Of a stretch of 64,000 nt of DNA, positions 1-64,000 are shown one piece after another. Where the stretch lies: positions 62,001 through 126,000 of IMG/VR virus record IMGVR_UViG_3300032397_000003, one strand, 5' to 3'. A program made the position numbers and the translations under genes. Below the pieces are notes generated by a model, which worked only from the letters and a program-made list of their open reading frames with translations, did not search any database and was not told the DNA's origin. The stretch is from a virus. How positions within the stretch are numbered: position 1 is the first letter of the stretch; the number at the start of each line of letters is the position of its first letter.

Positions 1-20
1 AAATAATTAGGAGAAGTTTA

Positions 21-626
21 ATGATAAAATCAAGAATGGAAGAAATAATTGATCCAGAAGCTGTTACAACTGATGATAAAGATGAGATAGTAATTAAGCT
101 TCCTAGACCTATTATAAATAATGATTTAATTATATCAATAGATGAAGATATTGAAGAACCCAGCAACTACAGAAAAGTATTTGAAGCTTTAAGATCAGCA
201 AAAGAGGGTGATATAGCTTATTTAAATATAAATTCATTTGGTGGTTATATATGTACTATGGCACAATTTTTTCATTTTCTTTTAAACACCAAAGCACATA
301 CAGTTGCAAATGTTTTTACTGCCTATTCTGCAGCAAGTGTGATTGCTTTATGTTGTGATGAGATAAATATATCACAGTTTGGATCGATAATGGTACACAG
401 CATGAGCACAGGAACTTATGGAAAAATTTCCGACGTGGAAGGTTATTCTAAATTTGCTTTGAAACAAGATAAGGACATTGCGGATACTGTTTATCAAGGA
501 TTCCTTACCAAAGCAGAAATTATAGAAACAAATAAAGGGAAAGAATTTTGGATGAATAAAAAAGAATGTGATTCAAGATTAAAAAATTATAAAACAGTAA
601 AACAGAGATTTTTAAATAAAAAATAA
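21..626 (+). CDS. ClpP/SppA-fold serine protease-like protein
   Basis: 201 aa, close to the length of ClpP. It shows the ClpP-fold order: a beta-strand segment NINSFGG (about 69-75), then AYSAASVIA with the likely nucleophile Ser106, then MVHS with His126, and a candidate Asp at 150-152. These fit a Ser-His-Asp triad. The start has a GGAG-type ribosome site 10 nt upstream. Phages often use this fold for head maturation, but here the neighbours are replication and nucleotide genes, not capsid genes. It may therefore act on host or phage proteins at an early stage. Family assignment is fairly secure; substrate is unknown. Confidence 0.72.
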   Translation: MIKSRMEEIIDPEAVTTDDKDEIVIKLPRPIINNDLIISIDEDIEEPSNYRKVFEALRSAKEGDIAYLNINSFGGYICTMAQFFHFLLNTKAHTVANVFTAYSAASVIALCCDEINISQFGSIMVHSMSTGTYGKISDVEGYSKFALKQDKDIADTVYQGFLTKAEIIETNKGKEFWMNKKECDSRLKNYKTVKQRFLNKK

Positions 627-639
627 TAAAGAGGCTACA

Positions 640-807
640 ATGAAAGTATCTAAAGTGATAGAAAATTTGGAATATCTTAAAACAACTTATGGGGACTTAG
701 AACTAGATATTTATCTAGAAGAGGATGAGGATGGTGAAATTCAATTAGACAATTTATTTTTTGCTACTGACTTGAATACTCTTACTATTCAAAATATTCC
801 TTTTTAA
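640..807 (+). CDS. small acidic hypothetical protein
   Basis: 55 aa ORF starting ATG 13 nt after the ClpP-like gene, with GAGG 6 nt before the start. Asp/Glu-rich in the middle (YLEEDEDGE), no Cys and no membrane segment. The stop lies inside the upstream box of the promoter at 803-834. Not recognised; the support is position, ribosome site and lack of overlap. Confidence 0.5.
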   Translation: MKVSKVIENLEYLKTTYGDLELDIYLEEDEDGEIQLDNLFFATDLNTLTIQNIPF

Positions 808-834
808 TTTTTAATATTTTTTCTATATATTATA
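803..834 (+). promoter_or_regulatory. bipartite phage promoter, copy 1
   Basis: TTTAATTTT at 803 and the core TTTCTATATATTATA at 820-834, starts 17 nt apart. It stands 24 nt before the DnaC-like gene. The same arrangement recurs across the + strand of the window. Confidence 0.75.
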
Positions 835-857
835 AATAAATTCAGAAGGAAAAAGAA

Positions 858-1592
858 ATGCTTACATATGTTACTCAAGACGGTGACACTTTTGCTTATC
901 ACTCAGAAGATTCATTGAGAGAGCAAAGAAAATTAAAATATGATTTGCACCTTGCTCAAAGCGGAATTCCTTCATTTTATTGGAATATCAACTTTGATGA
1001 TTATCAGGGGAGTAAAACAAATAAAGAATATCTTTACATAAAAAGGTATGCAGATAATTGTCATAAAAAAGAATTTAATCATATACACTTATTTATTTAT
1101 GGACTTCATAGTACTCAGAAGTCTGCACTTGCCTATAACATAGGGAAGGAAGCTATAAGAAATGGATTGAAAGTAAAATCTATTTTAGCAGGTACTCTTA
1201 TAGATAAGTTAATGAAATTACAAGGATTTAATTTTATACAAGAAATTTATAATGAAGTTAAGGAATTGAAAGAGTGTGACTTATTGATCGTTGACGATTG
1301 TTGGGATGTGGAAAAAGCAATGCATTGGAATGGTCTCAATAAAAATTTAATTATAGGTGAGTGGGATCAATTCTTTAGAGAGGTTTTAGCCTCCAATACT
1401 AAAATAGTAACTACATCAAACTACGATAAAAATAATATAGGACAACATTTTGGTAAATCAATTTTTGAACTTATTGATCGGAATTTTTTCCAAGTACATC
1501 TTACAGAATCTATTAAAGAAAAAAGAAAATTAAATGTTGCTCAAGTATTCGCTGATATAGAAAAACAAGAAGAGGTTAAAAGGAGGAGTTAA
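858..1592 (+). CDS. DnaC/IstB-like AAA+ ATPase, probable helicase loader
   Basis: 244 aa. A P-loop-like segment YGLHSTQKS lies at 81-89, where the usual second Gly is Gln. A Walker B strand DLLIVDDCWD follows at 141-150 and a sensor-1-like KIVTTSNYD after it. This order and length match DnaC/IstB helicase loaders, which place the replicative DnaB hexamer on DNA. A DnaB-like helicase is encoded at 24149. The gene is first after a phage promoter and is followed closely by a small ORF. The degenerate P-loop leaves ATP hydrolysis uncertain. Confidence 0.68.
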   Translation: MLTYVTQDGDTFAYHSEDSLREQRKLKYDLHLAQSGIPSFYWNINFDDYQGSKTNKEYLYIKRYADNCHKKEFNHIHLFIYGLHSTQKSALAYNIGKEAIRNGLKVKSILAGTLIDKLMKLQGFNFIQEIYNEVKELKECDLLIVDDCWDVEKAMHWNGLNKNLIIGEWDQFFREVLASNTKIVTTSNYDKNNIGQHFGKSIFELIDRNFFQVHLTESIKEKRKLNVAQVFADIEKQEEVKRRS

Positions 1593-1594
1593 TA

Positions 1595-1756
1595 TTGGAT
1601 ATTTATGAAAAGAAGTATACTGAATTAAAAGAAGAATTTGATATTAAATATGGTAATAAACAAGTTCAACCTTTTGAGGCAGTGGATTTAAAAATACAAT
1701 TTCTTGTAGATAAGCTTGTAGAAGTTTTAGTAGAAATAGATAAATTAAAAAGGTGA
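1595..1756 (+). CDS. small hypothetical protein (TTG start)
   Basis: 53 aa, charged and probably helical (heptad-like LVDKLVEVLVEIDKL at the C-end). A strong AGGAGGAG site precedes the TTG codon by about 7 nt, which decides this start. It sits 2 nt after the loader gene and 4 nt before nrdG. Not recognised. Confidence 0.5.
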   Translation: MDIYEKKYTELKEEFDIKYGNKQVQPFEAVDLKIQFLVDKLVEVLVEIDKLKR

Positions 1757-1760
1757 ATAT

Positions 1761-2303
1761 ATGAACAATTTAAAAATCAAAACATTGTATCCATTTTCAG
1801 CTACATGGTTAGATTATCCAGATGCAGAAAGTTATGCTGTATATGTAAGTTCAATAGGATGTAATTTAAATTGTGGAGGATGTCATAATCAGATATTACA
1901 TGACTACAAAGCAGATGAAAAAAATGAATTTATAAAAACAAAAACATTTACTCTAAAAGAATTTCAAAGTGAACTACTAGATGTATGCTATAGGAATAAA
2001 ACTAATAAAGTTGTATTAGGTGGAGCAGATTTTCTATACAGAGAAAATATAGACTTTACAAGACAGTTTATAAAAAGTTATGGTAATGTATATAAGATAT
2101 GTTTATATACGGGGTATACTGCTGATCAGGTAAAAGCTAAAGATATTAAAGGATTTACATTTTTAAAGTGTGGAGCATATACGGAGAAGTTCAAACAAGA
2201 ACCAATAAAGACAGATAACTATATTCAACTAGCATCAACCAATCAGGAAATATATGATTCAAGATTTAATTGCCTATCCAGAAATGGAAGGATGCAGTTT
2301 TAA
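1761..2303 (+). CDS. nrdG: anaerobic ribonucleotide reductase activating protein (radical SAM)
   Basis: 180 aa. The radical SAM cluster motif C-x3-C-x2-C is present at C34, C38 and C41 (CNLNCGGC), early in the protein as in NrdG, followed by a VVLGGADFL segment. NrdG uses a 4Fe-4S cluster and S-adenosylmethionine to make the glycyl radical on NrdD. The target gene nrdD lies 27 nt downstream, which strongly supports the call. The C-terminus (after about 150) is short and unremarkable. Confidence 0.9.
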   Translation: MNNLKIKTLYPFSATWLDYPDAESYAVYVSSIGCNLNCGGCHNQILHDYKADEKNEFIKTKTFTLKEFQSELLDVCYRNKTNKVVLGGADFLYRENIDFTRQFIKSYGNVYKICLYTGYTADQVKAKDIKGFTFLKCGAYTEKFKQEPIKTDNYIQLASTNQEIYDSRFNCLSRNGRMQF

Positions 2304-2330
2304 TTAAAATAATAAATGAGGAAGTAATAA

Positions 2331-4349
2331 ATGTTTGAAAAATCAAGCATCAATCAGGCTGTTAATAGCGTCTACAAAACTCTTCAAAATCAGCTTATAA
2401 AAACATATGGGATTGAAGTAGAAGAGAGTGAAATAATTACAGATCAGATTCTTAAAGTACATGGTATGAGTAAAGAAGATTTTTCTGTTATAGATAAAAT
2501 AGAAAAGTTGATTTCAAATAAATTAAATGATGAATCAATTGACGATAATAGTAACAAAAATGAAAAAACTATAAAAGGGATAATGAAGGAGTCAATTGCT
2601 CCATTTGAAAAGATGACTGGATATAGATTTCTTTATAGAAAGATGGCAGAAATTTATGGAAAGAAAGAGGCTAAGCATCTTACATCTCTTATGTATGACT
2701 TTACTCTTGGATTATCCGATTCTACAAATATACTTGTACCGTATTGTTGGGCATTTGATGCTAGTAAACTTGTTACTCTTGGTAAACCCTTTGGACAGTT
2801 ACCTTCAAGTCCTACAAAAAGATTTGAATCATATACTTCATTATTAAATGAAGTAATACACCAGATGTCAAACCACGCTGCTGGAGCAATTGCTATAGGA
2901 ACTTTCTTTTTAGATATAGCTCATTTACTTTTAATGAAAGAGGGTAAGTGCTTAGAAGATTTGAAAGAACCTAAATATAGAAAAGTTATAATTAACCAGT
3001 ATCAAAAAGTTGTGCATGGTTTTAATTCTCTAAGTAGAAGTGGGGGAACAGAATCCCCCTTTACAAATATATCTTTATTCGATAGAGAGAAATTAAACAA
3101 ACTGGTTGTGGAAGAATACTCTTGGTATTATATGAATGAGGATGGAACATTCCCTATTGACTTAAATGATGTAATAGAATTTATTATGGAACTTCAGATT
3201 ATCTTTATGGAATTTTTTGATAAAGGTGATCCAATGAATGATGGAATGCCTTACAGATTTCCTGTTGCTACCCTCAATATATCAAAGAAGAAAGATAAAG
3301 ATGATAAATGGGTTATAGAAGATAAACATTTTCTTAAACAAGCCTGTAAGAAAGATATTTATAGATATAACATATTTGTAAGTGAGGGGAATAAAATAGC
3401 AAGTTGCTGTAGGCTTCTGAGCTGCCTAGATATGATTGATTTAGCATCACAAGCAAATAGTTTTGGCGCAGGAGGTTCTATTTCACTAGGGAGTCATAGA
3501 GTAATAACAATTAACTTTTCTAGACTTGCTTTAATATCCAAAACACCTGAAGAATTTTTAGAACTTATTAAGTTACATACAAATAATTGTAAAAAAATTC
3601 TAAAGTCTCATAAACAACTTTTACAGGATTCAAAAAAATCACATCAGTTTATTCAAATAGGTTGGATGCAATTAGAAAGAATGTTTTCAACATTAGGAAT
3701 TATGGGTTATATAGAAGCGCAAGATATTATGAAATCTAAATTTAAAGAATTAAAGAATGTTGATTATATGAAAGTATTCTTAGATTATTTTAATAATGAA
3801 GTTAACTCAAATAATGAAAATTTTATGGGGTGCCAATTCAATGTGGAGCAAATTCCAGGAGAGTCAATGTCACACAGATTACCAAGAGTTGACAAACTTA
3901 TCTTTGGAGAAAAGAGTGTTCCTTATGATATCTATGCAAATCAATTTGTATCACTAACTGATCAAAATCATACTTTATGGGAAAAGATGGAAATAGATGG
4001 TAAATATCTTACCGGACTTACCGGGGGTGGAATTTCACATATCAATACAGGTGAACATATTACAGCAAAACAAGCTGAGAGGATTATTAACTATGCAGTA
4101 GAGTGCAATTGTGAGCACTTCGCCATAACAGGAACATTCTGTCAGTGTGAAGATGGACATGTACTTATAGGGAATAGGGAGACTTGTGCCAAATGCGGAA
4201 AACCCATAAAAAGAAAAATTGCTAGGGTTGTTGGATTTTTTGTTCCTGTGGATGATATGAGCACTTATAAAAAAATATATGATCATGACAGAAGAAAAGA
4301 ATTTACAAATGGAGATTTTGATTATGATAATATTCAGAAAGTTCAGTGA
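2331..4349 (+). CDS. nrdD: anaerobic (class III) ribonucleoside-triphosphate reductase
   Basis: 672 aa, near the family's usual length. The C-terminus carries a Cys cluster (CQC then CAKC, about 610-630) that would bind zinc, and RVVGFF with the likely glycyl-radical Gly635. An N-terminal ATP-cone-like region is seen (about 1-60). The enzyme reduces NTPs to dNTPs without oxygen and needs NrdG, encoded just upstream. The zinc site is a CxC/CxxC variant of the usual CxxC pair. The presence of this class implies replication under low oxygen. Confidence 0.9.
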   Translation: MFEKSSINQAVNSVYKTLQNQLIKTYGIEVEESEIITDQILKVHGMSKEDFSVIDKIEKLISNKLNDESIDDNSNKNEKTIKGIMKESIAPFEKMTGYRFLYRKMAEIYGKKEAKHLTSLMYDFTLGLSDSTNILVPYCWAFDASKLVTLGKPFGQLPSSPTKRFESYTSLLNEVIHQMSNHAAGAIAIGTFFLDIAHLLLMKEGKCLEDLKEPKYRKVIINQYQKVVHGFNSLSRSGGTESPFTNISLFDREKLNKLVVEEYSWYYMNEDGTFPIDLNDVIEFIMELQIIFMEFFDKGDPMNDGMPYRFPVATLNISKKKDKDDKWVIEDKHFLKQACKKDIYRYNIFVSEGNKIASCCRLLSCLDMIDLASQANSFGAGGSISLGSHRVITINFSRLALISKTPEEFLELIKLHTNNCKKILKSHKQLLQDSKKSHQFIQIGWMQLERMFSTLGIMGYIEAQDIMKSKFKELKNVDYMKVFLDYFNNEVNSNNENFMGCQFNVEQIPGESMSHRLPRVDKLIFGEKSVPYDIYANQFVSLTDQNHTLWEKMEIDGKYLTGLTGGGISHINTGEHITAKQAERIINYAVECNCEHFAITGTFCQCEDGHVLIGNRETCAKCGKPIKRKIARVVGFFVPVDDMSTYKKIYDHDRRKEFTNGDFDYDNIQKVQ

Positions 4350-4366
4350 TATTAAATTCTCAGATA

Positions 4367-4375
4367 TACTAATAA
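4367..4375 (+). promoter_or_regulatory. TACTAATAA motif, possible late-type promoter
   Basis: TACTAATAA followed by TTAT, 22 nt before the 62-aa gene at 4398, in the gap after nrdD. It is the same word found in gaps of the tail operon. A single match in AT-rich DNA could be chance. Confidence 0.25.
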
Positions 4376-4397
4376 TTATACAGGAATTGATAAGTAG

Positions 4398-4586
4398 ATG
4401 CAAAAAGAATTAAAAGGTAAAATAGTAAAAGTTTATATTGATCCAGAAACAAAAAGAGAGTATGAAGGGGATGGTAGAATAGAAAGGGTTATAAAACAAT
4501 TCACAGATGATTTATTTTATTGTGATATTAGTTTTCCCGATGATTATTTTTCTACCACTATTGATGTAAATGATGTACTTTACTAA
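4398..4586 (+). CDS. hypothetical protein, small
   Basis: 62 aa; ATG at 4398, with no clear purine-rich ribosome site. Basic N-terminus, then a KVYIDPETKREY segment and an acidic C-terminus; it may be a small beta-rich domain. Not recognised. It lies between nrdD and the HxxC-type protein at 4608. Confidence 0.55.
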   Translation: MQKELKGKIVKVYIDPETKREYEGDGRIERVIKQFTDDLFYCDISFPDDYFSTTIDVNDVLY

Positions 4587-4607
4587 AATAAAAAAGGAGT
4601 TAAGAAA

Positions 4608-5210
4608 ATGGACAATAGTTTGTTACATAATTTTATAGAAAATTATATGGCTGATCATAATCTTCCAATGGATGAAATTACTTTAGTTGGAATTAGAGAT
4701 TCAAAAGATCAGGATAAAGATGCTATCAATGATCAACTTGGATTTATTACTAAAACAGAATTGTTTCTTTGTAAAGGTACAACAGAACCCGGAGTATATT
4801 GGGTAAAGGATAAAGTAGAAAGAAATAAACAAGGTACTTTTCATTTGAACGAAGGATTTCATGAAGCTATTTGGAGTATAGGAATTCATAAAGGATATGA
4901 AGCACTTACAAATCAATATCCTCAATGTAAACCAACTAAAGGTTGGAGAGATGTCAATTATGATTTTACTAAAGATGCTAAAGATGTTCAAGTGTGTGAT
5001 TATTTTGGAATAAATTTTCATAGAATGCATCCTATATCAATAGTAGATAAGGTAGGGAAATACTCCGCTGGATGCCAAGTAGTACAGGATGCTAAAAATT
5101 TAAAATATATTTTAGATACAATAAAAAATACTCAGATGTATAAAGGAACATCTAAGAAAACTGTATTTAATTATTTATTGTTCACTATTGATCAATTACC
5201 AAAAATTTAG
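4608..5210 (+). CDS. L,D-transpeptidase (YkuD)-like protein, possible wall-active enzyme
   Basis: 200 aa, good AAGGAG site. The region INFHRMHP (His138) followed 15 residues later by YSAGCQV (Ser153, Cys156) resembles the His ... S-x-G-C active site of YkuD-type L,D-transpeptidases. No signal peptide is visible, so export would need another route. A cell-wall role (endolysin-like or wall remodelling) is inference. It is followed by a hairpin at 5218, so it ends a transcription unit that began with the replication/nrd genes. An unrelated Cys protein cannot be excluded. Confidence 0.42.
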   Translation: MDNSLLHNFIENYMADHNLPMDEITLVGIRDSKDQDKDAINDQLGFITKTELFLCKGTTEPGVYWVKDKVERNKQGTFHLNEGFHEAIWSIGIHKGYEALTNQYPQCKPTKGWRDVNYDFTKDAKDVQVCDYFGINFHRMHPISIVDKVGKYSAGCQVVQDAKNLKYILDTIKNTQMYKGTSKKTVFNYLLFTIDQLPKI

Positions 5211-5217
5211 TTCACAT

Positions 5218-5262
5218 GTGGATATGGATACAAATATTATTCCCCCTCTGTATTCTATCCAC
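5218..5262 (+). terminator. hairpin after the 4608 gene
   Basis: GTGGATA (5218-5224) pairs with TATCCAC (5256-5262), and inside it GATACA pairs with TGTAT plus C across small bulges. It begins 8 nt after a stop codon and precedes a promoter at 5304. No long T run follows, so termination may be partial. Confidence 0.45.
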
Positions 5263-5303
5263 AATAATTTATATAATTTTTTCTCAATTTGATATAAATA
5301 ATT

Positions 5304-5335
5304 TTTAATTATTGACATTTTTTCTATATATTATA
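5304..5335 (+). promoter_or_regulatory. bipartite phage promoter, copy 2
   Basis: TTTAATTAT at 5304 and TTTCTATATATTATA at 5321-5335, starts 17 nt apart; 33 nt before the SLOG-type gene. Confidence 0.75.
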
Positions 5336-5368
5336 CTTGTAAGATAAATTTAAATAAGGATATCAAAT

Positions 5369-5725
5369 ATGAATATATCAGTAACTGGTTCACGTTCTAT
5401 CGAAAATTATAACTGGTTTAAATTAGAATTAGAATCTATCATAAAAGAATATAATGAAATTACTTTTATATCTGGGGGAGCGAGAGGTATTGATTCTTTT
5501 ATTAAAAAATATTGCATAGATAATAATTTTAAAATAAATGAAATTCTACCTGATTGGGATAAATTTGGTAAATCCGCTGGGATTATTAGAAACAAAAAAA
5601 TTATAGAAGATTCTGATTTTAATATAATTTTTTGGGATGGAAAAAGTAAAGGCTCAAAGTTTAATATTGATTATTGTATTAAAAATAATAAGAAACACAA
5701 GGTAATTATATATGAAAAGATATAA
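5369..5725 (+). CDS. SLOG-superfamily (DUF2493/YspA-like) protein
   Basis: 118 aa. It has the Rossmann-like SLOG features: VTGSRS near the N-terminus, SGGARGID at 35-42, then PDWDKFGKSAGIIRN (about 60-75), typical of DUF2493. Such proteins bind nucleotide or nucleotide-derived ligands. The end overlaps the phosphoribosyltransferase gene by 14 nt, so the two are translationally coupled and probably act on the same nucleotide metabolism. The family is secure; ligand and role are not known. Confidence 0.75.
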   Translation: MNISVTGSRSIENYNWFKLELESIIKEYNEITFISGGARGIDSFIKKYCIDNNFKINEILPDWDKFGKSAGIIRNKKIIEDSDFNIIFWDGKSKGSKFNIDYCIKNNKKHKVIIYEKI

Positions 5726-6431
5726 AAGAAATTTAGATGAAGGTTTATCTATAATAGATGATAAACTAGTTTTTGATTATTCTAATGATTCTGGACTTAG
5801 AGTAGCTTTAGGAACTAAACAGTTTAAATTTAAACCCTATAAAACTAAAGTGGATGATTATTCTATAATATCTTTATATCAAGTAACATCAGAGGATAAA
5901 GTTATTTTAAGAACATTAAAAAATGAAACATCTATTCAAGTAGATAAAAAAGACTTAGATTATTTTGCAAATCGTAGTGCTTTATATGCTTTTCAACAAA
6001 TCCCAGAAGAAATTGATATAATATTATTTAGTGAAAACAGTTACTATTTATTTGATAGTTTTATTAAAAAGTTAGAATCTAGGTTCTCTTCAAAAGTTAT
6101 TGCTATATCTCAAAGTATTTATAAAACAACTACAGATAATTTAAAAATTAAAGACGATGCGCCCATTAAGTATTTAAAGGATTTACAAATACTTTTAACT
6201 TCATTAAAAAAGAAAGATACTATTAAATTGAGAAATGATATTCCTTTAAAATTTAGAAAGTATTTTACAGGATTTATTTCTATAAGAAATGGTGTTCAAT
6301 TTGAAAATAAAAATATTCTAATTGTAGATGATATATTAACTACTGGAAGTACGTTTTTAGAATTATTTGAAGTTTTAAAAATAAGAGGTGCATCTAATAT
6401 TTATGGATTAACTTTATTTAAATTTAGGTAA
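5712..6431 (+). CDS. phosphoribosyltransferase-fold protein (ComF-like)
   Basis: 239 aa. The PRPP-binding signature NILIVDDILTTGST is at 201-214, close to the C-terminus as in ComF-type proteins. The N-terminal part (1-120) is not recognised. The likely reaction is transfer or removal of phosphoribose on a base or nucleotide. It starts inside the SLOG gene. The pair looks like a small nucleotide-processing or signalling unit under its own promoter. Confidence 0.7.
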   Translation: MKRYKRNLDEGLSIIDDKLVFDYSNDSGLRVALGTKQFKFKPYKTKVDDYSIISLYQVTSEDKVILRTLKNETSIQVDKKDLDYFANRSALYAFQQIPEEIDIILFSENSYYLFDSFIKKLESRFSSKVIAISQSIYKTTTDNLKIKDDAPIKYLKDLQILLTSLKKKDTIKLRNDIPLKFRKYFTGFISIRNGVQFENKNILIVDDILTTGSTFLELFEVLKIRGASNIYGLTLFKFR

Positions 6432-6437
6432 AAAATA

Positions 6438-6469
6438 TTTAATTTTATCGAAAATTTCTATATATTATA
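6438..6469 (+). promoter_or_regulatory. bipartite phage promoter, copy 3
   Basis: TTTAATTTT at 6438 and TTTCTATATATTATA at 6455-6469, 17 nt start to start; 35 nt before the 145-aa gene. Confidence 0.75.
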
Positions 6470-6504
6470 GGTATAGAAAAGAAAAATAACTAAGGAGAAA
6501 TAAT

Positions 6505-6942
6505 ATGTCAGTAGAATTAAAAGTTTTATCAGAAAAGGAAATTGGTCTTGAACTTGTAAGATTAAACTCTATTATAAAAGAGTTGGAAGATACCTATACT
6601 ACTTATATAGGAGAATTAAAATCAAGGGGATTGAAGGAAGCATTATACTTTCCTGATTTTGAAATGAAAGTATCTCCTACAGATGGTAAAGCATCTTCTG
6701 ATTATGATGTTGTAGAGATTCATAATGAGATGGCGAAAGAAGGAATGAATATTCTAATGCAGTTTCCAAAGATTGTAAAGATCAATAAGAAACAGGCAGA
6801 AGAACTTGAACCAGTAGAAGTAAGAAATACTGTTCTTTCAATACTTTTAAAAAATGTAAAAGTAACTCCTGGTACCCCAAGTATTAGTGTTTCTAAAATG
6901 AATCTTAAAGAACAAAAAGAACACCCGAAAGAGGTAATTTAA
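6505..6942 (+). CDS. hypothetical protein
   Basis: 145 aa with a strong AAGGAG site. The first 50 residues look like a long helix (possible coiled coil), followed by a compact region with KINKKQAEEL. No Cys and no membrane segment. First gene of an operon that continues into the tRNA-like genes; its stop overlaps the next start (TAATG). Not recognised. Confidence 0.6.
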   Translation: MSVELKVLSEKEIGLELVRLNSIIKELEDTYTTYIGELKSRGLKEALYFPDFEMKVSPTDGKASSDYDVVEIHNEMAKEGMNILMQFPKIVKINKKQAEELEPVEVRNTVLSILLKNVKVTPGTPSISVSKMNLKEQKEHPKEVI

Positions 6943-7295
6943 TGCAAAGGAAAAAGAAAGGATTTAGTATTGAATTGTATACGAAACATGATACTGAAGA
7001 GTATGTAATTTATTTTGAAGAAAAATGTTATCCGAGGAGTAAAAAGGAAATTGTATTTTGTTACATTCAAGATTCTTTTTTAGATGATTTTACTTTTAAA
7101 GGTAAAGCTGTATGTCATAAGGATGATACCTACAGTTTGTCTACTGGAAGAGATATTGCTTTTCATAGAGCTTTAGAAAAAAGAGATGAGTATTATAGAA
7201 AAATGCAACTTCGTATTTCTAAAGTTATAAATGATGCTATGAAACATAATGTAAGTATTGAGAAGACATTTAACGCTTTCAATAGAAAAAACTAA
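6942..7295 (+). CDS. hypothetical protein
   Basis: 117 aa, basic, with two aromatic beta-like stretches at the N-end and a helical C-end (RDEYYRKMQLRISKVINDAMK). The start overlaps the preceding stop. Not recognised. It ends 7 nt before a tRNA-like gene, so the RNA is probably cut out of the shared transcript. Confidence 0.55.
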   Translation: MQRKKKGFSIELYTKHDTEEYVIYFEEKCYPRSKKEIVFCYIQDSFLDDFTFKGKAVCHKDDTYSLSTGRDIAFHRALEKRDEYYRKMQLRISKVINDAMKHNVSIEKTFNAFNRKN

Positions 7296-7302
7296 TAAAC
7301 AG

Positions 7303-7380
7303 GGAGGGTGCTGGAAGGTGGTTAGACAGCGTCCGATACAAAGGATGGAGTATTATTGGTTCGAATCCAATCCCTCCCAA
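7303..7380 (+). tRNA. tRNA-like gene, anticodon uncertain (possibly ACA)
   Basis: 78 nt. Acceptor GGGAGGG (7303-7309) pairs fully with CCCTCCC (7373-7379), discriminator A. T arm ATTGG-TTCGAAT-CCAAT (7356-7372) is canonical. D arm CTG/CAG with GG in the loop. The anticodon stem is best read as CGTCC/GGATG (7331-7335, 7344-7348), which gives an 8-nt loop GATACAAA instead of 7. Taking the T as position 33, the anticodon would be ACA (Cys), but this is uncertain. No encoded CCA. Confidence 0.75.
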
Positions 7381-7402
7381 ATCAAAATAATAAAGAGGTA
7401 AT

Positions 7403-7615
7403 ATGGCTATTACAAACAAAGCAGGTGAAAAAGTATCAGCACAAAGTTACGCCAAAGAAATTCTTAAGGAGTATTTAGATAATTTCAAACTTGAATCAAC
7501 AGAAAAATTTTCAGAACTCAAAAGAACAGAACCAATGAAAGTGCAAGCATTTGTAGATAAGCTTAAAATAAGAATTGATAAGATTCTTATGGAAAAAGTT
7601 AAGGAGAATAAATAA
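7403..7615 (+). CDS. small hypothetical protein between tRNA genes
   Basis: 70 aa, Lys/Glu-rich and helical, with an AGAGG site 7 nt upstream. No Cys, no membrane segment. It lies between two tRNA-like genes and must share a transcript with them. Not recognised. Confidence 0.55.
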   Translation: MAITNKAGEKVSAQSYAKEILKEYLDNFKLESTEKFSELKRTEPMKVQAFVDKLKIRIDKILMEKVKENK

Positions 7616-7621
7616 TAGATC

Positions 7622-7695
7622 GCGGGACAAACAGTATTAGTGCTGTAACGGTTTCATAAGTCGTAATTGGTGAAGGTGCAGTTCCTTCTCCCGCT
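7622..7695 (+). tRNA. tRNA-like gene, anticodon CAT (Met or Ile2)
   Basis: 74 nt. Acceptor GCGGGA pairs with TCCCGC (7689-7694), with a C-C mismatch at the seventh pair. D stem ACAG/CTGT. Anticodon stem ACGGT/GTCGT with two wobble pairs and loop TTCATAA, so anticodon CAT. T stem GAAGG/CCTTC with loop TGCAGTT, which lacks the usual TTC start. Discriminator T. The degenerate D and T loops raise doubt about function. Confidence 0.65.
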
Positions 7696-7718
7696 AATTT
7701 TAAAAATAGGAGAATTAA

Positions 7719-8150
7719 ATGCTTGAGATAAAAATTAAATATCATGTAGAAGATTTAGTTAAGCTAGAAAAGATAGACAAAGGAGATTGGATAGATTTAA
7801 GAGCTTCAAGGGATTATAATTTATTTAAAGGTAATTTTGAACTAATTGATCTTGGGGTATCCATTAAAATACCCAAAGGATATGAAGCTCATCTTGTACC
7901 AAGAAGTTCTACTTTAAAAAACTTTGGAGTAATTCAGTCGAATAGTATGGGTATAATTGATGAAAGCTATTCAGGTGAGAATGATCGCTGGATGATGCCA
8001 GTAGAAGTAAAAAGAGATACTATAATTAAAAAAAATGATAGGGTATGTCAGTTTAGAATTATAGAAAAGATGCCTGAAGTTACTTTTGTTGAAGTAGATA
8101 ACATGGAAGATGAATCAAGAGGTGGTTTTGGATCAACAGGTACTAACTAA
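7719..8150 (+). CDS. dut: dUTP diphosphatase
   Basis: 143 aa, the normal trimeric dUTPase size. Motifs in order: VPRSST (motif 2), then [15 protein letters not shown] (motif 3, with the uracil-binding loop), then the C-terminal RGGFGSTG (motif 5). It hydrolyses dUTP to dUMP, which the ThyX encoded at 9013 can use. A clear GGAG site lies 10 nt upstream. Confidence 0.92.
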
Positions 8151-8162
8151 ATGGAGAATGGA

Positions 8163-8303
8163 ATGGAACTATCAGATAAAGAAGCTAATAAGATTTATTG
8201 GGAAGATAAACATGAAAAGTGTAAACAATGTACAAATAAATGTAAACAAAGTTCAAAAGTAATTCAAATAATATGTCCAAGATTTGAAAAGAAAGGAGAA
8301 TAA
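8163..8303 (+). CDS. small Cys-rich protein, probable zinc binder
   Basis: 46 aa from the ATG at 8163, chosen because GGAG lies 6 nt before it; an in-frame ATG at 8151 has no good site. Contains C-x2-C-x3-C and a further Cys (KCKQCTNKC ... C), consistent with a tiny zinc-binding fold. Not recognised. Confidence 0.5.
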   Translation: MELSDKEANKIYWEDKHEKCKQCTNKCKQSSKVIQIICPRFEKKGE

Positions 8304-8306
8304 TAA

Positions 8307-8723
8307 TTGCAAGAATATAAAATTATAAAACAAGTTCTACTTGATTATGTAGATGAAGAAACAATATTTTATGAAGAAGAGGAAAATTGTTTTTATTTTC
8401 TTTTTGGGGTATTAGGAGAATATGATGAAGTATGGTCGATATCTTTTGACTTGACTTTACTACCAACTTCAAGGGAAATGTTAATAGCATGTAATCTTAT
8501 TATAGATTTAATGAACCGTCAAATTATGTGCCAGATGGATAGTCCCTTCTATTCTATATTTACCTCAGATGGTGTATGTAAAGATTTACTATGGGATTCT
8601 GATATATACAAAGAAATGCAAGAATCTAAAGAGAATTATGAAGTAGTAAAAGAAAGACTAACTAAAAAAATATTAGATGTTATATCAGAAGAGGTTAAAC
8701 CTGATATATCAAATGCTCATTAA
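8307..8723 (+). CDS. hypothetical acidic protein (TTG start)
   Basis: 138 aa, starting at TTG with AAAGGAG about 10 nt upstream. Very acidic N-terminal 25 residues, then a hydrophobic/aromatic beta-like region. No motif recognised. It lies between dut and the Nmad1-type gene in a tight operon. Confidence 0.55.
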   Translation: MQEYKIIKQVLLDYVDEETIFYEEEENCFYFLFGVLGEYDEVWSISFDLTLLPTSREMLIACNLIIDLMNRQIMCQMDSPFYSIFTSDGVCKDLLWDSDIYKEMQESKENYEVVKERLTKKILDVISEEVKPDISNAH

Positions 8724-8734
8724 GGATAAGAATT

Positions 8735-9016
8735 ATGGAAGAAAATACTCAAGCAAAAATAGATAGACTTATGTTTAACTTTGGAGAATTTCTAAAGGAG
8801 AAAAATAGAAGATATGGAGATGCTGCAATTTCCCCTATTCAAATATTTTCTAAGACAGAAGCGGATAATCAAATATGTTCTCGTATAGATGATAAGCTAA
8901 ATAGAATTAAAAATGCTTCTGAAATAAAGAAAAACGATTTGAGCGATCTTTTTGGATACTGCGCCCTTTTACTTATTCAAAAAGATTGGATAACATTTGA
9001 GGAGTTTTTAGATTGA
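8735..9016 (+). CDS. nucleotide modification-associated domain 1 (DUF1599-like) protein
   Basis: 93 aa. The pattern FGEFLKEKNRRYGDA, then RIDDKLNRIKN, then DLSDLFGYCALLLI matches my recollection of DUF1599 (Nmad1), a family linked by gene context to phage DNA base modification. Its catalytic role is not established. The stop overlaps the TTG start of thyX, so the two are translated together, which suggests work on the same pyrimidine nucleotide. Confidence 0.62.
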   Translation: MEENTQAKIDRLMFNFGEFLKEKNRRYGDAAISPIQIFSKTEADNQICSRIDDKLNRIKNASEIKKNDLSDLFGYCALLLIQKDWITFEEFLD

Positions 9017-9687
9017 TTAAAATAATAAATATCACAAATAACCCTCTTTCTCTAATGGGAGAGGTTGCTTCAACTTGTTGGGGTAGTAAAGGATCAAAAC
9101 AAATCGGAATAGATTGTATAACAAGTGGACATCATAGAGTAATGGAATATCCAGATATGACTATTGAGATATCTGGATACAGTGCTAGAATGATTCGTGA
9201 GCTGTATACTCATATAGTTGGGACTACGAGGTTACAAGAATCAACAAGATATATTGATTGTGAAAATTTTGGATATTATCTACCAGATTCAATATTAAAC
9301 TATAAAGATAATGGTACTGCAAATAATCCTTTAACCATATATAATGGACTTATGAAAGTTATAAGAGAAAGCTACAAAGAACTTATTGATTATGGAATTC
9401 CAAAACAGGATGTAGCAAATATTCTTCCTCTTGGTATGCATAGCAAAATCGTACTCAAAATCAATTTAAGAGCGTTACTTCATATGGCTGAACTGAGACT
9501 ATGTAAAAGAGCATTACCAGAATTTCAAGATTTTATGAATGAACTTTTTCATATATTAAAGCGTGTAGATTCTGAATGGGATTATATAATGTTCAATTAT
9601 TATAAACCTAAGTGTGAAGTGATTGGTTATTGCATAGAAAAAAATAGTTGTGGAATTATACCAATGAAAGAGGATATAATAAGTTGA
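9013..9687 (+). CDS. thyX: flavin-dependent thymidylate synthase
   Basis: 224 aa. The motif segment ELYTHIVGTTRLQESTRY (about 63-80) resembles the ThyX nucleotide/FAD-binding signature, and LPLGMHSKIVLKINLRALLHMAELRLC is the typical helix near the C-end. The canonical RHR triplet is altered (THIVG). ThyX makes dTMP from dUMP using methylene-tetrahydrofolate and FAD. TTG start overlapping the Nmad1 stop. A modified product such as a hydroxymethyl-pyrimidine is possible but only inferred from the neighbours. Confidence 0.85.
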   Translation: MIKIINITNNPLSLMGEVASTCWGSKGSKQIGIDCITSGHHRVMEYPDMTIEISGYSARMIRELYTHIVGTTRLQESTRYIDCENFGYYLPDSILNYKDNGTANNPLTIYNGLMKVIRESYKELIDYGIPKQDVANILPLGMHSKIVLKINLRALLHMAELRLCKRALPEFQDFMNELFHILKRVDSEWDYIMFNYYKPKCEVIGYCIEKNSCGIIPMKEDIIS

Positions 9688-11357
9688 TAATAAATGACAA
9701 TATATTTACAGTTTTACCAACGATAGAGGAGTGTTCACAGAATCTAATATTTTCTGACCCGCCTTATAATCTTTCATCTAAATGGAAATTACAAAATGAT
9801 AGAGTAGTCCTTGATGGTAAAGGTCGAGACTTTATGAATAAATGGGATGGGCTTTCTGATATAGATTTAGAAACTATGTTTGAAGAATTTTATAGAATTC
9901 TTAAACATGGTGGATTTTGTTGTATGTGGTCACTTTCAAGACAGCACTTGCCCTTCTTATATTATAGTAATAAAGCAGGATTTGAAAACTTACAATCTAT
10001 TTCATCTTATTTTATTTCATCTTTTCCTAAAGCTATGGATTTAAGTAAAATGTTAGATAAACATTATGGAGAAGAAAGAGAAGTTATAGGTAAAAGATTT
10101 AATGGTAAAGGTTCTGATAGTAACAGTGGTATTTATGCTATGAATAATGGTGATAGCCAACTAACAAAAGATATAGATATAGCATCTAGTCATCTAGCTA
10201 AAAAATATGATGGTTATAAATCTTCAATTTGTCCCTTGAAGGAAGTTTCGGAAACTCTTCTTGTATTTAGGAAACCTTTTAAGTATAAGTCAATCATTAC
10301 TGATATTGTAGCGAAAGAAGAAAATAATGAAACTGATATACATGGAGTTGGAATAAATATAGATGGGAATAGAGTGGGGTTTACGAGTAATGATGATTCA
10401 AGGGTAGACAAAAATTATAACCATAAAGCAAAAGCGGGATTAGAATTTGAAAAAGATAATTATAAAGGAGAAGAACAAACTTTATATTCTCAAAATGGAA
10501 GATACCCTTCAAATTTATATCTTATAGATGGATTTAATTATGCACCAGAACAGATAAAAGAAATACTTACAAATAAACAATTTAACATATTAGAAAATAT
10601 AGGGATAGATATAGAACCTCTTCAATATATGTTAGAAGAAAAACAGATAGAATATGTATGTAACTATCTCGATAAGTTTGAAATAAGTAAAGTGCTAGAT
10701 GAACAAAGTGGTATTTTACGAAGTGGTTCTATGGAGGATACTAGTGGATATAGTTCATTTTATTTTAGAGAAGTTGAAAATAGAGATAGGACTACTATAC
10801 ATGCTAATCATTATGAAGGGTGTTCACGAATTTTACATAAGTGTAAATACGAATTGAATGAATTTAATATTTTTAACTATACTACTAAGGTTTCAAGTTT
10901 TGAGAGAAATGCAGGGTGTGACAAGTTAGATGATTTAAAAATAGAACAATCCAATGCTAATGTTATAGGATTAAAAAATAATATTAATACTTCTTCTGGA
11001 AAAGAAAGATTAGTTAAAGAGTTTGTAAAAAATAATCATCCGACACTAAAAAACATGAATTTACAGTACAAGCTTATGAATTTATTTCTATGTCCCAAAG
11101 AAGATATAAAAGATTTTAAAATACTTATCCCTTTTTGTGGTGTTCAATCTGAATATATTCCGGCTATAGCTTTAGGAATACTAGAAGAAAATATAACAGG
11201 TATAGAAATATCAAAAAAGTATTGTGAAATAGGCGATGCAAGAAAAGAATATTGGATTAAACATAATTTTTATTTTAAAGAAGATAAAAAAGAAAAAGAA
11301 GAACTAAAGAATGAAGCTATAAAGAAAGATTCTGGTTTAAATAAAAAATTATTTTAA
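9684..11357 (+). CDS. DNA amino-methyltransferase, beta-class layout
   Basis: 557 aa from the TTG at 9684, which overlaps the thyX stop (TTGA); an upstream TTG at 9648 adds 12 unlikely residues. Motif IV SDPPYN is at residues 24-29. The SAM-binding region comes last (ILIPFCGVQSEYIPAIALG then GIEISKKYCEIG), so the order is IV then I, the beta class of N6-adenine or N4-cytosine methyltransferases. The middle 250 residues, rich in Asn, Lys and Glu, may be a target-recognition insert. No restriction enzyme is next to it, so protection of phage DNA is likely. Confidence 0.8.
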   Translation: MIINDNIFTVLPTIEECSQNLIFSDPPYNLSSKWKLQNDRVVLDGKGRDFMNKWDGLSDIDLETMFEEFYRILKHGGFCCMWSLSRQHLPFLYYSNKAGFENLQSISSYFISSFPKAMDLSKMLDKHYGEEREVIGKRFNGKGSDSNSGIYAMNNGDSQLTKDIDIASSHLAKKYDGYKSSICPLKEVSETLLVFRKPFKYKSIITDIVAKEENNETDIHGVGINIDGNRVGFTSNDDSRVDKNYNHKAKAGLEFEKDNYKGEEQTLYSQNGRYPSNLYLIDGFNYAPEQIKEILTNKQFNILENIGIDIEPLQYMLEEKQIEYVCNYLDKFEISKVLDEQSGILRSGSMEDTSGYSSFYFREVENRDRTTIHANHYEGCSRILHKCKYELNEFNIFNYTTKVSSFERNAGCDKLDDLKIEQSNANVIGLKNNINTSSGKERLVKEFVKNNHPTLKNMNLQYKLMNLFLCPKEDIKDFKILIPFCGVQSEYIPAIALGILEENITGIEISKKYCEIGDARKEYWIKHNFYFKEDKKEKEELKNEAIKKDSGLNKKLF

Positions 11358-11384
11358 TTTTGGTTAAATTTTCTATATATTATA
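11353..11384 (+). promoter_or_regulatory. bipartite phage promoter, copy 4
   Basis: TTTAATTTT at 11353 and TTTCTATATATTATA at 11370-11384, starts 17 nt apart; upstream of the gene set that includes the DNA polymerase. Confidence 0.75.
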
Positions 11385-11404
11385 AATAATAAAACTAAGG
11401 AGAA

Positions 11405-11692
11405 ATGAATTTGAATACACAAGAATACACCGGAACAGATATTATTGATAGTCTTCGTTTTTACTATATGCTAAGTACCTATCTCATCTCAAGAGAGAAT
11501 ACTGAATATGAATCATCTCAGAGTCTTAATTCATTTATTCGAGAATGTTTATCTAAAATTGATAATAAAACATTTAGTCATTATACTGAAGTAGCTTATA
11601 CTACCCTTCCAGCTGAGTTCTTATCTTTTATGGAAATATCCTCAAAAGGTGATAGAGACCAAGTAATGTTCAAGGAAGTTAAAGTTATATGA
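11405..11692 (+). CDS. hypothetical protein
   Basis: 95 aa with AAGGAG 5 nt before the start. Ser/Glu-rich, probably alpha-helical, without Cys or membrane segment. First gene after a promoter; its stop overlaps the next start (ATGA). Not recognised. Confidence 0.55.
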   Translation: MNLNTQEYTGTDIIDSLRFYYMLSTYLISRENTEYESSQSLNSFIRECLSKIDNKTFSHYTEVAYTTLPAEFLSFMEISSKGDRDQVMFKEVKVI

Positions 11693-11898
11693 TTTTAAAG
11701 GAGCAAGAAAAATTTGTTAGAAAATTTAATAAGTTATTAAAGAGTAGTGAAAAAAATATTATATCTATAAGTATAGATAAAGATCAATATACTATTAAAT
11801 TTATAAATGGACAAATTTTTAAATTTAAGTTTTATTTGCCTATAGACATGATACCTTTTATACCCATACATAAAACTTACAAAAAATTATTATTTTAG
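11689..11898 (+). CDS. small basic hypothetical protein
   Basis: 69 aa, Lys/Ile-rich, with a beta-like DQYTIKFINGQIFKFKFYLP stretch. ATGA overlap with the preceding gene. It ends 10 nt before the DNA polymerase start. Not recognised. Confidence 0.5.
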   Translation: MILKEQEKFVRKFNKLLKSSEKNIISISIDKDQYTIKFINGQIFKFKFYLPIDMIPFIPIHKTYKKLLF

Positions 11899-11907
11899 GA
11901 TTATACA

Positions 11908-14520
11908 ATGACAGAATCTTTTCTAAAGAAAAGGGATAAGTGTGATTCTTGTCCACTTGAGATAGATATAAAAAAAGGTACTTTTATAAGAGCATCTAAA
12001 AAAAATGAAATTCAAGTTAAAAGTGATTTACAAGATTATTCTAATGTAGATTATCTTTTTCTTACTGATTGTATAGAGCAAGATAAAGATTTAGATAAAC
12101 TATATAATCTAATAAAAGTTAAAGGCATTAAAAACTTTGCTATTACATCTGCAATAGGGTGTAGAACAATAAGTTATGAAGTATCTACTCCTTTATATTC
12201 AACTTATAATTATTGTAAATCATTTGATATTAAAAAATTCAATCCAAAAGTTGTATTTACATTTGGTAAAGCAATTTATTATTTTACAAGAGGATCAGTA
12301 TTTTCCTCTTGGAGAGATTTTAGAGAATTTGTATTTAATGAAACATATTTTTATCCTCATATAAAAGAAGAATGGAAAGGTAGAATTTATCCTTGTTCAT
12401 TTATTCATGACTTATTTCAATTTGATACTTTTGAACATTTACATTTTACTAAGAATCTTGGGTTTGCTCAATTACATATTAACAATTATGTAAATGAAAA
12501 ATTTATTATGCCTGATTATAAAATAGAAAAAGTTTCCGATCTATCCTTATTTATAGATGAGCATAGAGATGAAAAGAAAGGGGCTTTTGATACAGAAACA
12601 AATAGTCTTAATGTATTTGTAGATGACTTTAAAATGGGGTGTATGCAGTGTTCCTTTGATGGAGTTAATGCTTATTATATACCATCATCTACAATAACAA
12701 ATAAAAGAAAACTTTCTATATGGCTTAATAATATATTTCAGATTTGGGCAAATGGGAAGTACGATTGCAAAGTATTGAATAGAAGTGGTATAAAAGGTTA
12801 TCATGTCGATGAAGATATACCCCTTATATTCCATATTATGAATACTGAAAGAGATTCAAATTCAATCAAAGTTCTATCTTGGTTCATTGGTTTTGGTGGA
12901 TATGAAGATGAACTTGATGAATATAAAAAGAAACACAAAATTAAAAACTATTTAGATATACCTGAAAATATAATGATAAATTATTCAGGATTAGATGCTA
13001 TAGTTACTTATAGATTGGATGAATTTTTACATAAATATTTAGTTCCAAGACAACAAGAAACATATAATTTATATAGAAATGATATAATACCGGTAATACC
13101 TGTATTCCAAGAAATAGAGGAGAATGGATTACTGGTTGATAAAGAGTATATAAAAAATTATCATAATGAATTAATGATTAAAAAAGAAATTGTTGAAAAA
13201 GAAATTTATGAATTAGCGGGTAAAAAATTTAATATAGGTTCTAATGATGAATTAGGTTTATTATTAAAAGAATCTGGTTTACCGAATTATGGTGTAACTA
13301 AAAAAGGTTTATATCAAACTAATGAGGAGATTTTATTAAAATGGAAAAAAGATGGTTTTAAAATAGTTGAAAAAATTCTAGAGTATAGGAAGATAACAAA
13401 ATTAGACTCCACTTATATAGGTAATAAAGACGAGGAAGCTGAATTTAATTTCTTCGATAATTCAAAGAAAGAAAAGGAAAGCGTAGGCTTATATCAATAT
13501 ATAATGTCAGATAATAAGGTGCATGGAAATATCATGCCGGCACTGACTGACTCAATCAGATCGTTATCGTTTCAGCCCAACCTACAAAATTTTCCGAAAA
13601 GGGGGGATGAAGGTAAAGCTTTTAGAAAAGTATTTATAGCTCCAGAAGATTATTATTTTTGTGAAGCAGACTATGCAGGATTTCAATTAAGACTTATGGG
13701 TATATATTCTAAAGATGAAACTATGATAGATGCTTTTATAAATCAGGGAGGAGATTTGCACTCCGTAACGGGATGCGAGGTATTTTCTCAAGGTACTGAA
13801 TTATCTTATTTTATGGAGCATAAAAAAGAGGATCCATACAAGACAGCAAGATTTAATGGGAAAGTTGTAAATCTATCTTTTGTTTTTATGGTTAGTCCAT
13901 TCTCTTTTCAAAATTCTATCAGAGAAGAATGGACACCTGAACAAATAGATGATTACATTAAAAAGAATAAATTAGAAATAATTAAAGACAGCAAAACAGG
14001 ATTTCAAAATAAAAATCTTACTATAGCCACTGATATACATAAAAAGTTTTTTATTAAGTATCCTAAACTACCTGAATATGCGGCTAATATGCAAAAGTTT
14101 GCAAGAGAAAATGGTTATGTAGATTGTCCTATATTTCCTGGATTAAGACGACATATACCTGAACTACTAAAACAAGGAAGTAATCTTAATAAAGAAAAAA
14201 TGTCACATTATTCAAATCTTAATAATATAACAGTGAATACTGGGGCACAGGGTGGAGAGGCTTTAATTATATATAGAGCTTTGATAAAAATACATAAAAA
14301 GATTAAAGAACTAAATCTTAAAAGTATGCTAGTTGGGTGCGTGCATGACTCAATTGTGCTGTACATACATAAAACTGAAACAGAGCAAATGTATTATATA
14401 CTAAAAGAAAGTATGGAAGTATTTGATTATAGTATTCCCATATTAGCTGAAGTTGAATATGGGGATATTTGGGGATTTGGTACTGAGGTAGATAAAAATA
14501 ATATTGGAGAATTCAAATGA
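11908..14520 (+). CDS. family A DNA polymerase with N-terminal UDG-like region
   Basis: 870 aa. Residues about 225-400 form a 3'-5' exonuclease domain (AFDTETNSL). The polymerase domain has motif A (EADYAGFQLRLMG), motif B (ARFNGKVVNLSF) and motif C (VGCVHDSIVLY). Motif B lacks the usual FG-YG ending and reads LSFVFMVSPF. The first 220 residues start with CDSCPLE and contain SAIGCRT, two nearby Cys and NPKVVFTFGKA, resembling family 4 uracil-DNA glycosylases, an N-terminal arrangement I recall in SPO1-type phage polymerases. This is the replicative enzyme of the phage. Confidence 0.88.
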   Translation: MTESFLKKRDKCDSCPLEIDIKKGTFIRASKKNEIQVKSDLQDYSNVDYLFLTDCIEQDKDLDKLYNLIKVKGIKNFAITSAIGCRTISYEVSTPLYSTYNYCKSFDIKKFNPKVVFTFGKAIYYFTRGSVFSSWRDFREFVFNETYFYPHIKEEWKGRIYPCSFIHDLFQFDTFEHLHFTKNLGFAQLHINNYVNEKFIMPDYKIEKVSDLSLFIDEHRDEKKGAFDTETNSLNVFVDDFKMGCMQCSFDGVNAYYIPSSTITNKRKLSIWLNNIFQIWANGKYDCKVLNRSGIKGYHVDEDIPLIFHIMNTERDSNSIKVLSWFIGFGGYEDELDEYKKKHKIKNYLDIPENIMINYSGLDAIVTYRLDEFLHKYLVPRQQETYNLYRNDIIPVIPVFQEIEENGLLVDKEYIKNYHNELMIKKEIVEKEIYELAGKKFNIGSNDELGLLLKESGLPNYGVTKKGLYQTNEEILLKWKKDGFKIVEKILEYRKITKLDSTYIGNKDEEAEFNFFDNSKKEKESVGLYQYIMSDNKVHGNIMPALTDSIRSLSFQPNLQNFPKRGDEGKAFRKVFIAPEDYYFCEADYAGFQLRLMGIYSKDETMIDAFINQGGDLHSVTGCEVFSQGTELSYFMEHKKEDPYKTARFNGKVVNLSFVFMVSPFSFQNSIREEWTPEQIDDYIKKNKLEIIKDSKTGFQNKNLTIATDIHKKFFIKYPKLPEYAANMQKFARENGYVDCPIFPGLRRHIPELLKQGSNLNKEKMSHYSNLNNITVNTGAQGGEALIIYRALIKIHKKIKELNLKSMLVGCVHDSIVLYIHKTETEQMYYILKESMEVFDYSIPILAEVEYGDIWGFGTEVDKNNIGEFK

Positions 14521-14777
14521 ATGATTTTTTAAAAAGAAAACCACTGCATAATAGAAATGAAGAATGGAAAGAACACTGGCAAGACATGCCTGAATTTATA
14601 TGTAATGATTTAGGTCCACATTCTCAAATTATAATTTCATTTAAAACTAAAGAGGATAGAAAAGCTTTTTCTAAACTTATAAATCAACCAATATCAGAGA
14701 GAACAAAATCTTTATGGTATCCTAAAGAAGACATTGATTTTGTAGAACATTTGAGGTATGTCGATGATAAAAAATAA
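14517..14777 (+). CDS. conserved phage hypothetical protein
   Basis: 86 aa, ATGA overlap with the polymerase gene. It contains QIIISFKTKEDRKAF and TKSLWYP, a pattern seen in small phage proteins of unknown role. The next gene starts inside its 3' end, so polymerase, this protein and the glycosyltransferase are coupled. Confidence 0.6.
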   Translation: MNDFLKRKPLHNRNEEWKEHWQDMPEFICNDLGPHSQIIISFKTKEDRKAFSKLINQPISERTKSLWYPKEDIDFVEHLRYVDDKK

Positions 14778-15651
14778 GCCTCAATTCCCTATATACCTAC
14801 CATCTAAAGGAAGACATGATATAAAAGGTTATACAAGTGATAATCTCAGTGAAATGGAAATACCTCATTATATTGTTATAGAAGAACAACAGTATGATCT
14901 ATACTATGAGAATCATAAGGATAATAAATTTGTTACTCTACTTATTCTTGATAAAAAATATCAAGATGAATATAACACTTTTGATGATTTAGGTAGTACC
15001 AAAAGCAAAGGACCAGGTGCGGCTAGAAATTTTGCATGGGATCATTCTATTAAAATGGGATTTGATTGGCATTGGGTAATGGATGATAATATTATGTCAT
15101 TTAAAATCTTTAATAATAATAGACAGATTAAAACTACATCCGGTGTAATGTTTAAAGCTATGGAAGATTTTTGTTTAAGATATAAGAATATAGGAATGGC
15201 TGGTCCTCAGTATTATATGTTTGTACCAAGAAAAGCTATATTACCTCCTTATGTAACTAATACTCGTATATACTCGTGTAATCTCATTAGGAATGATGTT
15301 CCATATAGATGGAGAGGTCGTTATAATGAAGATACAGATTTATCTTTATGTATGTTAAAAGATGGATGGTGTACAGTTCAATTTAATGCATTTCTGCAAG
15401 AAAAACTTACAACTCAAGTGCTTGGTGGCGGTAATACAGAAGCTTTCTATGCACATGAGGGTACTCTTCCTAAATCTCAAATGTTAAAAGATATGCATCC
15501 AGATGTAACAGAGGTAGTGTGGAAATTTAATAGATGGCATCATTATGTAGATTATGGTCCATTTAAGAAAGTTAAACTTATTTTTAAAGATGATTATATA
15601 GTTAAAGAGGGTATAAATAATTATGGTATGGCATTAAAACAAGTTAAATAA
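14764..15651 (+). CDS. TET-associated-type glycosyltransferase (TAGT-like)
   Basis: 295 aa from the ATG at 14764, with GAGG 7 nt upstream; the ATG at 14758 has no room for a site. Features: FPIYLPSKGR near the N-end, GPGAARNFAWDHS (about 80-92), DWHWVMDDN (the likely DxD-type metal/nucleotide-sugar site) and YNEDTDLSLCML (a second acidic motif). This pattern fits the TET-associated glycosyltransferases of phages, thought to put sugars on hydroxylated pyrimidines in DNA. No TET/JBP oxygenase is seen in the window. Confidence 0.62.
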   Translation: MIKNKPQFPIYLPSKGRHDIKGYTSDNLSEMEIPHYIVIEEQQYDLYYENHKDNKFVTLLILDKKYQDEYNTFDDLGSTKSKGPGAARNFAWDHSIKMGFDWHWVMDDNIMSFKIFNNNRQIKTTSGVMFKAMEDFCLRYKNIGMAGPQYYMFVPRKAILPPYVTNTRIYSCNLIRNDVPYRWRGRYNEDTDLSLCMLKDGWCTVQFNAFLQEKLTTQVLGGGNTEAFYAHEGTLPKSQMLKDMHPDVTEVVWKFNRWHHYVDYGPFKKVKLIFKDDYIVKEGINNYGMALKQVK

Positions 15652-15680
15652 TTATCATTTTTACTAATACATAAAAATAA

Positions 15681-15712
15681 TTTAATTTTAATGATTATTT
15701 CTATATATTATA
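15681..15712 (+). promoter_or_regulatory. bipartite phage promoter, copy 5
   Basis: TTTAATTTT at 15681 and TTTCTATATATTATA at 15698-15712, starts 17 nt apart; 48 nt before the 74-aa zinc-motif gene. Confidence 0.75.
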
Positions 15713-15759
15713 GTTAAAGTTATGGATCAAATAGATATTAAACTAGTTGGAGATAAATT

Positions 15760-15984
15760 TTGAAAAAGAAGGAACCAAAGTCTTCAAGAAATACTAAGAA
15801 TCAAAAGTTATTATCACCAAAAGAATCTAAAGAACAGGTTCAAATTGAAAAAGAGGAAATTATTCAAGTTGAACTTAAAAGAAGTTATAATTGTAAATGT
15901 GGTTGTAAAGTAATTCTTGAGGGAGAAACATATAAAAGAAAAGTGAAAGATGGTTTTGAACTTTGTAGTGGCTGTTCTAAATAA
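15760..15984 (+). CDS. small zinc-ribbon-like basic protein
   Basis: 74 aa, TTG start with GGAG about 6 nt upstream. A long Lys/Glu-rich N-terminal tail (about 40 residues) precedes a C-terminal CKCGC and CSGC pair, typical of a short treble-clef or zinc ribbon. Possibly nucleic-acid binding. It is the last gene before the IS200/IS605 element. Confidence 0.55.
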   Translation: MKKKEPKSSRNTKNQKLLSPKESKEQVQIEKEEIIQVELKRSYNCKCGCKVILEGETYKRKVKDGFELCSGCSK

Positions 15985-16028
15985 TTTTTAAAAAATAATA
16001 AAAAGTTGTTTACATTTTTTTACATACA

Positions 16029-16073
16029 TTGCCAGAAAGATACACCCTCTTTAGAGGTGTGTATGAATGGCAA
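16029..16073 (+). repeat. left-end hairpin of the IS element
   Basis: Outer arms TTGCCA (16029-16034) and TGGCAA (16068-16073). Inner stem ATACACCCTC (16040-16049) pairs with GAGGTGTGTAT around loop TTTA with one bulged T. Subterminal hairpins like this are the sites recognised by IS200/IS605 transposases. Confidence 0.75.
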
Positions 16074-16150
16074 AAATAATGAATTTTTTTGATAAAAATA
16101 AAAAAAGTAGTGTACTTTTCTATAATATTGTAATATATTATATATGATAA

Positions 16151-16159
16151 TACTAATAA
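16151..16159 (+). promoter_or_regulatory. TACTAATAA motif before the IS RHH gene
   Basis: TACTAATAA 14 nt before the start of the RHH-like gene, inside the IS element. The same word appears in tail-operon gaps. Because it is inside a mobile element, chance similarity is the simplest reading. Confidence 0.15.
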
Positions 16160-16173
16160 ACAAGAGGTTTAAC

Positions 16174-16344
16174 ATGGAATATGAAAAGATAATATTTAAT
16201 TTTCCAAAGCAATATAAAAGAAAACTTGAAAAAATAGTTTCTATGGGGAATGTAGAAAATGAAAAAAGCACAACTTTAAGTGGGTTAATTTCTGAAACTT
16301 TAATTAGGGAATTTGATTTAGAAAATGAAAAAACATCATTATAA
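16174..16344 (+). CDS. ribbon-helix-helix-like small protein of the IS element
   Basis: 56 aa from the ATG at 16174 (AGAGG 8 nt upstream); an in-frame ATG at 16144 lacks a site. An N-terminal strand KIIFNFPKQYKRKLEKIV followed by STTLSGLISETLIREF fits a ribbon-helix-helix DNA-binding fold. It overlaps tnpA by 20 nt. Likely role: repression of the transposase genes or help in end binding; this is inference. Confidence 0.5.
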   Translation: MEYEKIIFNFPKQYKRKLEKIVSMGNVENEKSTTLSGLISETLIREFDLENEKTSL

Positions 16345-16723
16345 ATCTGATTGTAATTATCATCTTATTATATGTCCTAAATATAGACATAAGGTATTGC
16401 ATGATGAAGTCAAGAATTTTTTAAAGAATAAATTTAAAGAAATTTGTATTAATTATGATTATGAATTATTAGATTTTTCAATAGAAATAGACCATATTCA
16501 CTTTGCATTAAAATTACAACCAACGTATTCTATTGGTTCTGTTGTTAGAAATTTAAAATCAATAACTGGATATTATTTGTTTAAGGAATTTCCAGAATTA
16601 AGAAAGAAATATTTTTGGAATAGCGGATTTTGGACTCATGGTTATTTTGTTTCGACTGTCGGTCGAGTTTCAAAAGAAAAAATTATGGAATACATTAAGT
16701 CACAAGAAAATTATGATAACTAA
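16325..16723 (+). CDS. tnpA: IS200/IS605 TnpA, HUH single-strand transposase
   Basis: 132 aa, standard length for Y1 transposases. HUH motif DHIHF with His57 and His59; catalytic Tyr123 in the C-terminal helix KEKIMEYIKSQ. YHLIICPKYRH at the N-end is typical of IS200 transposases. It cuts and rejoins single strands at the element's hairpin ends, most easily on the lagging-strand template during replication. It overlaps both flanking genes. Confidence 0.92.
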   Translation: MKKHHYKSDCNYHLIICPKYRHKVLHDEVKNFLKNKFKEICINYDYELLDFSIEIDHIHFALKLQPTYSIGSVVRNLKSITGYYLFKEFPELRKKYFWNSGFWTHGYFVSTVGRVSKEKIMEYIKSQENYDN

Positions 16724-17957
16724 AAATCAACAAATAAAATATTCTCTTTCCGCTACAGGAGAAAAAAGAAAAACTCAAACTTGTAAAGTTTATGAATTAA
16801 AGCTTTGTGAAAACAAACTTAATAAAATACAAATTGATTTTTTGCATAGGATTTTCCTTGAGGCAAAATGGATATATAATGATATTTTAAGCTTTAATGA
16901 TTTAAAAAACTATGATTGCAAAAAGAAAGAATTAGAAATCCTAAATAAAGAGAAAGAAAAGGAAATAAGAGAATTAAAAGTTTTAGGTAGTCAAATTAAA
17001 CAAGAACTATTACAAAGAACCTGGGGCTCTATTAAATCTCTTTCTACTAAAAAGAAAAAGGGCAAAACAAAGCAAGTAGGTAGACTTAAATTTAAAAGTC
17101 AAATAAATTCAATTCCTTTAAAACAATATGGAATTACATATAAGTTTCAGAAAGGTAATTTAAAAATACAAAACTGTAAATCATTGTTTCAAATTAAAGG
17201 ATTAAAACAAATTCCTGAGAATGCTGAATTTGCAAATGCTAATTTAATTAGAAAACCTTCAGGCTATTATCTTAAAGTAACTTGCTTTCTTCCAATTGAA
17301 AGTAAAAATATAAGTAAAGAAATAGTTGGTATTGATTTTGGAATTAAAGATGATTTGGTTTTAAGCAATGGAATTAAATTTCAAACTAAATTTCCAACAT
17401 CTTTTCAAATTAAAAGAGAGCAAAGAAAATTATCTAAAAAGAAAAAAGGTAGTCATAATTATTGGAAACAAAAAAATAAAGTTGCATTAGCTTATGAAAA
17501 ACAGAATAATAAAAAACAAGATACAAAAAATAAAATCATAAGTTATTTAAAAAATAATTATTCTCATATAGCAATTCAAAATGAAAATATAAAAGGATGG
17601 CACGCAGGATTATTTGGAAAACAAGTACAACAATCAATTTTAGGTGGTATAATTTCGGAATTGAAGAAACTTCCGCAGACACATATTGTTGATAGATTTT
17701 TTCCAAGTACAAAACTTTGTCCTGAATGTGGTCAATTAAATATTTTAACATTAGCAGATAGAATGTACAATTGTTCTTGTGGTTATTCTCAGGATAGAGA
17801 TATTCATAGTGCAAAAAATATTCTTTTAGAAACAATACCTATGGAATATAGGAATTTTAAGCCTGTGGAGTTTAATACCTCTGCGATAGATTATTTAAAG
17901 TCTTTCGTAAGTGTGAACTATGAAGCAGGAAGATACAACTCTTTAGAGTTGTGTTAG
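16713..17957 (+). CDS. tnpB: TnpB RNA-guided nuclease of the IS element
   Basis: 414 aa from the ATG at 16713, overlapping the tnpA stop. Split RuvC residues: Asp in VGIDFGIKDD (about 208), Glu in IQNENIKGW (about 291) and Asp in SQDRDIHSAKN (about 361-363). A zinc finger CPEC...CSC lies between the last two (about 336-356). TnpB cuts DNA using a right-end-derived RNA and helps keep the element in place. The coding end runs into the right-end hairpin. No truncation or stop is seen. Confidence 0.9.
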   Translation: MITKNQQIKYSLSATGEKRKTQTCKVYELKLCENKLNKIQIDFLHRIFLEAKWIYNDILSFNDLKNYDCKKKELEILNKEKEKEIRELKVLGSQIKQELLQRTWGSIKSLSTKKKKGKTKQVGRLKFKSQINSIPLKQYGITYKFQKGNLKIQNCKSLFQIKGLKQIPENAEFANANLIRKPSGYYLKVTCFLPIESKNISKEIVGIDFGIKDDLVLSNGIKFQTKFPTSFQIKREQRKLSKKKKGSHNYWKQKNKVALAYEKQNNKKQDTKNKIISYLKNNYSHIAIQNENIKGWHAGLFGKQVQQSILGGIISELKKLPQTHIVDRFFPSTKLCPECGQLNILTLADRMYNCSCGYSQDRDIHSAKNILLETIPMEYRNFKPVEFNTSAIDYLKSFVSVNYEAGRYNSLELC

Positions 17958-17962
17958 TTCAC
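17800..17962 (+). ncRNA. possible omega RNA (reRNA) region at the right end
   Basis: In TnpB systems the guide RNA comes from the 3' end of tnpB through the right end, with the guide copied from flanking DNA. Here 17913-17962 folds strongly: GTGAACTA pairs with TAGTTCAC, and an inner 9-bp stem (17933-17941 with 17946-17954) has loop TTTA. The 5' limit is a guess. The guide would start just after about 17962. Confidence 0.45.
17913..17962 (+). repeat. right-end hairpin of the IS element
   Basis: Outer 8-bp stem GTGAACTA/TAGTTCAC and inner stem ATACAACTC/GAGTTGTGT with loop TTTA, matching the left-end hairpin in layout and loop. It overlaps the last 15 codons of tnpB. Confidence 0.75.
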
Positions 17963-17994
17963 TAATAGAAATAATATAAAATTGAGGTAAATAA

Positions 17995-18186
17995 ATGAAA
18001 AGATATGCACCATTTAAGTTTAAAGAAGCAAATAAAAAAGATTTAAATGAACTTATAGGAGAACTTAAAGCTCAATATGGATCATTCAAGGATGTAAAGA
18101 AAGATAAAGACTTTAAAAAACTTTCAGATGGGGATCAAGAGTATGTACTTGATGAATTAAAAGCAGAAGGGACTTTTAAGGACTAA
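17995..18186 (+). CDS. small Lys/Asp-rich hypothetical protein
   Basis: 63 aa, ATTGAGG site 7-8 nt before the ATG. Highly charged, helical, no Cys. First phage gene after the IS element and 2 nt before the next gene. Not recognised. Confidence 0.55.
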   Translation: MKRYAPFKFKEANKKDLNELIGELKAQYGSFKDVKKDKDFKKLSDGDQEYVLDELKAEGTFKD

Positions 18187-18188
18187 TA

Positions 18189-18551
18189 ATGATGGTAGAA
18201 AGATATAAACAATTTTTTGAAGATTCTAAGTATATAGATTTCTCTAAAGATAGGGATTATATAGAATTATTAGGTAATCTTAAAGGAAAAGATTATTCTA
18301 TCACTATGCAATGGAGTGGTCCAAAACAAGGGTTTAATGTTGAATGTTCTATAGTTACATCTCAAGGAAGTGAATTTATATACGGTAAAAATTCTAATAT
18401 ACATGGTGGGAGTGTAGAGCAAACTTTAACACCCATCTTTATAAATATATTTAAAATATCCGTTCCTAAAATAGAAAATGGTGGATCTGGATTAGATGTT
18501 AATCATATGATTGAAACATTGATTAAAAAATATAAATTTAAAGTGAAATAA
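18189..18551 (+). CDS. hypothetical protein
   Basis: 120 aa. Mixed alpha/beta look, with SITMQWSGPKQGFNVE and a Gly-rich GGSGLD stretch. The start at ATG 18189 is 2 nt after the previous stop (an ATG one codon on is equally possible). Not recognised. Confidence 0.55.
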   Translation: MMVERYKQFFEDSKYIDFSKDRDYIELLGNLKGKDYSITMQWSGPKQGFNVECSIVTSQGSEFIYGKNSNIHGGSVEQTLTPIFINIFKISVPKIENGGSGLDVNHMIETLIKKYKFKVK

Positions 18552-18553
18552 TT

Positions 18554-18585
18554 TTTAATTCTCATCTAATTTTCTATATATTATA
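18554..18585 (+). promoter_or_regulatory. bipartite phage promoter, copy 6
   Basis: TTTAATTCT at 18554 and TTTCTATATATTATA at 18571-18585, starts 17 nt apart; 41 nt before the DUF932 gene. Confidence 0.75.
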
Positions 18586-18626
18586 AAGGTAGATAAGAAA
18601 AAATAATTTAAACTAGGGGTTCTATA

Positions 18627-19427
18627 GTGAACATAATAAAATTAACAAAAGAGGAGATTAAAAAGTCAGCTCCAGCAGTATATGCAACTCAACCAAAGAA
18701 GTCTATGACAGATAGATATTCTTTTGTATCAACAGACAAAATAATTACAGGATTTAATCAAGCAGGTTGGGAAGTTACAAAAGCTTTTCAAAGTAAAACT
18801 AAGAAAGACGATATAGCAGAAAGAAAGCATGTAGTAAGATTATCTAATCCTGATTTTCAACCAATGATGAAAGAGGTAGGCTCACTTACACCAGAGATAA
18901 TTTTAATCAATTCCCACAACGGTACCTCGGCAGTGCGCATAGAACTGGGATTATTTAGACTCGTTTGCGGTAACGGATTAGTGATTGCCAACAGCAGATT
19001 TGCACAAGTAAAAAGAAGACACTTTGGAATAGATCAAGATGAAATATTCCAAGTAATATATGATGCTACAAATGAGTTTCAAGACGTTTGGGGAAAAATA
19101 GACGAGTATAAGTCTATTAAACTTACAAATGGACAAAGACTTGATTTTGCTTCTAAAGTAATAGAGGAAAATTGGGGAACAAGCTCAGTAATAACTCCAG
19201 ATGCTTTATTACTACCAAGGAGAACAGAAGATAAAAATGATGATCTTTTCTCTGTAATGAACGTTGTTCAGGAGAATGTTATCAAAGGAGGAGCTAACTA
19301 TTTACACCCTCATAGAAATACATTAAGAAGAACAAAAGCAATTAAAAATGCTGATAGGGATATAAAAGTAAATGCTCTTCTGTGGCAAATGATAGAATCT
19401 TTTAGATTATCAAAAAAATTCAGATAA
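18627..19427 (+). CDS. DUF932 family protein
   Basis: 266 aa, GTG start. DRYSFVSTDKII near the N-end, then FQPMMKEVGSLTPEIILINSHNGTSAVRIELGLFRLVCGNGLV (given here as landmarks 90-130), the usual DUF932 core, found in phages and plasmids. The role is unknown; single-strand DNA or replication-related work has been suggested from context in other elements. The stretch 18905-18995 is richer in G+C than its surroundings. It is alone between two promoters. Confidence 0.7.
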   Translation: MNIIKLTKEEIKKSAPAVYATQPKKSMTDRYSFVSTDKIITGFNQAGWEVTKAFQSKTKKDDIAERKHVVRLSNPDFQPMMKEVGSLTPEIILINSHNGTSAVRIELGLFRLVCGNGLVIANSRFAQVKRRHFGIDQDEIFQVIYDATNEFQDVWGKIDEYKSIKLTNGQRLDFASKVIEENWGTSSVITPDALLLPRRTEDKNDDLFSVMNVVQENVIKGGANYLHPHRNTLRRTKAIKNADRDIKVNALLWQMIESFRLSKKFR

Positions 19428-19430
19428 CAG

Positions 19431-19462
19431 TTTAATTATCGATAAATTATCTATATATTATA
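19431..19462 (+). promoter_or_regulatory. bipartite phage promoter, copy 7
   Basis: TTTAATTAT at 19431 and TATCTATATATTATA at 19448-19462 (one mismatch to the core), starts 17 nt apart; 36 nt before the nucleotidyltransferase-like gene. Confidence 0.7.
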
Positions 19463-19497
19463 TGTATAGATAATTTGATATTTCAAGGAGATTTAAA

Positions 19498-20076
19498 ATG
19501 GTAAAAAGGTATAAAAGAATAGAATCACAATTTATGGAAACTTTTGTTAGAGATTTATGGAAGTCTTTAATAAATTTGTCAAATATCTTAAAAAAACTAG
19601 ATATAAATTTTACAGTGATTGGGGGAGCTGCTAGAAATCAATATGGAGCAATAAAAATCACGGAGGATATAGATATACTTGTTGATATAAAGGATAAGGA
19701 TAAGATGTTACATCTTCCTATTGGTTTTATAAGAGAACTTTCTAATGGAAGAGGTAAAGTATATACTTTACATGATCCTAAAACTAAGATAGAAGTAATA
19801 TATACTGGGGAGGAAGCTGGAAGAGAGGGTAGTGATGTACCATATATAAATCCTAAAAAGATTTCAAATAATATTAAAAATATTCCCTTTTTAACTTTAG
19901 AAAACTTAATAAGATATAAACTTGCCTCTGGTCTTTATGGTAAAGGTAGGCTAAAGGATTTTGCTGATATCCAGTTTCTGATCGAAATGAATGATCTTGA
20001 AAGAAATTATGCAGATTCTTTTAGAAAGGATTTAAAAAATAAATATATTGAAATATGGATTGACACAATGGAATAG
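19498..20076 (+). CDS. nucleotidyltransferase-fold protein (MNT/AbiEii-like)
   Basis: 192 aa, with AAGGAG upstream. FTVIGGAARNQYG (38-50) and ITEDIDILVD (54-63) give the GG...DxD signature of the Pol-beta-type nucleotidyltransferase fold, followed by LTLENLIRYKLAS and KDFADIQFLI, as in AbiEii/MNT proteins. These transfer a nucleotide to RNA, protein or a small molecule and are often toxins. No clear antitoxin is next to it, though an HTH-like small protein follows at 20127. Confidence 0.65.
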   Translation: MVKRYKRIESQFMETFVRDLWKSLINLSNILKKLDINFTVIGGAARNQYGAIKITEDIDILVDIKDKDKMLHLPIGFIRELSNGRGKVYTLHDPKTKIEVIYTGEEAGREGSDVPYINPKKISNNIKNIPFLTLENLIRYKLASGLYGKGRLKDFADIQFLIEMNDLERNYADSFRKDLKNKYIEIWIDTME

Positions 20077-20126
20077 AATATTTCCTACTACTGTAGGTTA
20101 ATATAATTAAAAATTAGGAGACTTAA

Positions 20127-20306
20127 ATGTCAAAACCTCAAACAGTTACTCTAAAGAAAAATGAGCAAAAAGCGGTTCTGCGAGAATGGAAGACAACAAA
20201 GAATGCGAGAAAGATTGCAGAAAAACTTGGACTTCCAAGGCACCATGTGATGTATTTCATGGAAATGCAGAATCTTTGTTCATTTTCCGAGAGCAGTTAC
20301 AGGTAA
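20127..20306 (+). CDS. small basic HTH-like protein
   Basis: 59 aa, TTAGGAG site 7 nt before the ATG. Basic; KNARKIAEKLGLPRHHVMYFMEM resembles a helix-turn-helix of the Trp-repressor or sigma-4 kind. Possibly a small regulator. Followed by a terminator hairpin, so it ends the unit started at 19431. Confidence 0.55.
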   Translation: MSKPQTVTLKKNEQKAVLREWKTTKNARKIAEKLGLPRHHVMYFMEMQNLCSFSESSYR

Positions 20307-20328
20307 GTTTTAAAATTTTTACTTTATA

Positions 20329-20366
20329 AAATCTCTTGGTACTTTATACCGCCAAGAGATTTTTGT
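20329..20366 (+). terminator. intrinsic terminator
   Basis: AAATCTCTTGG (20329-20339) pairs perfectly with CCAAGAGATTT (20352-20362) around a 12-nt loop, followed by TT. Confidence 0.75.
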
Positions 20367-20391
20367 ATGAATTATTACAGAGGAATAAATT

Positions 20392-21387
20392 ATGATTGAA
20401 ACAGAAACTATAGAAGAAATAGAAATTTTAAATATTGAACCAGAATCGGAAACTAAAAAAACAGAAAATCGTGGCAAACCTATAGTATGTAAGTATTGCA
20501 AACATACATTTAAGATTGCTGATATTGAACTGAAACAACAATGGCAGAATAATAATTGTCATTGTCCACGATGTAATGAAGAGTGGGCTGTACTCCCACC
20601 AACTGAAAGGAAACTAAAATATCTACAAGCTGATTATTTGAATAATAGATGTGAAGAAACCATTGTACCTTTTATAAGATTACTTGATATATATTGTCAG
20701 TCGATTATTAAAAAAACATATAAGATATATTTAACTTATGAAGGATCGCTTGAGTATTATAGTTATAATGCAGTTACAGCTTTAATCGAAGAATATTTGT
20801 CAAGAGAAGATTTTAGGATAGATATTTCTTTTGGTGGGTATATGATATGGAAAATTAAACAGGCTATTTTCCACCCCTCGGAATTAGAATCTGTTCATGT
20901 ATCTCTTGACTTTGAATTTGAAGATGGGAATAACTTACATCAAATGATTCCTTGTGATAAAGGTGTACTAGACAAAATAGAGAATGAACAGTACAACAAT
21001 AGTCTATATAATAAAATAATAGGTATTATAGAGGGTGTTGAAGAATACTGTAAAAATTCATATGAAGATTATATAAGAACTATTTCTATAAATTTATATT
21101 TTAAAGAAGGGGAGACTGCATTTGATAAATTATTTCAGGCTTTTGGGCGAGAAGGAAAAATGATAGCAATGCAAACTATAGATTTACTCCGTAAAGAGCT
21201 TTGTTGTGGCGCTGAATTGGCTAGCAATGAATTACATAATTTAATTACAATAGATAGTAAGGCTGATAGTAAAGTTAAGAAATCAAAATATTCTAATCTA
21301 GATAAAATGAAAAAATTAACTGCAAAAATTATACCTGATTTGAAAATTAAAGGACAAGGGATTAAATATTTTTGTGAAGAATCATAA
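20392..21387 (+). CDS. zinc-finger protein, possibly sigma-factor-like
   Basis: 331 aa, AGAGG site upstream. After an acidic N-tail, a CKYC...CPRC zinc finger lies at about 34-63. The central part (about 85-190: LNNRCEETIVPFIRLL, then the YYSYNAVTALIEEYLSREDF segment and SFGGYMIWKIKQ) resembles sigma region-2-like helices seen in some phage proteins. The C-end (QAFGREGKMIAMQTIDLLRKEL) is helical. A phage sigma factor would fit the window's special promoters, but the resemblance is weak. It lies between a terminator and a hairpin. Confidence 0.35.
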   Translation: MIETETIEEIEILNIEPESETKKTENRGKPIVCKYCKHTFKIADIELKQQWQNNNCHCPRCNEEWAVLPPTERKLKYLQADYLNNRCEETIVPFIRLLDIYCQSIIKKTYKIYLTYEGSLEYYSYNAVTALIEEYLSREDFRIDISFGGYMIWKIKQAIFHPSELESVHVSLDFEFEDGNNLHQMIPCDKGVLDKIENEQYNNSLYNKIIGIIEGVEEYCKNSYEDYIRTISINLYFKEGETAFDKLFQAFGREGKMIAMQTIDLLRKELCCGAELASNELHNLITIDSKADSKVKKSKYSNLDKMKKLTAKIIPDLKIKGQGIKYFCEES

Positions 21388-21394
21388 ATATCTA

Positions 21395-21427
21395 ATCCAC
21401 TACTAATATAAAAAATCAGTAGTGGAT
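21395..21427 (+). terminator. hairpin after the zinc-finger gene
   Basis: ATCCACTACT (21395-21404) pairs perfectly with AGTAGTGGAT (21418-21427), loop 13 nt, starting 8 nt after the stop. No T run follows, so it may be an attenuator or processing site. Confidence 0.5.
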
Positions 21428-21439
21428 AAAAGGTATTAT

Positions 21440-21928
21440 ATGCAAGCATTTTTACGACAGACCTTGGAAAATTATTTTTCTCAAGAGGACACATTAAATC
21501 ATCAAATATTTAATGAACTATCTTTATATATTTACTCATTAGATCACAGGATGAATGATTTGTTCATGCTTGCCAAAATTCTTGATCAAGAAAGCCTACA
21601 AAGACTGATTGCATATTATGATGGGGACATATTAAGACTCCCTTCAAGAGAAGCATATAAGACAAGTGTACTAACTGCATTATGTTTTTGGTTAAAAGTA
21701 TTTAAAGGTTATACATGGCAGGATATAAAAGATTATTTAGATATACCAGATACTCACAAAGATTTATTAAGTTCAATAAGCATAGGAGGAAAGATAAATA
21801 AAATCAAAGATACATTAGGTGCTGATATAGTTGAGATGTTAGGAACTATTGAAGAAAAAGATTTTGTAGATTTTTATAACGCATTAAACAGTAAAAAAGA
21901 GGAAGCAAACAATGACAGATCAGAATAA
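21440..21928 (+). CDS. hypothetical protein
   Basis: 162 aa from the ATG at 21440, which has AAAGG 6-7 nt upstream; the GTG at 21422 lies in the hairpin arm. Helical, with FWLKVFKGYTWQDIKDYLDIP resembling a helix-turn-helix or regulatory fold. Overlaps the next gene by 17 nt. Not recognised. Confidence 0.55.
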   Translation: MQAFLRQTLENYFSQEDTLNHQIFNELSLYIYSLDHRMNDLFMLAKILDQESLQRLIAYYDGDILRLPSREAYKTSVLTALCFWLKVFKGYTWQDIKDYLDIPDTHKDLLSSISIGGKINKIKDTLGADIVEMLGTIEEKDFVDFYNALNSKKEEANNDRSE

Positions 21929-22379
21929 TTTAATTTCAAAAATAGAAAACATAACATCCGAAGTGGAATCAAATTCTATTGTAGATAGAAATAAAATAAA
22001 AGAAGAATCTTTTAAAAATCTAATGGGGTTTTTAAATGGTTATATAAAGAGATCAGCAAGTAAGTCTAACCTAAAAGAAAAAGTAGAACAAATGTTATTT
22101 GATAAATTAGAATCAGAAGAAGAAGATGTTCCTTATGGAGTACTTATAAAATTAATTGAAGTACTTTCTAAATCTGAAACAGATGCTTCTCTTCCTATAT
22201 TAAGAATCATTGAGTCAGCTACAAAAGTTGATAAAGAATTAGAAGCTCCTCCTGTTAATCAACCAGGATTTATAGAAGGCTCATCTGTAACTACTGAAGA
22301 TATAAAAGGATTTAAACAATTATTAGAGCTTGTAAATGGTTTAAAGAGTTCTGAATTTACTGAAGGAGAAAAAGTGTGA
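21912..22379 (+). CDS. hypothetical acidic protein
   Basis: 155 aa, acidic, helical, no Cys. The start is inside the preceding gene and the stop overlaps the exonuclease GTG start. Coupled translation with the 5'-3' exonuclease hints at a replication or repair role (inference). Not recognised. Confidence 0.55.
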   Translation: MTDQNNLISKIENITSEVESNSIVDRNKIKEESFKNLMGFLNGYIKRSASKSNLKEKVEQMLFDKLESEEEDVPYGVLIKLIEVLSKSETDASLPILRIIESATKVDKELEAPPVNQPGFIEGSSVTTEDIKGFKQLLELVNGLKSSEFTEGEKV

Positions 22380-23323
22380 AGTACTCATCAATTATAATTG
22401 ATATGAATAATGCCTATTGGCGTTCTGTCGCATCTTGTATTAAAAAAATAGTTGAACAAGAAAATGAAGATGCTTTCTATTCTATAACTATACAGGACTC
22501 ACTTGAAAGAATAAAACAAATAAGAGATACTTATGGTAATCAGGAAACTTCTGTTTATATTCTTCATGATAATCCTTTCTCTAAAATAAATGAAAGAGAG
22601 ATGATCGATTCATCATATAAACATGCGAGAAAGAATAAAAATATTCCACAAGTATTTTACAAATCTCTTGAAAAACTTTTAGAGATATTAAAATCTTATG
22701 ATAATAATTTTTATATTATATCACATCCTAAGTGTGAAGCCGACGACTTGGTACTTCCTGTATTACAGGATATTAAAGGATCAACCTTACTTGTAAGTGC
22801 TGATCTTGATTGGGCAAGGAGTATTGAAGATAATGGTGATCAAAAAATTCATTGGTTTAACTATTTAAAAGTTTATGATGTAGAAAATTTTACCACTGAA
22901 TATGGTTTTAATCCTTCCGGTAATGGAGTAAAAATATATAAAGCAATACATGGAGATAAGAGTGATTGTGTAGAAAACGCTGTTCCTTATTTACCTAAAG
23001 CAGTATTGTATTCTATAGTAAATAATTATGATAGTATATATGATCTACTTGCTAATATGTGGAAGGATGATACTATACCTAAACAATGGAAACTTAAAAT
23101 TCAAGAAGCTCAGGTACAACTTAAAATAAATTATCAACTTGTAGATTTTTTAAATCTTGATTTAGGATTTGATGATATAGCTTATAAATGTATAGAGGAT
23201 AAAGAAAAATTACGCTCATGGTTTTTATTGCTTGATATCCCCCTTCCAAATAATTTAAGGGATTCAAGAGATTCACATAATTTTTTAGAAAGGAAAAAGT
23301 ATAAAAGAACTCTGAGTATTTAA
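22376..23323 (+). CDS. 5'-3' exonuclease / flap endonuclease-like (T4 RNase H type)
   Basis: 315 aa, GTG start overlapping the previous stop. The FEN-family acidic residues are visible: IIIDMNNAYWR (N-end), CEADDLV (about 121-127), VSADLDWAR (about 140-148) and GDKSDCV (about 195-201, the H3TH region). These bind two metals. The likely job is removal of RNA primers and flaps beside the polymerase, which itself has no 5' exonuclease domain. Confidence 0.82.
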   Translation: MKYSSIIIDMNNAYWRSVASCIKKIVEQENEDAFYSITIQDSLERIKQIRDTYGNQETSVYILHDNPFSKINEREMIDSSYKHARKNKNIPQVFYKSLEKLLEILKSYDNNFYIISHPKCEADDLVLPVLQDIKGSTLLVSADLDWARSIEDNGDQKIHWFNYLKVYDVENFTTEYGFNPSGNGVKIYKAIHGDKSDCVENAVPYLPKAVLYSIVNNYDSIYDLLANMWKDDTIPKQWKLKIQEAQVQLKINYQLVDFLNLDLGFDDIAYKCIEDKEKLRSWFLLLDIPLPNNLRDSRDSHNFLERKKYKRTLSI

Positions 23324-23349
23324 TTTTTTAAAAATTTCTATATATTATA
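23319..23349 (+). promoter_or_regulatory. bipartite phage promoter, copy 8
   Basis: TTTAATTTTTT at 23319 and TTTCTATATATTATA at 23335-23349; start-to-start spacing 16 nt here, the only deviation from 17. Starts inside the exonuclease stop region. Confidence 0.72.
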
Positions 23350-23366
23350 ATAGTTAAGGAGAAATT

Positions 23367-24134
23367 ATGTCAAATATTTTATTATACCATAATGATTGTC
23401 TACAAGAAATGAAAAATATATCAGATAAATCTATCGATATGATTCTGTGCGATTTACCTTATGGGACAACAGCGTGTAAGTGGGATGTAATAATTCCATT
23501 TGAACCGTTATGGAAAGAGTATAAAAGAATTATAAAAGATCGGGGATGTATTGTATTATTCGGTAGTGAACCTTTTTCAAGTTATTTGAGAATGAGTAAT
23601 ATAAAGAATTATAAGTATGATTGGATTTGGAATAAGAATAAGGGAAGTAATATTATGTTGGCAAAGAAACAACCATTGAAAATACACGAAAATATAATTG
23701 TGTTTAATTGTTCAAATTATTTTCCACAAAAAACAAGTGTTATAGGAAAAATACGAGATCAAAGAAAAGAGAAGGAAAAAATAAATCGTATAGATGGAGC
23801 GGTAACTCCGAAAGGGCCAATTAAATATTCAACGGATTATGATCCATCAAAGAAATATCCTGTATCAATCCAGTATTTTTCAAATCACAGAGAGAAAGAA
23901 TATGTACTGCACCCCACTCAAAAACCCGTAGCACTTTTAGAATACCTGATAAAAACATACACCCTTGAAAATGAAACCGTTCTTGATAATTGCATGGGTT
24001 CAGGCAGTACGGGAGTAGCTTGCGTAAATACAAATAGAAATTTTATCGGAATAGAAAAAGATGAAATATATTTTGGTGTAGCTCAAAAAAGAATAGAAGA
24101 TACATTAAAAGCAGAAAAACGAAGATTATTTTAA
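23367..24134 (+). CDS. DNA adenine/cytosine-N4 methyltransferase, beta class
   Basis: 255 aa, strong AAGGAG site. Motif IV DLPYGT at 29-34; HPTQKPVALLEYLI (about 191-204) and LDNCMGSGSTGVAC (about 214-227) are the motif X/I region; GIEKDEIYF follows. This order is the beta class, like CcrM and many phage methyltransferases. It is a compact enzyme without a large insert, unlike the one at 9684. It probably protects phage DNA. Confidence 0.88.
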   Translation: MSNILLYHNDCLQEMKNISDKSIDMILCDLPYGTTACKWDVIIPFEPLWKEYKRIIKDRGCIVLFGSEPFSSYLRMSNIKNYKYDWIWNKNKGSNIMLAKKQPLKIHENIIVFNCSNYFPQKTSVIGKIRDQRKEKEKINRIDGAVTPKGPIKYSTDYDPSKKYPVSIQYFSNHREKEYVLHPTQKPVALLEYLIKTYTLENETVLDNCMGSGSTGVACVNTNRNFIGIEKDEIYFGVAQKRIEDTLKAEKRRLF

Positions 24135-24148
24135 ATTAAGGAGAAATT

Positions 24149-25531
24149 ATGTCGGAGTTTGAAAAATTTATCCCTTCCGTGGAAGAGGATGAAAAATATG
24201 TATTACATTATATTTTAAAAAATCCAAAAGAACATTTTATAATAGATAAAGAAGATTTTATTTCAAACAATGGAAAGAAAGTTTATAATACTTTCTTTGA
24301 TTGTTTTAATAATTTAGGTATACAAACATTTGATAGAAGAGTTATACAAAAGAATTGTCCTTCTATAGATATTGAATATCTTAATAGTATTTTTGATAAA
24401 CAGAATCAAGATTTAAATCTTATAAAATCTTGTATTAAAAATATTAAAGATTATAAAGTAAAACTTCATATAGGTGAGACCGTAGAAAAATTCCTTGTAT
24501 CTACTACATCTAAAGGAGAGTTGAATTATGATACTATAAGAGGATTAGCTGATGGTATATTATATAATTCTATAAAACTAGATGATGATAAAACTGTTAG
24601 AACTTTTGAAGATTTATGTGACACCTATGAGGAGACTTTAGAGAAAAGAGAAAATGGTTTAAATAAAAGAACATATGGTTTTAATGTTATAGATAAGATG
24701 CTTATGAGACCAGCAGCTGCTGGAGAGATGACCACAGTATTTGGTATGAAAGGATCAGGAAAATCACTTCTTGTAAAGTGTATGGAAAATGTTTTAGTCA
24801 ATAAAGGTGTATGTGTTATATCAGTAAATCTTGAAATGGTAGAGGAAAGTAATATGGATAGATTGATGTCTATGGAAACTAATCTTTCACTTGAAGAACT
24901 TCTATCTGATAATAAATCAGAGGAGACAAAACAAATTATAAAAGATAATATAGAAACAAAAAGAAAAAGAAAAAACTATGCTTATTATGCAGAACCAATA
25001 ATGACTCTAAGTGACTTAGATGCATTCATATACAAGTGCAAACAGAAGTTCAAAGAAGCAGGAGTTTTACCTGAAGATGGTTATTGTGTACTTACAACAG
25101 ATTTAACAGAACAGATTGAGGAACTGTCAGGTAAGGCAGGAACAGAATTAAAACCCGGAGTGAATAGATTATTACAAATAACAAAGAAACATAATATTCA
25201 TACTATATGTACACTACAATCAAATGAAAATATTTTTAGATCCGGAAAATCTTTTGCCTCCCCTGAGGCTTGTGATAGTTTTACTTTACAACCGGAAGCG
25301 GTGGAAGGTGGTAGTGTCTACGCTGCTCGTAGTAGGATTGTAATGGCAATAAATAGACCACTAACTTTAAAGAGACGCTTCTTTCCGGCGAGAGAGGAGG
25401 AGTGGAATTTGGAGACGGACATCGTATTTTGTAGTATCGTGAAGCAGAACGATTCCCAATACCTCTCAAGGACGCCGTTCATCTTTGGGGGATCATCATT
25501 CAGATTGTTCCCTTATAAGAAGACAGACTAA
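24149..25531 (+). CDS. DnaB-like replicative helicase (SF4)
   Basis: 460 aa. The N-terminal helical domain (about 1-110) is followed by a RecA-type core: TYGFNVIDKMLMRPAAAGEMTTVFG, Walker A GMKGSGKS at 199-206, VISVNLEM, a Walker-B-like VLTTDLT, and a C-terminal SRTPFIFGGSSFRLFPY. It unwinds DNA 5' to 3' as a hexamer and would be loaded by the DnaC-like protein at 858. No primase (TOPRIM) domain is seen. The last 45 codons are clearly richer in G+C than the rest. Confidence 0.85.
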   Translation: MSEFEKFIPSVEEDEKYVLHYILKNPKEHFIIDKEDFISNNGKKVYNTFFDCFNNLGIQTFDRRVIQKNCPSIDIEYLNSIFDKQNQDLNLIKSCIKNIKDYKVKLHIGETVEKFLVSTTSKGELNYDTIRGLADGILYNSIKLDDDKTVRTFEDLCDTYEETLEKRENGLNKRTYGFNVIDKMLMRPAAAGEMTTVFGMKGSGKSLLVKCMENVLVNKGVCVISVNLEMVEESNMDRLMSMETNLSLEELLSDNKSEETKQIIKDNIETKRKRKNYAYYAEPIMTLSDLDAFIYKCKQKFKEAGVLPEDGYCVLTTDLTEQIEELSGKAGTELKPGVNRLLQITKKHNIHTICTLQSNENIFRSGKSFASPEACDSFTLQPEAVEGGSVYAARSRIVMAINRPLTLKRRFFPAREEEWNLETDIVFCSIVKQNDSQYLSRTPFIFGGSSFRLFPYKKTD

Positions 25532-25558
25532 TACTAATTAGAAAATAGGGGGAGTATA

Positions 25559-25720
25559 ATGGATAAGGATTATTACTGTAATAAAAGATGTATAAGAATA
25601 GATTCAGATTTTGAGATATGTAAGGATTGTACTAAAAGAAAGTTGTCTGGATTTGAAGACATACAAATGTGTAAAGAGTTTAATATAACCTATATCAGTG
25701 AGGATAAAGAATGTCAGTAG
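25559..25720 (+). CDS. small Cys-rich protein
   Basis: 53 aa with a strong AGGGGGAG site. Cys pairs CNKRC, CKDC and further Cys near the end suggest zinc binding. Overlaps the next gene by 10 nt. TACTAATTA lies just upstream (25533), a weak relative of the tail-operon word. Not recognised. Confidence 0.55.
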   Translation: MDKDYYCNKRCIRIDSDFEICKDCTKRKLSGFEDIQMCKEFNITYISEDKECQ

Positions 25721-25974
25721 CGTGTAATTTCAAGTGTGAGAAGTGTAATCAAATATTCGAGGTACATAAAGAAACGGCAACAGAAAACTTCGGGAGTTCT
25801 AGTAAATGTCCTTATTGTGGAGCGATTGAAACTTATAGAGTTTGGGGAATAGCGGATTTCTCCGTATCAGGAGGGATGTTGGGTAATAGTCTAAATGGTT
25901 ATGACTCGAATATAACCTACCATCCTTCAAACTATGGTAGATTTAAAGGAACTAAAATAAGAGGTATTAAATGA
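25711..25974 (+). CDS. FmdB-like zinc-ribbon protein
   Basis: 87 aa. CEKC ... CPYC spaced about 25 residues apart with an FEV segment between them, as in FmdB-type zinc ribbons; the rest is Gly/Ser/Asn-rich. Role unknown. Starts in the previous gene and its stop overlaps the next start (ATGA). Confidence 0.6.
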   Translation: MSVACNFKCEKCNQIFEVHKETATENFGSSSKCPYCGAIETYRVWGIADFSVSGGMLGNSLNGYDSNITYHPSNYGRFKGTKIRGIK

Positions 25975-26201
25975 TTATTTTTAAAGACTTGCCAAAAATA
26001 TCTGAAAAATTATTAGATGAACTTAAAGTAGGTGATATATTAAAACGTAAATCAGATGGTTGTTTTTATGAATTAAATAATATTACTGAGCATTCTGAAA
26101 CTCATAATTTTGTTTATAGTTTTTACGGATTTGCTGTTAAGATGTCTAAAAATCTTAAAGTTCATTTTGAAACAAATAACAGTTTATTTTTAGTTCACTA
26201 G
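25971..26201 (+). CDS. hypothetical protein
   Basis: 76 aa, ATGA overlap with the zinc-ribbon gene. LKVGDILKRKSDGCFYEL suggests a small beta-barrel. No further motif. Last gene before a promoter. Confidence 0.5.
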   Translation: MIIFKDLPKISEKLLDELKVGDILKRKSDGCFYELNNITEHSETHNFVYSFYGFAVKMSKNLKVHFETNNSLFLVH

Positions 26202-26218
26202 AAATATAACAGAAATTT

Positions 26219-26250
26219 TTTAATTATAACGAAAAATTCTATATATTATA
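26219..26250 (+). promoter_or_regulatory. bipartite phage promoter, copy 9
   Basis: TTTAATTAT at 26219 and ATTCTATATATTATA at 26236-26250 (one mismatch), starts 17 nt apart; upstream of an accessory run that includes the SET-domain gene. Confidence 0.72.
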
Positions 26251-26289
26251 GATATAGAAATAATTTAAATAAGGATAATAGGGATAACA

Positions 26290-26502
26290 ATGGTAATACA
26301 ATTAGATAGATTAAATTGTTTAGTTTGTGACAATAAATTAGAAATGATATCTTTAGATGGTAAGTGTTTTCCTAAAGGAACTATATATTTGCAATCTGTA
26401 AAAATTCCTTTAGAGAATACTCCTCTAAGATATCATAGTTTCTTTTGTGATAAATGTGAGAGTATAACTAAATGCTTAACAATAGTATCTGAAGATAATT
26501 AA
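26290..26502 (+). CDS. small zinc-finger-like protein
   Basis: 70 aa. CLVC near the N-end and CDKC near the C-end could bind one zinc. No clear upstream ribosome site beyond AAGGATAATAGGG. First gene after the promoter. Not recognised. Confidence 0.52.
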   Translation: MVIQLDRLNCLVCDNKLEMISLDGKCFPKGTIYLQSVKIPLENTPLRYHSFFCDKCESITKCLTIVSEDN

Positions 26503-26514
26503 GGAGAAATAAAA

Positions 26515-26625
26515 ATGAAAGAAGTTACGGCTTTAAGTATTGGAATAATGGTAGGTGTGATAGATTGTTTATTTATTATTTATTTGATTGCTAAAGTATC
26601 TTTTCTACATGTGTTAATTATATGA
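26515..26625 (+). CDS. single-pass membrane peptide
   Basis: 36 aa with AAGGAG 10 nt upstream. One long hydrophobic segment covers about residues 6-34. Overlaps the next start (ATGA). Role unknown. Confidence 0.5.
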   Translation: MKEVTALSIGIMVGVIDCLFIIYLIAKVSFLHVLII

Positions 26626-27011
26626 GTTACAAAAGATTAGTCTTAAACAGAATTAAAACGCCTGATGGCACCCTACTTACTTCATATCATCAACATGATT
26701 ATGTAACGTATGTTGATGATAATGGATTAGAATATATGGTAGATGGGGGTTCTTTTTATGCAAGAAGAAATGTTCATGATGATTTTCCTTATGAAGAACT
26801 TTCTATCTATGAATGTGCCCCGTTTGAAATAATTAGAAAGGTCCTATCTTGGGGAACAAGAGGACAAAAAGTAGATAAGCCTCTTATATGGATTGTACTA
26901 GAGGATATGGAAACAGATCATATTGAAAAATGTTTAGAAATTCCTAACATTGATAAGATGTATAAAGATTTCTTTGAGAAAGAATTAAAGTATAGGGGTA
27001 TGGTTAGGTGA
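26622..27011 (+). CDS. conserved-looking phage protein of unknown function
   Basis: 129 aa. LNRIKTPDGTLLTSYHQHDYVTY and YMVDGGSFYARR (about residues 7-47) look like a compact conserved phage domain with His and Asp residues. ATGA/GTGA overlaps on both sides place it in one translation unit with the SET protein. Confidence 0.6.
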   Translation: MSYKRLVLNRIKTPDGTLLTSYHQHDYVTYVDDNGLEYMVDGGSFYARRNVHDDFPYEELSIYECAPFEIIRKVLSWGTRGQKVDKPLIWIVLEDMETDHIEKCLEIPNIDKMYKDFFEKELKYRGMVR

Positions 27012-27493
27012 GACAGAATGTTGATGTGTATAAAGAAATGAGGGTAGATGATGAGAGAAGATTCTACCCTTCTTATTATCCAGTTGCAAAACATGAACCA
27101 TTGAATAGTAATTTTACAATACTAGAGAGTCCAGAAGATATTGGATATGGTTTGATAAGTTTAGTTTCTTTTGAACCCACTGATTTAATTGCTCAATGTA
27201 TGGGAGTTGCTATTGATTTTCAAACTTTACATTCTTTAGAGCACAAAGAAAATATTTTTTACCATGATCCATTCTTTAGTGGGTATCTCCTTCATTCATG
27301 TCAACCAAATGCAAAATTAGATATGTCTAATTTTACTTTACACGCTGTAGAGCATATATCTGCTTTTTCATTGATTACAATTGATTATAATGCTACAGAG
27401 AAAAAATTATATCAAGGTTTCGATTGTCTGTGTGGACATGATTGTTGTAAAGGATGGATTGGGGGGTATTCTTATAAGGAGGAAAGTAGATGA
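27008..27493 (+). CDS. SET-domain protein (protein-lysine methyltransferase-like)
   Basis: 161 aa, GTG start overlapping the previous stop. It carries the SET core: YGLISLVSF (about 47-55), LLHSCQPNAKL with the HSCxPN-type motif at 96-101, ITIDYN (about 124-128), and a post-SET-like tail CLCGHDCCKGWIGGY (140-154). SET enzymes bind S-adenosylmethionine and methylate lysines in proteins. The target is unknown; host or phage DNA-binding or ribosomal proteins are candidates. Such genes are uncommon in phages. Confidence 0.75.
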   Translation: MRQNVDVYKEMRVDDERRFYPSYYPVAKHEPLNSNFTILESPEDIGYGLISLVSFEPTDLIAQCMGVAIDFQTLHSLEHKENIFYHDPFFSGYLLHSCQPNAKLDMSNFTLHAVEHISAFSLITIDYNATEKKLYQGFDCLCGHDCCKGWIGGYSYKEESR

Positions 27494-27627
27494 TAAATGG
27501 AATAGCAATAATTGTAAGTATACTTGCAATGGCTATATGTGCTTTGAAGGGTAATGATACTCTTGTAATAATGAATGGCTTCTTGCTTATCTTTAATGTG
27601 ATATTATTAGTTATGAGGGATAAATAA
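27490..27627 (+). CDS. two-pass small membrane protein
   Basis: 45 aa, ATGA overlap with the SET gene. Two hydrophobic segments (about 3-18 and 24-41) separated by KGNDT. No motif. Ends just before a promoter. Confidence 0.5.
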   Translation: MINGIAIIVSILAMAICALKGNDTLVIMNGFLLIFNVILLVMRDK

Positions 27628-27642
27628 TATTTCAAATTTAAA

Positions 27643-27674
27643 TTTAATTTTTAATGGAATTTCTATATATTGTA
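27643..27674 (+). promoter_or_regulatory. bipartite phage promoter, copy 10
   Basis: TTTAATTTTT at 27643 and TTTCTATATATTGTA at 27660-27674 (one mismatch), starts 17 nt apart; a long 5' leader of about 80 nt follows. Confidence 0.72.
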
Positions 27675-27709
27675 AGTATAAAAATAATTTAGGGTTGTAG
27701 CACAAGTAA

Positions 27710-27726
27710 ATTGTTGTGACAACAAT
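27710..27726 (+). promoter_or_regulatory. perfect palindrome, possible operator
   Basis: ATTGTTGT-G-ACAACAAT, two 8-nt arms around one base, about 36 nt past the promoter core and 27 nt before the next gene. Suits a dimeric repressor, or a small RNA hairpin. Confidence 0.45.
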
Positions 27727-27752
27727 AAACCAATATATTAAAGGAGGTAAAA

Positions 27753-28223
27753 ATGCAATATCTAAAGAGTCACATGGATCAAAAATGTCGTCCTTATGCA
27801 TCTAAAGCTATAAGGGAAGGTTGTAATATATTAGAAATAGATTTACAAATGGCACAAGGAGAAATAGTTTTAGGACATAATTTTAGACCTCCATTAAAGA
27901 TGCTTTTTGACTGTACTCTTGATGAATATCTACATAGAATAGCAGAATCACATCCTGGAGTAAAAGTAATAGTTCAATTAGATATTAAAGAAATATGTAT
28001 TACTTCTAAGGGTATGAAAAACTTTTCTAAAAAATTGGCAGATCAACTTATTCCATATTTTAATGGCAACATTGAAATAATTGTTTCAGCTAATTCGGGT
28101 TTTAATCGTTTAAAAACTCTTGAATATGTAAGGTCATATCTAAATACTTCTGGTTGGCCAGCCCCTATATGGTACGAATGGAGAGAAGGAAAGGATATTA
28201 AAACGGTTGATTTATGGAGATGA
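27753..28223 (+). CDS. PLC/GDPD-like TIM-barrel fragment or small protein
   Basis: 156 aa, strong AAGGAGG site. ILEIDLQMAQGEIVLGHN (about 26-43) resembles the E-x-D ... G-H segment of glycerophosphodiester phosphodiesterases; KVIVQLDIKE and IEIIVSANS are later strands. It is shorter than the usual 230-300 aa, so it may be a minimal or truncated member. The only gene in the window with a long leader holding a palindrome, so regulation may be special. Confidence 0.42.
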   Translation: MQYLKSHMDQKCRPYASKAIREGCNILEIDLQMAQGEIVLGHNFRPPLKMLFDCTLDEYLHRIAESHPGVKVIVQLDIKEICITSKGMKNFSKKLADQLIPYFNGNIEIIVSANSGFNRLKTLEYVRSYLNTSGWPAPIWYEWREGKDIKTVDLWR

Positions 28224-28393
28224 AACGTGAAGACTATAGTAAGGCATTTGATAGATATCGGATAGTCCTTGCACAGCATAAGATACATGGTAGAGATAAG
28301 ATTATAGGCTTAATGTTTTATGGATATTCTGAAGAGGTGTCAAAAAAAATCATAGAAAAATGGAATGAGTGTTACTCAGGGGGGAGTCTATGA
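28220..28393 (+). CDS. small hypothetical protein
   Basis: 57 aa, start overlapping the previous stop (ATGA); an in-frame ATG lies 6 nt earlier. Basic, helical. Overlaps the next start. Not recognised. Confidence 0.48.
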   Translation: MKREDYSKAFDRYRIVLAQHKIHGRDKIIGLMFYGYSEEVSKKIIEKWNECYSGGSL

Positions 28394-28611
28394 ACAAAGC
28401 AAGAAATAACTTTTATAATATTTTTATAAAACCAAAAGAATTAACAAGTGAAGATTTAGTGAATATTCATAATTATATATCTGAACTTGAAGCAGATAAA
28501 GCGGAGTTAATAGAATTTGTGGAGGAGATTCAAAATAGTTTTTCTATTTATACATATGACGAATTTAAGGATTGGAATGATAGAGTAAACAAATTCAAGG
28601 AGGAAAGATGA
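28390..28611 (+). CDS. small helical protein
   Basis: 73 aa from the ATG at 28390, chosen because of GGGGGGAG 5 nt upstream; an in-frame upstream codon at 28369 has none. ISELEADKAELIEFVEEI suggests a coiled coil. Overlaps the next gene by 4 nt. Not recognised. Confidence 0.55.
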   Translation: MNKARNNFYNIFIKPKELTSEDLVNIHNYISELEADKAELIEFVEEIQNSFSIYTYDEFKDWNDRVNKFKEER

Positions 28612-28931
28612 AATGTGAAGATTGTAATTGTTTCTATCATAGAAGACAAAAGGAGAAAGAAATGGAAAAACAAAAGTTTCAGTTTGAGAGTGTTGAAGCA
28701 TTTCAAATATATGATAATCAAATAAATAGCAGTACATATAATGAAAGATTAAAACGAGCTATTCAGTATGGTTACATCCGCAAATCAGAACTTGAAACAC
28801 TGGTTGAGGAAGCGGAAGAGATTTATGATGAAGCGTTTGATGATAAAAGTACAAAATATACAGCATTGGAAATGAAGCAATATCACGCAATTCAAGCCTT
28901 AAAAAAAGATCATCCGGAGTTTAAGAAATGA
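28608..28931 (+). CDS. hypothetical protein with N-terminal Cys pair
   Basis: 107 aa. CEDCNC at residues 3-8, then a long charged helical region with LETLVEEAEEIYDEAF. Possibly zinc-binding at the N-end. Overlaps on both sides. Not recognised. Confidence 0.55.
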   Translation: MKCEDCNCFYHRRQKEKEMEKQKFQFESVEAFQIYDNQINSSTYNERLKRAIQYGYIRKSELETLVEEAEEIYDEAFDDKSTKYTALEMKQYHAIQALKKDHPEFKK

Positions 28932-29080
28932 TAACTGAATGTAAAAACTGTGTACTACAAAGAAACTTTGAATGCCCTCAGTATTTGGGAGAAGCTGTTG
29001 GATGGCGATGGTTCACAAGAACAGATGATTCTTGGAAAGATTGTTATAAGAATTATTTAGCTAAGAAAGAATTAGATTAA
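28928..29080 (+). CDS. small Cys/Trp-containing protein
   Basis: 50 aa, ATGA overlap. CKNC near the N-end, a further Cys pair, and a GWRWFT stretch. The composition suggests a small zinc-binding fold. Not recognised. Confidence 0.5.
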   Translation: MITECKNCVLQRNFECPQYLGEAVGWRWFTRTDDSWKDCYKNYLAKKELD

Positions 29081-29097
29081 AATTTAGGAGAAGTAAA

Positions 29098-29454
29098 ATG
29101 AAAAAATACATAGCAATAGTAATAATATTAGCGATATCAATAGGAATCAATATATGGTTCTTTGCGGGTAAAGGGATTCAGATTTATAATTATACCAGAA
29201 ATATAAATCATCAGGAACAATATCAACAGCAATGGCAGGGGATGCTATCTATCAATCAGTTTATGACTCAGGGAAATACTCTCGAGTGGAAACTTGTTAA
29301 ATGCTTGTTAGAAGATGTACCTGCAGAACTAAATAAATTGCACCCAATATCTAGTCTATATTGTAAGATTACTCTACATTCTAATTCAGCATGGGTTGAT
29401 CTAATTTATCCAGATATTTTTACTAAAACAAAAGATGTAGAGGTTAAGAAATAA
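29098..29454 (+). CDS. membrane-anchored protein
   Basis: 118 aa, TTAGGAG site. One N-terminal membrane segment (about 4-24), the rest polar, with two Cys (KCLLED, YCKIT) that could form a disulfide outside the cytoplasm. First of a group of membrane or export proteins leading to the phospholipase gene. Role unknown; a spanin-like or holin-accessory role is only a possibility. Confidence 0.55.
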   Translation: MKKYIAIVIILAISIGINIWFFAGKGIQIYNYTRNINHQEQYQQQWQGMLSINQFMTQGNTLEWKLVKCLLEDVPAELNKLHPISSLYCKITLHSNSAWVDLIYPDIFTKTKDVEVKK

Positions 29455-29703
29455 ATGTTTTACGAAGGTGATGAAGTTAGAACTTGTTCTAAAGTCACTC
29501 AGAAGACTAAAGATATTCTAGTTGCTAATGGTATTAAACCCGGACAGAAAGGAATAGTTATATCTGAAGTAACCATAGTAACTGTTAATTTCGGTGGTAA
29601 AATAGTAACCTTAGATGAAAATGCTATAGAGTCTATTCTTGAGTATAAACCTAATAATAACTTTGATCTAGATGATTTAAAAGGATTATTTGGAATGAAA
29701 TAA
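29455..29703 (+). CDS. KOW/SH3-like small protein
   Basis: 82 aa, starting right after the previous stop. GIKPGQKGIVISEVTIVTVNFGGK fits a small SH3/KOW-type beta barrel, often RNA- or ribosome-binding. Cytoplasmic. Role unknown. Confidence 0.5.
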   Translation: MFYEGDEVRTCSKVTQKTKDILVANGIKPGQKGIVISEVTIVTVNFGGKIVTLDENAIESILEYKPNNNFDLDDLKGLFGMK

Positions 29704-29715
29704 TAAGGAGGAAGA

Positions 29716-30039
29716 ATGAATAAAAAATATTTAATAGTAATACTATCTTTAATTATGTTTTCAATAATTCTTGGTTTATGTATAGCGTTTTATACGCACG
29801 ATAAAATAAATAAATTTGAAGCAAAACTTAAAGAAACTTATTCTGAAGTAGTATATATTAAAAATAGTCAATTTATAGTCTCAGATAAAAAAGGAGATAT
29901 TCATTTAATAAATATGTCAGGTAAAACTCAAATCTTACTTTCTCTACAGGACATCGAAAGTGGATTAAATAGAGATTTCACTCTAAAGGATATTAGTAAA
30001 CCAGATTTAAAATTAAAGCATAATTTTACTAATAAATAA
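29716..30039 (+). CDS. membrane-anchored protein
   Basis: 107 aa, AAGGAGGA site. N-terminal membrane segment (about 5-24), then a polar, probably periplasmic part. 14 nt before the phospholipase gene, and its last codons contain the TACTAATAA word. Possible lysis or envelope role; not recognised. Confidence 0.52.
   Translation: MNKKYLIVILSLIMFSIILGLCIAFYTHDKINKFEAKLKETYSEVVYIKNSQFIVSDKKGDIHLINMSGKTQILLSLQDIESGLNRDFTLKDISKPDLKLKHNFTNK
30028..30036 (+). promoter_or_regulatory. possible late promoter before the phospholipase gene
   Basis: TACTAATAA followed by ATAATAAAGAGGG, 17 nt before the start at 30054. Almost the same stretch precedes the gp25-like gene on the other strand (45288-45296). 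Confidence 0.35.
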
Positions 30040-30053
30040 TAAAGAGGGTAAAG

Positions 30054-30860
30054 ATGAAAAAATGGTTATGGATTTTTAGTGGATTACTGTTATGCTATAC
30101 TGTATTATGTATTAGTCTTGCTAATAAGGGATTTGGAGCAGAATATGAAGAAAGTGTAACTAAATATAAAGATAACTATTTTTTGTTTGGTGATAAAGAA
30201 GCTCAAACAAAAGTACAGGTTTCGGTAAAATATAATATTCTTTATCCTTCTGAAACAGGATTTAATTTAGGATATACCCAAACAAGTAACTGGATTGTTT
30301 ATAGTGGAAGAGATACCTTTTATACAATGTATCAACCGGAAGCATTTTTTAATTTTGAATCAGGTAAAAATATATTTAAAGATTATATTATTCCTTATGT
30401 GGATTATATTCAAGTATCTCCTATATGTCATAATAGTACTGGAGTAGAAGGGGATAATCATAGAAGTATAAATATATATTATGCACAAGTACAAGCATCG
30501 ATTGGTGATGTATATAACTTTGGATTAAATCTAAAAGGTTTTGGTTATTATACAATAGCAGATAAAAATAAAGATATAAGAGACTACAAAGGATACTACG
30601 AGGCAAAGTTATTTTTTAAGTTAAAAAGTAAAACAGTTGAATACTTAGATAAAGAAGAATTAGCATTTTCATTTGGTGGTTATGATAAATCGGATTATGA
30701 TCATACAAGAAAAGGTTGGTTTTGTATAGAGGCTAGATTTAGAATCATAACAACGTATGTACAACCAAAACTATTTTGCCAATTTTATCGGGGGTATAAT
30801 GAGTTCATGGTCCAGTACAACAAAAAAACAAACTCTGTTCGTGTAGGTTTAGTATTTTAA
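30054..30860 (+). CDS. outer-membrane phospholipase A (OMPLA/PldA-like)
   Basis: 268 aa, GAGGG site. Signal peptide at 1-29 (ISLANKGFGA). The catalytic pattern of OMPLA is intact: His126-x-Ser128 in CHNSTG, and Asn140 in HRSINIYY, 14 residues after the His, the same spacing as His142/Ser144/Asn156 of E. coli PldA. YQPEAFF and the C-terminal YNKKTNSVRVGLVF with a terminal Phe fit an outer-membrane beta-barrel. It would hydrolyse outer-membrane phospholipids. In a phage this suggests a lysis step or envelope change; acquisition from a host pldA is likely. Confidence 0.82.
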   Translation: MKKWLWIFSGLLLCYTVLCISLANKGFGAEYEESVTKYKDNYFLFGDKEAQTKVQVSVKYNILYPSETGFNLGYTQTSNWIVYSGRDTFYTMYQPEAFFNFESGKNIFKDYIIPYVDYIQVSPICHNSTGVEGDNHRSINIYYAQVQASIGDVYNFGLNLKGFGYYTIADKNKDIRDYKGYYEAKLFFKLKSKTVEYLDKEELAFSFGGYDKSDYDHTRKGWFCIEARFRIITTYVQPKLFCQFYRGYNEFMVQYNKKTNSVRVGLVF

Positions 30861-30873
30861 AGAGGTAGATTAA

Positions 30874-31290
30874 ATGGTAGTTAAAGAAAAGAAAACAATA
30901 CTCAATCTAGGCTATGCACAATTATGGACAGCAGCTACGGTGATAGCGGGATTACTTGGTACTCTTTATGCAGCTGGAATAAAAACAGAAACAGAAATTA
31001 AGAAATTTGAGTTGATGAAACAAGCTCAGAAGTATGAAGATCAAATAGCTGAAATAAAAACAATTTCAAGAGAATTTGAAGCAGATGCAATTTTCTTTAA
31101 AAGCCAATATATAAAAACTCATGCAAGATTGAGTGTATGTATGAAAGAGGACATTTCAAAATATCCATTAGAAAAATTAACTTCTCCATTTTTAGCTAAA
31201 GTAAAAACCTCTTCCACAGAAGAAACCTCGGTTAAGTTTAACGAGAAAGAAATTATTCCTGTCCTGAAGTTACAGAGGAAAAAGAAATAA
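30874..31290 (+). CDS. membrane-anchored coiled-coil protein, i-spanin-like topology
   Basis: 138 aa, AAGAGG site, 13 nt after the phospholipase gene. A membrane segment (about 13-33) is followed by a charged helical region (35-75) and a Pro/Ser-containing basic tail. This N-in, coiled-coil-out layout is like inner-membrane spanins, but no sequence family is recognised. Confidence 0.5.
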   Translation: MVVKEKKTILNLGYAQLWTAATVIAGLLGTLYAAGIKTETEIKKFELMKQAQKYEDQIAEIKTISREFEADAIFFKSQYIKTHARLSVCMKEDISKYPLEKLTSPFLAKVKTSSTEETSVKFNEKEIIPVLKLQRKKK

Positions 31291-31324
31291 CCTACTAATT
31301 ATCTAAAATAGTTGGGGGTTATAT

Positions 31325-31819
31325 ATGAGTAGGATATTTATAGGAGTGGATAATGGGGTCTCAGGAAGTGTGGGAATTATCTCCGATGAAGAGGTATTAT
31401 TTTTTCTAACCCCAGTTAAACTTTGTACCAACTATCAAAAGAAAGCAAAGCAGTTAAATAGAATAGATTTTCCCGCTTTAATAGAAATATTTAAAAATTA
31501 TCAAGAATTAGATGTAAAGGCTATACTGGAAAGACCGATGGTCAATCCCACAAGATTTGAAGCTACAGCATCAGCACTTAGAGCATTTGAAGCTACTCTT
31601 ATTGTATTAGAAGAATTAAATATTTCTCATGAATTTGTAGATAGTAAACAATGGCAAAAAGAAATGCTTCCAAGTGGATTGAAAGGATCAGAGCAACAAA
31701 AGAAAGCTTCTATGGATGTTGCTTGTAGAATGTTTCCTCAATTCAAAGAAGATATTATTAAACATAAAGATGGGGATGGTCTTCTTATTGCTGAATGGGC
31801 TAGAAGGAATAATCTATGA
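31325..31819 (+). CDS. RuvC-like Holliday junction resolvase
   Basis: 164 aa, GTTGGGGG-type site. RNase H-fold acidic residues fit the RuvC set: Asp9 (FIGVDNGVSG), Glu69 (ILERPM), and Asp149/Asp151 (KDGDGLLIAEW). VDSKQWQKEMLPSG is a typical segment of RuvC-like proteins. It would resolve branched DNA before packaging. The upstream gap has TACTAATTA (31293), a weak late-motif relative. Confidence 0.8.
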   Translation: MSRIFIGVDNGVSGSVGIISDEEVLFFLTPVKLCTNYQKKAKQLNRIDFPALIEIFKNYQELDVKAILERPMVNPTRFEATASALRAFEATLIVLEELNISHEFVDSKQWQKEMLPSGLKGSEQQKKASMDVACRMFPQFKEDIIKHKDGDGLLIAEWARRNNL

Positions 31820-32019
31820 GTCACCTTTACGAAACAAGCACTAAAGAAAAATTAGAATTATTTTGTGAGATAAGAAATATTATACGCGATTGTATTGGTG
31901 ATTGTGGAAATAACAATTTAATTGTTTTTAAAATAATGATGTTATTAGATGAAAAGACACTAGAGAAAGATATCAGATTAAGAAGAGCTTTAGACCAAAT
32001 TAACCACTCTAGTAATTAA
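31816..32019 (+). CDS. small hypothetical protein
   Basis: 67 aa, ATGA overlap with the resolvase gene. Two Cys in the CIGDCG stretch, helical ends. Not recognised. Confidence 0.52.
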   Translation: MSHLYETSTKEKLELFCEIRNIIRDCIGDCGNNNLIVFKIMMLLDEKTLEKDIRLRRALDQINHSSN

Positions 32020-32029
32020 AGGGGAAAGT

Positions 32030-32287
32030 ATGTTCCAGTATAAAGTAGATGTATCAAAAGGAGAATCTGAAATAGTACAGTTACATGCATTCACTCTTGG
32101 ATATTTCTGGGAGTTTGATCAATGTAAACAAAATGATAGAAACTTCCCTTGTCATTTACATTCCCACTATTTATACTTTAACAAGAATGGTGAAATCTGG
32201 TTTTCAGATGATTTACGTTACTTCAGAAATGAAAGAGAACATATGCTTATAACCCCCAGTGATTTTTTGCAATTAAATAAAAAATAA
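32030..32287 (+). CDS. hypothetical protein
   Basis: 85 aa, AAGGGGAAAG site. Aromatic and His-rich (CHLHSHYLYF), beta-like. Not recognised. Ends at a promoter. Confidence 0.52.
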   Translation: MFQYKVDVSKGESEIVQLHAFTLGYFWEFDQCKQNDRNFPCHLHSHYLYFNKNGEIWFSDDLRYFRNEREHMLITPSDFLQLNKK

Positions 32288-32289
32288 TT

Positions 32290-32321
32290 TTTAATTCTTT
32301 TTAAAAATTCTATATATTATA
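32290..32321 (+). promoter_or_regulatory. bipartite phage promoter, copy 11
   Basis: TTTAATTCT at 32290 and ATTCTATATATTATA at 32307-32321 (one mismatch), starts 17 nt apart; 35 nt before the transglycosylase-like gene. Confidence 0.72.
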
Positions 32322-32356
32322 AGTAGAAAAGAAAAATTTAAATAAGGATTAAAATA

Positions 32357-32986
32357 ATGAGAAAATTTCTAATACTATGGTTTATAATTCTACTGGTTGT
32401 AAAGTGTTCAAATGAAAAATCAATAACAATAGATCCTCTTATAAATGCTTATAAAGTAGATAATGTTAAACTAGATAAAAGTATTATTAAAGATAGTTTA
32501 AATCATTTTTTACATAAGTATAATAGAAAATGGAGTCAAGAGAATAAACAGAAATGTATAGATGCTTTATACTATGGACAACAAGAATTTGATATAGATT
32601 ACAAGATAGTAATGTCTTTAATTTCTATCGAGAGTCAATATAGAATAGTAGTTACAGGAAAGAATATAAGAAGAGGAAAAGTCAAATCTATCGATTATGG
32701 GCTAACTCAACAGAACTCTAAATATATAAAACAGAGATATAAATCAACAGAGGAGTATCTCAATAAGTATAAAATAAAATATACTAATTCAAACTTTGAT
32801 ATTGGAAAGAATATCTTCTCCTGTTATATGTTATTAAGAGATACAAATGAATATGGTTCTTTGATTATGTTTAGAGACTATATAGCAAGTTATAATGTTG
32901 GTATAAGAGGTGTTAGACAAGAACATACTCAGAAAATAGCTGATAAATATTTTAATAAATTTATGAAGGAGCTTTTAAGCATATGA
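32357..32986 (+). CDS. lytic transglycosylase-like (SLT fold), signal-anchored
   Basis: 209 aa. Hydrophobic N-terminus (1-16) ending in KCSN; a Lys before the Cys makes it a poor lipobox, so a signal anchor is likely. The SLT features are MSLISIESQYR with catalytic Glu92, SIDYGLTQQN and YIASYNVG. Such enzymes cut the glycan strands of peptidoglycan. It may be the phage endolysin (signal-anchor type) or an infection-aid enzyme. A 24-aa membrane peptide gene overlaps its stop. Confidence 0.68.
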   Translation: MRKFLILWFIILLVVKCSNEKSITIDPLINAYKVDNVKLDKSIIKDSLNHFLHKYNRKWSQENKQKCIDALYYGQQEFDIDYKIVMSLISIESQYRIVVTGKNIRRGKVKSIDYGLTQQNSKYIKQRYKSTEEYLNKYKIKYTNSNFDIGKNIFSCYMLLRDTNEYGSLIMFRDYIASYNVGIRGVRQEHTQKIADKYFNKFMKELLSI

Positions 32987-33057
32987 TAACACTACTTGTT
33001 ATAATCGCATTGATTACTACCCTACTTATAATTCACAATTGCAAAAACGATTTTTAA
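32983..33057 (+). CDS. 24-aa membrane peptide
   Basis: ATGA overlap with the transglycosylase gene, so translation coupling is likely. Nearly all hydrophobic from residue 2 to 17, with a short polar tail HNCKNDF. Could act as a holin-like or small regulatory peptide; very short ORFs like this can also be noise. The stop lies within the next promoter. Confidence 0.35.
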   Translation: MITLLVIIALITTLLIIHNCKNDF

Positions 33058-33084
33058 TTCTGATAGATATTTCTATATATTACA
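33053..33084 (+). promoter_or_regulatory. bipartite phage promoter, copy 12
   Basis: TTTAATTC at 33053 and TTTCTATATATTACA at 33070-33084 (one mismatch), starts 17 nt apart; 17 nt before the clamp-loader start, so a very short leader. Confidence 0.72.
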
Positions 33085-33101
33085 AAAAAGGAGAATAATA
33101 A

Positions 33102-34280
33102 ATGAGTAATGATAATACCCTACTTTACAATAAGTATAGACCGAATAAACTTTCAGACGTAGTTGGACATAGTGCTACTGTAAAAGATTTACAGAAAAGA
33201 TCAAAAGAAGGTAATCTTCCTAGAGTAATATTTTTATCAGGTATTACTGGAACAGGTAAAACAACTCTACAAAGAATTATTGCTAAAAATATTCTTTGTC
33301 TTAATAAAGATAAAGAAGGGAATAGCTGTAATGTATGTGAGATTTGTTCTTCTATTATAGAGGAGAAGATAACAAATTATTATTTTGAGATTAACTGCTC
33401 TAATGTTAACATAGATGAGTCAAGACAGATAGCTGAGAATGCATCAGTTAAATCTTTTTCAAATGCTAAAGCAAAAGTATTCGTTCTCGATGAAGCACAG
33501 GAACTTAAAAAATCACAAGCTGCTATGAACAATCTTTTAAAACCAATAGAGAAAGATTATAAAAATGTTTATTTTATATTTGGTGCCATGGACGATAAAT
33601 CTGTACCAAAGGCAATCGTTGGTAGGTGTACAACTTATAAACTCAAACCACATAATATGGAAGACATTGCTACAAAACTCGCTGATATTTGTCAGAAGGA
33701 ATCCGTTATATTAGATACAGAAGAAAAAGCTAATGTACTTCTTACTATATCTGAGAATAGTGGTGGAAGTTTAAGACAAGCAATTAGTTATTTAGAGAGG
33801 GTTATATATTCAGAACTATGGACAACTAAACAAGCAATAGAAGAACTTGGTATAGTATCTTCCAGCGAGCTTAATCTAAAGATCAATGCTCTGTTTAAAG
33901 GTAAGCCAGAAGCATTTGATATTACGTATAATGAAGAACTCCTCACTTCAATAAGATATATGTTTAGTACTATGTACAAGAAGTTATCTGGTATAGAAGT
34001 AGAAGAATGGCAAGTTAAAAAACTTATGGGAATAGACAAAACCATTACACTAGAACAAGTTGAATATGCTCTTGGCAAGATTTTTGAATTAAATAAGTTC
34101 CCCTATGTTAATCAAGAAATGATCGATTTCATTTTAGTTGATATTTTTAATTATAATAAGAGATATATAAATCAATTGGTTGAGATGAAAATAGATTCTT
34201 ATAGAACTCAATCAACTACTCTAAACAAATCAACAGAGTCTAAACAAGCTGAACCAGTTAGAAGAAGGGGGCAAGCATAG
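33102..34280 (+). CDS. DnaX-like clamp loader ATPase (gamma/tau type)
   Basis: 392 aa, AAAGGAG site. YRPNKLSDVVGH at the N-end, Walker A GITGTGKTT at 47-55, a zinc module with Cys of CNVCEIC (about 76-82), Walker B VFVLDEAQEL, sensor KAIVGRCTTYKL, then the three-helix collar region. This is the bacterial DnaX layout, not the T4 gp44 one. It loads a sliding clamp; no clamp gene is evident in the window. Confidence 0.87.
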   Translation: MSNDNTLLYNKYRPNKLSDVVGHSATVKDLQKRSKEGNLPRVIFLSGITGTGKTTLQRIIAKNILCLNKDKEGNSCNVCEICSSIIEEKITNYYFEINCSNVNIDESRQIAENASVKSFSNAKAKVFVLDEAQELKKSQAAMNNLLKPIEKDYKNVYFIFGAMDDKSVPKAIVGRCTTYKLKPHNMEDIATKLADICQKESVILDTEEKANVLLTISENSGGSLRQAISYLERVIYSELWTTKQAIEELGIVSSSELNLKINALFKGKPEAFDITYNEELLTSIRYMFSTMYKKLSGIEVEEWQVKKLMGIDKTITLEQVEYALGKIFELNKFPYVNQEMIDFILVDIFNYNKRYINQLVEMKIDSYRTQSTTLNKSTESKQAEPVRRRGQA

Positions 34281-34283
34281 TTT

Positions 34284-34679
34284 ATGCCTACTAAAATTAT
34301 TTTATGTGCCGATTGTGGATGTGAAGTAATAGTTACATATAAAGATGGTAGAACAAAAAGATGTAAAGAGCACCAAAAGATTCGTGCTAAGAAATTACAA
34401 GAAGAGTGGCAAGATAAACATGGACATGAATATATAGGTCATATACCTATACCAGTTCAAGAGGGTAGAAAGAGGACTTATTTAAGAAGAGCAGTTGATT
34501 CAGTACAAGATATCGAATATTGTAAAGCTAATTGGAATTCTGTTAAGGGATGTTTGAATTGCATAATAAAAGATTGTTTACAACCAACAGACAATGATTC
34601 ATTTTTACCTTGGGAGGATGAAGGATTTTATGAAGATGATATTAAAATAGACATTGAATTAAAAAGGAGTATAGGATAA
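34284..34679 (+). CDS. zinc-binding hypothetical protein
   Basis: 131 aa starting 4 nt after dnaX-like. CADCGCEVIV and CKEHQK near the N-end form a possible zinc ribbon; CLNCIIKDC later is a second Cys set. Basic linker in between. Not recognised; may bind nucleic acid. Confidence 0.55.
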   Translation: MPTKIILCADCGCEVIVTYKDGRTKRCKEHQKIRAKKLQEEWQDKHGHEYIGHIPIPVQEGRKRTYLRRAVDSVQDIEYCKANWNSVKGCLNCIIKDCLQPTDNDSFLPWEDEGFYEDDIKIDIELKRSIG

Positions 34680-34711
34680 TTTAATTTTTAGATTATTTTC
34701 TATATATTATA
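34680..34711 (+). promoter_or_regulatory. bipartite phage promoter, copy 13
   Basis: TTTAATTTTT at 34680 and TTTCTATATATTATA at 34697-34711, starts 17 nt apart; 16 nt before the next gene. Confidence 0.75.
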
Positions 34712-34726
34712 GATAAGAGGTAATAA

Positions 34727-34966
34727 ATGTATACAGTAGATATTGAGAATTGTAGATTTTTAGAATTCAGGAATGAAGACAGTTCTTATGTTCAATCGTT
34801 CTATTTGTCTGATGTTAGTGCTTTATTCATTTATAATCAAAAAGTTAAAGAAGATACATTCTCTTTCGATCTAATTATAAGAGGGGTCTCTTATTCTATA
34901 TCAGATATTACCTCTAGTAAAGAACAAGCGAAAGAAATTTTAAGTACTTGGAAGTTAAGCAGGTGA
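34727..34966 (+). CDS. hypothetical protein
   Basis: 79 aa, AGAGG site. Beta-rich look, no Cys cluster beyond NCRF. Overlaps the next start (GTGA). Not recognised. Confidence 0.52.
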   Translation: MYTVDIENCRFLEFRNEDSSYVQSFYLSDVSALFIYNQKVKEDTFSFDLIIRGVSYSISDITSSKEQAKEILSTWKLSR

Positions 34967-35205
34967 AAGATGTATATTACAACTTTATAAATGAACATAA
35001 CTTTAATGATAATTTAAGTGATATACCCGAGTTAAGCTATTCACAAAAGATTATCATATTAAAAGAATTACAAATAGATTTTTCTAATGATACTGTATGT
35101 TTAGCACTAAATGATTATCATCAAAGATACATTAAAAAGAATAGAGTAAGAATCAAGTTGCTCTATAATACATTAAAGGGGATTTGTCAAAGGTTGTTAA
35201 AATGA
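34963..35205 (+). CDS. hypothetical protein
   Basis: 80 aa from the GTG at 34963 overlapping the previous stop; an in-frame TTG lies at 34948. Helical, basic C-end (KKNRVRIKLLYNTLKG). Overlaps the phosphoesterase start. Not recognised. Confidence 0.5.
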   Translation: MKDVYYNFINEHNFNDNLSDIPELSYSQKIIILKELQIDFSNDTVCLALNDYHQRYIKKNRVRIKLLYNTLKGICQRLLK

Positions 35206-35747
35206 ATTTTTATTCATCCGATCAACATTTTGGTCATGGAAACATAATTAAATATGAGAATCGTCCATTTAAATCGGTGGAAGAAATGGATGAATATATG
35301 ATCTATAAACATAATTTAAAAGTATCTCCAAAGGATAATGTCTATTTTTTAGGGGACTGTATTTTCAGTAACGATGAAAATAAAACTGTAAAACTATTAC
35401 AAAGACTTAATGGTAACAAACATTTAATATACGGGAATCATGATAAAATAGTTAGAACAAGTCAGCTCGTGCAACAACAATTTAATTTTTGTAAAAACTA
35501 TTATGTTAACTATGAAAATATAAATGGAAACAAAACACCAATTATTCTTTTTCATTATCCAATTCAAGTATGGGATAGAAAACATCATGGTAGTATTCAT
35601 CTATATGGACATATTCATTCTAATAAAGATAATCACCATCCAATGGTCAATGATTTAGTTAATGCTTATAATGTTGGAGTGGATGTAAGAAACTTTGAAC
35701 CTGTTACTATTGAGGAGATATTAAAAAATGCTAGAACGATTAAGTAA
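35202..35747 (+). CDS. calcineurin-like metallophosphoesterase (small)
   Basis: 181 aa from the ATG at 35202 (ATGA overlap); upstream TTG adds only 6 residues. All metal motifs are visible: SSDQHFGHGN (Asp7, His9), LGDCIF, YGNHDK, FHYP and LYGHIHS. Length and FGH motif match phage phosphoesterases that may act on nucleotides or RNA 2',3' ends. Followed by a small overlapping gene and a second phosphoesterase. Confidence 0.82.
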   Translation: MNFYSSDQHFGHGNIIKYENRPFKSVEEMDEYMIYKHNLKVSPKDNVYFLGDCIFSNDENKTVKLLQRLNGNKHLIYGNHDKIVRTSQLVQQQFNFCKNYYVNYENINGNKTPIILFHYPIQVWDRKHHGSIHLYGHIHSNKDNHHPMVNDLVNAYNVGVDVRNFEPVTIEEILKNARTIK

Positions 35748-35877
35748 ACAAATAGTATGTGATCTTGAAACTGTAAGAGAACTTGTTGATGATTTTGAGA
35801 GTGAAGTCAATAGTCAAAGTGGTATTATAGAAATACTTGATAAACTGATAGATAAGTATAACAGGGGAATAGAATGA
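35728..35877 (+). CDS. small acidic hypothetical protein
   Basis: 49 aa, overlapping both phosphoesterase genes (20 nt and 4 nt), with GAGG about 12 nt upstream. Acidic and helical. Not recognised. Confidence 0.5.
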   Translation: MLERLSKQIVCDLETVRELVDDFESEVNSQSGIIEILDKLIDKYNRGIE

Positions 35878-36806
35878 GCTTAATTGTCATAGGGGATATT
35901 CATTTAAAAAACAAAGAACCATTTCTGTCTGCATCTAAAAAATTTTTAAATTGGTTGTCTGAAAATTATAACGAAGAGGATATGATATTTTTGGGGGACT
36001 GTTTTGATTCCAGTTCGCCTTTATGGGAAGTATATAAAGTGTTCAAAGAATTTCTTATGAATAGAAAAGCACTTACATATATACTTAATGGTAATCATGA
36101 CAAATCGAAAAATAGGGGTTGTTCTTTATCAAGTTTTAATTTACTAGATAATGTTACCGTATTTGAAGAAGAAGAAGAATGTCAGATAGATATTTTAAAT
36201 TGTATGTTGTTACCTTTTAAATATAACTATAGAGAGTATGCCGAATTAGAAGGAAAGTATGATTATATATTTTCTCATATAGTTCCTATTAAAGCTCAAT
36301 TCTCAAGTGAAGGAATAAAGTTTAAAACCTTACATGGCATATTTATACATGGTCATACCCACATATTCAAAGAAAAAGACTATTTAGATGAGTATGGAAA
36401 TAAACACATTATTTTAGGAGTCCCAATCAGCACTCGTCATGCAGAGGATCAACACCATCAGATTATAGAAATAAATTATGATAGAAATAAAACTTTAGAG
36501 TATATAGATGTTCCTTTTTACTTCAAACATGAAACAGTATCTTATGGAGAAGTACCAGAGAGTAAAGAGAATATTATAAATGTTATAGATGCTCCAAATA
36601 AGAAACTTGTATTTGAAAAGTATAAAGAGTATTATATAAGAGAAGCAGGTATTAAACTATTAAGAACAGAAAATACTCAAGGAACATTTAAACAAGAGTT
36701 TGAAAGTGCTAACATATTACAGAAGTTTCAAAAGTACTCAGCAGATAAAAATTTATCTAAGGAAGTGTCAGAAGAATGTTCTACAAGATTGTCTCAAATT
36801 ATATAA
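35874..36806 (+). CDS. Mre11/SbcD-like nuclease (T4 gp47-type)
   Basis: 310 aa, ATGA overlap. Phosphoesterase motifs IGDIHLK (Asp8, His10), LGDCFDS, LNGNHDKS, FSHIVP and IHGHTH in order, as in SbcD and T4 gp47. A C-terminal helical part (about 230-310) would be the partner-binding region. No Rad50/SbcC-like gene (gp46) is in the window, so it may lie elsewhere. Role: DNA-end processing for recombination-dependent replication. Confidence 0.75.
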   Translation: MSLIVIGDIHLKNKEPFLSASKKFLNWLSENYNEEDMIFLGDCFDSSSPLWEVYKVFKEFLMNRKALTYILNGNHDKSKNRGCSLSSFNLLDNVTVFEEEEECQIDILNCMLLPFKYNYREYAELEGKYDYIFSHIVPIKAQFSSEGIKFKTLHGIFIHGHTHIFKEKDYLDEYGNKHIILGVPISTRHAEDQHHQIIEINYDRNKTLEYIDVPFYFKHETVSYGEVPESKENIINVIDAPNKKLVFEKYKEYYIREAGIKLLRTENTQGTFKQEFESANILQKFQKYSADKNLSKEVSEECSTRLSQII

Positions 36807-37006
36807 AAGAAGAAAAGAGTAATTATGATAGAGTAATCAATAGAAGAAAAGAAAGATTTTTGGAATTAGTTGAATTACATGCACCAAAGGAAATAATTAT
36901 AAAAGAAATAGATTTACTAAGACAACCTTTTAAGTATTATATAGCAAAAAGTATAAAAGATAGGGTATCCATGATATTAGGTAAATCACGATCCACTATA
37001 TTGTAA
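36776..37006 (+). CDS. hypothetical protein
   Basis: 76 aa, starting 31 nt inside the Mre11-like gene with GGAAG about 9 nt upstream. Basic and helical. Last gene of the + strand arm, followed by a terminator. Not recognised. Confidence 0.5.
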   Translation: MFYKIVSNYIKEEKSNYDRVINRRKERFLELVELHAPKEIIIKEIDLLRQPFKYYIAKSIKDRVSMILGKSRSTIL

Positions 37007-37043
37007 ATGATATCTATCTTTTCATAAACCTCCGTTTATTTTT

Positions 37044-37074
37044 AAGAGTGGTAAGAAATTACCACTCTTTTTTT
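37044..37074 (+). terminator. strong intrinsic terminator at the convergence point
   Basis: AAGAGTGGTAA (37044-37054) pairs perfectly with TTACCACTCTT (37059-37069), loop GAAA, followed by TTTTT. A smaller hairpin ATAAAC-ctcc-GTTTAT plus T run lies at 37024-37042. The T runs serve + strand transcription; the - strand side lacks one. Confidence 0.88.
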
Positions 37075-37075
37075 G

Positions 37076-38392
37076 TCAGGGTGCTTTGAAATCATTATAG
37101 AATATATGCGTTTTATCTACTTGTATTTGAGGTTTGGATATTGTAAGTTGTGAATAAGGAATACCGTCTTTCCCCATTGTATGAATTGAATCTACTATTA
37201 ACCATTTACCATCAAACTCTTTTGCTAGTTCATTATCCTTGGTTTGTTTCTGTAGTGATATTTTTACAGTTTTACCTGATACAATTAATGGACTGAAATC
37301 TACAACTATAACCATTCTATAACACATATGAGTATCTCTATAGAATTGATTTACAAATCCATTATATAGATTATCATCGTCTTGAATACCTGCATAAGAC
37401 ACCCTTGTAGTATTTGTTGTATATTGATTTCTAATTAGAAGTTGTGTTTCAGAATCGTACTCTGATAATACATTGTGAATATTTTTTGACGCATTACTAC
37501 TTACACTACTTGGTTTATATCTATATATTTTCCTATTGTAGTTATCAAAGTTTACAGGCATACCACCATGAAATACTCTATAATCTTTTATATACTTCTC
37601 ATCCAGCATCATATCTTTGTTTAGGTCTATTATATATTCTTTTACTTCAGGTTGATCTAACATAGCTTGTATTGTCATAAAGTAAAATTCACCTTGACAA
37701 TTAAAGAAGGTATAGAAGCCAGAGCCAGCATTGTTTTGACTGTATGCCCATTCTGCAAGTTTACAAATAAATTGTTTGTTCGTTATATTGTTTTGATTTA
37801 AGTATGGTGTTCCTGCGGTATCAGATATAGAGTGAAGAACTTTATCTGCTGTATCATTATTATATTTTTCTTTTGGAATACCCCAATCAGGTAATATAAC
37901 ATTTTTTAGTATCTCACTTATAGTTTGTTTTTTAGCTGTTGAATCTTCATGATTAAATGTTCTTGATTTAGGTACATCAGATTTAAAATATTTAGATATC
38001 ATCATAAATAGATTATCACCCGATACTGATTGAGCAATTTTAATATTGTTTATTTCATTAGCTGACCATACATAAGTATGTTCTAAATACCCACCAATCT
38101 TTTTACCTGTTGCTTTACCATCTTTATCTTTCTGATCTTCTTCTGGGAAACCAAGTTTACAGGTTAAATCCAATCCCTCTACAAAGAATACACTATCAAT
38201 AATCTGTCCACCAGCATCTATAAAATATGTTTCACAATAAGGAAAGAAATCAAATAAAGAATCTTTAAAAAGAATCTTATTCCAATTTCTTATAGGTGTA
38301 CCTGTTTTATCATCTTCCTTCCAATCTTCTTGATGGAAGGATAGACAACTAGGATCAGATAACATTGAGAATTCATATTTAGATATTGACAT
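37076..38392 (-). CDS. baseplate hub-like protein (gp27/gpD type), tentative
   Basis: 438 aa. The N-terminal region (FDFFPYCETYFIDAGGQIIDS, a strand-rich block at about 48-70) and the C-terminal GKWLIVDSIHTMGKD...LTISKP resemble the two-barrel hub proteins of contractile tails. No catalytic motif. It is the last gene of the tail operon, separated from the wedge genes by the fibres, which is an unusual place for a hub. An alternative is another baseplate or fibre-network protein. Confidence 0.45.
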   Translation of the reverse strand: MSISKYEFSMLSDPSCLSFHQEDWKEDDKTGTPIRNWNKILFKDSLFDFFPYCETYFIDAGGQIIDSVFFVEGLDLTCKLGFPEEDQKDKDGKATGKKIGGYLEHTYVWSANEINNIKIAQSVSGDNLFMMISKYFKSDVPKSRTFNHEDSTAKKQTISEILKNVILPDWGIPKEKYNNDTADKVLHSISDTAGTPYLNQNNITNKQFICKLAEWAYSQNNAGSGFYTFFNCQGEFYFMTIQAMLDQPEVKEYIIDLNKDMMLDEKYIKDYRVFHGGMPVNFDNYNRKIYRYKPSSVSSNASKNIHNVLSEYDSETQLLIRNQYTTNTTRVSYAGIQDDDNLYNGFVNQFYRDTHMCYRMVIVVDFSPLIVSGKTVKISLQKQTKDNELAKEFDGKWLIVDSIHTMGKDGIPYSQLTISKPQIQVDKTHIFYNDFKAP

Positions 38393-38405
38393 CTATTATA
38401 CTCAC

Positions 38406-38525
38406 TTAGTTATACTTCATAGCGGTCTTGTCATCGCAGTTTAAAACGGCTTTGATATCGTTGAATAGATCGGTCTTTTCAAACTGGTTATATCTCTTGA
38501 TTATTTGCTTTAGTTTATCGTTCAT
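38406..38525 (-). CDS. 39-aa basic hypothetical peptide
   Basis: ATG at 38525, stop at 38406; helical and Lys/Asp-rich (KLKQIIKRYNQFEKTD). It fills the gap between fibre and hub-like genes. No good ribosome site, so support is weak. Confidence 0.32.
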   Translation of the reverse strand: MNDKLKQIIKRYNQFEKTDLFNDIKAVLNCDDKTAMKYN

Positions 38526-38568
38526 GCTATTAACCCGGATTATTTATTCTTTCAAATTCGTTTGCCAT

Positions 38569-39861
38569 TTATTGGCCTAAATACACAAAAGTAAATCTAT
38601 TTTTTGCAGCATCATTAGGGGCGTTTCCAATTGTGTGTGGCCTAAATATATCCCCTTTTTTAAAGTACATACTTCCGGATAATTGGTGGAATGTATTTGC
38701 CTGAGTATACGCCATAGATACAATATCGGTAGTTGTAATAGATTGAATGATGGTCGTAAGCTGGTTCGAATTAAGACTTAAACCCCAATTTATATCGCCG
38801 CCGTCAGCTCCATGCATACACATATAGCTATACACACCGCTTCTATTTATTGTTATTTCAAGCCCTTTAGCGTTTGAACTGTAACCGCTGGAATGATTTT
38901 CAGAAAACATATTTCCGATATTTTCATCAAGATTAGTAAATCGCATAATTCTAATATCGGTTGAACCATAACCGGCATACGTTCTGAGTTTTAATTGACT
39001 TGTAATTCTTTCAGATACTATCTCCCAACATCCCGAATTTACACTTTCTTGTAGTACCAATATATTACCAACTTTAGGAAGTATAATTGATGCAAGTAAA
39101 TCATTAGAAATTTTATTTGCATCTGTCGCATGAGGGTTTATTGTTAAAGTGTTTGTACCACCTTTTACATAAGCAATTTCTATTCTTCTCCTTCTATTAT
39201 TAGACATTAAAGGAAGAGTATATATTACTGGACCTGCTGTTGTATCAAATTCTAATCTACTTATACCATCATTATCTAATCCTACATAAGTAGCTTGCTT
39301 GTATGAAGTTAAATTACCATATGAAGTAAGTGCTTTTGTACTATTGTATAATCCATTAGCTCCTAGAATAGTAACATCAGTTGATGCTGTAACCGTTGGA
39401 GTAATTACAGAGGTAGCCCCTCTAACATTACCACTTCTATCTATTAATCCCCATGTTTTAGATACATAAGAAAAAGAAGATAATACATTAGCTACATATA
39501 CCCCCATACCAATTATAACATCAGTACTTAATAATTCACCCACTGCTTTAGCTGTAAAATCCATATAGTTAGTTGCTGAATTTATCCAAGTAAACTGACA
39601 AGTGATATATGGTTTAGCTTCTGTAATAGGAAATACTATTGTTGCAGATGTTTTTACATGAACCAGTTGATTCAATGATGTTTCTACTGCCACATCAAGT
39701 GGTGCGATATTAACATTGTTACCTGCATTGATAGTAAGATTACCACCATCATATACTCCGGGTTTAATCAGATTATGAAGTAGCCCCCCAAGACTTGATG
39801 ATAGAAGTTCTTGTCCATAACTAAAATTTATTGTTTGTGTACCATAATTTGTACTTCCCAT
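38569..39861 (-). CDS. tail fibre-like protein, paralogue of 40624-41637
   Basis: 430 aa. The first 160 residues align with the neighbouring fibre: an N-terminal xTNxGxQxIxF start, then PGVYxGG, IAP, LVxVxTxxAT, an xTWxxxxxNxxDF stretch and xTYxxKTWG-type positions. The rest differs and has no collar motif; the C-end (FHQLSGSMYFKKGDIFRPH) looks like a small jelly-roll or C1q-type head, suggesting receptor binding. G+C is raised in the last third. Confidence 0.68.
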   Translation of the reverse strand: MGSTNYGTQTINFSYGQELLSSSLGGLLHNLIKPGVYDGGNLTINAGNNVNIAPLDVAVETSLNQLVHVKTSATIVFPITEAKPYITCQFTWINSATNYMDFTAKAVGELLSTDVIIGMGVYVANVLSSFSYVSKTWGLIDRSGNVRGATSVITPTVTASTDVTILGANGLYNSTKALTSYGNLTSYKQATYVGLDNDGISRLEFDTTAGPVIYTLPLMSNNRRRRIEIAYVKGGTNTLTINPHATDANKISNDLLASIILPKVGNILVLQESVNSGCWEIVSERITSQLKLRTYAGYGSTDIRIMRFTNLDENIGNMFSENHSSGYSSNAKGLEITINRSGVYSYMCMHGADGGDINWGLSLNSNQLTTIIQSITTTDIVSMAYTQANTFHQLSGSMYFKKGDIFRPHTIGNAPNDAAKNRFTFVYLGQ

Positions 39862-39872
39862 TTTTTACCTTC

Positions 39873-40622
39873 TTACCATATAATTGAATTAAGGGCTTCT
39901 ATTGTTTGTGCATTATCTATTGATAATTCTAATGCTTCTTTTTTACCATAGAGATAAATACTATAAGCTATCATTTCCTTTCTCATTAGTTTAATCTGAG
40001 CTAAAGTAGCCATCGTTTTTTGATTTTGATATCCTTTATACTCTGTTTCTGCTATTTCACTATCTGTCATAAATTCAATAAGTACATCAACATTTTGAAG
40101 ATCATTCTTAGTTGTATTTCTTCTGTAATCAATATTTATACCTAATACTTCTGAAGGAAAATGACCATTTATAAAATGTTGATTATAAGCATCAGATATT
40201 TCTTGATATTTTATAATCTTAAATTCTTCTATAGCTAGAATTCCATCAGTAGCAAGTTCAGAATTAGTTTTTTGAATAATTGTTTTCGTAATATCATCAT
40301 ACTTCTCTCTGTCAGATAACACGGTTAATCCTGCATCTATCTTTTCTTTAATAGTCATCTCAACAAATTCATTACCTTCAATCTTTTTCCCTTCGGGAAT
40401 ATCAACAAAGTCTTTTCTTTCTGATAATGATAGTAATTCATATTTAGAATCAAATTCTCTTATATCCTGACCAACTTTACCTGTGAAATAATCGTTAGGT
40501 ATATGCTGAATAGAATCATAATCGGTAATTCCTCCATATTGCATTGAAGCAATTACTTTATCCTCTGATTGAGTTTCGCAACTATGAACGATCTTATTAT
40601 CCTTTAATGCTATATATATCAT
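39873..40622 (-). CDS. tail fibre-associated protein with DUF4376-like C-terminus
   Basis: 249 aa between the two fibre genes. The C-terminal 100 residues (NIDYRRNTTKNDLQNVDVLI, then KKEALELSIDNAQTIEALNSI) fit DUF4376-type domains found next to tail fibres. The N-terminus (SMQYGGITDYDSIQHIPNDYF) resembles fibre assembly proteins. Likely a fibre chaperone or small virion part. Confidence 0.55.
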   Translation of the reverse strand: MIYIALKDNKIVHSCETQSEDKVIASMQYGGITDYDSIQHIPNDYFTGKVGQDIREFDSKYELLSLSERKDFVDIPEGKKIEGNEFVEMTIKEKIDAGLTVLSDREKYDDITKTIIQKTNSELATDGILAIEEFKIIKYQEISDAYNQHFINGHFPSEVLGINIDYRRNTTKNDLQNVDVLIEFMTDSEIAETEYKGYQNQKTMATLAQIKLMRKEMIAYSIYLYGKKEALELSIDNAQTIEALNSIIW

Positions 40623-40623
40623 A

Positions 40624-41637
40624 TTATAGTACCGTCCTTTTCCATAGTTTCATAAGTCTGTTTCTTGGTTCTGTAGTTGTTCCAGTTCTGGCAACGAGAG
40701 CCGAATTAAGTGTAATTGTATCAGCGTTGTAAGTCCCACCAGATGCACCACCAGAAGATGTTGACGATCGAGTAAACGCCCCAGTCGCTACATTTGCAGC
40801 CGTCATATATGTCCCAACCGTACCATTTATAACTTGACCCTGGTCAGCACTTAATCCAGTTGACCTTGCTTGTTGAGTTGTTCCATCCGTTCCCCCTGCT
40901 GTTCTGAAGTAGACATATTCCGTGTTAAACTGTTCAACCCAAGTACCACCGAATAGTGTCGCTGGTCTTGAAGCTGTAGGAAATGCTGTTGCATCTGTGT
41001 TACTTGCTGCATCCGGGTATTGAACGTAGAATGAACCTACGGGATACATAAAATCAGAAACAGCTTTAGATGTAGGAACTTTTGTTGTACTTGTTGAAAA
41101 TACTGTTTCTACGTCACACCCATCTACTTGGTCAACATTTAAATTTGCTACTTTTGTGGTTGATGTAACATAAAAAGGAGTTGTACCAACAGGTACATCA
41201 TTAGTTGTTTGTCTACCCCATGTTTTATTAGCATAAGTAACTGATGTTATTGCCCCTAAAGTAAATATACATTCTCCTAAACATACTTCATAAGGTAATG
41301 CTCCTGACCCAGATGCTCTTTGATTAAAGTCTAACCAATTTTCAGATACATCATCCCATGTATAAGTAAGTGCTATTACTGGGGTTGATGCGTTTACTGA
41401 TATAGTAGTTGCTGATCTTGTCTCTACTCTTACAAGTTTATTAGAGCTAACTTCATCTGTTTTTATATAAGCAACAAAAGGGGCTATTGTTGCCTGAGTT
41501 CCTGCATAAGTAATAGTACCACCACTATATACCCCTGGATTTATAGCTTCTCGTAAAAGAGTATTAAATTCTTTTGCTTGAGCTGGATGGTGATAATCAA
41601 ATGTTATATATTGGTCACCTAAATTCGTTATTGACAT
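40624..41637 (-). CDS. tail fibre with collar-type C-terminal domain
   Basis: 337 aa. N-terminal 160 residues are shared with the fibre at 38569. The C-terminal half has YPVGSFYVQYPDA, ATLFGGTWVEQF and the ending EPRNRLMKLWKR, the phage collar / tail-tip domain found in short fibres. The first part would attach to the baseplate. The 3' half of the gene is richer in G+C than the operon, as expected if the tip was swapped in. Confidence 0.78.
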   Translation of the reverse strand: MSITNLGDQYITFDYHHPAQAKEFNTLLREAINPGVYSGGTITYAGTQATIAPFVAYIKTDEVSSNKLVRVETRSATTISVNASTPVIALTYTWDDVSENWLDFNQRASGSGALPYEVCLGECIFTLGAITSVTYANKTWGRQTTNDVPVGTTPFYVTSTTKVANLNVDQVDGCDVETVFSTSTTKVPTSKAVSDFMYPVGSFYVQYPDAASNTDATAFPTASRPATLFGGTWVEQFNTEYVYFRTAGGTDGTTQQARSTGLSADQGQVINGTVGTYMTAANVATGAFTRSSTSSGGASGGTYNADTITLNSALVARTGTTTEPRNRLMKLWKRTVL

Positions 41638-41648
41638 CTTTACCTCTC

Positions 41649-42815
41649 TTAAATAATTTGAAAATCAAACTTGATATTTGAATAAGTACTATTATCCCAT
41701 TGAACTTTTGGAAATGTACTATATAATAAACAACCACTGAATGAGTCTAGTATTGCAACTTCTGTAAATCCTGAAAAATGTTGTTGCTCTTTTATTAGTG
41801 TTCTAAAATTAAGGTGATCTAATTCTTCTGTTATCTTAGATACCCCACTTGTATAACTTATTTGAAATATAAAATCATGTACATCTGTAATACCAGAATG
41901 TATAATTGAATGAGTTCCTGATCCAAAATTGATATACTTCATATTTGTGAAATCAGTTGAAGTTAGAACACTCTTTTGTAAAGTTGGAGTTAATCCTTGA
42001 TAATCAGTCCATGTTTTATTAGTAACTGTATTATTACTATTCAATTCAATCTGTAAATATGGTTCATAATAGCATCTATCTGTTACTCGTTTAAATTGAT
42101 CTATATCATTTTTTAACACTTTGAGAGTTTCTAATGATTGAAATTCAGTAGCTGATTCTATAAATTTATGGGTGTAGTTGAATATCATATTTCTCGTTAA
42201 AGAAAATAATATAGCAGAGCCATCTAAGCTTGGAAATTCTACAAAGTCTAGATAAGATGGATTAAGCTCGGAATACGTTCCTGTTGATACCCTCTCAGTT
42301 GTATCTAAAGCAAATGGTGGGGTATAGTCTAATGATATATATGCATCAAGACGTACTAAACTACCTCTATAAGTATACCCCCTATCTTCTCTGTCCAGAT
42401 GGGTTGTACCTGCTTGTGATGATCCTAGTAAAGTTTCATCCCCAATATAAACATCATATATAGTATCATAAACAACTGAATATCCATTAGATATTAAATT
42501 AAAAGGTATTCCTTGTATTTGATAACAAGATGGGGTAGTTTTAGATTTAAGCCTCGGTATTAAAAATAGTAATTCTTTTTTTATGAAATCAAGGGTTGAA
42601 GTATATCCATTTAGAGTTCTTAAATTATAACCTAACATTACAGCCAAGTCTCTTAATTCTTGTTCGGTAGCATTATCAAAGTCATATTGATTAAATATAG
42701 CTTTTACTTTATCATCTCTAATATCTGTATATATAGATTGCCATACTTCAGTGAGTGATCCCCACTTAGTATCCTGCATTGCTTTTGGAATAAATCTCTT
42801 AAAGGAAAAATTCAT
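41649..42815 (-). CDS. baseplate wedge protein, gpI-like
   Basis: 388 aa. The N-terminal 80 residues (SLTEVWQSIYTDIRDDKVKAIFNQYDFDNATEQELRDLAVMLGY as landmark 22-65) match the helical start of P2 gpI / T4 gp7-type proteins. The rest is beta-rich and unrecognised. Sits after the gp6/J gene and before the fibres, the standard place for the fibre-attaching wedge protein. Confidence 0.62.
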   Translation of the reverse strand: MNFSFKRFIPKAMQDTKWGSLTEVWQSIYTDIRDDKVKAIFNQYDFDNATEQELRDLAVMLGYNLRTLNGYTSTLDFIKKELLFLIPRLKSKTTPSCYQIQGIPFNLISNGYSVVYDTIYDVYIGDETLLGSSQAGTTHLDREDRGYTYRGSLVRLDAYISLDYTPPFALDTTERVSTGTYSELNPSYLDFVEFPSLDGSAILFSLTRNMIFNYTHKFIESATEFQSLETLKVLKNDIDQFKRVTDRCYYEPYLQIELNSNNTVTNKTWTDYQGLTPTLQKSVLTSTDFTNMKYINFGSGTHSIIHSGITDVHDFIFQISYTSGVSKITEELDHLNFRTLIKEQQHFSGFTEVAILDSFSGCLLYSTFPKVQWDNSTYSNIKFDFQII

Positions 42816-42827
42816 CTAAAAATCCTC

Positions 42828-44672
42828 TTATGATATATAAGACAAATCAGTGTTGATAAAGTCTTGGTCTATGTCAGTTATTTGGTAGAACCAGGGCAAT
42901 CTTATACTATTCCGCTGTCCAGGTGTTGTATTACCATCTTCCATCTTGTAACTGAGATATAAAACATATCCATCAGCATCAGCAGTACCTGGATTCTGTA
43001 TTCCATAAATAGCATGAGTTACATCAGCTACTATTTCAACAATTAAAAACGAATACTGATTAGTACTGTAATTAACAAATCCACCTGAAACTGTGTAACC
43101 GTTCATCCCCGATATAACCACACCTGTAGTAGATGCTATTTGTAAAGGGGCTTGCCATACATCAGCTATTTTTCTTTTAATCCATATTTCAAAACTATTT
43201 AATAGCAACCAATTTTGCTTATCTAGATCACTGGTTTGGGGTGGTATAAAACTAGAGAGTAATCTTACATTACTCATTGTAGGATTTATATCTTTTTCTA
43301 AGTAATAAATCTCTGAACTATGGTACACTATATCAGTTATAGCATCTATAACTCTATAAAAATTAGATTCATAAATATTTTGCTGAAAGTCTGCATTAAG
43401 AATATCATATTGGGTATTAAGAGCATCCTTAATATCTAAGTCCACAACTGAAAATGTTTTATTAGCTGAAATTTTTGCAGTTACATCAAATCTCGCATAA
43501 ACTTTTTGAAGTGTTTCAAAAGATACAATCTCTGTTAAACATTTTTTTGGTAAAATATAATCAGTTTCTAAACTTGTTTTTTGAGTTGCAGTTAAATCTT
43601 CTCCAGTATTAGATACTGCAGTTACATAAACTAAATTTTGATCTGAGACATTAGTTGAACCCCCTAGACTTTCTATAGTCCATACTTTAGATTTATTTAC
43701 GTAAGGAGCTGCATCAATTGCTGCCATCCAATTTTCTACTGAAGATAGTATACCACCTATTTGAAATAGATTAGGTGCATTATTTCTTATTGATTCAATA
43801 TCTTCAATCTCTGTTCCTCCAACTATACCATCCGCATGAGTACAATATAAAGTAGCTACTGTATTATCTTCATCTGTTAAAGCTGTTTTAATTACTATTA
43901 TAGCATCACTTGATGTAATATCACCAAGACTTCCCTTTGTATCAGCATATTTAATAAGTATCCTTTCTCCATTAGAAAGTTTTTTAGAGTTTATACCATC
44001 ACCAAATATAATCTTTATATAATCGTATGCAGGAGAGTTTTCTATTTGACAGTAATAATCAGTGGTATTATTTATAAGATAAAGATTAGAGGTAATATTC
44101 ACATCGTATAAGAATCCATTTGCTGAGTCTACTACCCATATTTGCAATTCATCATTATCAGTAGAATCAGAATATAAAGATATAGTTTCATTTACTATTC
44201 CAGTTGCTATATAAAGAAATTCTTTCGGAGTACCTTCTTTAACAGCAACATCTATATCTCCTACTGTACCTGTATAATAAAATACATTATCAGTAGCATA
44301 CACACTAAGAGTATTATCTACATCTATAAATGTAGCCCAACGGGGTATTCTAATTTCCTTTCCTGCATAGGTGTAGGCGGGGTTGAAGGTAGAATCAGCA
44401 CTTATCTGTAAAGTACCAATAGCCCCTGTTTTTCTATAAGGAATATATCCAAGCCATTTAGCAAGTTTGACAAGTGAGTCTCTTTTTTCTGCTGTAATCC
44501 ATTTAGCTTCTCTATATAAGAATTCAGCGAGATAAACTAATTTTTCTCCTGTATAAGCAAGCATATCAACAATTCGTTGATATACTCCATAATATAATAT
44601 TTTATTCCAATCAGATAAAAGCGAAAGTCTTGATTGTATTTCTGTTACGAGTCCGTTATACGTATAAATCAT
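42828..44672 (-). CDS. baseplate wedge protein, gp6/gpJ (Baseplate_J) type
   Basis: 614 aa. LVKLAKWLGYIPYRKTGA near residue 70, then the Baseplate_J-type core: DGIVGGTEIEDIESIRNNAP (about 280-300), VENWMAAIDAAPYVNKSKVW and LVYVTAVSNTGEDLT. These proteins form the wedge ring that joins hub to sheath. Order gp25-like, then this gene, then gpI-like is the usual contractile-tail order. Confidence 0.82.
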   Translation of the reverse strand: MIYTYNGLVTEIQSRLSLLSDWNKILYYGVYQRIVDMLAYTGEKLVYLAEFLYREAKWITAEKRDSLVKLAKWLGYIPYRKTGAIGTLQISADSTFNPAYTYAGKEIRIPRWATFIDVDNTLSVYATDNVFYYTGTVGDIDVAVKEGTPKEFLYIATGIVNETISLYSDSTDNDELQIWVVDSANGFLYDVNITSNLYLINNTTDYYCQIENSPAYDYIKIIFGDGINSKKLSNGERILIKYADTKGSLGDITSSDAIIVIKTALTDEDNTVATLYCTHADGIVGGTEIEDIESIRNNAPNLFQIGGILSSVENWMAAIDAAPYVNKSKVWTIESLGGSTNVSDQNLVYVTAVSNTGEDLTATQKTSLETDYILPKKCLTEIVSFETLQKVYARFDVTAKISANKTFSVVDLDIKDALNTQYDILNADFQQNIYESNFYRVIDAITDIVYHSSEIYYLEKDINPTMSNVRLLSSFIPPQTSDLDKQNWLLLNSFEIWIKRKIADVWQAPLQIASTTGVVISGMNGYTVSGGFVNYSTNQYSFLIVEIVADVTHAIYGIQNPGTADADGYVLYLSYKMEDGNTTPGQRNSIRLPWFYQITDIDQDFINTDLSYIS

Positions 44673-44681
44673 TTTAAACCT

Positions 44682-45269
44682 CTAGCTTCCATTACAGACG
44701 ATTAGTATGTCTGTAAATTTTGAATCAGTAGGAAGAAGGTTGACGAGTTTGTATTTATTCCACTTCCAACTGTTTAAATCATAATCATAAATCAATCTAC
44801 TAGAACTTATAGAAGGTTTTTTAATTGTTACAAATTCTAATAGATTATCTTCTATATATAGTACTTCTTCATATTCAAAACTATTAGTGCTAAATTTTGT
44901 ATTAAGAAATAATGATAAGGCATCTGTTGTTCCTTCGTTTGGAATTGAGTATACAACTTCAATTTCAGTTATTCTATTTTCATAATCAGGAATTATATTT
45001 AACGCTTGTATAGTCACTTCAGGGGAGAATTCATTCATTAAAGCTGTCATCAATCTCATTTTTAAAGTCATAAAGTTTTCTGGATTTAATGTCTTAAAAG
45101 CAAAATTATCTAATGCCCCTCCTGCAAAAGGATTCATTAAGTATTCTCCTCTCTTGGAGTTTATCCATTGGTTCATTGCATTCTTAATAGCACTGGCTGC
45201 ATAATAAGTTACAGGTGTACCATCTTTATTATCCCTACTGTATAAATCTATATCTTGGTAAGTTGACAT
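44682..45269 (-). CDS. baseplate wedge protein, gp25-like
   Basis: 195 aa. SAIKNAMNQWINSKRGEYLMNPFAGGAL (about 26-53) is the gp25/W signature, and the usual EVVYSIPN strand follows. It starts sheath assembly on the baseplate. The gap upstream (45270-45302) has a ribosome site AAAGAGGG and the TACTAATAA word. Confidence 0.8.
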   Translation of the reverse strand: MSTYQDIDLYSRDNKDGTPVTYYAASAIKNAMNQWINSKRGEYLMNPFAGGALDNFAFKTLNPENFMTLKMRLMTALMNEFSPEVTIQALNIIPDYENRITEIEVVYSIPNEGTTDALSLFLNTKFSTNSFEYEEVLYIEDNLLEFVTIKKPSISSSRLIYDYDLNSWKWNKYKLVNLLPTDSKFTDILIVCNGS

Positions 45270-45287
45270 TTTCCCTCTTTATATTAT

Positions 45288-45296
45288 TTATTAGTA
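45288..45296 (-). promoter_or_regulatory. TACTAATAA motif before the gp25-like gene
   Basis: On the - strand TTTACTAATAAATAATATA runs toward the start at 45269, 18 nt away. The same long word precedes the phospholipase gene. Confidence 0.4.
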
Positions 45297-45302
45297 AAGA
45301 AT

Positions 45303-45998
45303 TTAATTATTTTTATTCTTAGCTGATAGGATAGTAGGTAGCTGAACTGTCTTAATCAAAGTAAATGCAGCTGCATTAACAGGAACAGATGAAGGACTAC
45401 CAGGTGCAGTACATGTTACAGTAATGGCTGCAATAGCGTCAAGAATAGCTCCCAAAGTATCACTTAAAGTTTTACCTAGAACCATTTTCTCAGATGGTAC
45501 TGTTCCCCCTAATAATTCTATCTCAGTAGCTTTTATTTTAACTTTTCCATTTTTATCTATAAATATACTTGCAGTAGGGTGATATATAAATATTTCAGCA
45601 TTACTAGAATTACTATCTACTCCTATACAAATTCCATTAGGATAATAAGTATATTTAGCATTAGGGTAAACCGAAGCTGATCCTATACTTGATTTTACAT
45701 TGTCTTGAAATAAAGTATGAGGATGAAAGTCACTAAAATTTATATCTGATATATAATAAGGTTGTCTTTGAAATTCATCTATATCTTCAAACCACACCCA
45801 TACAAAAGAATTAACTTCTGGTATAAAAGAGGAACCGTGTAGATTACTTCCACCACATCCACCTGAATTACTTTGAATTGCCCATGGAAGTTCTTTGTCA
45901 GCTATACCATAATGAAGGTGCTCTATTTTTACTTGAACTCTTCCTTTCTTTTTTGTATCATTGTTTTTTATGACTTTAGCTGGAAAATATCCTTGCAT
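45303..45998 (-). CDS. tail spike / hub OB-fold protein (gp5/gpV-like)
   Basis: 231 aa. The N-terminal 90 residues are an OB fold as in gp5 and VgrG (PAKVIKNNDTKKKGRVQVKIE, then LPWAIQ, PEVNSFVWVWF, QPYYI). A beta-helix-like part follows (SASIFIDKNGKVKIKATEIEL). No lysozyme domain, unlike T4 gp5. It forms the puncturing tip under the tube. Confidence 0.78.
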   Translation of the reverse strand: MQGYFPAKVIKNNDTKKKGRVQVKIEHLHYGIADKELPWAIQSNSGGCGGSNLHGSSFIPEVNSFVWVWFEDIDEFQRQPYYISDINFSDFHPHTLFQDNVKSSIGSASVYPNAKYTYYPNGICIGVDSNSSNAEIFIYHPTASIFIDKNGKVKIKATEIELLGGTVPSEKMVLGKTLSDTLGAILDAIAAITVTCTAPGSPSSVPVNAAAFTLIKTVQLPTILSAKNKNN

Positions 45999-46298
45999 CT
46001 ATTGTCTCCATTTTAGGATAAAACTTTTTATATCTTCAATCTTCGGAATATATATCTCAGTCATAGGAATTATTTCAAATATATCTTCTATATTATTTAC
46101 AAGTAATATTATATCCCAATATTCAACTGATTGATAATATGTTTGAGATATAAGATAAGGTCTTTCTATTTCAATCTTAGATATCTTATGAGTAAAGTAT
46201 CCATTAGTCCATTCAAAATTTCTCCATAATACTGAAGAAGAATCTCTTATTATATTACCATCTGTATCACTTAATATTGATTGTACTTTTTCTCTCAT
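45999..46298 (-). CDS. baseplate wedge protein, gp53-like, tentative
   Basis: 99 aa. RPYLISQTYYQSVEYWDIILLVNNIEDIFEIIP (around 44-78) matches the gp53/LysM-like idea of a Tyr-Trp followed by an LLxxN strand. Ends right at the spike gene. Family call rests mainly on this pattern and position. Confidence 0.5.
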   Translation of the reverse strand: MREKVQSILSDTDGNIIRDSSSVLWRNFEWTNGYFTHKISKIEIERPYLISQTYYQSVEYWDIILLVNNIEDIFEIIPMTEIYIPKIEDIKSFILKWRQ

Positions 46299-46303
46299 TT
46301 GTA

Positions 46304-47044
46304 TTATCTCATTCTAGGATTTGTTTTTACTGGGGCTGCAGGTGCTTCTGGTCCATAATAATTACCATTAGTGTCAAATAATCTCCCCATTTTAAAGAAT
46401 TCTATGAAAGCAGGAACAAGACTTTGTATTTGTACATTAGCACTAGCCCACAAAGGGTAACCGTTCTCAGTGACATGTTTAGAGTAGGTTGGAGAAACAG
46501 AAAAAACAAATGCTGCTGGGAGATATATAACTCCAGGGATAACAACTGAAAAAATAGAATCCTGTTGTTGATCTATAATTTTTTGCATTTCTTTTTTTTG
46601 TTGGTCTGTAATTTCTTCTCCACCTTTATCTTTTATGTCTTTTATTTCTTGATCTATTGATCTAACATTTTTTGCATTTAACCCAGGAACCAAAACTTGT
46701 TTTTTATCCCCTGTTCTAAGTATATGAGAACCTATAAGTAAGGTCATAGGGTCAAGAACATCAGTTAAAGGATCAGTTTTTGTATAAAAAAACATATCAA
46801 CTGTAATTTTTACAGGATTTGTTTTTGTCCATCTAGGAGCATCAAGTATTGATCTTAATCCTAATCCTGTCGATCCAACTGTTCCACCCGAACTACTTAA
46901 CATATTACCAACATCTACTAGAGAAGATATAGTGGGGCATAGATCACCAAAAGTACTAAACTCAGTAGCTGTTTCTATTTGAAAATCTTCTGTTATTGGA
47001 AGATCAATTTGACCACTTGCAAATTGCATTATTATTCTATTCAT
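46304..47044 (-). CDS. baseplate / tube-initiator-like protein
   Basis: 246 aa. PVKITVDMFFYTKTD and PLWASANVQIQSLVPAFIEFF are strand patterns like tube-fold baseplate proteins (gp48/gp54 or CIS hub adaptors). A charged linker (DQEIKDIKDKGGEEITDQQKKE, about 130-150) separates two beta blocks. Start overlaps the tape measure stop. Exact role uncertain. Confidence 0.45.
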   Translation of the reverse strand: MNRIIMQFASGQIDLPITEDFQIETATEFSTFGDLCPTISSLVDVGNMLSSSGGTVGSTGLGLRSILDAPRWTKTNPVKITVDMFFYTKTDPLTDVLDPMTLLIGSHILRTGDKKQVLVPGLNAKNVRSIDQEIKDIKDKGGEEITDQQKKEMQKIIDQQQDSIFSVVIPGVIYLPAAFVFSVSPTYSKHVTENGYPLWASANVQIQSLVPAFIEFFKMGRLFDTNGNYYGPEAPAAPVKTNPRMR

Positions 47045-48603
47045 TTAGACCCCAGTACAAATGTTCCTTTTCTATTCATATCAAAATCCATAGCTTTTGC
47101 TCTTCCTGCATCTCTTCCAGACTCATATTTATCTAATTTTTCTAATAAGCCAGCTTGTTTCGCTTCGGCATATCTTTGAGTGGATACTCCCATTGTTTGT
47201 GCAGCCTCTCTTAATTGCTTAACATCTTCATAATCTGCAGCATTTAGTTGTTTTTTCAATTGCTCATCCGTAGCTGAAGAGGATGCCGCTTGAACTATGT
47301 AAGACTGAGATGCTGTCTTTCCCGCTTCTTGAATTTTTTCGGTATTTCTCATATAATCTACAGCGCCATAATCCCAAATAGCACCTAACCAATTGAGTAA
47401 ATCCCCTATAACTTTTTGCACTGTATTTATAGCTGATGTTATACCACTAGTAATTTTATTAAAGAGATTACCAAAAAAATCTAATACAGGTCCAAGTTTT
47501 TTTAATACTGGTGCAGCCATTTTAGATAATTTAGAAAATAAATTTTTTATAGGTTTTATAAATATAGAATCAAATAATGTACTTAGTATTGTATATCCTG
47601 ATTTGAAAACTCTAATAGCTCCCATAACAAAATTGTATATTCCCGTTATAAGTTTAATAGGGAGTAATATAATAAATTTCCATATTTTAAATTGAAGTAT
47701 AAGAAATTTACCTAAAGCTTTAAATAAAAAACTACCTATTTTTTTAATGATAGGTAAAGCGGGAACTATGTAATCAGTAAAAAATACTTTTAATGTATTA
47801 AAAAGATCAGATATAAGAGGTTCTATTTCTTTCCAGTTATCATAAATTAAATAGGCTATAAGAGCTGCTGCTGCAACTGCTGCAACTAGAGGCCAACTTA
47901 ATACCGCCATTGCAGCACCTAAAGAACTTATTATTGGACCTAGAAATCCAACTGCCCAAACTATAGCAAGAAGTAGTGGAAGAAATTGAGCTATGAAATC
48001 AGTTATCTTTCCCCATATAGGGTCTTTTAACCCAAGCATATCAAGTATAGCTCTAAATATTTGTTTTAATACTTTTGGTATTACATTCCATAAAAGATTC
48101 CAGAACATTTTTAAAAGTGTTGGTAAGAATTTTATAAGACTTACAATAGCACTACCAATAATGCCTAAAATCCAAGGTAAGAACTTTTGTATGATTCCCA
48201 TTCTAAGTAGAACAAGAAATACAATAAGTTCAGTTATAAAACTAACTGAAGCAAGTCCTTTTAAAAATCCTAAAGTCTTTTGAAAGAAATTTGATTTAAT
48301 TACTTTTTGCCATTTTTCAGTAATCCAATGGCTTTTCTTTTTATCCCCATCTGAAGGTTCATTTTTTTTATCTTGTTTATTCCCATCTATTGATGCGCCA
48401 TATACTTTTTCTACTATTTCTATAAGTCTAGTAAATCTAGTGATAAGCATATTATGAAGTCCTTTAATGGCTAAAGTAAACATACCATTATTACCAAGAA
48501 ATTTCATAAGAAAAGGAGTATATATTTTATCAACTTTAGTTTGTTCTTTTTTTAATTCTTTACTAAGAGGTTTATTAAAATCTGGTAAAACCATTCCATC
48601 CAT
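47041..48603 (-). CDS. tail tape measure protein-like
   Basis: 520 aa. Long hydrophobic segments from about residue 110 to 420 (ITELIVFLVLLRMGII, FLPWILGIIGSAIVSLI, LPLLLAIVWAVGFLGPII, VAAVAAAALIAYLIYDNW) flanked by polar helical ends, the normal tape measure design. It sits between the chaperone pair and the baseplate genes. At about 1.5 Angstrom per residue it predicts a short tail, under about 80 nm. Confidence 0.75.
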   Translation of the reverse strand: MDGMVLPDFNKPLSKELKKEQTKVDKIYTPFLMKFLGNNGMFTLAIKGLHNMLITRFTRLIEIVEKVYGASIDGNKQDKKNEPSDGDKKKSHWITEKWQKVIKSNFFQKTLGFLKGLASVSFITELIVFLVLLRMGIIQKFLPWILGIIGSAIVSLIKFLPTLLKMFWNLLWNVIPKVLKQIFRAILDMLGLKDPIWGKITDFIAQFLPLLLAIVWAVGFLGPIISSLGAAMAVLSWPLVAAVAAAALIAYLIYDNWKEIEPLISDLFNTLKVFFTDYIVPALPIIKKIGSFLFKALGKFLILQFKIWKFIILLPIKLITGIYNFVMGAIRVFKSGYTILSTLFDSIFIKPIKNLFSKLSKMAAPVLKKLGPVLDFFGNLFNKITSGITSAINTVQKVIGDLLNWLGAIWDYGAVDYMRNTEKIQEAGKTASQSYIVQAASSSATDEQLKKQLNAADYEDVKQLREAAQTMGVSTQRYAEAKQAGLLEKLDKYESGRDAGRAKAMDFDMNRKGTFVLGSK

Positions 48604-48635
48604 CTATGATAAACCCCCTTTTAAAAATTTTATAA

Positions 48636-48656
48636 TTATTAGTAAGAAATTTCTTA
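48636..48656 (-). promoter_or_regulatory. TACTAATAA motif with palindrome before the tape measure gene
   Basis: On the - strand the perfect palindrome TAAGAAATTTCTTA (48643-48656) runs into TACTAATAA (48644-48636), which ends 32 nt before the start at 48603. Confidence 0.4.
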
Positions 48657-48953
48657 TTATCTTCTCATTGAAGAACTTGAAGGCATCTTACTTGTTTCTT
48701 TTTTCATCTCAGCTTGTTTAGCTTTTTGATAAGTCTCATATTGACTATATCGTTTCTTAGCAATCCATCTAGGCATTGCTAAGACTTCATTTTCAGATAA
48801 ACCTACCTTATATACCAAAATAAATATCAAGTCCTGAATTGAATTTAGGTTTTCTCTCGGTAACATCTCCCGTATGTTGTTTACGATAGTTGAGTGGGAG
48901 AAGTTGCCTTGGATCGATGACATCCCTAAGTAACCTCTTGTCTGATTCACCAC
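48657..48953 (-). CDS. tail assembly chaperone, distal part (probably made by frameshift)
   Basis: 98-aa open frame overlapping the 390-aa gene by 146 nt in the +1 frame. The part beyond the overlap (LVYKVGLSENEVLAMPRWIAKKRY) is the helical C-end seen in tail chaperone extensions. The ATG at 48953 has no convincing ribosome site, so fusion to the upstream protein by a +1 (or -2) frameshift is more likely than separate initiation. Confidence 0.55.
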   Translation of the reverse strand: MVNQTRGYLGMSSIQGNFSHSTIVNNIREMLPRENLNSIQDLIFILVYKVGLSENEVLAMPRWIAKKRYSQYETYQKAKQAEMKKETSKMPSSSSMRR

Positions 48954-49980
48954 ACAAAGGACAAACTAATTCTGCCTCTGAGTTTAAACCAAACTCTATA
49001 TTTTCAAATAAATCCTCTATGTTGCGCATTGTCTTTCTTTTAATGCCATTTTTAAATTCTTCATATTTCTGGTCATCTGAAAGAACAACATTATTTTTAG
49101 TTATAAGCATCATCGATTTTGCATATAATACTAAATCTTTTCCTTGCGCCTCTTTAAGAGCATTTATTTCATCTTCTTTCTTTTGTTTTAATTCGTGTAG
49201 AGGAACATTAGCTTCTCTTCTATTCTGAATATTCTTAATTTTTGAACCATATAACTTATCAGAAAACTTTTTAGCTTTAAGTACATCTTCAAGTCTTGGA
49301 TATCTAATTGTATACAAAGCACCATCAGCCAATATAGTAAAAGGTTCTTTAACTTTTATCGTAGCTACTTCCACTTCTCTTGTATGTAAATCAATATCAT
49401 CTAATGGGTTATTTTTATATTTTCTTAATAGAAATTGTTTGAATTCATCATCAGACATTTCAGCAAATCTACTCGCCATATAAGCTCTCATTTCTTCATC
49501 AACTTGCTCCATAGACTTAAAAGTTAAATCAGAAAGTTCTATTATGTATTCATTTACTACTCTGTCTTTATCACTTTTTTCAGATTGACATTGACATATC
49601 CAATAATGAATATGAGTATTACCTTCATATTGTTGTTTGATAGCTATTAGAGTTTCAAGTATATCTTCTGCTGTCATATCTTTAATATTGAAATCCGGTT
49701 CATTTCTTTTTAAATCATTAAGAATGACTACAAGATTTTCTAGAAGGTTATCTTGAGTTGATAATTCAATATCATTAATATGTTTACCATTAAAGTCATC
49801 AAAATATAAAGTAGGAGGAGTAGCAAATCTTCCCTGTGATTCATAATCTATTTTTACAAACCCCGCAGTATTTTGAAATTCATCTTCTTTTTCCATATCA
49901 GCTTCTAGATTCTTTTTTTCTAAAGTCTGACTTCTTCTTCTTGCAACTTCTTCTGGTTTGAGAATAAGTGGTTCTGTCAT
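48808..49980 (-). CDS. tail assembly chaperone-type protein with C-terminal zinc motif
   Basis: 390 aa between tube and tape measure genes, the usual chaperone position. Charged and mostly helical, with CQC at about 135 and CPLCGES near residue 345, recalling T4 gp26-type baseplate proteins, which is the alternative call. Its last codons (GGT ATA TAA G) offer a shift-prone stop for a +1 slip into the 98-aa frame. TACTAATAA lies 31 nt upstream of the start. Confidence 0.6.
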   Translation of the reverse strand: MTEPLILKPEEVARRRSQTLEKKNLEADMEKEDEFQNTAGFVKIDYESQGRFATPPTLYFDDFNGKHINDIELSTQDNLLENLVVILNDLKRNEPDFNIKDMTAEDILETLIAIKQQYEGNTHIHYWICQCQSEKSDKDRVVNEYIIELSDLTFKSMEQVDEEMRAYMASRFAEMSDDEFKQFLLRKYKNNPLDDIDLHTREVEVATIKVKEPFTILADGALYTIRYPRLEDVLKAKKFSDKLYGSKIKNIQNRREANVPLHELKQKKEDEINALKEAQGKDLVLYAKSMMLITKNNVVLSDDQKYEEFKNGIKRKTMRNIEDLFENIEFGLNSEAELVCPLCGESDKRLLRDVIDPRQLLPLNYRKQHTGDVTERKPKFNSGLDIYFGI

Positions 49981-50011
49981 TAGTCTTCTCCTGTAAGTTT
50001 ATAAAAACTTT

Positions 50012-50020
50012 TTATTAGTA
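50012..50020 (-). promoter_or_regulatory. TACTAATAA motif before the chaperone gene
   Basis: On the - strand, in the 47-nt gap between the second tube-like gene and the chaperone gene; ends 31 nt before the start at 49980. Confidence 0.4.
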
Positions 50021-50027
50021 TGTAAAG

Positions 50028-50672
50028 TTAAAGAGCAGATGTACCCTGGGATAATCTAATATTATCACAAGTAAACTCAGCAGTAATTATTTCATTTTCT
50101 CCTGAAGCATGGTCATATCCTATGCCTGTTACATTTTTAAACTTCATTCCATCTATTTTTATCCATTCAGGAGAAGGTAACATATCAGGTTGCATTGGAA
50201 TTATAATAGCAGTTTTTTTACTAGCGTCTTGATCATCTTTAAATAAATAATCACCCCTTAAATTTTTAAATCCAAGTGAGCTTCCTTTAGAAAATGTTAC
50301 AATCTCTTCTTCCCATTTTCTAAAATATCCTTTAACGTTACCAAAACTATTTTCTAGAAAAGTACAACTAAAAGTATCAGTATAAACTAAATCTTTTAGA
50401 AATTGTCTACCACCACTTCTTTGATATTCAAATCCAGTTAATGGGATATCATTTATAGCATATAGATTAACTCTCATCATAATGGTATCTAAAACTGATA
50501 AAGCTATACCACCCGGAGTTTTTGGAAATGTTTCTGGATAAATAAGCATTTCAAATAAACATTTATGTTGAAGTGAGAAAGTAGATGCTAAAGCTATATC
50601 AGCTTCATTTAGAATAGCTGCAGCATCTACTACAGACTTATAACCATTTATAACACTATTAGCAATAGCCAT
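50028..50672 (-). CDS. second tail tube-like protein
   Basis: 214 aa. The C-terminal KIDGMKFKNVTGIGYDHASGENEIITAEF pattern and an earlier VYTDTFSCTFLENSFG block are of the tube fold; length and position 7 nt after the first tube gene fit a tube paralogue or tube-terminal protein. Two tube-like genes in a row also occur in other contractile phages. Confidence 0.6.
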   Translation of the reverse strand: MAIANSVINGYKSVVDAAAILNEADIALASTFSLQHKCLFEMLIYPETFPKTPGGIALSVLDTIMMRVNLYAINDIPLTGFEYQRSGGRQFLKDLVYTDTFSCTFLENSFGNVKGYFRKWEEEIVTFSKGSSLGFKNLRGDYLFKDDQDASKKTAIIIPMQPDMLPSPEWIKIDGMKFKNVTGIGYDHASGENEIITAEFTCDNIRLSQGTSAL

Positions 50673-50679
50673 ATTATAA

Positions 50680-51192
50680 TTACTCTACAGTCATTACAAC
50701 ATATATGAATATAACAGTTATTCTTAATGGATCACCTGATTGGTTATCAAATGTTTGAATCTTAACAGATTTAGGTTTAGCATATTTAAAACTAATAGTT
50801 TTTACACCTGATTGAGTTCTATCTTCTGCTTGTACTATCACTGTTGATCTTGCCATTATTTCTGGAAGAGCTGTACCATTAGAATGATCGTAAGACATAT
50901 CAGACCATTTTCTAATATCATCATATACTTTCCATGCTTGATCAAGTCTTATATCAATTGTAAATTCTTTTGTAGTTTCTTGTAACATACCTGTCTTAGG
51001 AATTTTAAATCCTTTTCTGAATATCTCATATACGTTTACTACATCTTCAGGTGGATCGAAAGTTTGATCACATCTTAAAGATATTGCATTAGCATCACCA
51101 CCACCTGGAATACCATTTGGAAATATAATTGAGAACTGCGATGCTAGGGCGTCGTCTCCAAGAGAGAGTATTTGATCTGTTGAAATCGCCAT
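50680..51192 (-). CDS. tail tube protein
   Basis: 170 aa, directly downstream of the sheath gene. FSIIFPNGIPGGGDANAISLRCDQTFDPP at the N-end, EFTIDIRLDQAWKVYDDIRKW in the middle and PLRITVIFIYV at the end match T4 gp19-type tubes. GAGG site 9 nt upstream. It builds the inner tail tube. Confidence 0.8.
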   Translation of the reverse strand: MAISTDQILSLGDDALASQFSIIFPNGIPGGGDANAISLRCDQTFDPPEDVVNVYEIFRKGFKIPKTGMLQETTKEFTIDIRLDQAWKVYDDIRKWSDMSYDHSNGTALPEIMARSTVIVQAEDRTQSGVKTISFKYAKPKSVKIQTFDNQSGDPLRITVIFIYVVMTVE

Positions 51193-51226
51193 TTATTTTA
51201 CCTCTTTATTTATCTAAATTATTCTA

Positions 51227-51235
51227 ATATTAGTA
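51227..51235 (-). promoter_or_regulatory. TACTAATAT motif before the tube gene
   Basis: On the - strand, 34 nt before the tube start, and sharing bases with the hairpin at 51230-51259. One mismatch to TACTAATAA. Confidence 0.35.
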
Positions 51236-51259
51236 AGGGAATATTTCATCCCTTACTAA
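51230..51259 (-). terminator. hairpin between sheath and tube genes
   Basis: TTAGTAAGGGA and TCCCTTACTAA form a perfect 11-bp stem with an 8-nt loop, 7 nt after the sheath stop. No long T run follows, so a partial terminator or RNA-end stabiliser is likely, letting sheath and tube be made in different amounts. Confidence 0.6.
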
Positions 51260-51266
51260 AATTTTA

Positions 51267-53417
51267 TTAAGCCGTTAAACTTTCAATTGAAATATTTTGC
51301 CCTATTCTAGTAAGTCTTAAAATAACCCACTGAGAATTTGGGGTGATCTGGCAATAAAAATCTAGGACGAACTGACGATTATTTAAAACAGTATTGGTAT
51401 TATTTGTAGCGTCGCAAATAATTTTGTAGGCTCTAATCCATCCATTTGCCTTGATAGGTTCTACAAATTCTTCTGTTTGAACCTTAGCCATCATTCTATG
51501 AAGAGGATCGTTGATTTTAAATTCTTGTTTTCTAAGTATTTGCTTTGTAATAACTTCTATCATATACTTATAAACTCTTCTTGTACCAACAAAACTTGTA
51601 TCACTATTTGTTACTTGTAGAGTTTGATCTCCATAACACATAAGACCATAAGCCTGATCTAGTATAATAGGGTTGATTTGATTATTGTAGAATGAATCAA
51701 GCTCTGCTTGGGTATAATCAATTTCAACTTCTTTAACTACCCAATCATTTAACTGACCACCATGATTACTTTCATCTAATCCTGCTGGAGATGCAGCATC
51801 ATAAACATCTGACATATAAGCAAACTTTTTACCAACTGAACCAACATTTGAAATCCATGCAAAACTATTATTATAATCATCTTGAATTTTTGCCCAGTTG
51901 TGATAAAGTCCTACATCATCAGTATCAAGAGCTAAACTTGATCTAAACGCTAATGCTTGAGAAGCACTTGCTCCAAGAGGAACACATGTAATACCTTGAC
52001 CCCATACTTGATAAGTTTGAATAAGGGTATTTATAGTATTTGCATGAGTACCATAACAATCCATAAATATTTTAGCTTTATACTTATTAGCATATTGGAA
52101 TTGATTCCATGCCGTAGTAAAATCACCTGTTACAGGATCATTACCTCTAGAACCACCTGTAAATGCTATTACTGCTGAATTAACTGTATAAGGAGTTGCT
52201 GTATAAGCAGGATTTAATTTAAAAGTTACATAAGGATTTTCATCAAATACATCTACATAATAAAGAGACTTTCCAAACGCATCTTTCTCATTTATAAGTG
52301 AATAATTATATGCTTGTATAAGTGAATTACCCGTTGATCCCACTTTGTAAAGAGTAAGAGTAAATTTACTTCCTGATACATAAGCAACTGAAGCTGCTAG
52401 ATCATCTGTATAAGGAGAAGTGGTAAAGAAACTATGGGATACGGTGGTTGAAGTATCTGCTGTATAACGATAATCAAAAGTTACTGCTCGTCCATATTGA
52501 GGAATAGATAAAGTTGGATTTGTTCCTGTACTTGCAAGACTTGTACCACCAGAACTAAATACTGCTGTTAATGCAGAATCTCCTGTAGCTGGATCACTTA
52601 CTGTTATATTACCAGATGTACTTCCATTTCTTCCTACTATGTTTATAAAGTTCCCCGAAACTGAAGCTGCAGTATAACCAAATGCTACATTTATAGCTGA
52701 TATAACTGCTGTTCTTAAAGTTGTTGCAGATTGCCCTAGATTAAGAGTTTGTATTGAACCATCTATAATAATTTTAATATACTTATCTGTTGATCCAACA
52801 CTTAAATTATAACTTGATGCTCCATTTACATCTGTAGTTACTGTAGCATAACTTCCAGCTACTCCTGCAAAAGTAAGAGAGAATACCCCTGTTGCTAAAG
52901 TTACTGAACCTGCTGTAATATCTGCTCCAGACAATGCACCACCTGTAGCCATAGTAACTGTTTTTTCAATTCCATTAACTTTTACTTTAAAGTTAGGTTC
53001 ATCTGATACTGGAATATTTGTTATTGTTCCTGAGAATGTAGCGGTTACTCCATTTCCTGTTCCTACTGCATGAGTAGCTCCTTTAGCAGTTGATCCATAG
53101 CTAAAAGTAGAAGGGGTTCTTCCTACTCCAAAAGCAGTTACTGTTGCTTTCCCTACATCAATTCCACCATAGGCTGAATTTGTTCCTATTGCAGAAGCTA
53201 CCCATAAAGGTGCTCTTCTTGTAAATGCAATAGCTTCAAAAACACCTGGATAGGATGCTGAAGGTGTTCCAAGCTCTCTTAAACAATCCTCTTCAGATTG
53301 AAGATACATTGGAGTTGATTTTCCTTTAGCCGAATTTAAAACCATAGCCCCTGTCTCATCAACAAGAGTATTTATAAATCCACTCAAATCGCGCTCTAAA
53401 ACTTGCGTTCTACTCAT
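51267..53417 (-). CDS. tail sheath protein
   Basis: 716 aa, close to T4 gp18. N-end LERDLSGFINTLVDETGAMVL, an AFTGGSRGNDPVTGDF segment (about 420-435), and the conserved C-terminal block YNNQINPIILDQAYGLMCYG, then RRVYKYMIEVITKQIL and DFYCQITPNSQWVILRLTRIGQ. Residues about 90-330 look like inserted Gly/Ser/Thr-rich, repeat-like beta domains facing outward. It forms the contractile outer tail. Confidence 0.9.
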   Translation of the reverse strand: MSRTQVLERDLSGFINTLVDETGAMVLNSAKGKSTPMYLQSEEDCLRELGTPSASYPGVFEAIAFTRRAPLWVASAIGTNSAYGGIDVGKATVTAFGVGRTPSTFSYGSTAKGATHAVGTGNGVTATFSGTITNIPVSDEPNFKVKVNGIEKTVTMATGGALSGADITAGSVTLATGVFSLTFAGVAGSYATVTTDVNGASSYNLSVGSTDKYIKIIIDGSIQTLNLGQSATTLRTAVISAINVAFGYTAASVSGNFINIVGRNGSTSGNITVSDPATGDSALTAVFSSGGTSLASTGTNPTLSIPQYGRAVTFDYRYTADTSTTVSHSFFTTSPYTDDLAASVAYVSGSKFTLTLYKVGSTGNSLIQAYNYSLINEKDAFGKSLYYVDVFDENPYVTFKLNPAYTATPYTVNSAVIAFTGGSRGNDPVTGDFTTAWNQFQYANKYKAKIFMDCYGTHANTINTLIQTYQVWGQGITCVPLGASASQALAFRSSLALDTDDVGLYHNWAKIQDDYNNSFAWISNVGSVGKKFAYMSDVYDAASPAGLDESNHGGQLNDWVVKEVEIDYTQAELDSFYNNQINPIILDQAYGLMCYGDQTLQVTNSDTSFVGTRRVYKYMIEVITKQILRKQEFKINDPLHRMMAKVQTEEFVEPIKANGWIRAYKIICDATNNTNTVLNNRQFVLDFYCQITPNSQWVILRLTRIGQNISIESLTA

Positions 53418-53463
53418 TATTTTGTATACCTCTGTGTAATCATAATTTCCCTTTTTCCATAAA

Positions 53464-53521
53464 TTTCATTTATTATTAGTAAAAAATTTTTAAAGAAAAT
53501 AATTACTAATAATAAATGAAA
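53464..53521. promoter_or_regulatory. 19-bp perfect inverted repeat, divergent late-type promoter pair
   Basis: TTTCATTTATTATTAGTAA (53464-53482) and its exact complement TTACTAATAATAAATGAAA (53503-53521), separated by 20 nt. Each arm carries TACTAATAA pointing outward: one toward the sheath start (53417), one toward the ORF at 53540. A hairpin role is also possible. Confidence 0.55.
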
Positions 53522-53539
53522 ATAAAGGAGTTGTGTATT

Positions 53540-53674
53540 ATGGGAGTATTTTTAATAAGTTTAGCTATTTCTGCATTTATAACCTATATAAAGGAAGAAA
53601 TGAGAGAGGATTTTTATTGTCGATTTTTTTACACTTTTTTAGTAATTTTTTTAATAAAAAGTTTAACTTTTTAA
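53540..53674 (+). CDS. 44-aa membrane peptide
   Basis: ATG with AAAGGAG 9 nt upstream, just past the inverted repeat. Two hydrophobic stretches (2-17 and 29-44) around the charged KEEMRED. Possibly a small envelope protein expressed late. Not recognised. Confidence 0.5.
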   Translation: MGVFLISLAISAFITYIKEEMREDFYCRFFYTFLVIFLIKSLTF

Positions 53675-53693
53675 GTTTTTTCTATATATTATA
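53662..53693 (+). promoter_or_regulatory. bipartite phage promoter, copy 14
   Basis: TTTAACTTTTT at 53662 and TTTCTATATATTATA at 53679-53693, starts 17 nt apart; 32 nt before the frameshifted gene. Confidence 0.72.
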
Positions 53694-53725
53694 ATTATAG
53701 AAAGAAATTAAAAAAGGAGTAAATT

Positions 53726-54101
53726 GTGACTAAAGAGCATAAATCAGTATTTGACTATGGAAGATTGTATGAGATGTCTAATCTCTTTCCAGAAGATACT
53801 GGTTTAAAATTTAAAATTTAAAGTTTGGATTTCAACTAAATCTGGTAGAGAGGGATATAATGCTAGAATTAAAATCTCTAATGCAGAGGGTACAGCATCA
53901 GTTATGATATGGGGAACCCCTAAAATTAAAGATACAAAAGGTAAGATAACTATTACAGGAAATGACTTGAAAGATATAGTTAAATTTGTAGAATTAAATA
54001 GGGAAGAACTTTTAAAGCATTGGGGAGGGGAAACAAGCAGTAAACAATTTACAAATGCAATTAAGTCTATTAAAAAAAATAAAAAAGGAGAAATAAGATG
54101 A
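53726..54101 (+). pseudogene. frameshifted gene, split by a 7-bp tandem duplication
   Basis: A GTG (53726) with AAAAAGGAG opens a frame that stops at 53819-53821. The tandem repeat AAAATTT (53806-53812 and 53813-53819) sits at the break. Removing one copy gives a continuous protein of about 122 aa: TGLKFKVWISTKSGREG ... EGTASVMIWG ... DIVKFVELNREELLKHWGGE. That pattern is familiar in small bacterial proteins of unknown function. The intact part from an internal ATG (53904, 65 aa) has no ribosome site. Overlaps the next start (ATGA). Confidence 0.7.
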
Positions 54102-54499
54102 AAAAATTAGTAATGAGTACAGTATTGATGTTTATAGTAGTAGTTGGTTATGCAAAAGAAGTAAGTATATTAGATGTAGATTACATAACAAGTTGGAAAT
54201 TGTTGGGGATGTCTACATGGGGTAGTGATGAATATACAAATGGAGATATGAGAATAGCGGCAGTAATAGAAGCCGATCAAATTACTCTTGTAGGTATTGA
54301 TGATATACCCCAAAAGATTAAAGAAGTGACTACAGCCATTGATGAAGAGGGTCTTAAAGTAACAACTATTAAAATGGAAGGTAATAAATTCTATTATACT
54401 ATTAAGCGAATCAGCTCAAATTCCATTATGTTTAAATTGATATTTGTTAAAAGTGGTAACGAGAGATTAAGATATATTCTGGGTAATGAAGAGCAGTAA
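54098..54499 (+). CDS. secreted (periplasmic) protein
   Basis: 133 aa, AAAGGAG site. Clear signal peptide MKKLVMSTVLMFIVVVGYA with cleavage likely before KE. The mature part is beta-like and has no Cys. Overlaps the broken gene upstream. Together with the following lipoprotein it looks like an envelope-directed moron. Not recognised. Confidence 0.62.
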   Translation: MKKLVMSTVLMFIVVVGYAKEVSILDVDYITSWKLLGMSTWGSDEYTNGDMRIAAVIEADQITLVGIDDIPQKIKEVTTAIDEEGLKVTTIKMEGNKFYYTIKRISSNSIMFKLIFVKSGNERLRYILGNEEQ

Positions 54500-54509
54500 T
54501 CGAATATGA

Positions 54510-54560
54510 AATAGAAAAATCTGAGAGAAAAATAGTTTAATTCTCTCAGATATTTCTATT
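54510..54560 (+). terminator. long hairpin terminator
   Basis: AATAGAAAAATCTGAGAGAA and TTCTCTCAGATATTTCTATT pair over about 19 bp with one mismatch, loop 11 nt. It ends the unit of the secreted protein gene. Confidence 0.72.
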
Positions 54561-54598
54561 TTATGATACATAAAAAATTTAAAAAACGGAGGATTTAA

Positions 54599-55969
54599 AT
54601 GAACAGTTTAAAAAGTTTAATTTGTATGGTTATTCTATCTGCATTTGTAGCATGTTCAGGAGGAGGTTCTGGGGAATCAACAGTAACTTATGTAAATAAT
54701 ACCCCAATAGTAGATACCGGTACTCCGGTAACTTTTCAAGGTACAATCGAAAAAGGGGCATTGCAAAGAGGGTCTAGAGTTATTGCATCAGAATGGAATG
54801 TATTAACTGGTTATTCGGGACTATGCTTTAAAACATATACCACTGATGATAAAGGAAGTTACACAATTAAAAGTTCTAAAATAAAGGATATGATAGATGT
54901 TGAAGCAGAGGGATATTTTTTTAACGAAAACGATGCTTCTACGAACAATAAAATTATATTATATGGTTTACTAGACAGTAATAAAGCAACTTGGAATATC
55001 AATATTTTAACTCATATTATAAGATATAGAGTTATAAAACTTTTAGAGGATGATGTTGATTTTGATGATGCAGTTACAAGTGCTGTTACCTCACTTTATA
55101 ATAATTTAGGATGGGGAGTTGTAGATCCCTCTTTAATAAATGCAGTTGACAATCCACAATTATTATTTCTATCTAGTGCTATATGTAAAAATAGAACAGC
55201 TTCAGAAGTATCTAAACTATTAACTGATTTATCTTTAGACTTAGAGGATGGAAATATAGATATATCTATGCTTAATTCTTCTTTCGCTCTAGTGAATACA
55301 GCAACAGTAACTTCTAATATCATTGCAAAATATGGTAGTTGTCCTAATCTTGCAAATGTTAAATCTCAAGTATTAGCTCAAAGAGGATTAGTGGATATAA
55401 CCATTAAAATATTTACTGCTTCACCTATACCTTACTCTGGGGTAGATTGGTATATAAGAAATGCATCGAGTATAATGTATATGAAAGATAATAAATTAGA
55501 TAGTTTAGCCTCACTCCAGGTATCTATGTCTCATCTTGGAGTAACTACGAATAATATATCTAATAATATTCTAGAATTTTTTAGTATTACGGTTGATGGA
55601 GTAAAAACACTTTATTTTTCTCTGGGTTTTGAATCTAATAATATTATTAAACACTATAAGCAAGTAAATGGTATTGTTACCGAGATATCTAGTTTACCTA
55701 CAAAGCCTGTACCGGTTATTCAAACCCTTAATAATGGATTTTATAATTATTCAAATCCTAATCTATTAGATAGTAATTCCCATAGTTGGAACATAGGTAC
55801 TTTATATGGATATAAGATATGTGAGGACTTTATTGAAGGTACGCTTCATAGAGGAAAAACAATATTTGTAGAACAAGGAGCTGCGGGTATAAAAATATTA
55901 GGTTCTTATTGTGACTATACAGCAGATGGGGGATTTTTATATGGCACCTCTAACGCTAGATTTTGGTAA
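54599..55969 (+). CDS. predicted lipoprotein
   Basis: 456 aa, GGAGG site. Signal with lipobox FVAC (Cys19) followed by a GGGSGES linker, so it is anchored to a membrane outside the cytoplasm. Residues about 45-110 read like a carboxypeptidase-regulatory or transthyretin-like beta domain (GTIEKGALQRGSRVIA, DDKGSYTI). The later part is unrecognised. It lies between two hairpins, as a separate unit. Possible roles: receptor masking or superinfection exclusion (inference). Confidence 0.65.
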   Translation: MNSLKSLICMVILSAFVACSGGGSGESTVTYVNNTPIVDTGTPVTFQGTIEKGALQRGSRVIASEWNVLTGYSGLCFKTYTTDDKGSYTIKSSKIKDMIDVEAEGYFFNENDASTNNKIILYGLLDSNKATWNINILTHIIRYRVIKLLEDDVDFDDAVTSAVTSLYNNLGWGVVDPSLINAVDNPQLLFLSSAICKNRTASEVSKLLTDLSLDLEDGNIDISMLNSSFALVNTATVTSNIIAKYGSCPNLANVKSQVLAQRGLVDITIKIFTASPIPYSGVDWYIRNASSIMYMKDNKLDSLASLQVSMSHLGVTTNNISNNILEFFSITVDGVKTLYFSLGFESNNIIKHYKQVNGIVTEISSLPTKPVPVIQTLNNGFYNYSNPNLLDSNSHSWNIGTLYGYKICEDFIEGTLHRGKTIFVEQGAAGIKILGSYCDYTADGGFLYGTSNARFW

Positions 55970-55984
55970 TAATTTTTAAAACAG

Positions 55985-56020
55985 AAAGTTTGGAAGAATT
56001 AAATTATTCTTCCAAACTTT
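55985..56020 (+). terminator. intrinsic terminator after the lipoprotein gene
   Basis: AAAGTTTGGAAGAA (55985-55998) pairs perfectly with TTCTTCCAAACTTT (56007-56020), loop TTAAATTA, followed by TCTAT. 15 nt after the stop codon. Confidence 0.8.
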
Positions 56021-56033
56021 TCTATATAATTAA
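56019..56033 (+). promoter_or_regulatory. variant phage promoter core, copy 15
   Basis: TTTCTATATAATTAA, matching the core for the first 10 bases. The upstream position is taken by the terminator stem and has no good TTTAATT. Weaker or different promoter. Confidence 0.4.
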
Positions 56034-56048
56034 ATAAGGAGAAATAGA

Positions 56049-56162
56049 ATGACAAGACAGGAAAGAATTCAAGAGATTAAGAAACAAATTCCTAATACTA
56101 TTAAAAATCCTGAAGTGATTGAAAAAGTAGCTGAAATAATAATGAAGCAATGGGGAATGTAA
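56049..56162 (+). CDS. small helical hypothetical protein
   Basis: 37 aa with AAGGAG 10 nt upstream. Charged, helical. Its stop overlaps the start of the next gene (TAATG). Not recognised. Confidence 0.5.
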   Translation: MTRQERIQEIKKQIPNTIKNPEVIEKVAEIIMKQWGM

Positions 56163-56740
56163 TGAAGTATATTTTTCAAGATATAAGGGACTGGTTACTT
56201 ATAGAACCTTTTAAATTAAGTTATTTTACTTATATTTTCAGAAGACCTTATTACAGATGGCAATTATTTAAAAGATTCTGTAAAACTCCTTATTATGGAT
56301 GTTGGGAATTATGTAATCCTATATTTGATTATTCATTTGAAATACTCTGCGAGTTCTACGAAAACTACGAAGATAAAATTAAGTACCGTTGGAATATAGA
56401 TGAAGCTAATGAGTATGAAAAAGAAATGATTATATATCAGAATAAAGCTAATGAGGAACTAGAATATCTTTATAATTGGTATACAGTAACAAGACCAAGA
56501 AGAGAAGAAGAAATAGAGTACTTACTACATACATGGTGTGAACACCATGTTAGTTGGTGGGATAGATGCCAAGATGAAACAGATAACGAAAAAGGTATGA
56601 GACAGTACTATTCTAATCCTAATAACAAGTATGCTGATTATTTACATAAAATGATGAATGAGGAAGAAACTCAGTTTGAACAAGAAAAAGAAGATAATCT
56701 AATCAGATTGATAAAATTAAGAAATAGGTTATGGGATTAA
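56162..56740 (+). CDS. hypothetical protein rich in aromatic and charged residues
   Basis: 192 aa from the ATG at 56162 (TAATG overlap); a frame-matched ATG at 56150 lies inside the previous gene. Many Tyr, Trp and Glu; helical. FRRPYYRWQLFKRF near residue 20-35. Not recognised. Confidence 0.55.
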   Translation: MKYIFQDIRDWLLIEPFKLSYFTYIFRRPYYRWQLFKRFCKTPYYGCWELCNPIFDYSFEILCEFYENYEDKIKYRWNIDEANEYEKEMIIYQNKANEELEYLYNWYTVTRPRREEEIEYLLHTWCEHHVSWWDRCQDETDNEKGMRQYYSNPNNKYADYLHKMMNEEETQFEQEKEDNLIRLIKLRNRLWD

Positions 56741-56770
56741 GAATTTTAAATTTATAAGGAGAGAATAAAT

Positions 56771-58114
56771 ATGAAGCTATCGGTGCAAGGAAATCCAAAC
56801 TACTGTGCTACTATTGTAGCAATAGATAATGTAATAGAACTTGAGAATTGTCAAAATATTCAAGGAACTATTATACAAGGTTGTCATGTAATTGTAAGTA
56901 AGGAAGTAAAGGTTGGTGATGTGGGGGTTTTCTTCCCTACAGAATGTTCTATCAAAGATATTTTTCTTAAAGCTAATAATCTTTACAGAGATAAAGAATT
57001 AAATACTGATAAAGAGAAAGCAGGGTTCTTTGAGTTAAATGGTAGAGTTCGTTGTATGAAGCTTAGAGGATTTAAGTCTGATGGATTCTTTATGCCTATG
57101 CATAGTTTAGCTAGCATTCCCGATATTAAAAATAATTTTGAGAAATATGTAGCCTCTGCTTCTATACCTATTGGAACAGACTTTGATCATATTGATGGAC
57201 AAATGATTTGTGAGAAGTATATAATTAAATCTAAAACTCAAGGAGCACCAAATTCTAAAAAAGATAAAAAGAGTCTTAAAGTAAAAAGATTTAATAAACT
57301 CCGAGATGACATCTTTCGCTTCCACATCGATACTGCCCAGCTTGCAAAGAATATGCTTATGATAAATCCTGATGACATAATTTCCATAACAGAAAAAGTT
57401 CATGGTACCTCGGCCATCGCATCTTATATTCTATGTAATAGAAAACTTACATGGAAAGATAAACTCGCTAAACTTATTGGAGCTAAAGTAAATGAATTTG
57501 AATACGACCACATCTGGAGTTCCAGAAGAGTCATAAAAAATCAGTATTTATACGAAGATAAGTTGACTCATTTCTACTCAGAAGATATTTGGAAAACTGG
57601 AATGGACGAGCTTAAACCCTTTATCCAAAAAGATATGACAATCTATTATGAAATCGTTGGGTACTTATCAGAAGGGAAAATGATTCAAGGTCAATTTGAT
57701 TATGGATGTCAAGTAGGCAAGCATGAGAAATATGTATACCGTATCACAACGACCAATGAAAGTGGGGTAGCTTTTGAATGGAGTATGAAGCAAGTTCAGG
57801 ATTGGTGTAAACAGAATGGATTAAAAGCTGTTCCTCTTCATTACTATGGATATGCTAAAGACTTGTTTAAGGATATTAGTGTTGAGAATCACTGGCATGA
57901 GAATTTTCTATCTAAACTACAGGACACTTATCTTGAAAAGAAATGTACTATGTGTCGTAATGATGTACCGGCAGAGGGAATCTGTTTAAGAAAGGAATCG
58001 CTCGACATTGAAGTCTGGAAATTAAAATCGTTTGCTTTCAGAGCTATGGAGACAAAAGAGATGGATTCTGGTAATGAGAATATAGAAGACTCTCAAGAAA
58101 TAGATGCTGTATAA
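56771..58114 (+). CDS. RNA ligase (DRB0094/Rnl5-like nucleotidyltransferase)
   Basis: 447 aa, AAGGAGAG site. An N-terminal OB-like region (1-150) precedes the ligase core: motif I ITEKVHGTSA with Lys209 as adenylated residue, motif IIIa/III-like IYYEIVGY, motif IV-like AEGICLRKE and motif V-like WKLKSFAF. This order fits ATP-dependent RNA ligases of the DRB0094 type. It seals breaks in RNA, possibly tRNAs cut by host defence nucleases. The acidic C-tail is unremarkable. Confidence 0.78.
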   Translation: MKLSVQGNPNYCATIVAIDNVIELENCQNIQGTIIQGCHVIVSKEVKVGDVGVFFPTECSIKDIFLKANNLYRDKELNTDKEKAGFFELNGRVRCMKLRGFKSDGFFMPMHSLASIPDIKNNFEKYVASASIPIGTDFDHIDGQMICEKYIIKSKTQGAPNSKKDKKSLKVKRFNKLRDDIFRFHIDTAQLAKNMLMINPDDIISITEKVHGTSAIASYILCNRKLTWKDKLAKLIGAKVNEFEYDHIWSSRRVIKNQYLYEDKLTHFYSEDIWKTGMDELKPFIQKDMTIYYEIVGYLSEGKMIQGQFDYGCQVGKHEKYVYRITTTNESGVAFEWSMKQVQDWCKQNGLKAVPLHYYGYAKDLFKDISVENHWHENFLSKLQDTYLEKKCTMCRNDVPAEGICLRKESLDIEVWKLKSFAFRAMETKEMDSGNENIEDSQEIDAV

Positions 58115-58148
58115 GACTTCTTACTAAAAATAATAATTCGCTCTGGTT

Positions 58149-58238
58149 ATGAAAGAAATAAACAATATCGGCGTTGAGTCTACTGATTGCATTCATGACT
58201 CTTTTCCGAAGCGGATTATTAAAAAATTTAAAGGATAA
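58149..58238 (+). CDS. 29-aa hypothetical peptide
   Basis: ATG to TAA in the gap before the glycosyltransferase gene; higher G+C than its neighbours and no clear ribosome site. Weak support. Confidence 0.25.
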   Translation: MKEINNIGVESTDCIHDSFPKRIIKKFKG

Positions 58239-58243
58239 AATAA

Positions 58244-59374
58244 ATGAAAAAAATATTATACATATCCCCTTATGAAGAATTTGTAGTAGCTCAGAATGGG
58301 GGGTATGGAGTTGTAGCTGAATCATTTAAAAGAATGTTTGATAATATGAGTAGTATAGAAGTTGAATATGTCAATATAAATATTCTTGCTTCAGGAAATT
58401 TAAATAGAATAAATCAAAGATTTGATGTGTGCATACTACTCGTACATCCATCCTCTTTTGAAAATAAAATATTTAAACAAAATATGGAGTATGTTTCATC
58501 TATATGTGATAAAACATATATTCATATCTTTTGGGAAACAAGCCCTACGCCCTCTAAATGGAAATGGTTATGGCAATCTGATATCTTTACAGGATTTATT
58601 TCACCTTCAAAGTTTGTATTTGATATGATAAATTATGAAACTAAAAAATTCAATAAAGAAAATCATCTTATCTATTGTCCTGTGTTTGAAGAAGATTATG
58701 AAAAGTATAAAATTAGTATTTCTAAAAAAGAAACAGAAGATGTATTTAATGTTCTCTATATGGGACAGTATACAAAAAGAAAAGGAATGGAAGATGCTAT
58801 AATCGGATTTGTTCAAGCTCTATCTGAATATAAAGATTGTAGACTGGTATTAAAGTATCATCCTTTATCAGATAAAGAATTACCTGCATCTGATTTGATT
58901 TCAAATTTAGTAAGTACAAACACAAAAAAGATGAATGCTAAAATATATGAAGTCACGGGTAATCTCAGTAAGGATGATATCTATAGTTTATATAATGAAG
59001 CTTCTGTATTATTATTTCCTTCAAGAGGAGAAGGATATGGTCTTCCTTTAGTTGAAGCAGGTATGATTGGACTTCCCTGCATTTATACTGATTGGTCATC
59101 CACAAAAGAAACAGGAAAGTTTAGAGGTAATAAATCTATAGCTTATATATTGGATACTGCTCAAGGAATGGCTCAGTATGATTATGAAGGCAATTCTGTA
59201 TACGCAGTTCCATATATAAAAGACATTGTAAAGAATTTAAAAGAATGTTATGAAGCATGGAAGTATAGTAAAGAAGAATATTATGAATATACTAATAATA
59301 ACGATATTGATATAATTAAGAAATTTGGCCCTAAAGTATTTATGGAACAAATTTCAAAGTTGATAGGAGAATAA
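58244..59374 (+). CDS. glycosyltransferase, family 4 (GT-B)
   Basis: 376 aa, AAAGGATAA site. VLYMGQYTKRKGMEDAI (about 167-183) is the start of the C-terminal GT-B half, and FPSRGEGYGLPLVEAGMIGLP (about 263-283) is the sugar-nucleotide site of family 4 retaining enzymes. First gene of the glycan cluster. Acceptor unknown. Confidence 0.82.
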   Translation: MKKILYISPYEEFVVAQNGGYGVVAESFKRMFDNMSSIEVEYVNINILASGNLNRINQRFDVCILLVHPSSFENKIFKQNMEYVSSICDKTYIHIFWETSPTPSKWKWLWQSDIFTGFISPSKFVFDMINYETKKFNKENHLIYCPVFEEDYEKYKISISKKETEDVFNVLYMGQYTKRKGMEDAIIGFVQALSEYKDCRLVLKYHPLSDKELPASDLISNLVSTNTKKMNAKIYEVTGNLSKDDIYSLYNEASVLLFPSRGEGYGLPLVEAGMIGLPCIYTDWSSTKETGKFRGNKSIAYILDTAQGMAQYDYEGNSVYAVPYIKDIVKNLKECYEAWKYSKEEYYEYTNNNDIDIIKKFGPKVFMEQISKLIGE

Positions 59375-59379
59375 ACAAT

Positions 59380-60396
59380 TTGAGTAATGAAATAATTTCT
59401 TTAATAACAGGTGATGGACAGGATACATTATGGCTTAGTAAATTTCTTTTAGAGAAAGGTCACACAGTTATAGTGGGTTCAAGAAGAAGTGGATCAAATA
59501 CTATCTGGAAGTATAAAGAACAAGGTATATATGATAATCCTAAATTAAAATTTGTACTTATGGATTTAAATGAATTCCATAATGTTAATAATGTAGTTAA
59601 AAAATATAAACCTGATTATATTTATAATCTAGGTGCTCAAAGTTTTGTAGCTGCTTCATGGGATAACCCTTTAATGACTATGCAAACAAATAGTTTAGGA
59701 GTTATATACTTACTGGACTCTATCAAAAATAATTATTTAAATACCAAATTTTATCAAGCAGGAACTTCAGAAATGTTTGGAAAGGTGCAAGAGATGCCAC
59801 AAACAGAAAAAACACCTTTCTATCCAAGATCAATGTATGGTGTATCAAAATTGGCAGCTTATTGGTCTATTGTTAATTATAGAGAATCTTATGGGATGTT
59901 TGCTTGTAATGGAATACTCTTTAATCATGAGAGTTGTTATAGAGGGTCAGAATTTTTAACCAAGAAAGTTGTTGAGAATGTGGTTTTAATAAAAAAAGGA
60001 AAACAAGATTTTTTTGAACTTGGAAATCTTAATGCTAAAAGAGATTGGGGATTTGCAGGTGACTACTGTGAAGCGATGTATTTAATGTTGAAGCAAGATA
60101 TACCCCAAGATTTTGTTATAGCAACAGGGAAGACTCATTCAGTAAAAGAGTTTGTTGAAAAATGTTTTCAATATGTTGGCATAGATATCTATTGGGAAGG
60201 TAGTGAAGAAAATGAAATTGGATTTGATGGAAGTGGGAAAACTTTAATAAAAGTTAATAAACAATTTTATAGACCAACAGAAGTTGATATATTACTGGGT
60301 AATCCCCAAAAAGCAAAAAACATATTGAATTGGAAACCTAAAATGTCATTTGATGATCTTGTTTCTCATATGATGGAATATGAGGTAAAAAAGTGA
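59380..60396 (+). CDS. GDP-mannose 4,6-dehydratase-like SDR enzyme
   Basis: 338 aa, TTG start at 59380, with AGGAG upstream. Extended SDR fold: ITGDGQD at the N-end (usual GxTGQDG altered), NLGAQSFVAASW, AGTSEMFG, and the YGVSK catalytic motif (about 154-158), then NHES and AKRDWGFAGDY, all as in Gmd. It would make GDP-4-keto-6-deoxymannose, precursor of fucose- or rhamnose-type sugars, for the flanking glycosyltransferases. Confidence 0.82.
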   Translation: MSNEIISLITGDGQDTLWLSKFLLEKGHTVIVGSRRSGSNTIWKYKEQGIYDNPKLKFVLMDLNEFHNVNNVVKKYKPDYIYNLGAQSFVAASWDNPLMTMQTNSLGVIYLLDSIKNNYLNTKFYQAGTSEMFGKVQEMPQTEKTPFYPRSMYGVSKLAAYWSIVNYRESYGMFACNGILFNHESCYRGSEFLTKKVVENVVLIKKGKQDFFELGNLNAKRDWGFAGDYCEAMYLMLKQDIPQDFVIATGKTHSVKEFVEKCFQYVGIDIYWEGSEENEIGFDGSGKTLIKVNKQFYRPTEVDILLGNPQKAKNILNWKPKMSFDDLVSHMMEYEVKK

Positions 60397-61496
60397 TACT
60401 CTATGGTGCAGGGGAACTAGGAAAACTTGCCCATCAATTTTTAGACTTCTATAATATAGAACATATTGTATGTGATGACAACCCTGAAAATTATATGCAT
60501 GATAGTTTTTGGGTTGGTAAACCTATATTTAAATTAAGTAATTTATCTATTGATCTCCTTAATACTAGTTTACTGGTTTGTATTTCAACAGCTTCATACA
60601 ATACGATAAGACAGAAATTAAATAATAAAGGGTTTACAAATGTTAAACCTTTCTTTCAGGTAGCAGAGGAAATAAATAAAGCTAATGCATATAAACATCC
60701 TTGTACAAATGGATGGAAAATAAAAAATCATTCTGAATATACTTATGATGTGATTGAAAGTTCTTTTAAAGATACTTATTCCAAATATGCTTATGCACAA
60801 TTTTTTGATTGGCATAACGACTATACAGAATTTATAAATAATGATTTCCCAATTAATTGTAATGATAGATATTTTATTCCTGAAGTGTTAGATGTGTTAC
60901 ATGATAATGAAGTATTTATTGATGTTGGTGCTTATGACGGAAGAGTTACTAAAAAGTTTATAGAGATAGTTAGAGGTAAGTATGAACATATTTATATGTT
61001 TGAGCCTACCGATTCTATGTGTGTAAGTTATGAAAAGATATACAAATATAATTATGCTTTAGGTGATACTGAAGATAAATTTATTAATTTTAATAAAGAG
61101 CAAGGATATTTATGCAAGGTAGATAAACTCTCAAAAGAAAAAGTTGGGATACTTAGATTAGACAATCTTGAACTTACCCCAACATTCATTAAGTATCATC
61201 TTGAAGGGTATGAATTAAAAGCAATTAAAGGATCGATTAAAACTATTAAAAAACATAGACCAATTATTACAGTTACTACTTATCACACTGAAGAAGGATT
61301 ATATAAACTTCCTATGCATCTTATTAAAAATTTGAAAGATTATAATTTCTATTGGAGAAATCATAATTATCAAGGGCAGGGGGCTGTAATGTATTGTATA
61401 CCTAAAGAAAGATGGAGTATATCATTTTCAACAACTATCCATGTAAATGATAATTGGCAAGTATATCAAGATTTAAAAAAATGGGCAGGATTATGA
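60393..61496 (+). CDS. FkbM-type methyltransferase with N-terminal nucleotide-binding region
   Basis: 367 aa, GTG start overlapping the Gmd-like stop. The N-end MILYGAGELGKLAHQFL is a Rossmann-like binding loop. From about 170, FIDVGAYDGRVTKKFIE is the SAM motif, then MFEP, LRLDNLELTPTFIKYHLEGYELKAIKGS as in FkbM proteins (here residues about 250-280). Probably O-methylates a sugar. Coupled to the next gene by ATGA. Confidence 0.75.
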   Translation: MILYGAGELGKLAHQFLDFYNIEHIVCDDNPENYMHDSFWVGKPIFKLSNLSIDLLNTSLLVCISTASYNTIRQKLNNKGFTNVKPFFQVAEEINKANAYKHPCTNGWKIKNHSEYTYDVIESSFKDTYSKYAYAQFFDWHNDYTEFINNDFPINCNDRYFIPEVLDVLHDNEVFIDVGAYDGRVTKKFIEIVRGKYEHIYMFEPTDSMCVSYEKIYKYNYALGDTEDKFINFNKEQGYLCKVDKLSKEKVGILRLDNLELTPTFIKYHLEGYELKAIKGSIKTIKKHRPIITVTTYHTEEGLYKLPMHLIKNLKDYNFYWRNHNYQGQGAVMYCIPKERWSISFSTTIHVNDNWQVYQDLKKWAGL

Positions 61497-62797
61497 ATAT
61501 AGTTCATATAACACCCCATCTTGGAGGAGGGGTAAAAACAGTTCTACTCGGTTGGGCAAAAGAAGATAAAGAAAATAAACATATTTTTTTATCCCTTGGT
61601 TATACTGATAATGAAGTAAAAGAAACCTTTTTAAAATTAAATATTGCTCTGTATGATAATCTATATAAAGATTATGATTTTATATCTGAATTAGTTTTTT
61701 TTGCTGATGTGGTGGTAATTCATTATTGGAACTTCCCGCCTCTTATTCACCTCTTATTAAATAGTAATATACCTGAATGTAGAGTTATTACATGGTGTCA
61801 TAATTCAGGATTCCATGCTCCGTATACTATACCAAAAGGAGTAGTAGAATATTCTGATAAATTTATATTTACTTCCCCTATAAGTTATAATTTAGGTATA
61901 TGCAAAGAATATCCTCCTGATAAATTTGATTGTATATGGTCAACAGGTGGTGTTGATAAATATCAGAAGATACAAAAGAAAAGGCATGAAGGATTTAATA
62001 TTCTTTATATAGGTACATTAGATTTTGCAAAACTTAGAAATGATTTTGTTTATATATGTTCTGAAATACTAGAGGAGATTCCTGAAGCAATTATCACTGT
62101 ATGTGGTAATGGTTCATCTATGAAAGAAATTGAATATTCTATTTCTGATTTAGAATTACAAGATAGAATTAAACTAGAAGGATTAGTAGAAGATATAAAA
62201 CCTTATCTTCAAGTAGCGGATGTATTTTTATATCCTTTAGACTCATATCATTATGGTACAGCAGAACAAATTCTAGGTGAAGTGATGGCTTGTGGATTAG
62301 TTCCTATTGTGTTTGATAATCCATGTGAAATGGAAATTGTAGAAGATGAGATGACAGGATTCGTAGTAAGTACAATTCAACAATGTATAGACAGGGTTAA
62401 AGAATTATATATTGATAATGAAGATGGAATCACTTGGAGTCAACTAACTTTAAATGCTTCTCTATCGGCTTTAGAAAAGTATTCTATAAGTAATATGATA
62501 GATGATTGGAATAAATTATTTAAAGAATCAACATCTCTTCCAAAGAAAAAAAGAGAATGGAATACTTGTTTTGAAGGGATGTATGGTATAGGTACAGTTA
62601 CTTTTTTAGAATCACTTAATGAACAGGAAGCAAATATATTCCATAATTATATTTCTTATGAAAGACAATTAAAGACTTTATTAAAATCTTCTCTTCAATG
62701 GAATTCAGAAAGTAAAGGATCAATAAAACAGTATCTAAAATATTTTCCTGAAGATGTATATTTAAATAGATTTAAAAAACTAATGGAGGAGAACTAA
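61493..62797 (+). CDS. glycosyltransferase, GT-B fold
   Basis: 434 aa from the ATG at 61493 overlapping the previous stop; upstream in-frame codons lie inside that gene. HITPHLGGGVKTVLLGWA at the N-end, FNILYIGTLDFAKLRNDF mid-protein, ADVFLYPLDSYHYGTAEQILGEVMACGLVP (about 240-268) as the nucleotide-sugar site. A helical tail (about 350-434) is unrecognised. Confidence 0.78.
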   Translation: MNIVHITPHLGGGVKTVLLGWAKEDKENKHIFLSLGYTDNEVKETFLKLNIALYDNLYKDYDFISELVFFADVVVIHYWNFPPLIHLLLNSNIPECRVITWCHNSGFHAPYTIPKGVVEYSDKFIFTSPISYNLGICKEYPPDKFDCIWSTGGVDKYQKIQKKRHEGFNILYIGTLDFAKLRNDFVYICSEILEEIPEAIITVCGNGSSMKEIEYSISDLELQDRIKLEGLVEDIKPYLQVADVFLYPLDSYHYGTAEQILGEVMACGLVPIVFDNPCEMEIVEDEMTGFVVSTIQQCIDRVKELYIDNEDGITWSQLTLNASLSALEKYSISNMIDDWNKLFKESTSLPKKKREWNTCFEGMYGIGTVTFLESLNEQEANIFHNYISYERQLKTLLKSSLQWNSESKGSIKQYLKYFPEDVYLNRFKKLMEEN

Positions 62798-63825
62798 TGA
62801 CAATAGGTACAAGATATATACAAGAGGGAAGAGTTCCCTTACAAACATTACTTCCATTAGAAGCACCACTTGTTCTTTTTATTGACCCATCTGATAAATG
62901 TTGTTTAAAATGTTCCTTTTGCCCTACTGGAGATTTTAAATTAATGAAGGAAGTAAAAAGACCTCTTCAGTCTATAAATTTTAATCTATATAAGAAAATA
63001 ATTGATGACTTACAAAAATTTGAAACTAAAGTAAAAGTAATTCGTTTATATGGACATGGCGAACCACTATTGAATCCTCACTTTATAGATATGGTTAAGT
63101 ATGCTAAACAATCTGATAAAGTAGAGACAGTAGATACAACTACGAATGGAATGTGTTTATATCCTCAATTTAATATAGAGATTATAGAGTCAGGAATAGA
63201 TAGAATAAATATTTCAGTTAATGGATTAAGTGACGAACAATATTTTGAATTTACTAAAACAAAAGTAAATTTTAAAAGATATGTTGCTAATATAAAACAC
63301 CTTTATGAAAATAAAAAAAACACTTACATATTTATAAAAATAAATGGTGATACTATATCTAAAGACGATGAACAAAAGTTCTTAGATATTTTTGAACCTA
63401 TTGCTGATTCAGTTGCAATAGAAAAATCTATGGGATGTTGGCATGGATTCGATCCAAAAGGATTTATACGTTCAGATAATAATGTTGGTATCTATGGACA
63501 AGCTTTAGAAGAAGAAGCTTTAGTTTGTCCCTACATTACATATTCTATGATGATAAATTCAGATGGCATGGTTTCAGCTTGTTTTCTTGATTGGAATAGA
63601 AACCTCCAAGTAGGTAATATATTTGATAATTCTGTTTATGATATATGGAATGGAAAGCCTTTAAACAGTTTAAGAAAATTTATGTTAGAAGGAAAAAGAA
63701 GATTACATACTTATTGTAATACATGTGATCAACTTAAAAAAGGTATGCCTTCTAACATTGATAAATATGCAAAAGAACTTTACGGTAAATATAATTTTGA
63801 GGGTATAGAAGAGGATGGACAATAA
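62797..63825 (+). CDS. radical SAM / SPASM protein
   Basis: 342 aa, TAATG overlap. Radical SAM motif C-x3-C-x2-C at Cys35, Cys39 and Cys42 (KCCLKCSFC), GHGEPLLN, TTNG and INISVNG blocks. The C-terminus has a SPASM-like set of Cys (VCPYITYSMMINSDGMVSACF, then YCNTC). It carries out radical chemistry on a sugar or peptide; in this cluster sugar modification is the likelier role. Confidence 0.85.
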   Translation: MTIGTRYIQEGRVPLQTLLPLEAPLVLFIDPSDKCCLKCSFCPTGDFKLMKEVKRPLQSINFNLYKKIIDDLQKFETKVKVIRLYGHGEPLLNPHFIDMVKYAKQSDKVETVDTTTNGMCLYPQFNIEIIESGIDRINISVNGLSDEQYFEFTKTKVNFKRYVANIKHLYENKKNTYIFIKINGDTISKDDEQKFLDIFEPIADSVAIEKSMGCWHGFDPKGFIRSDNNVGIYGQALEEEALVCPYITYSMMINSDGMVSACFLDWNRNLQVGNIFDNSVYDIWNGKPLNSLRKFMLEGKRRLHTYCNTCDQLKKGMPSNIDKYAKELYGKYNFEGIEEDGQ

Positions 63826-64000
63826 TTTAATTTTTGATTTAGGTTTTTGTGATGGAACAGATACAACTTTTTATTTAGAAAAAGGATTTAAAGTTGTTGC
63901 AGTAGAAGGTAACCCCTCACTTGCTGAAATAGGTAGTAGAAGATTTAAAGATGAGATAGATTCCGGTCAATTGATCTTATTGAATAGGGTTGTTGCTGAA
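63814..64000 (+). CDS. FkbM-type methyltransferase, cut by window end
   Basis: The first 62 aa only, GAGG site and a 12-nt overlap with the radical SAM gene. IFDLGFCDGTDTTFYLEKGFKVVAVEGNP is the SAM-binding start (DxG...VxAVEG) of FkbM methyltransferases. Continues past base 64000. Confidence 0.65.

What the first reader, a model, noticed from the sequence alone, without database searches (positions are those of the whole stretch)
27008..27493. SET-domain methyltransferase in a phage
HSCQPN, an IDYN strand and a post-SET-like CLC...CC tail are all present in a 161-aa protein. SET enzymes are typical of eukaryotes and some bacteria and rare in phages. It sits in a run of overlapping small accessory genes, suggesting a host-takeover job such as methylating a host DNA-binding, ribosomal or polymerase protein.
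Basis: partly seen in the sequence, partly recalled or inferred. Interest (0 to 1): 0.66.

Follow-up and report, generated by a model that had tools for sequence, protein, structure and literature searches.

The report
Phage methionine-methyltransferase-like SET enzyme
A large bacteriophage carries a small SET-fold enzyme whose nearest relatives do not methylate histones but methylate the free amino acid methionine, so the phage probably uses a 'histone methyltransferase' fold for small-molecule sulfur chemistry rather than to tag host proteins.

Summary
In detail: window 27008-27493 (+) is a real 161-aa SET-domain gene (GTG start, 4-base overlaps with both neighbours) in a 155.6-kb myovirus-type phage record. 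The closest solved relative is BurB (PDB 9l4t; phmmer E 2e-23, against 1e-3 for the best histone enzyme), a SET enzyme shown to convert free methionine to S-methylmethionine. An AlphaFold model (pLDDT 88.5) matches BurB first (TM 0.82). A BurB-family profile scores it 135 bits, against at most 93 for other bacterial SET proteins, and a tree groups it with the BurB-like clade (100/99) on a very long branch. In 27 of 80 bacterial relatives a decarboxylase gene like the next pathway enzyme is adjacent or fused. The phage keeps the SAM-contact histidines, the essential tyrosine and the zinc cysteines, but has changed three family-invariant residues and has no detectable partner enzymes, so the exact substrate is open. 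The strongest reading is a phage-encoded methionine (or related thioether) S-methyltransferase. BurB-like SETs occur in a second, unrelated phage group (Rhizobium) beside a SAM-decarboxylase-like gene. None were found in 50,697 annotated phage genomes.

The parts
27008..27493 (+). BurB-like SET-domain gene, 161 aa, GTG start
26994..26998 (+). AGGGG, Shine-Dalgarno-like, 9 bases before the GTG start
   Evidence: sequence; by eye
27125..27151 (+). residues 40-48 (ESPEDIGYG), matching the SAM-gating loop Gln37-Ala44 of BurB and the following Gly45
   Evidence: alignment; loop function from PMC12542666
27230..27232 (+). His75 = BurB His72 (contacts SAM amino/carboxyl group)
27266..27283 (+). DPFFSG, residues 87-92; Ser91 = BurB Ser88 next to the transferred methyl
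27293..27310 (+). HSCQPN, residues 96-101; His96 = BurB His93 (SAM adenine), Cys98 likely fourth zinc ligand
   Evidence: zinc role from general knowledge of post-SET domains
27380..27400 (+). IDYNATE, residues 125-131; Tyr127 = BurB Tyr124 (Y124A kills activity); TE invariant in the BurB-like clade
27425..27448 (+). CLCGHDCC, residues 140-147, post-SET CxCx4C
26622..27011 (+). upstream ORF (129 aa, weak DUF7695), stop overlaps the SET start
27490..27627 (+). downstream 45-aa ORF of hydrophobic make-up, start overlaps the SET stop
24149..25531 (+). DnaB-like helicase heading the gene run; a relative (L095) keeps helicase plus three genes and then differs, so the SET lies in a variable stretch

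Best explanation
The gene encodes a divergent, phage-borne member of the BurB-like branch of SET enzymes. It most likely works as a small-molecule S-methyltransferase: methionine (or a close thioether analogue) sits deep in the SET pocket, SAM binds over it and closes the gating loop, and the methyl group passes to sulfur by proximity and desolvation, giving S-methylmethionine and SAH. Shown here: the fold, the kinship with the BurB clade, and retention of the SAM-contact histidines, catalytic-site tyrosine and zinc cysteines. Inferred: the substrate (methionine about 40%, any small sulfur compound about 55%) and the purpose. The likeliest purpose is rerouting the host's methionine/SAM pool during infection, for example making S-methylmethionine for host enzymes or raising SAH.
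For: phmmer: BurB E 2.2e-23 over residues 19-154; next best histone enzyme ASH1L 1e-3 over the C-terminal third only. Fold search: three BurB chains first (E 7e-14, TM 0.82, 35% id), next hit 1e-7, TM 0.61. Profile score 135 bits vs at most 93 for canonical or other bacterial SETs and 176-245 for BurB-like ones. Tree: 100/99 support for phage plus BurB-like clade against all other SETs. BurB is proven to make S-methylmethionine from free methionine (PMC7496086; PMC12542666). Residues H72, S88, H93, C95, N98, Y124, T127, E128 and three Cys of BurB are all kept. Across the family an Orn/DAP-type decarboxylase, the kind of enzyme expected for the next (BurI) step, is adjacent in 26 of 80 genome loci and fused in one, pointing to a shared S-methylmethionine-type product.
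Against: Three positions invariant or nearly so in 82 relatives differ: Q75->E78, H81->F84, Q134->G137, and BurB R133 (R/K in 75 of 82, ribose contact) is Gln. The branch is very long (3.0 changes per column), and the AU test does not reject the phage protein lying just outside the bacterial clade (p 0.30). The phage record holds no BurI-, BurD-, SpeD- or homocysteine-methyltransferase-like gene. The AlphaFold alignment was made of BurB-like relatives, so the model is not independent of that choice. Most relatives have no tested activity.
Confidence: 0.52

Rival explanations
1. A protein-lysine methyltransferase that modifies a host DNA-binding, ribosomal or polymerase protein.
For: SET fold with HSCxPN, DY and a post-SET zinc motif. 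Generic annotation of such bacterial proteins is 'SET domain-containing protein-lysine N-methyltransferase'.
Against: Nearest kin are methionine enzymes. The EYxG tyrosine and NHSC asparagine of KMT-type bacterial SETs (L115, L117) are C64 and L95 here. 'Protein-lysine' labels are automatic: the same name is given to the SET protein of the Eleftheria bur-like cluster.
Confidence: 0.12
2. Same branch, but the substrate has moved to another small molecule (a different thioether, an amine, or a modified nucleotide precursor).
For: Changes at family-invariant positions Q75, H81 and Q134. The unrelated Rhizobium phage copies also changed Q134, and sit next to a SAM-decarboxylase-like and an asparagine-synthase-like gene.
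Against: In BurB methionine is held by main-chain contacts, so side-chain changes need not alter the substrate. No partner genes here hint at another one.
Confidence: 0.22
3. A SAM/methionine sink used against host restriction or methylation, akin in effect to phage T3 SAMase (a SAM-degrading counter-defence).
For: Phage SAM-degrading enzymes are established counter-defence (PMC7877911). Each turnover uses one SAM and one methionine and makes SAH, a general methyltransferase inhibitor (knowledge).
Against: BurB has millimolar KM for SAM and 16.6 mM for methionine, poor for depletion. The phage encodes two DNA methyltransferases and radical-SAM enzymes that need SAM.
Confidence: 0.08
4. A decayed or non-catalytic SET protein kept for binding, or in the process of loss.
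For: Long branch and loss of three invariant residues.
Against: Intact frame, overlapping gene starts and stops, and the BurB residue known to be essential (Y124) and the SAM-contact histidines H72 and H93 kept.
Confidence: 0.06

Closest known systems
BurB, methionine S-methyltransferase of Burkholderia thailandensis (PDB 9l4t, 9l4v; PMC7496086, PMC12542666)
   Same: SET fold, size (161 vs 172 aa), 35% identity in the fold alignment, TM 0.82, the residues around the transferred methyl and the zinc cysteines, no EYxG lysine-channel tyrosine.
   Different: Phage-borne; Q75, H81, Q134 and R133 equivalents changed; no linked decarboxylase, transaminase or dehydrogenase.
BurB-like SETs of Rhizobium phage-plasmid p7 and IMGVR_UViG_3300046512_000168
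   Same: BurB-like SET carried by phage genomes (p7 has capsid and tail genes).
   Different: Different phage type and a closer fit to BurB (177-179 bits); sits in an AsnB-like/SET/SpeD-like cassette; keeps Q75 and H81.
Canonical SET protein-lysine methyltransferases (SETD2, NSD, ASH1L, viral vSET)
   Same: Overall SET core, HSCxPN, DY, post-SET CxCx4C.
   Different: TM about 0.5-0.6 against 0.82 for BurB; EYxG tyrosine and NHSC asparagine of KMT-type SETs absent.
SET proteins already noted in phages (uncultured Caudovirales in BFVD; Stenotrophomonas phage Ps15 ORF62)
   Same: SET domain in a tailed phage.
   Different: Only generic fold similarity (TM 0.49 or less, 11-15% id) for the BFVD ones; no BurB-like sequence among 50,697 annotated phage records.
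Phage SAMases (T3, Svi3-3)
   Same: Would consume SAM in the infected cell.
   Different: Unrelated fold (GlnB-like trimer) and lyase chemistry (PMC7877911).

Membership tests
SET-domain superfamily | SET fold | tested here: met
   Model pLDDT 88.5; 183 PDB matches at E<=1e-3, the 50 listed all SET enzymes
SET-domain superfamily | HSCxPN and DY motifs, post-SET cysteines | tested here: met
   H96-S-C-Q-P-N101, D126-Y127, C140/C142/C147
SET-domain superfamily | Pfam PF00856 above its gathering score | tested here: not met
   18.3 bits vs 22.4; PF00856 is also weak on genuine BurB-like proteins (22.7-34 bits), so this cut-off does not exclude it
BurB-like SET clade (proteins, not activity) | Groups with BurB to the exclusion of other bacterial SETs | tested here: met
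   100/99 support; nested versus sister position unresolved (AU p 0.30)
BurB-like SET clade (proteins, not activity) | Residues shown to contact SAM or the methyl site in BurB: His72, His93, Tyr124, Ser88 | tested here: met
   H75, H96, Y127, S91
BurB-like SET clade (proteins, not activity) | Positions invariant or nearly so in 82 relatives (Q75, H81, Q134) | tested here: not met
   E78, F84, G137; no role for these residues is reported in the BurB paper, so this marks divergence rather than exclusion
Methionine S-methyltransferase (BurB activity) | SAM + Met -> S-methylmethionine | not testable with these tools
   Needs enzyme assay
DMSP methylation pathway (BurB-BurI-BurD-BurE) | Linked decarboxylase, transaminase, dehydrogenase | tested here: not met
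   No decarboxylase, BurD- or BurE-like gene by tblastn; no PF02784 or PF00202 match
SET protein-lysine methyltransferase (KMT) | EYxG tyrosine and NHSC asparagine of the lysine channel/SAM site | tested here: not met
   C64 and L95 at these places; KMT-type bacterial SETs L115 and L117 show EYVG and INHSC

The most novel reading that the evidence does not exclude
Two unrelated phage lineages have independently taken up BurB-type SET enzymes to make a sulfonium amino acid in infected cells, a phage metabolic function not found in the literature searched here. In the Rhizobium phages the sulfonium may be decarboxylated by the SpeD-like neighbour and joined to something by the AsnB-like neighbour, perhaps a new DNA or small-molecule modification.
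Probability: 0.3. Interest if true: 0.8.

Novelty: new variant of a known kind. Interest (0 to 1): 0.5.

Why it matters
It moves a 'viral histone-type methyltransferase' into small-molecule sulfur metabolism and would be, as far as the collections and papers searched here show, the first phage enzyme predicted to make S-methylmethionine. It also warns that the automatic label 'SET domain-containing protein-lysine N-methyltransferase' is probably wrong for a whole bacterial and phage clade, which can be tested with one inexpensive assay.

Tried and rejected
LuxS (PF02664 E 0.0056, NF002604 E 0.02): short local match around HSCxPN, below cut-off, contradicted by fold; rejected. Direct phage relatives: none by tblastn in INPHARED and none in IMG/VR with the protein alone; the alignment found only the Rhizobium-type virus L013. 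Near-identical contigs of the same phage exist (99% terminase) but show no SET match, being fragments, so no dN/dS could be done. Relatives by DnaB: one 75% identical contig that ends shortly after the helicase. Search of the phage for SpeD, Orn/DAP decarboxylase, S-methyl_trans and aminotransferase III: all negative with working controls. The neighbour at 27753 gave no related virus. No literature on SET genes as phage auxiliary metabolic genes was found.

Full report
WHAT IS THERE. The ORF at window 27008-27493 (+) is a genuine 161-aa gene with a GTG start. Its start codon overlaps the preceding stop (GTGA) and its stop overlaps the next start (ATGA), with an AGGGG nine bases before the GTG; base composition at third positions is that of the phage. 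The window is part of a 155,573-base IMG/VR virus record that encodes tail sheath, baseplate wedge, tail lysozyme hub, clamp loader, DnaB helicase and anaerobic ribonucleotide reductase, so it is a contractile-tailed phage. Its terminase is only about 24% identical to annotated phages. The host is unknown.

SET FOLD. Pfam SET is below its cut-off, but the single sequence finds BurB at E 2.2e-23 over residues 19-154, and only then histone methyltransferases at about 1e-3 over the C-terminal part. An AlphaFold model from 48 window and locus sequences is confident (pLDDT 88.5, pTM 0.82). Foldseek ranks the three BurB chains first (E 7e-14 to 3e-13, TM 0.82, rmsd 1.7-2.0, 35% identity), followed by Set2, NSD, SETD2 and ASH1L at E 1e-7 or worse and TM about 0.6. 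Among viral proteins the best matches are generic SETs at TM 0.53 or less. One caution: the alignment behind the model consists of BurB-like proteins, so the model leans that way; the single-sequence search does not.

WHICH SET. BurB is a SET enzyme that methylates free methionine to S-methylmethionine, shown by knock-outs, in vitro assay and co-crystals (PMC7496086; PMC12542666). Alignment to 82 bacterial relatives shows that the phage protein keeps BurB's His72, Ser88, His93, Cys95, Asn98, Tyr124 (Y124A abolishes activity), Thr127, Glu128 and the three post-SET cysteines. Some of these relatives were collected with patterns that include the LDM and DYxxTE stretches, so invariance there is partly built in; it is not for Q75, H81 and Q134. 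The hallmark tyrosine (EYxG) and the asparagine of NHSC seen in the KMT-type bacterial SETs L115 and L117 are Cys64 and Leu95. A BurB-family profile made without phage sequences gives BurB 222 bits, Rhizobium phage copies 177-179, this protein 135, the best other bacterial SET 93 and most 20-62; the best of 200 shuffles is 3.2. In a maximum-likelihood tree with canonical bacterial SETs as outgroup, the BurB-like clade including this protein has 100/99 support. Its branch is very long (3.0), and the data do not reject it being just outside the bacterial members (AU p 0.30) or together with the Rhizobium phage copies (p 0.17).

FAMILY CONTEXT. Of 80 genome loci carrying BurB-like SETs, 26 have an ornithine/diaminopimelate-type decarboxylase within 150 bases on the same strand, and in Novosphingobium mangrovi (L087) the two are one ORF; 11 have the BurD-like transaminase and 8 the BurE-like dehydrogenase. 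In the bur pathway the step after BurB is decarboxylation of S-methylmethionine by BurI (PMC7496086); that BurI is of the same Orn/DAP type is from general knowledge, while the Pfam identity of the neighbours was tested on two of them. This suggests that much of the family makes S-methylmethionine for further use. Pseudomonas and a few other members lack such neighbours, and one Pandoraea member is followed by a Cys/Met-metabolism PLP enzyme.

PHAGE CONTEXT. No BurB-like sequence was found in 50,697 annotated phage records with three different queries. Among IMG/VR contigs only a Rhizobium-type virus was found (L013), and Rhizobium bangladeshense 'plasmid' p7, which carries capsid, tape-measure and tail genes, is a phage of the same sort. 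Both have AsnB-like / SET / SpeD-like genes in a row. The window's phage has none of these neighbours and no BurI, BurD, SpeD or homocysteine-methyltransferase relative. A related phage keeps the helicase and three following small genes but then carries a different gene, so the SET lies in a variable accessory stretch.

MECHANISM AND PURPOSE. Best-supported mechanism: methionine-first binding in the deep SET pocket, SAM capping and loop closure, then direct transfer to sulfur, as in BurB. The fold, kinship and residues are shown; substrate and purpose are inferred. Four departures temper the substrate claim: Q75->E, H81->F and Q134->G, where 81-82 of 82 relatives agree, and R133->Q. As BurB holds methionine by main-chain atoms, these changes need not exclude methionine, but a shifted small substrate is a serious rival. 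SAM depletion as counter-defence is possible in principle (phage SAMases), but BurB's millimolar constants and the phage's own two DNA methyltransferases argue against it. Lysine methylation of host proteins is not the natural reading of the residues.

VERDICT. Observation confirmed; interpretation partly supported (SET in a phage yes, protein methylation no). It is a divergent phage-borne variant of the BurB-like SET enzymes. It should be filed as 'BurB-like SET protein', not as a proven methionine S-methyltransferase and not as a lysine methyltransferase.

Noticed in passing
L003:6952-8864 (NZ_CP071625.1 52900-54812) and L013:1842-3759: In two Rhizobium-type phages an asparagine-synthase-like gene, a BurB-like SET and an AdoMet-decarboxylase-like (SpeD, PF02675 E 3.5e-19) gene stand in a row. 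A SAM decarboxylase acts on a sulfonium amino acid, so it could decarboxylate S-methylmethionine; the cassette might feed a new DNA or small-molecule modification.
   Followed up: partly
L087:7929-9611 (Novosphingobium mangrovi): A BurB-like SET domain is fused in one 561-aa ORF to a diaminopimelate/ornithine-type decarboxylase, a natural two-step enzyme.
   Followed up: no
L014:8001-9735 (Pandoraea communis): A BurB-like SET is directly followed by a Cys/Met-metabolism PLP enzyme (PF01053), possibly a lyase acting on S-methylmethionine.
   Followed up: no
window 7302-7379 +: ARAGORN calls a tRNA with a four-base anticodon (taca); either a frameshift-reading tRNA or a miscall.
   Followed up: no
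window 30054-30860 +: Phospholipase A1 (PF02253, E 2e-21), the outer-membrane phospholipase family, encoded with a signal-like N-terminus in the same gene run.
   Followed up: no
window 27753-28223 +: 156-aa protein with weak PI-PLC-X/Menorin similarity (E 0.03-0.14), reminiscent of a glycerophosphodiesterase; no viral relative found.
   Followed up: partly
window 9648-11357 + and 23367-24134 +: Two N6/N4 DNA methyltransferases (PF01555); the first has a long insert between its motifs.
   Followed up: no
window 56771-58114 +: RNA ligase family protein (PF09414, E 8.5e-8) just before a run of larger genes that look like glycosyltransferases by eye.
   Followed up: no
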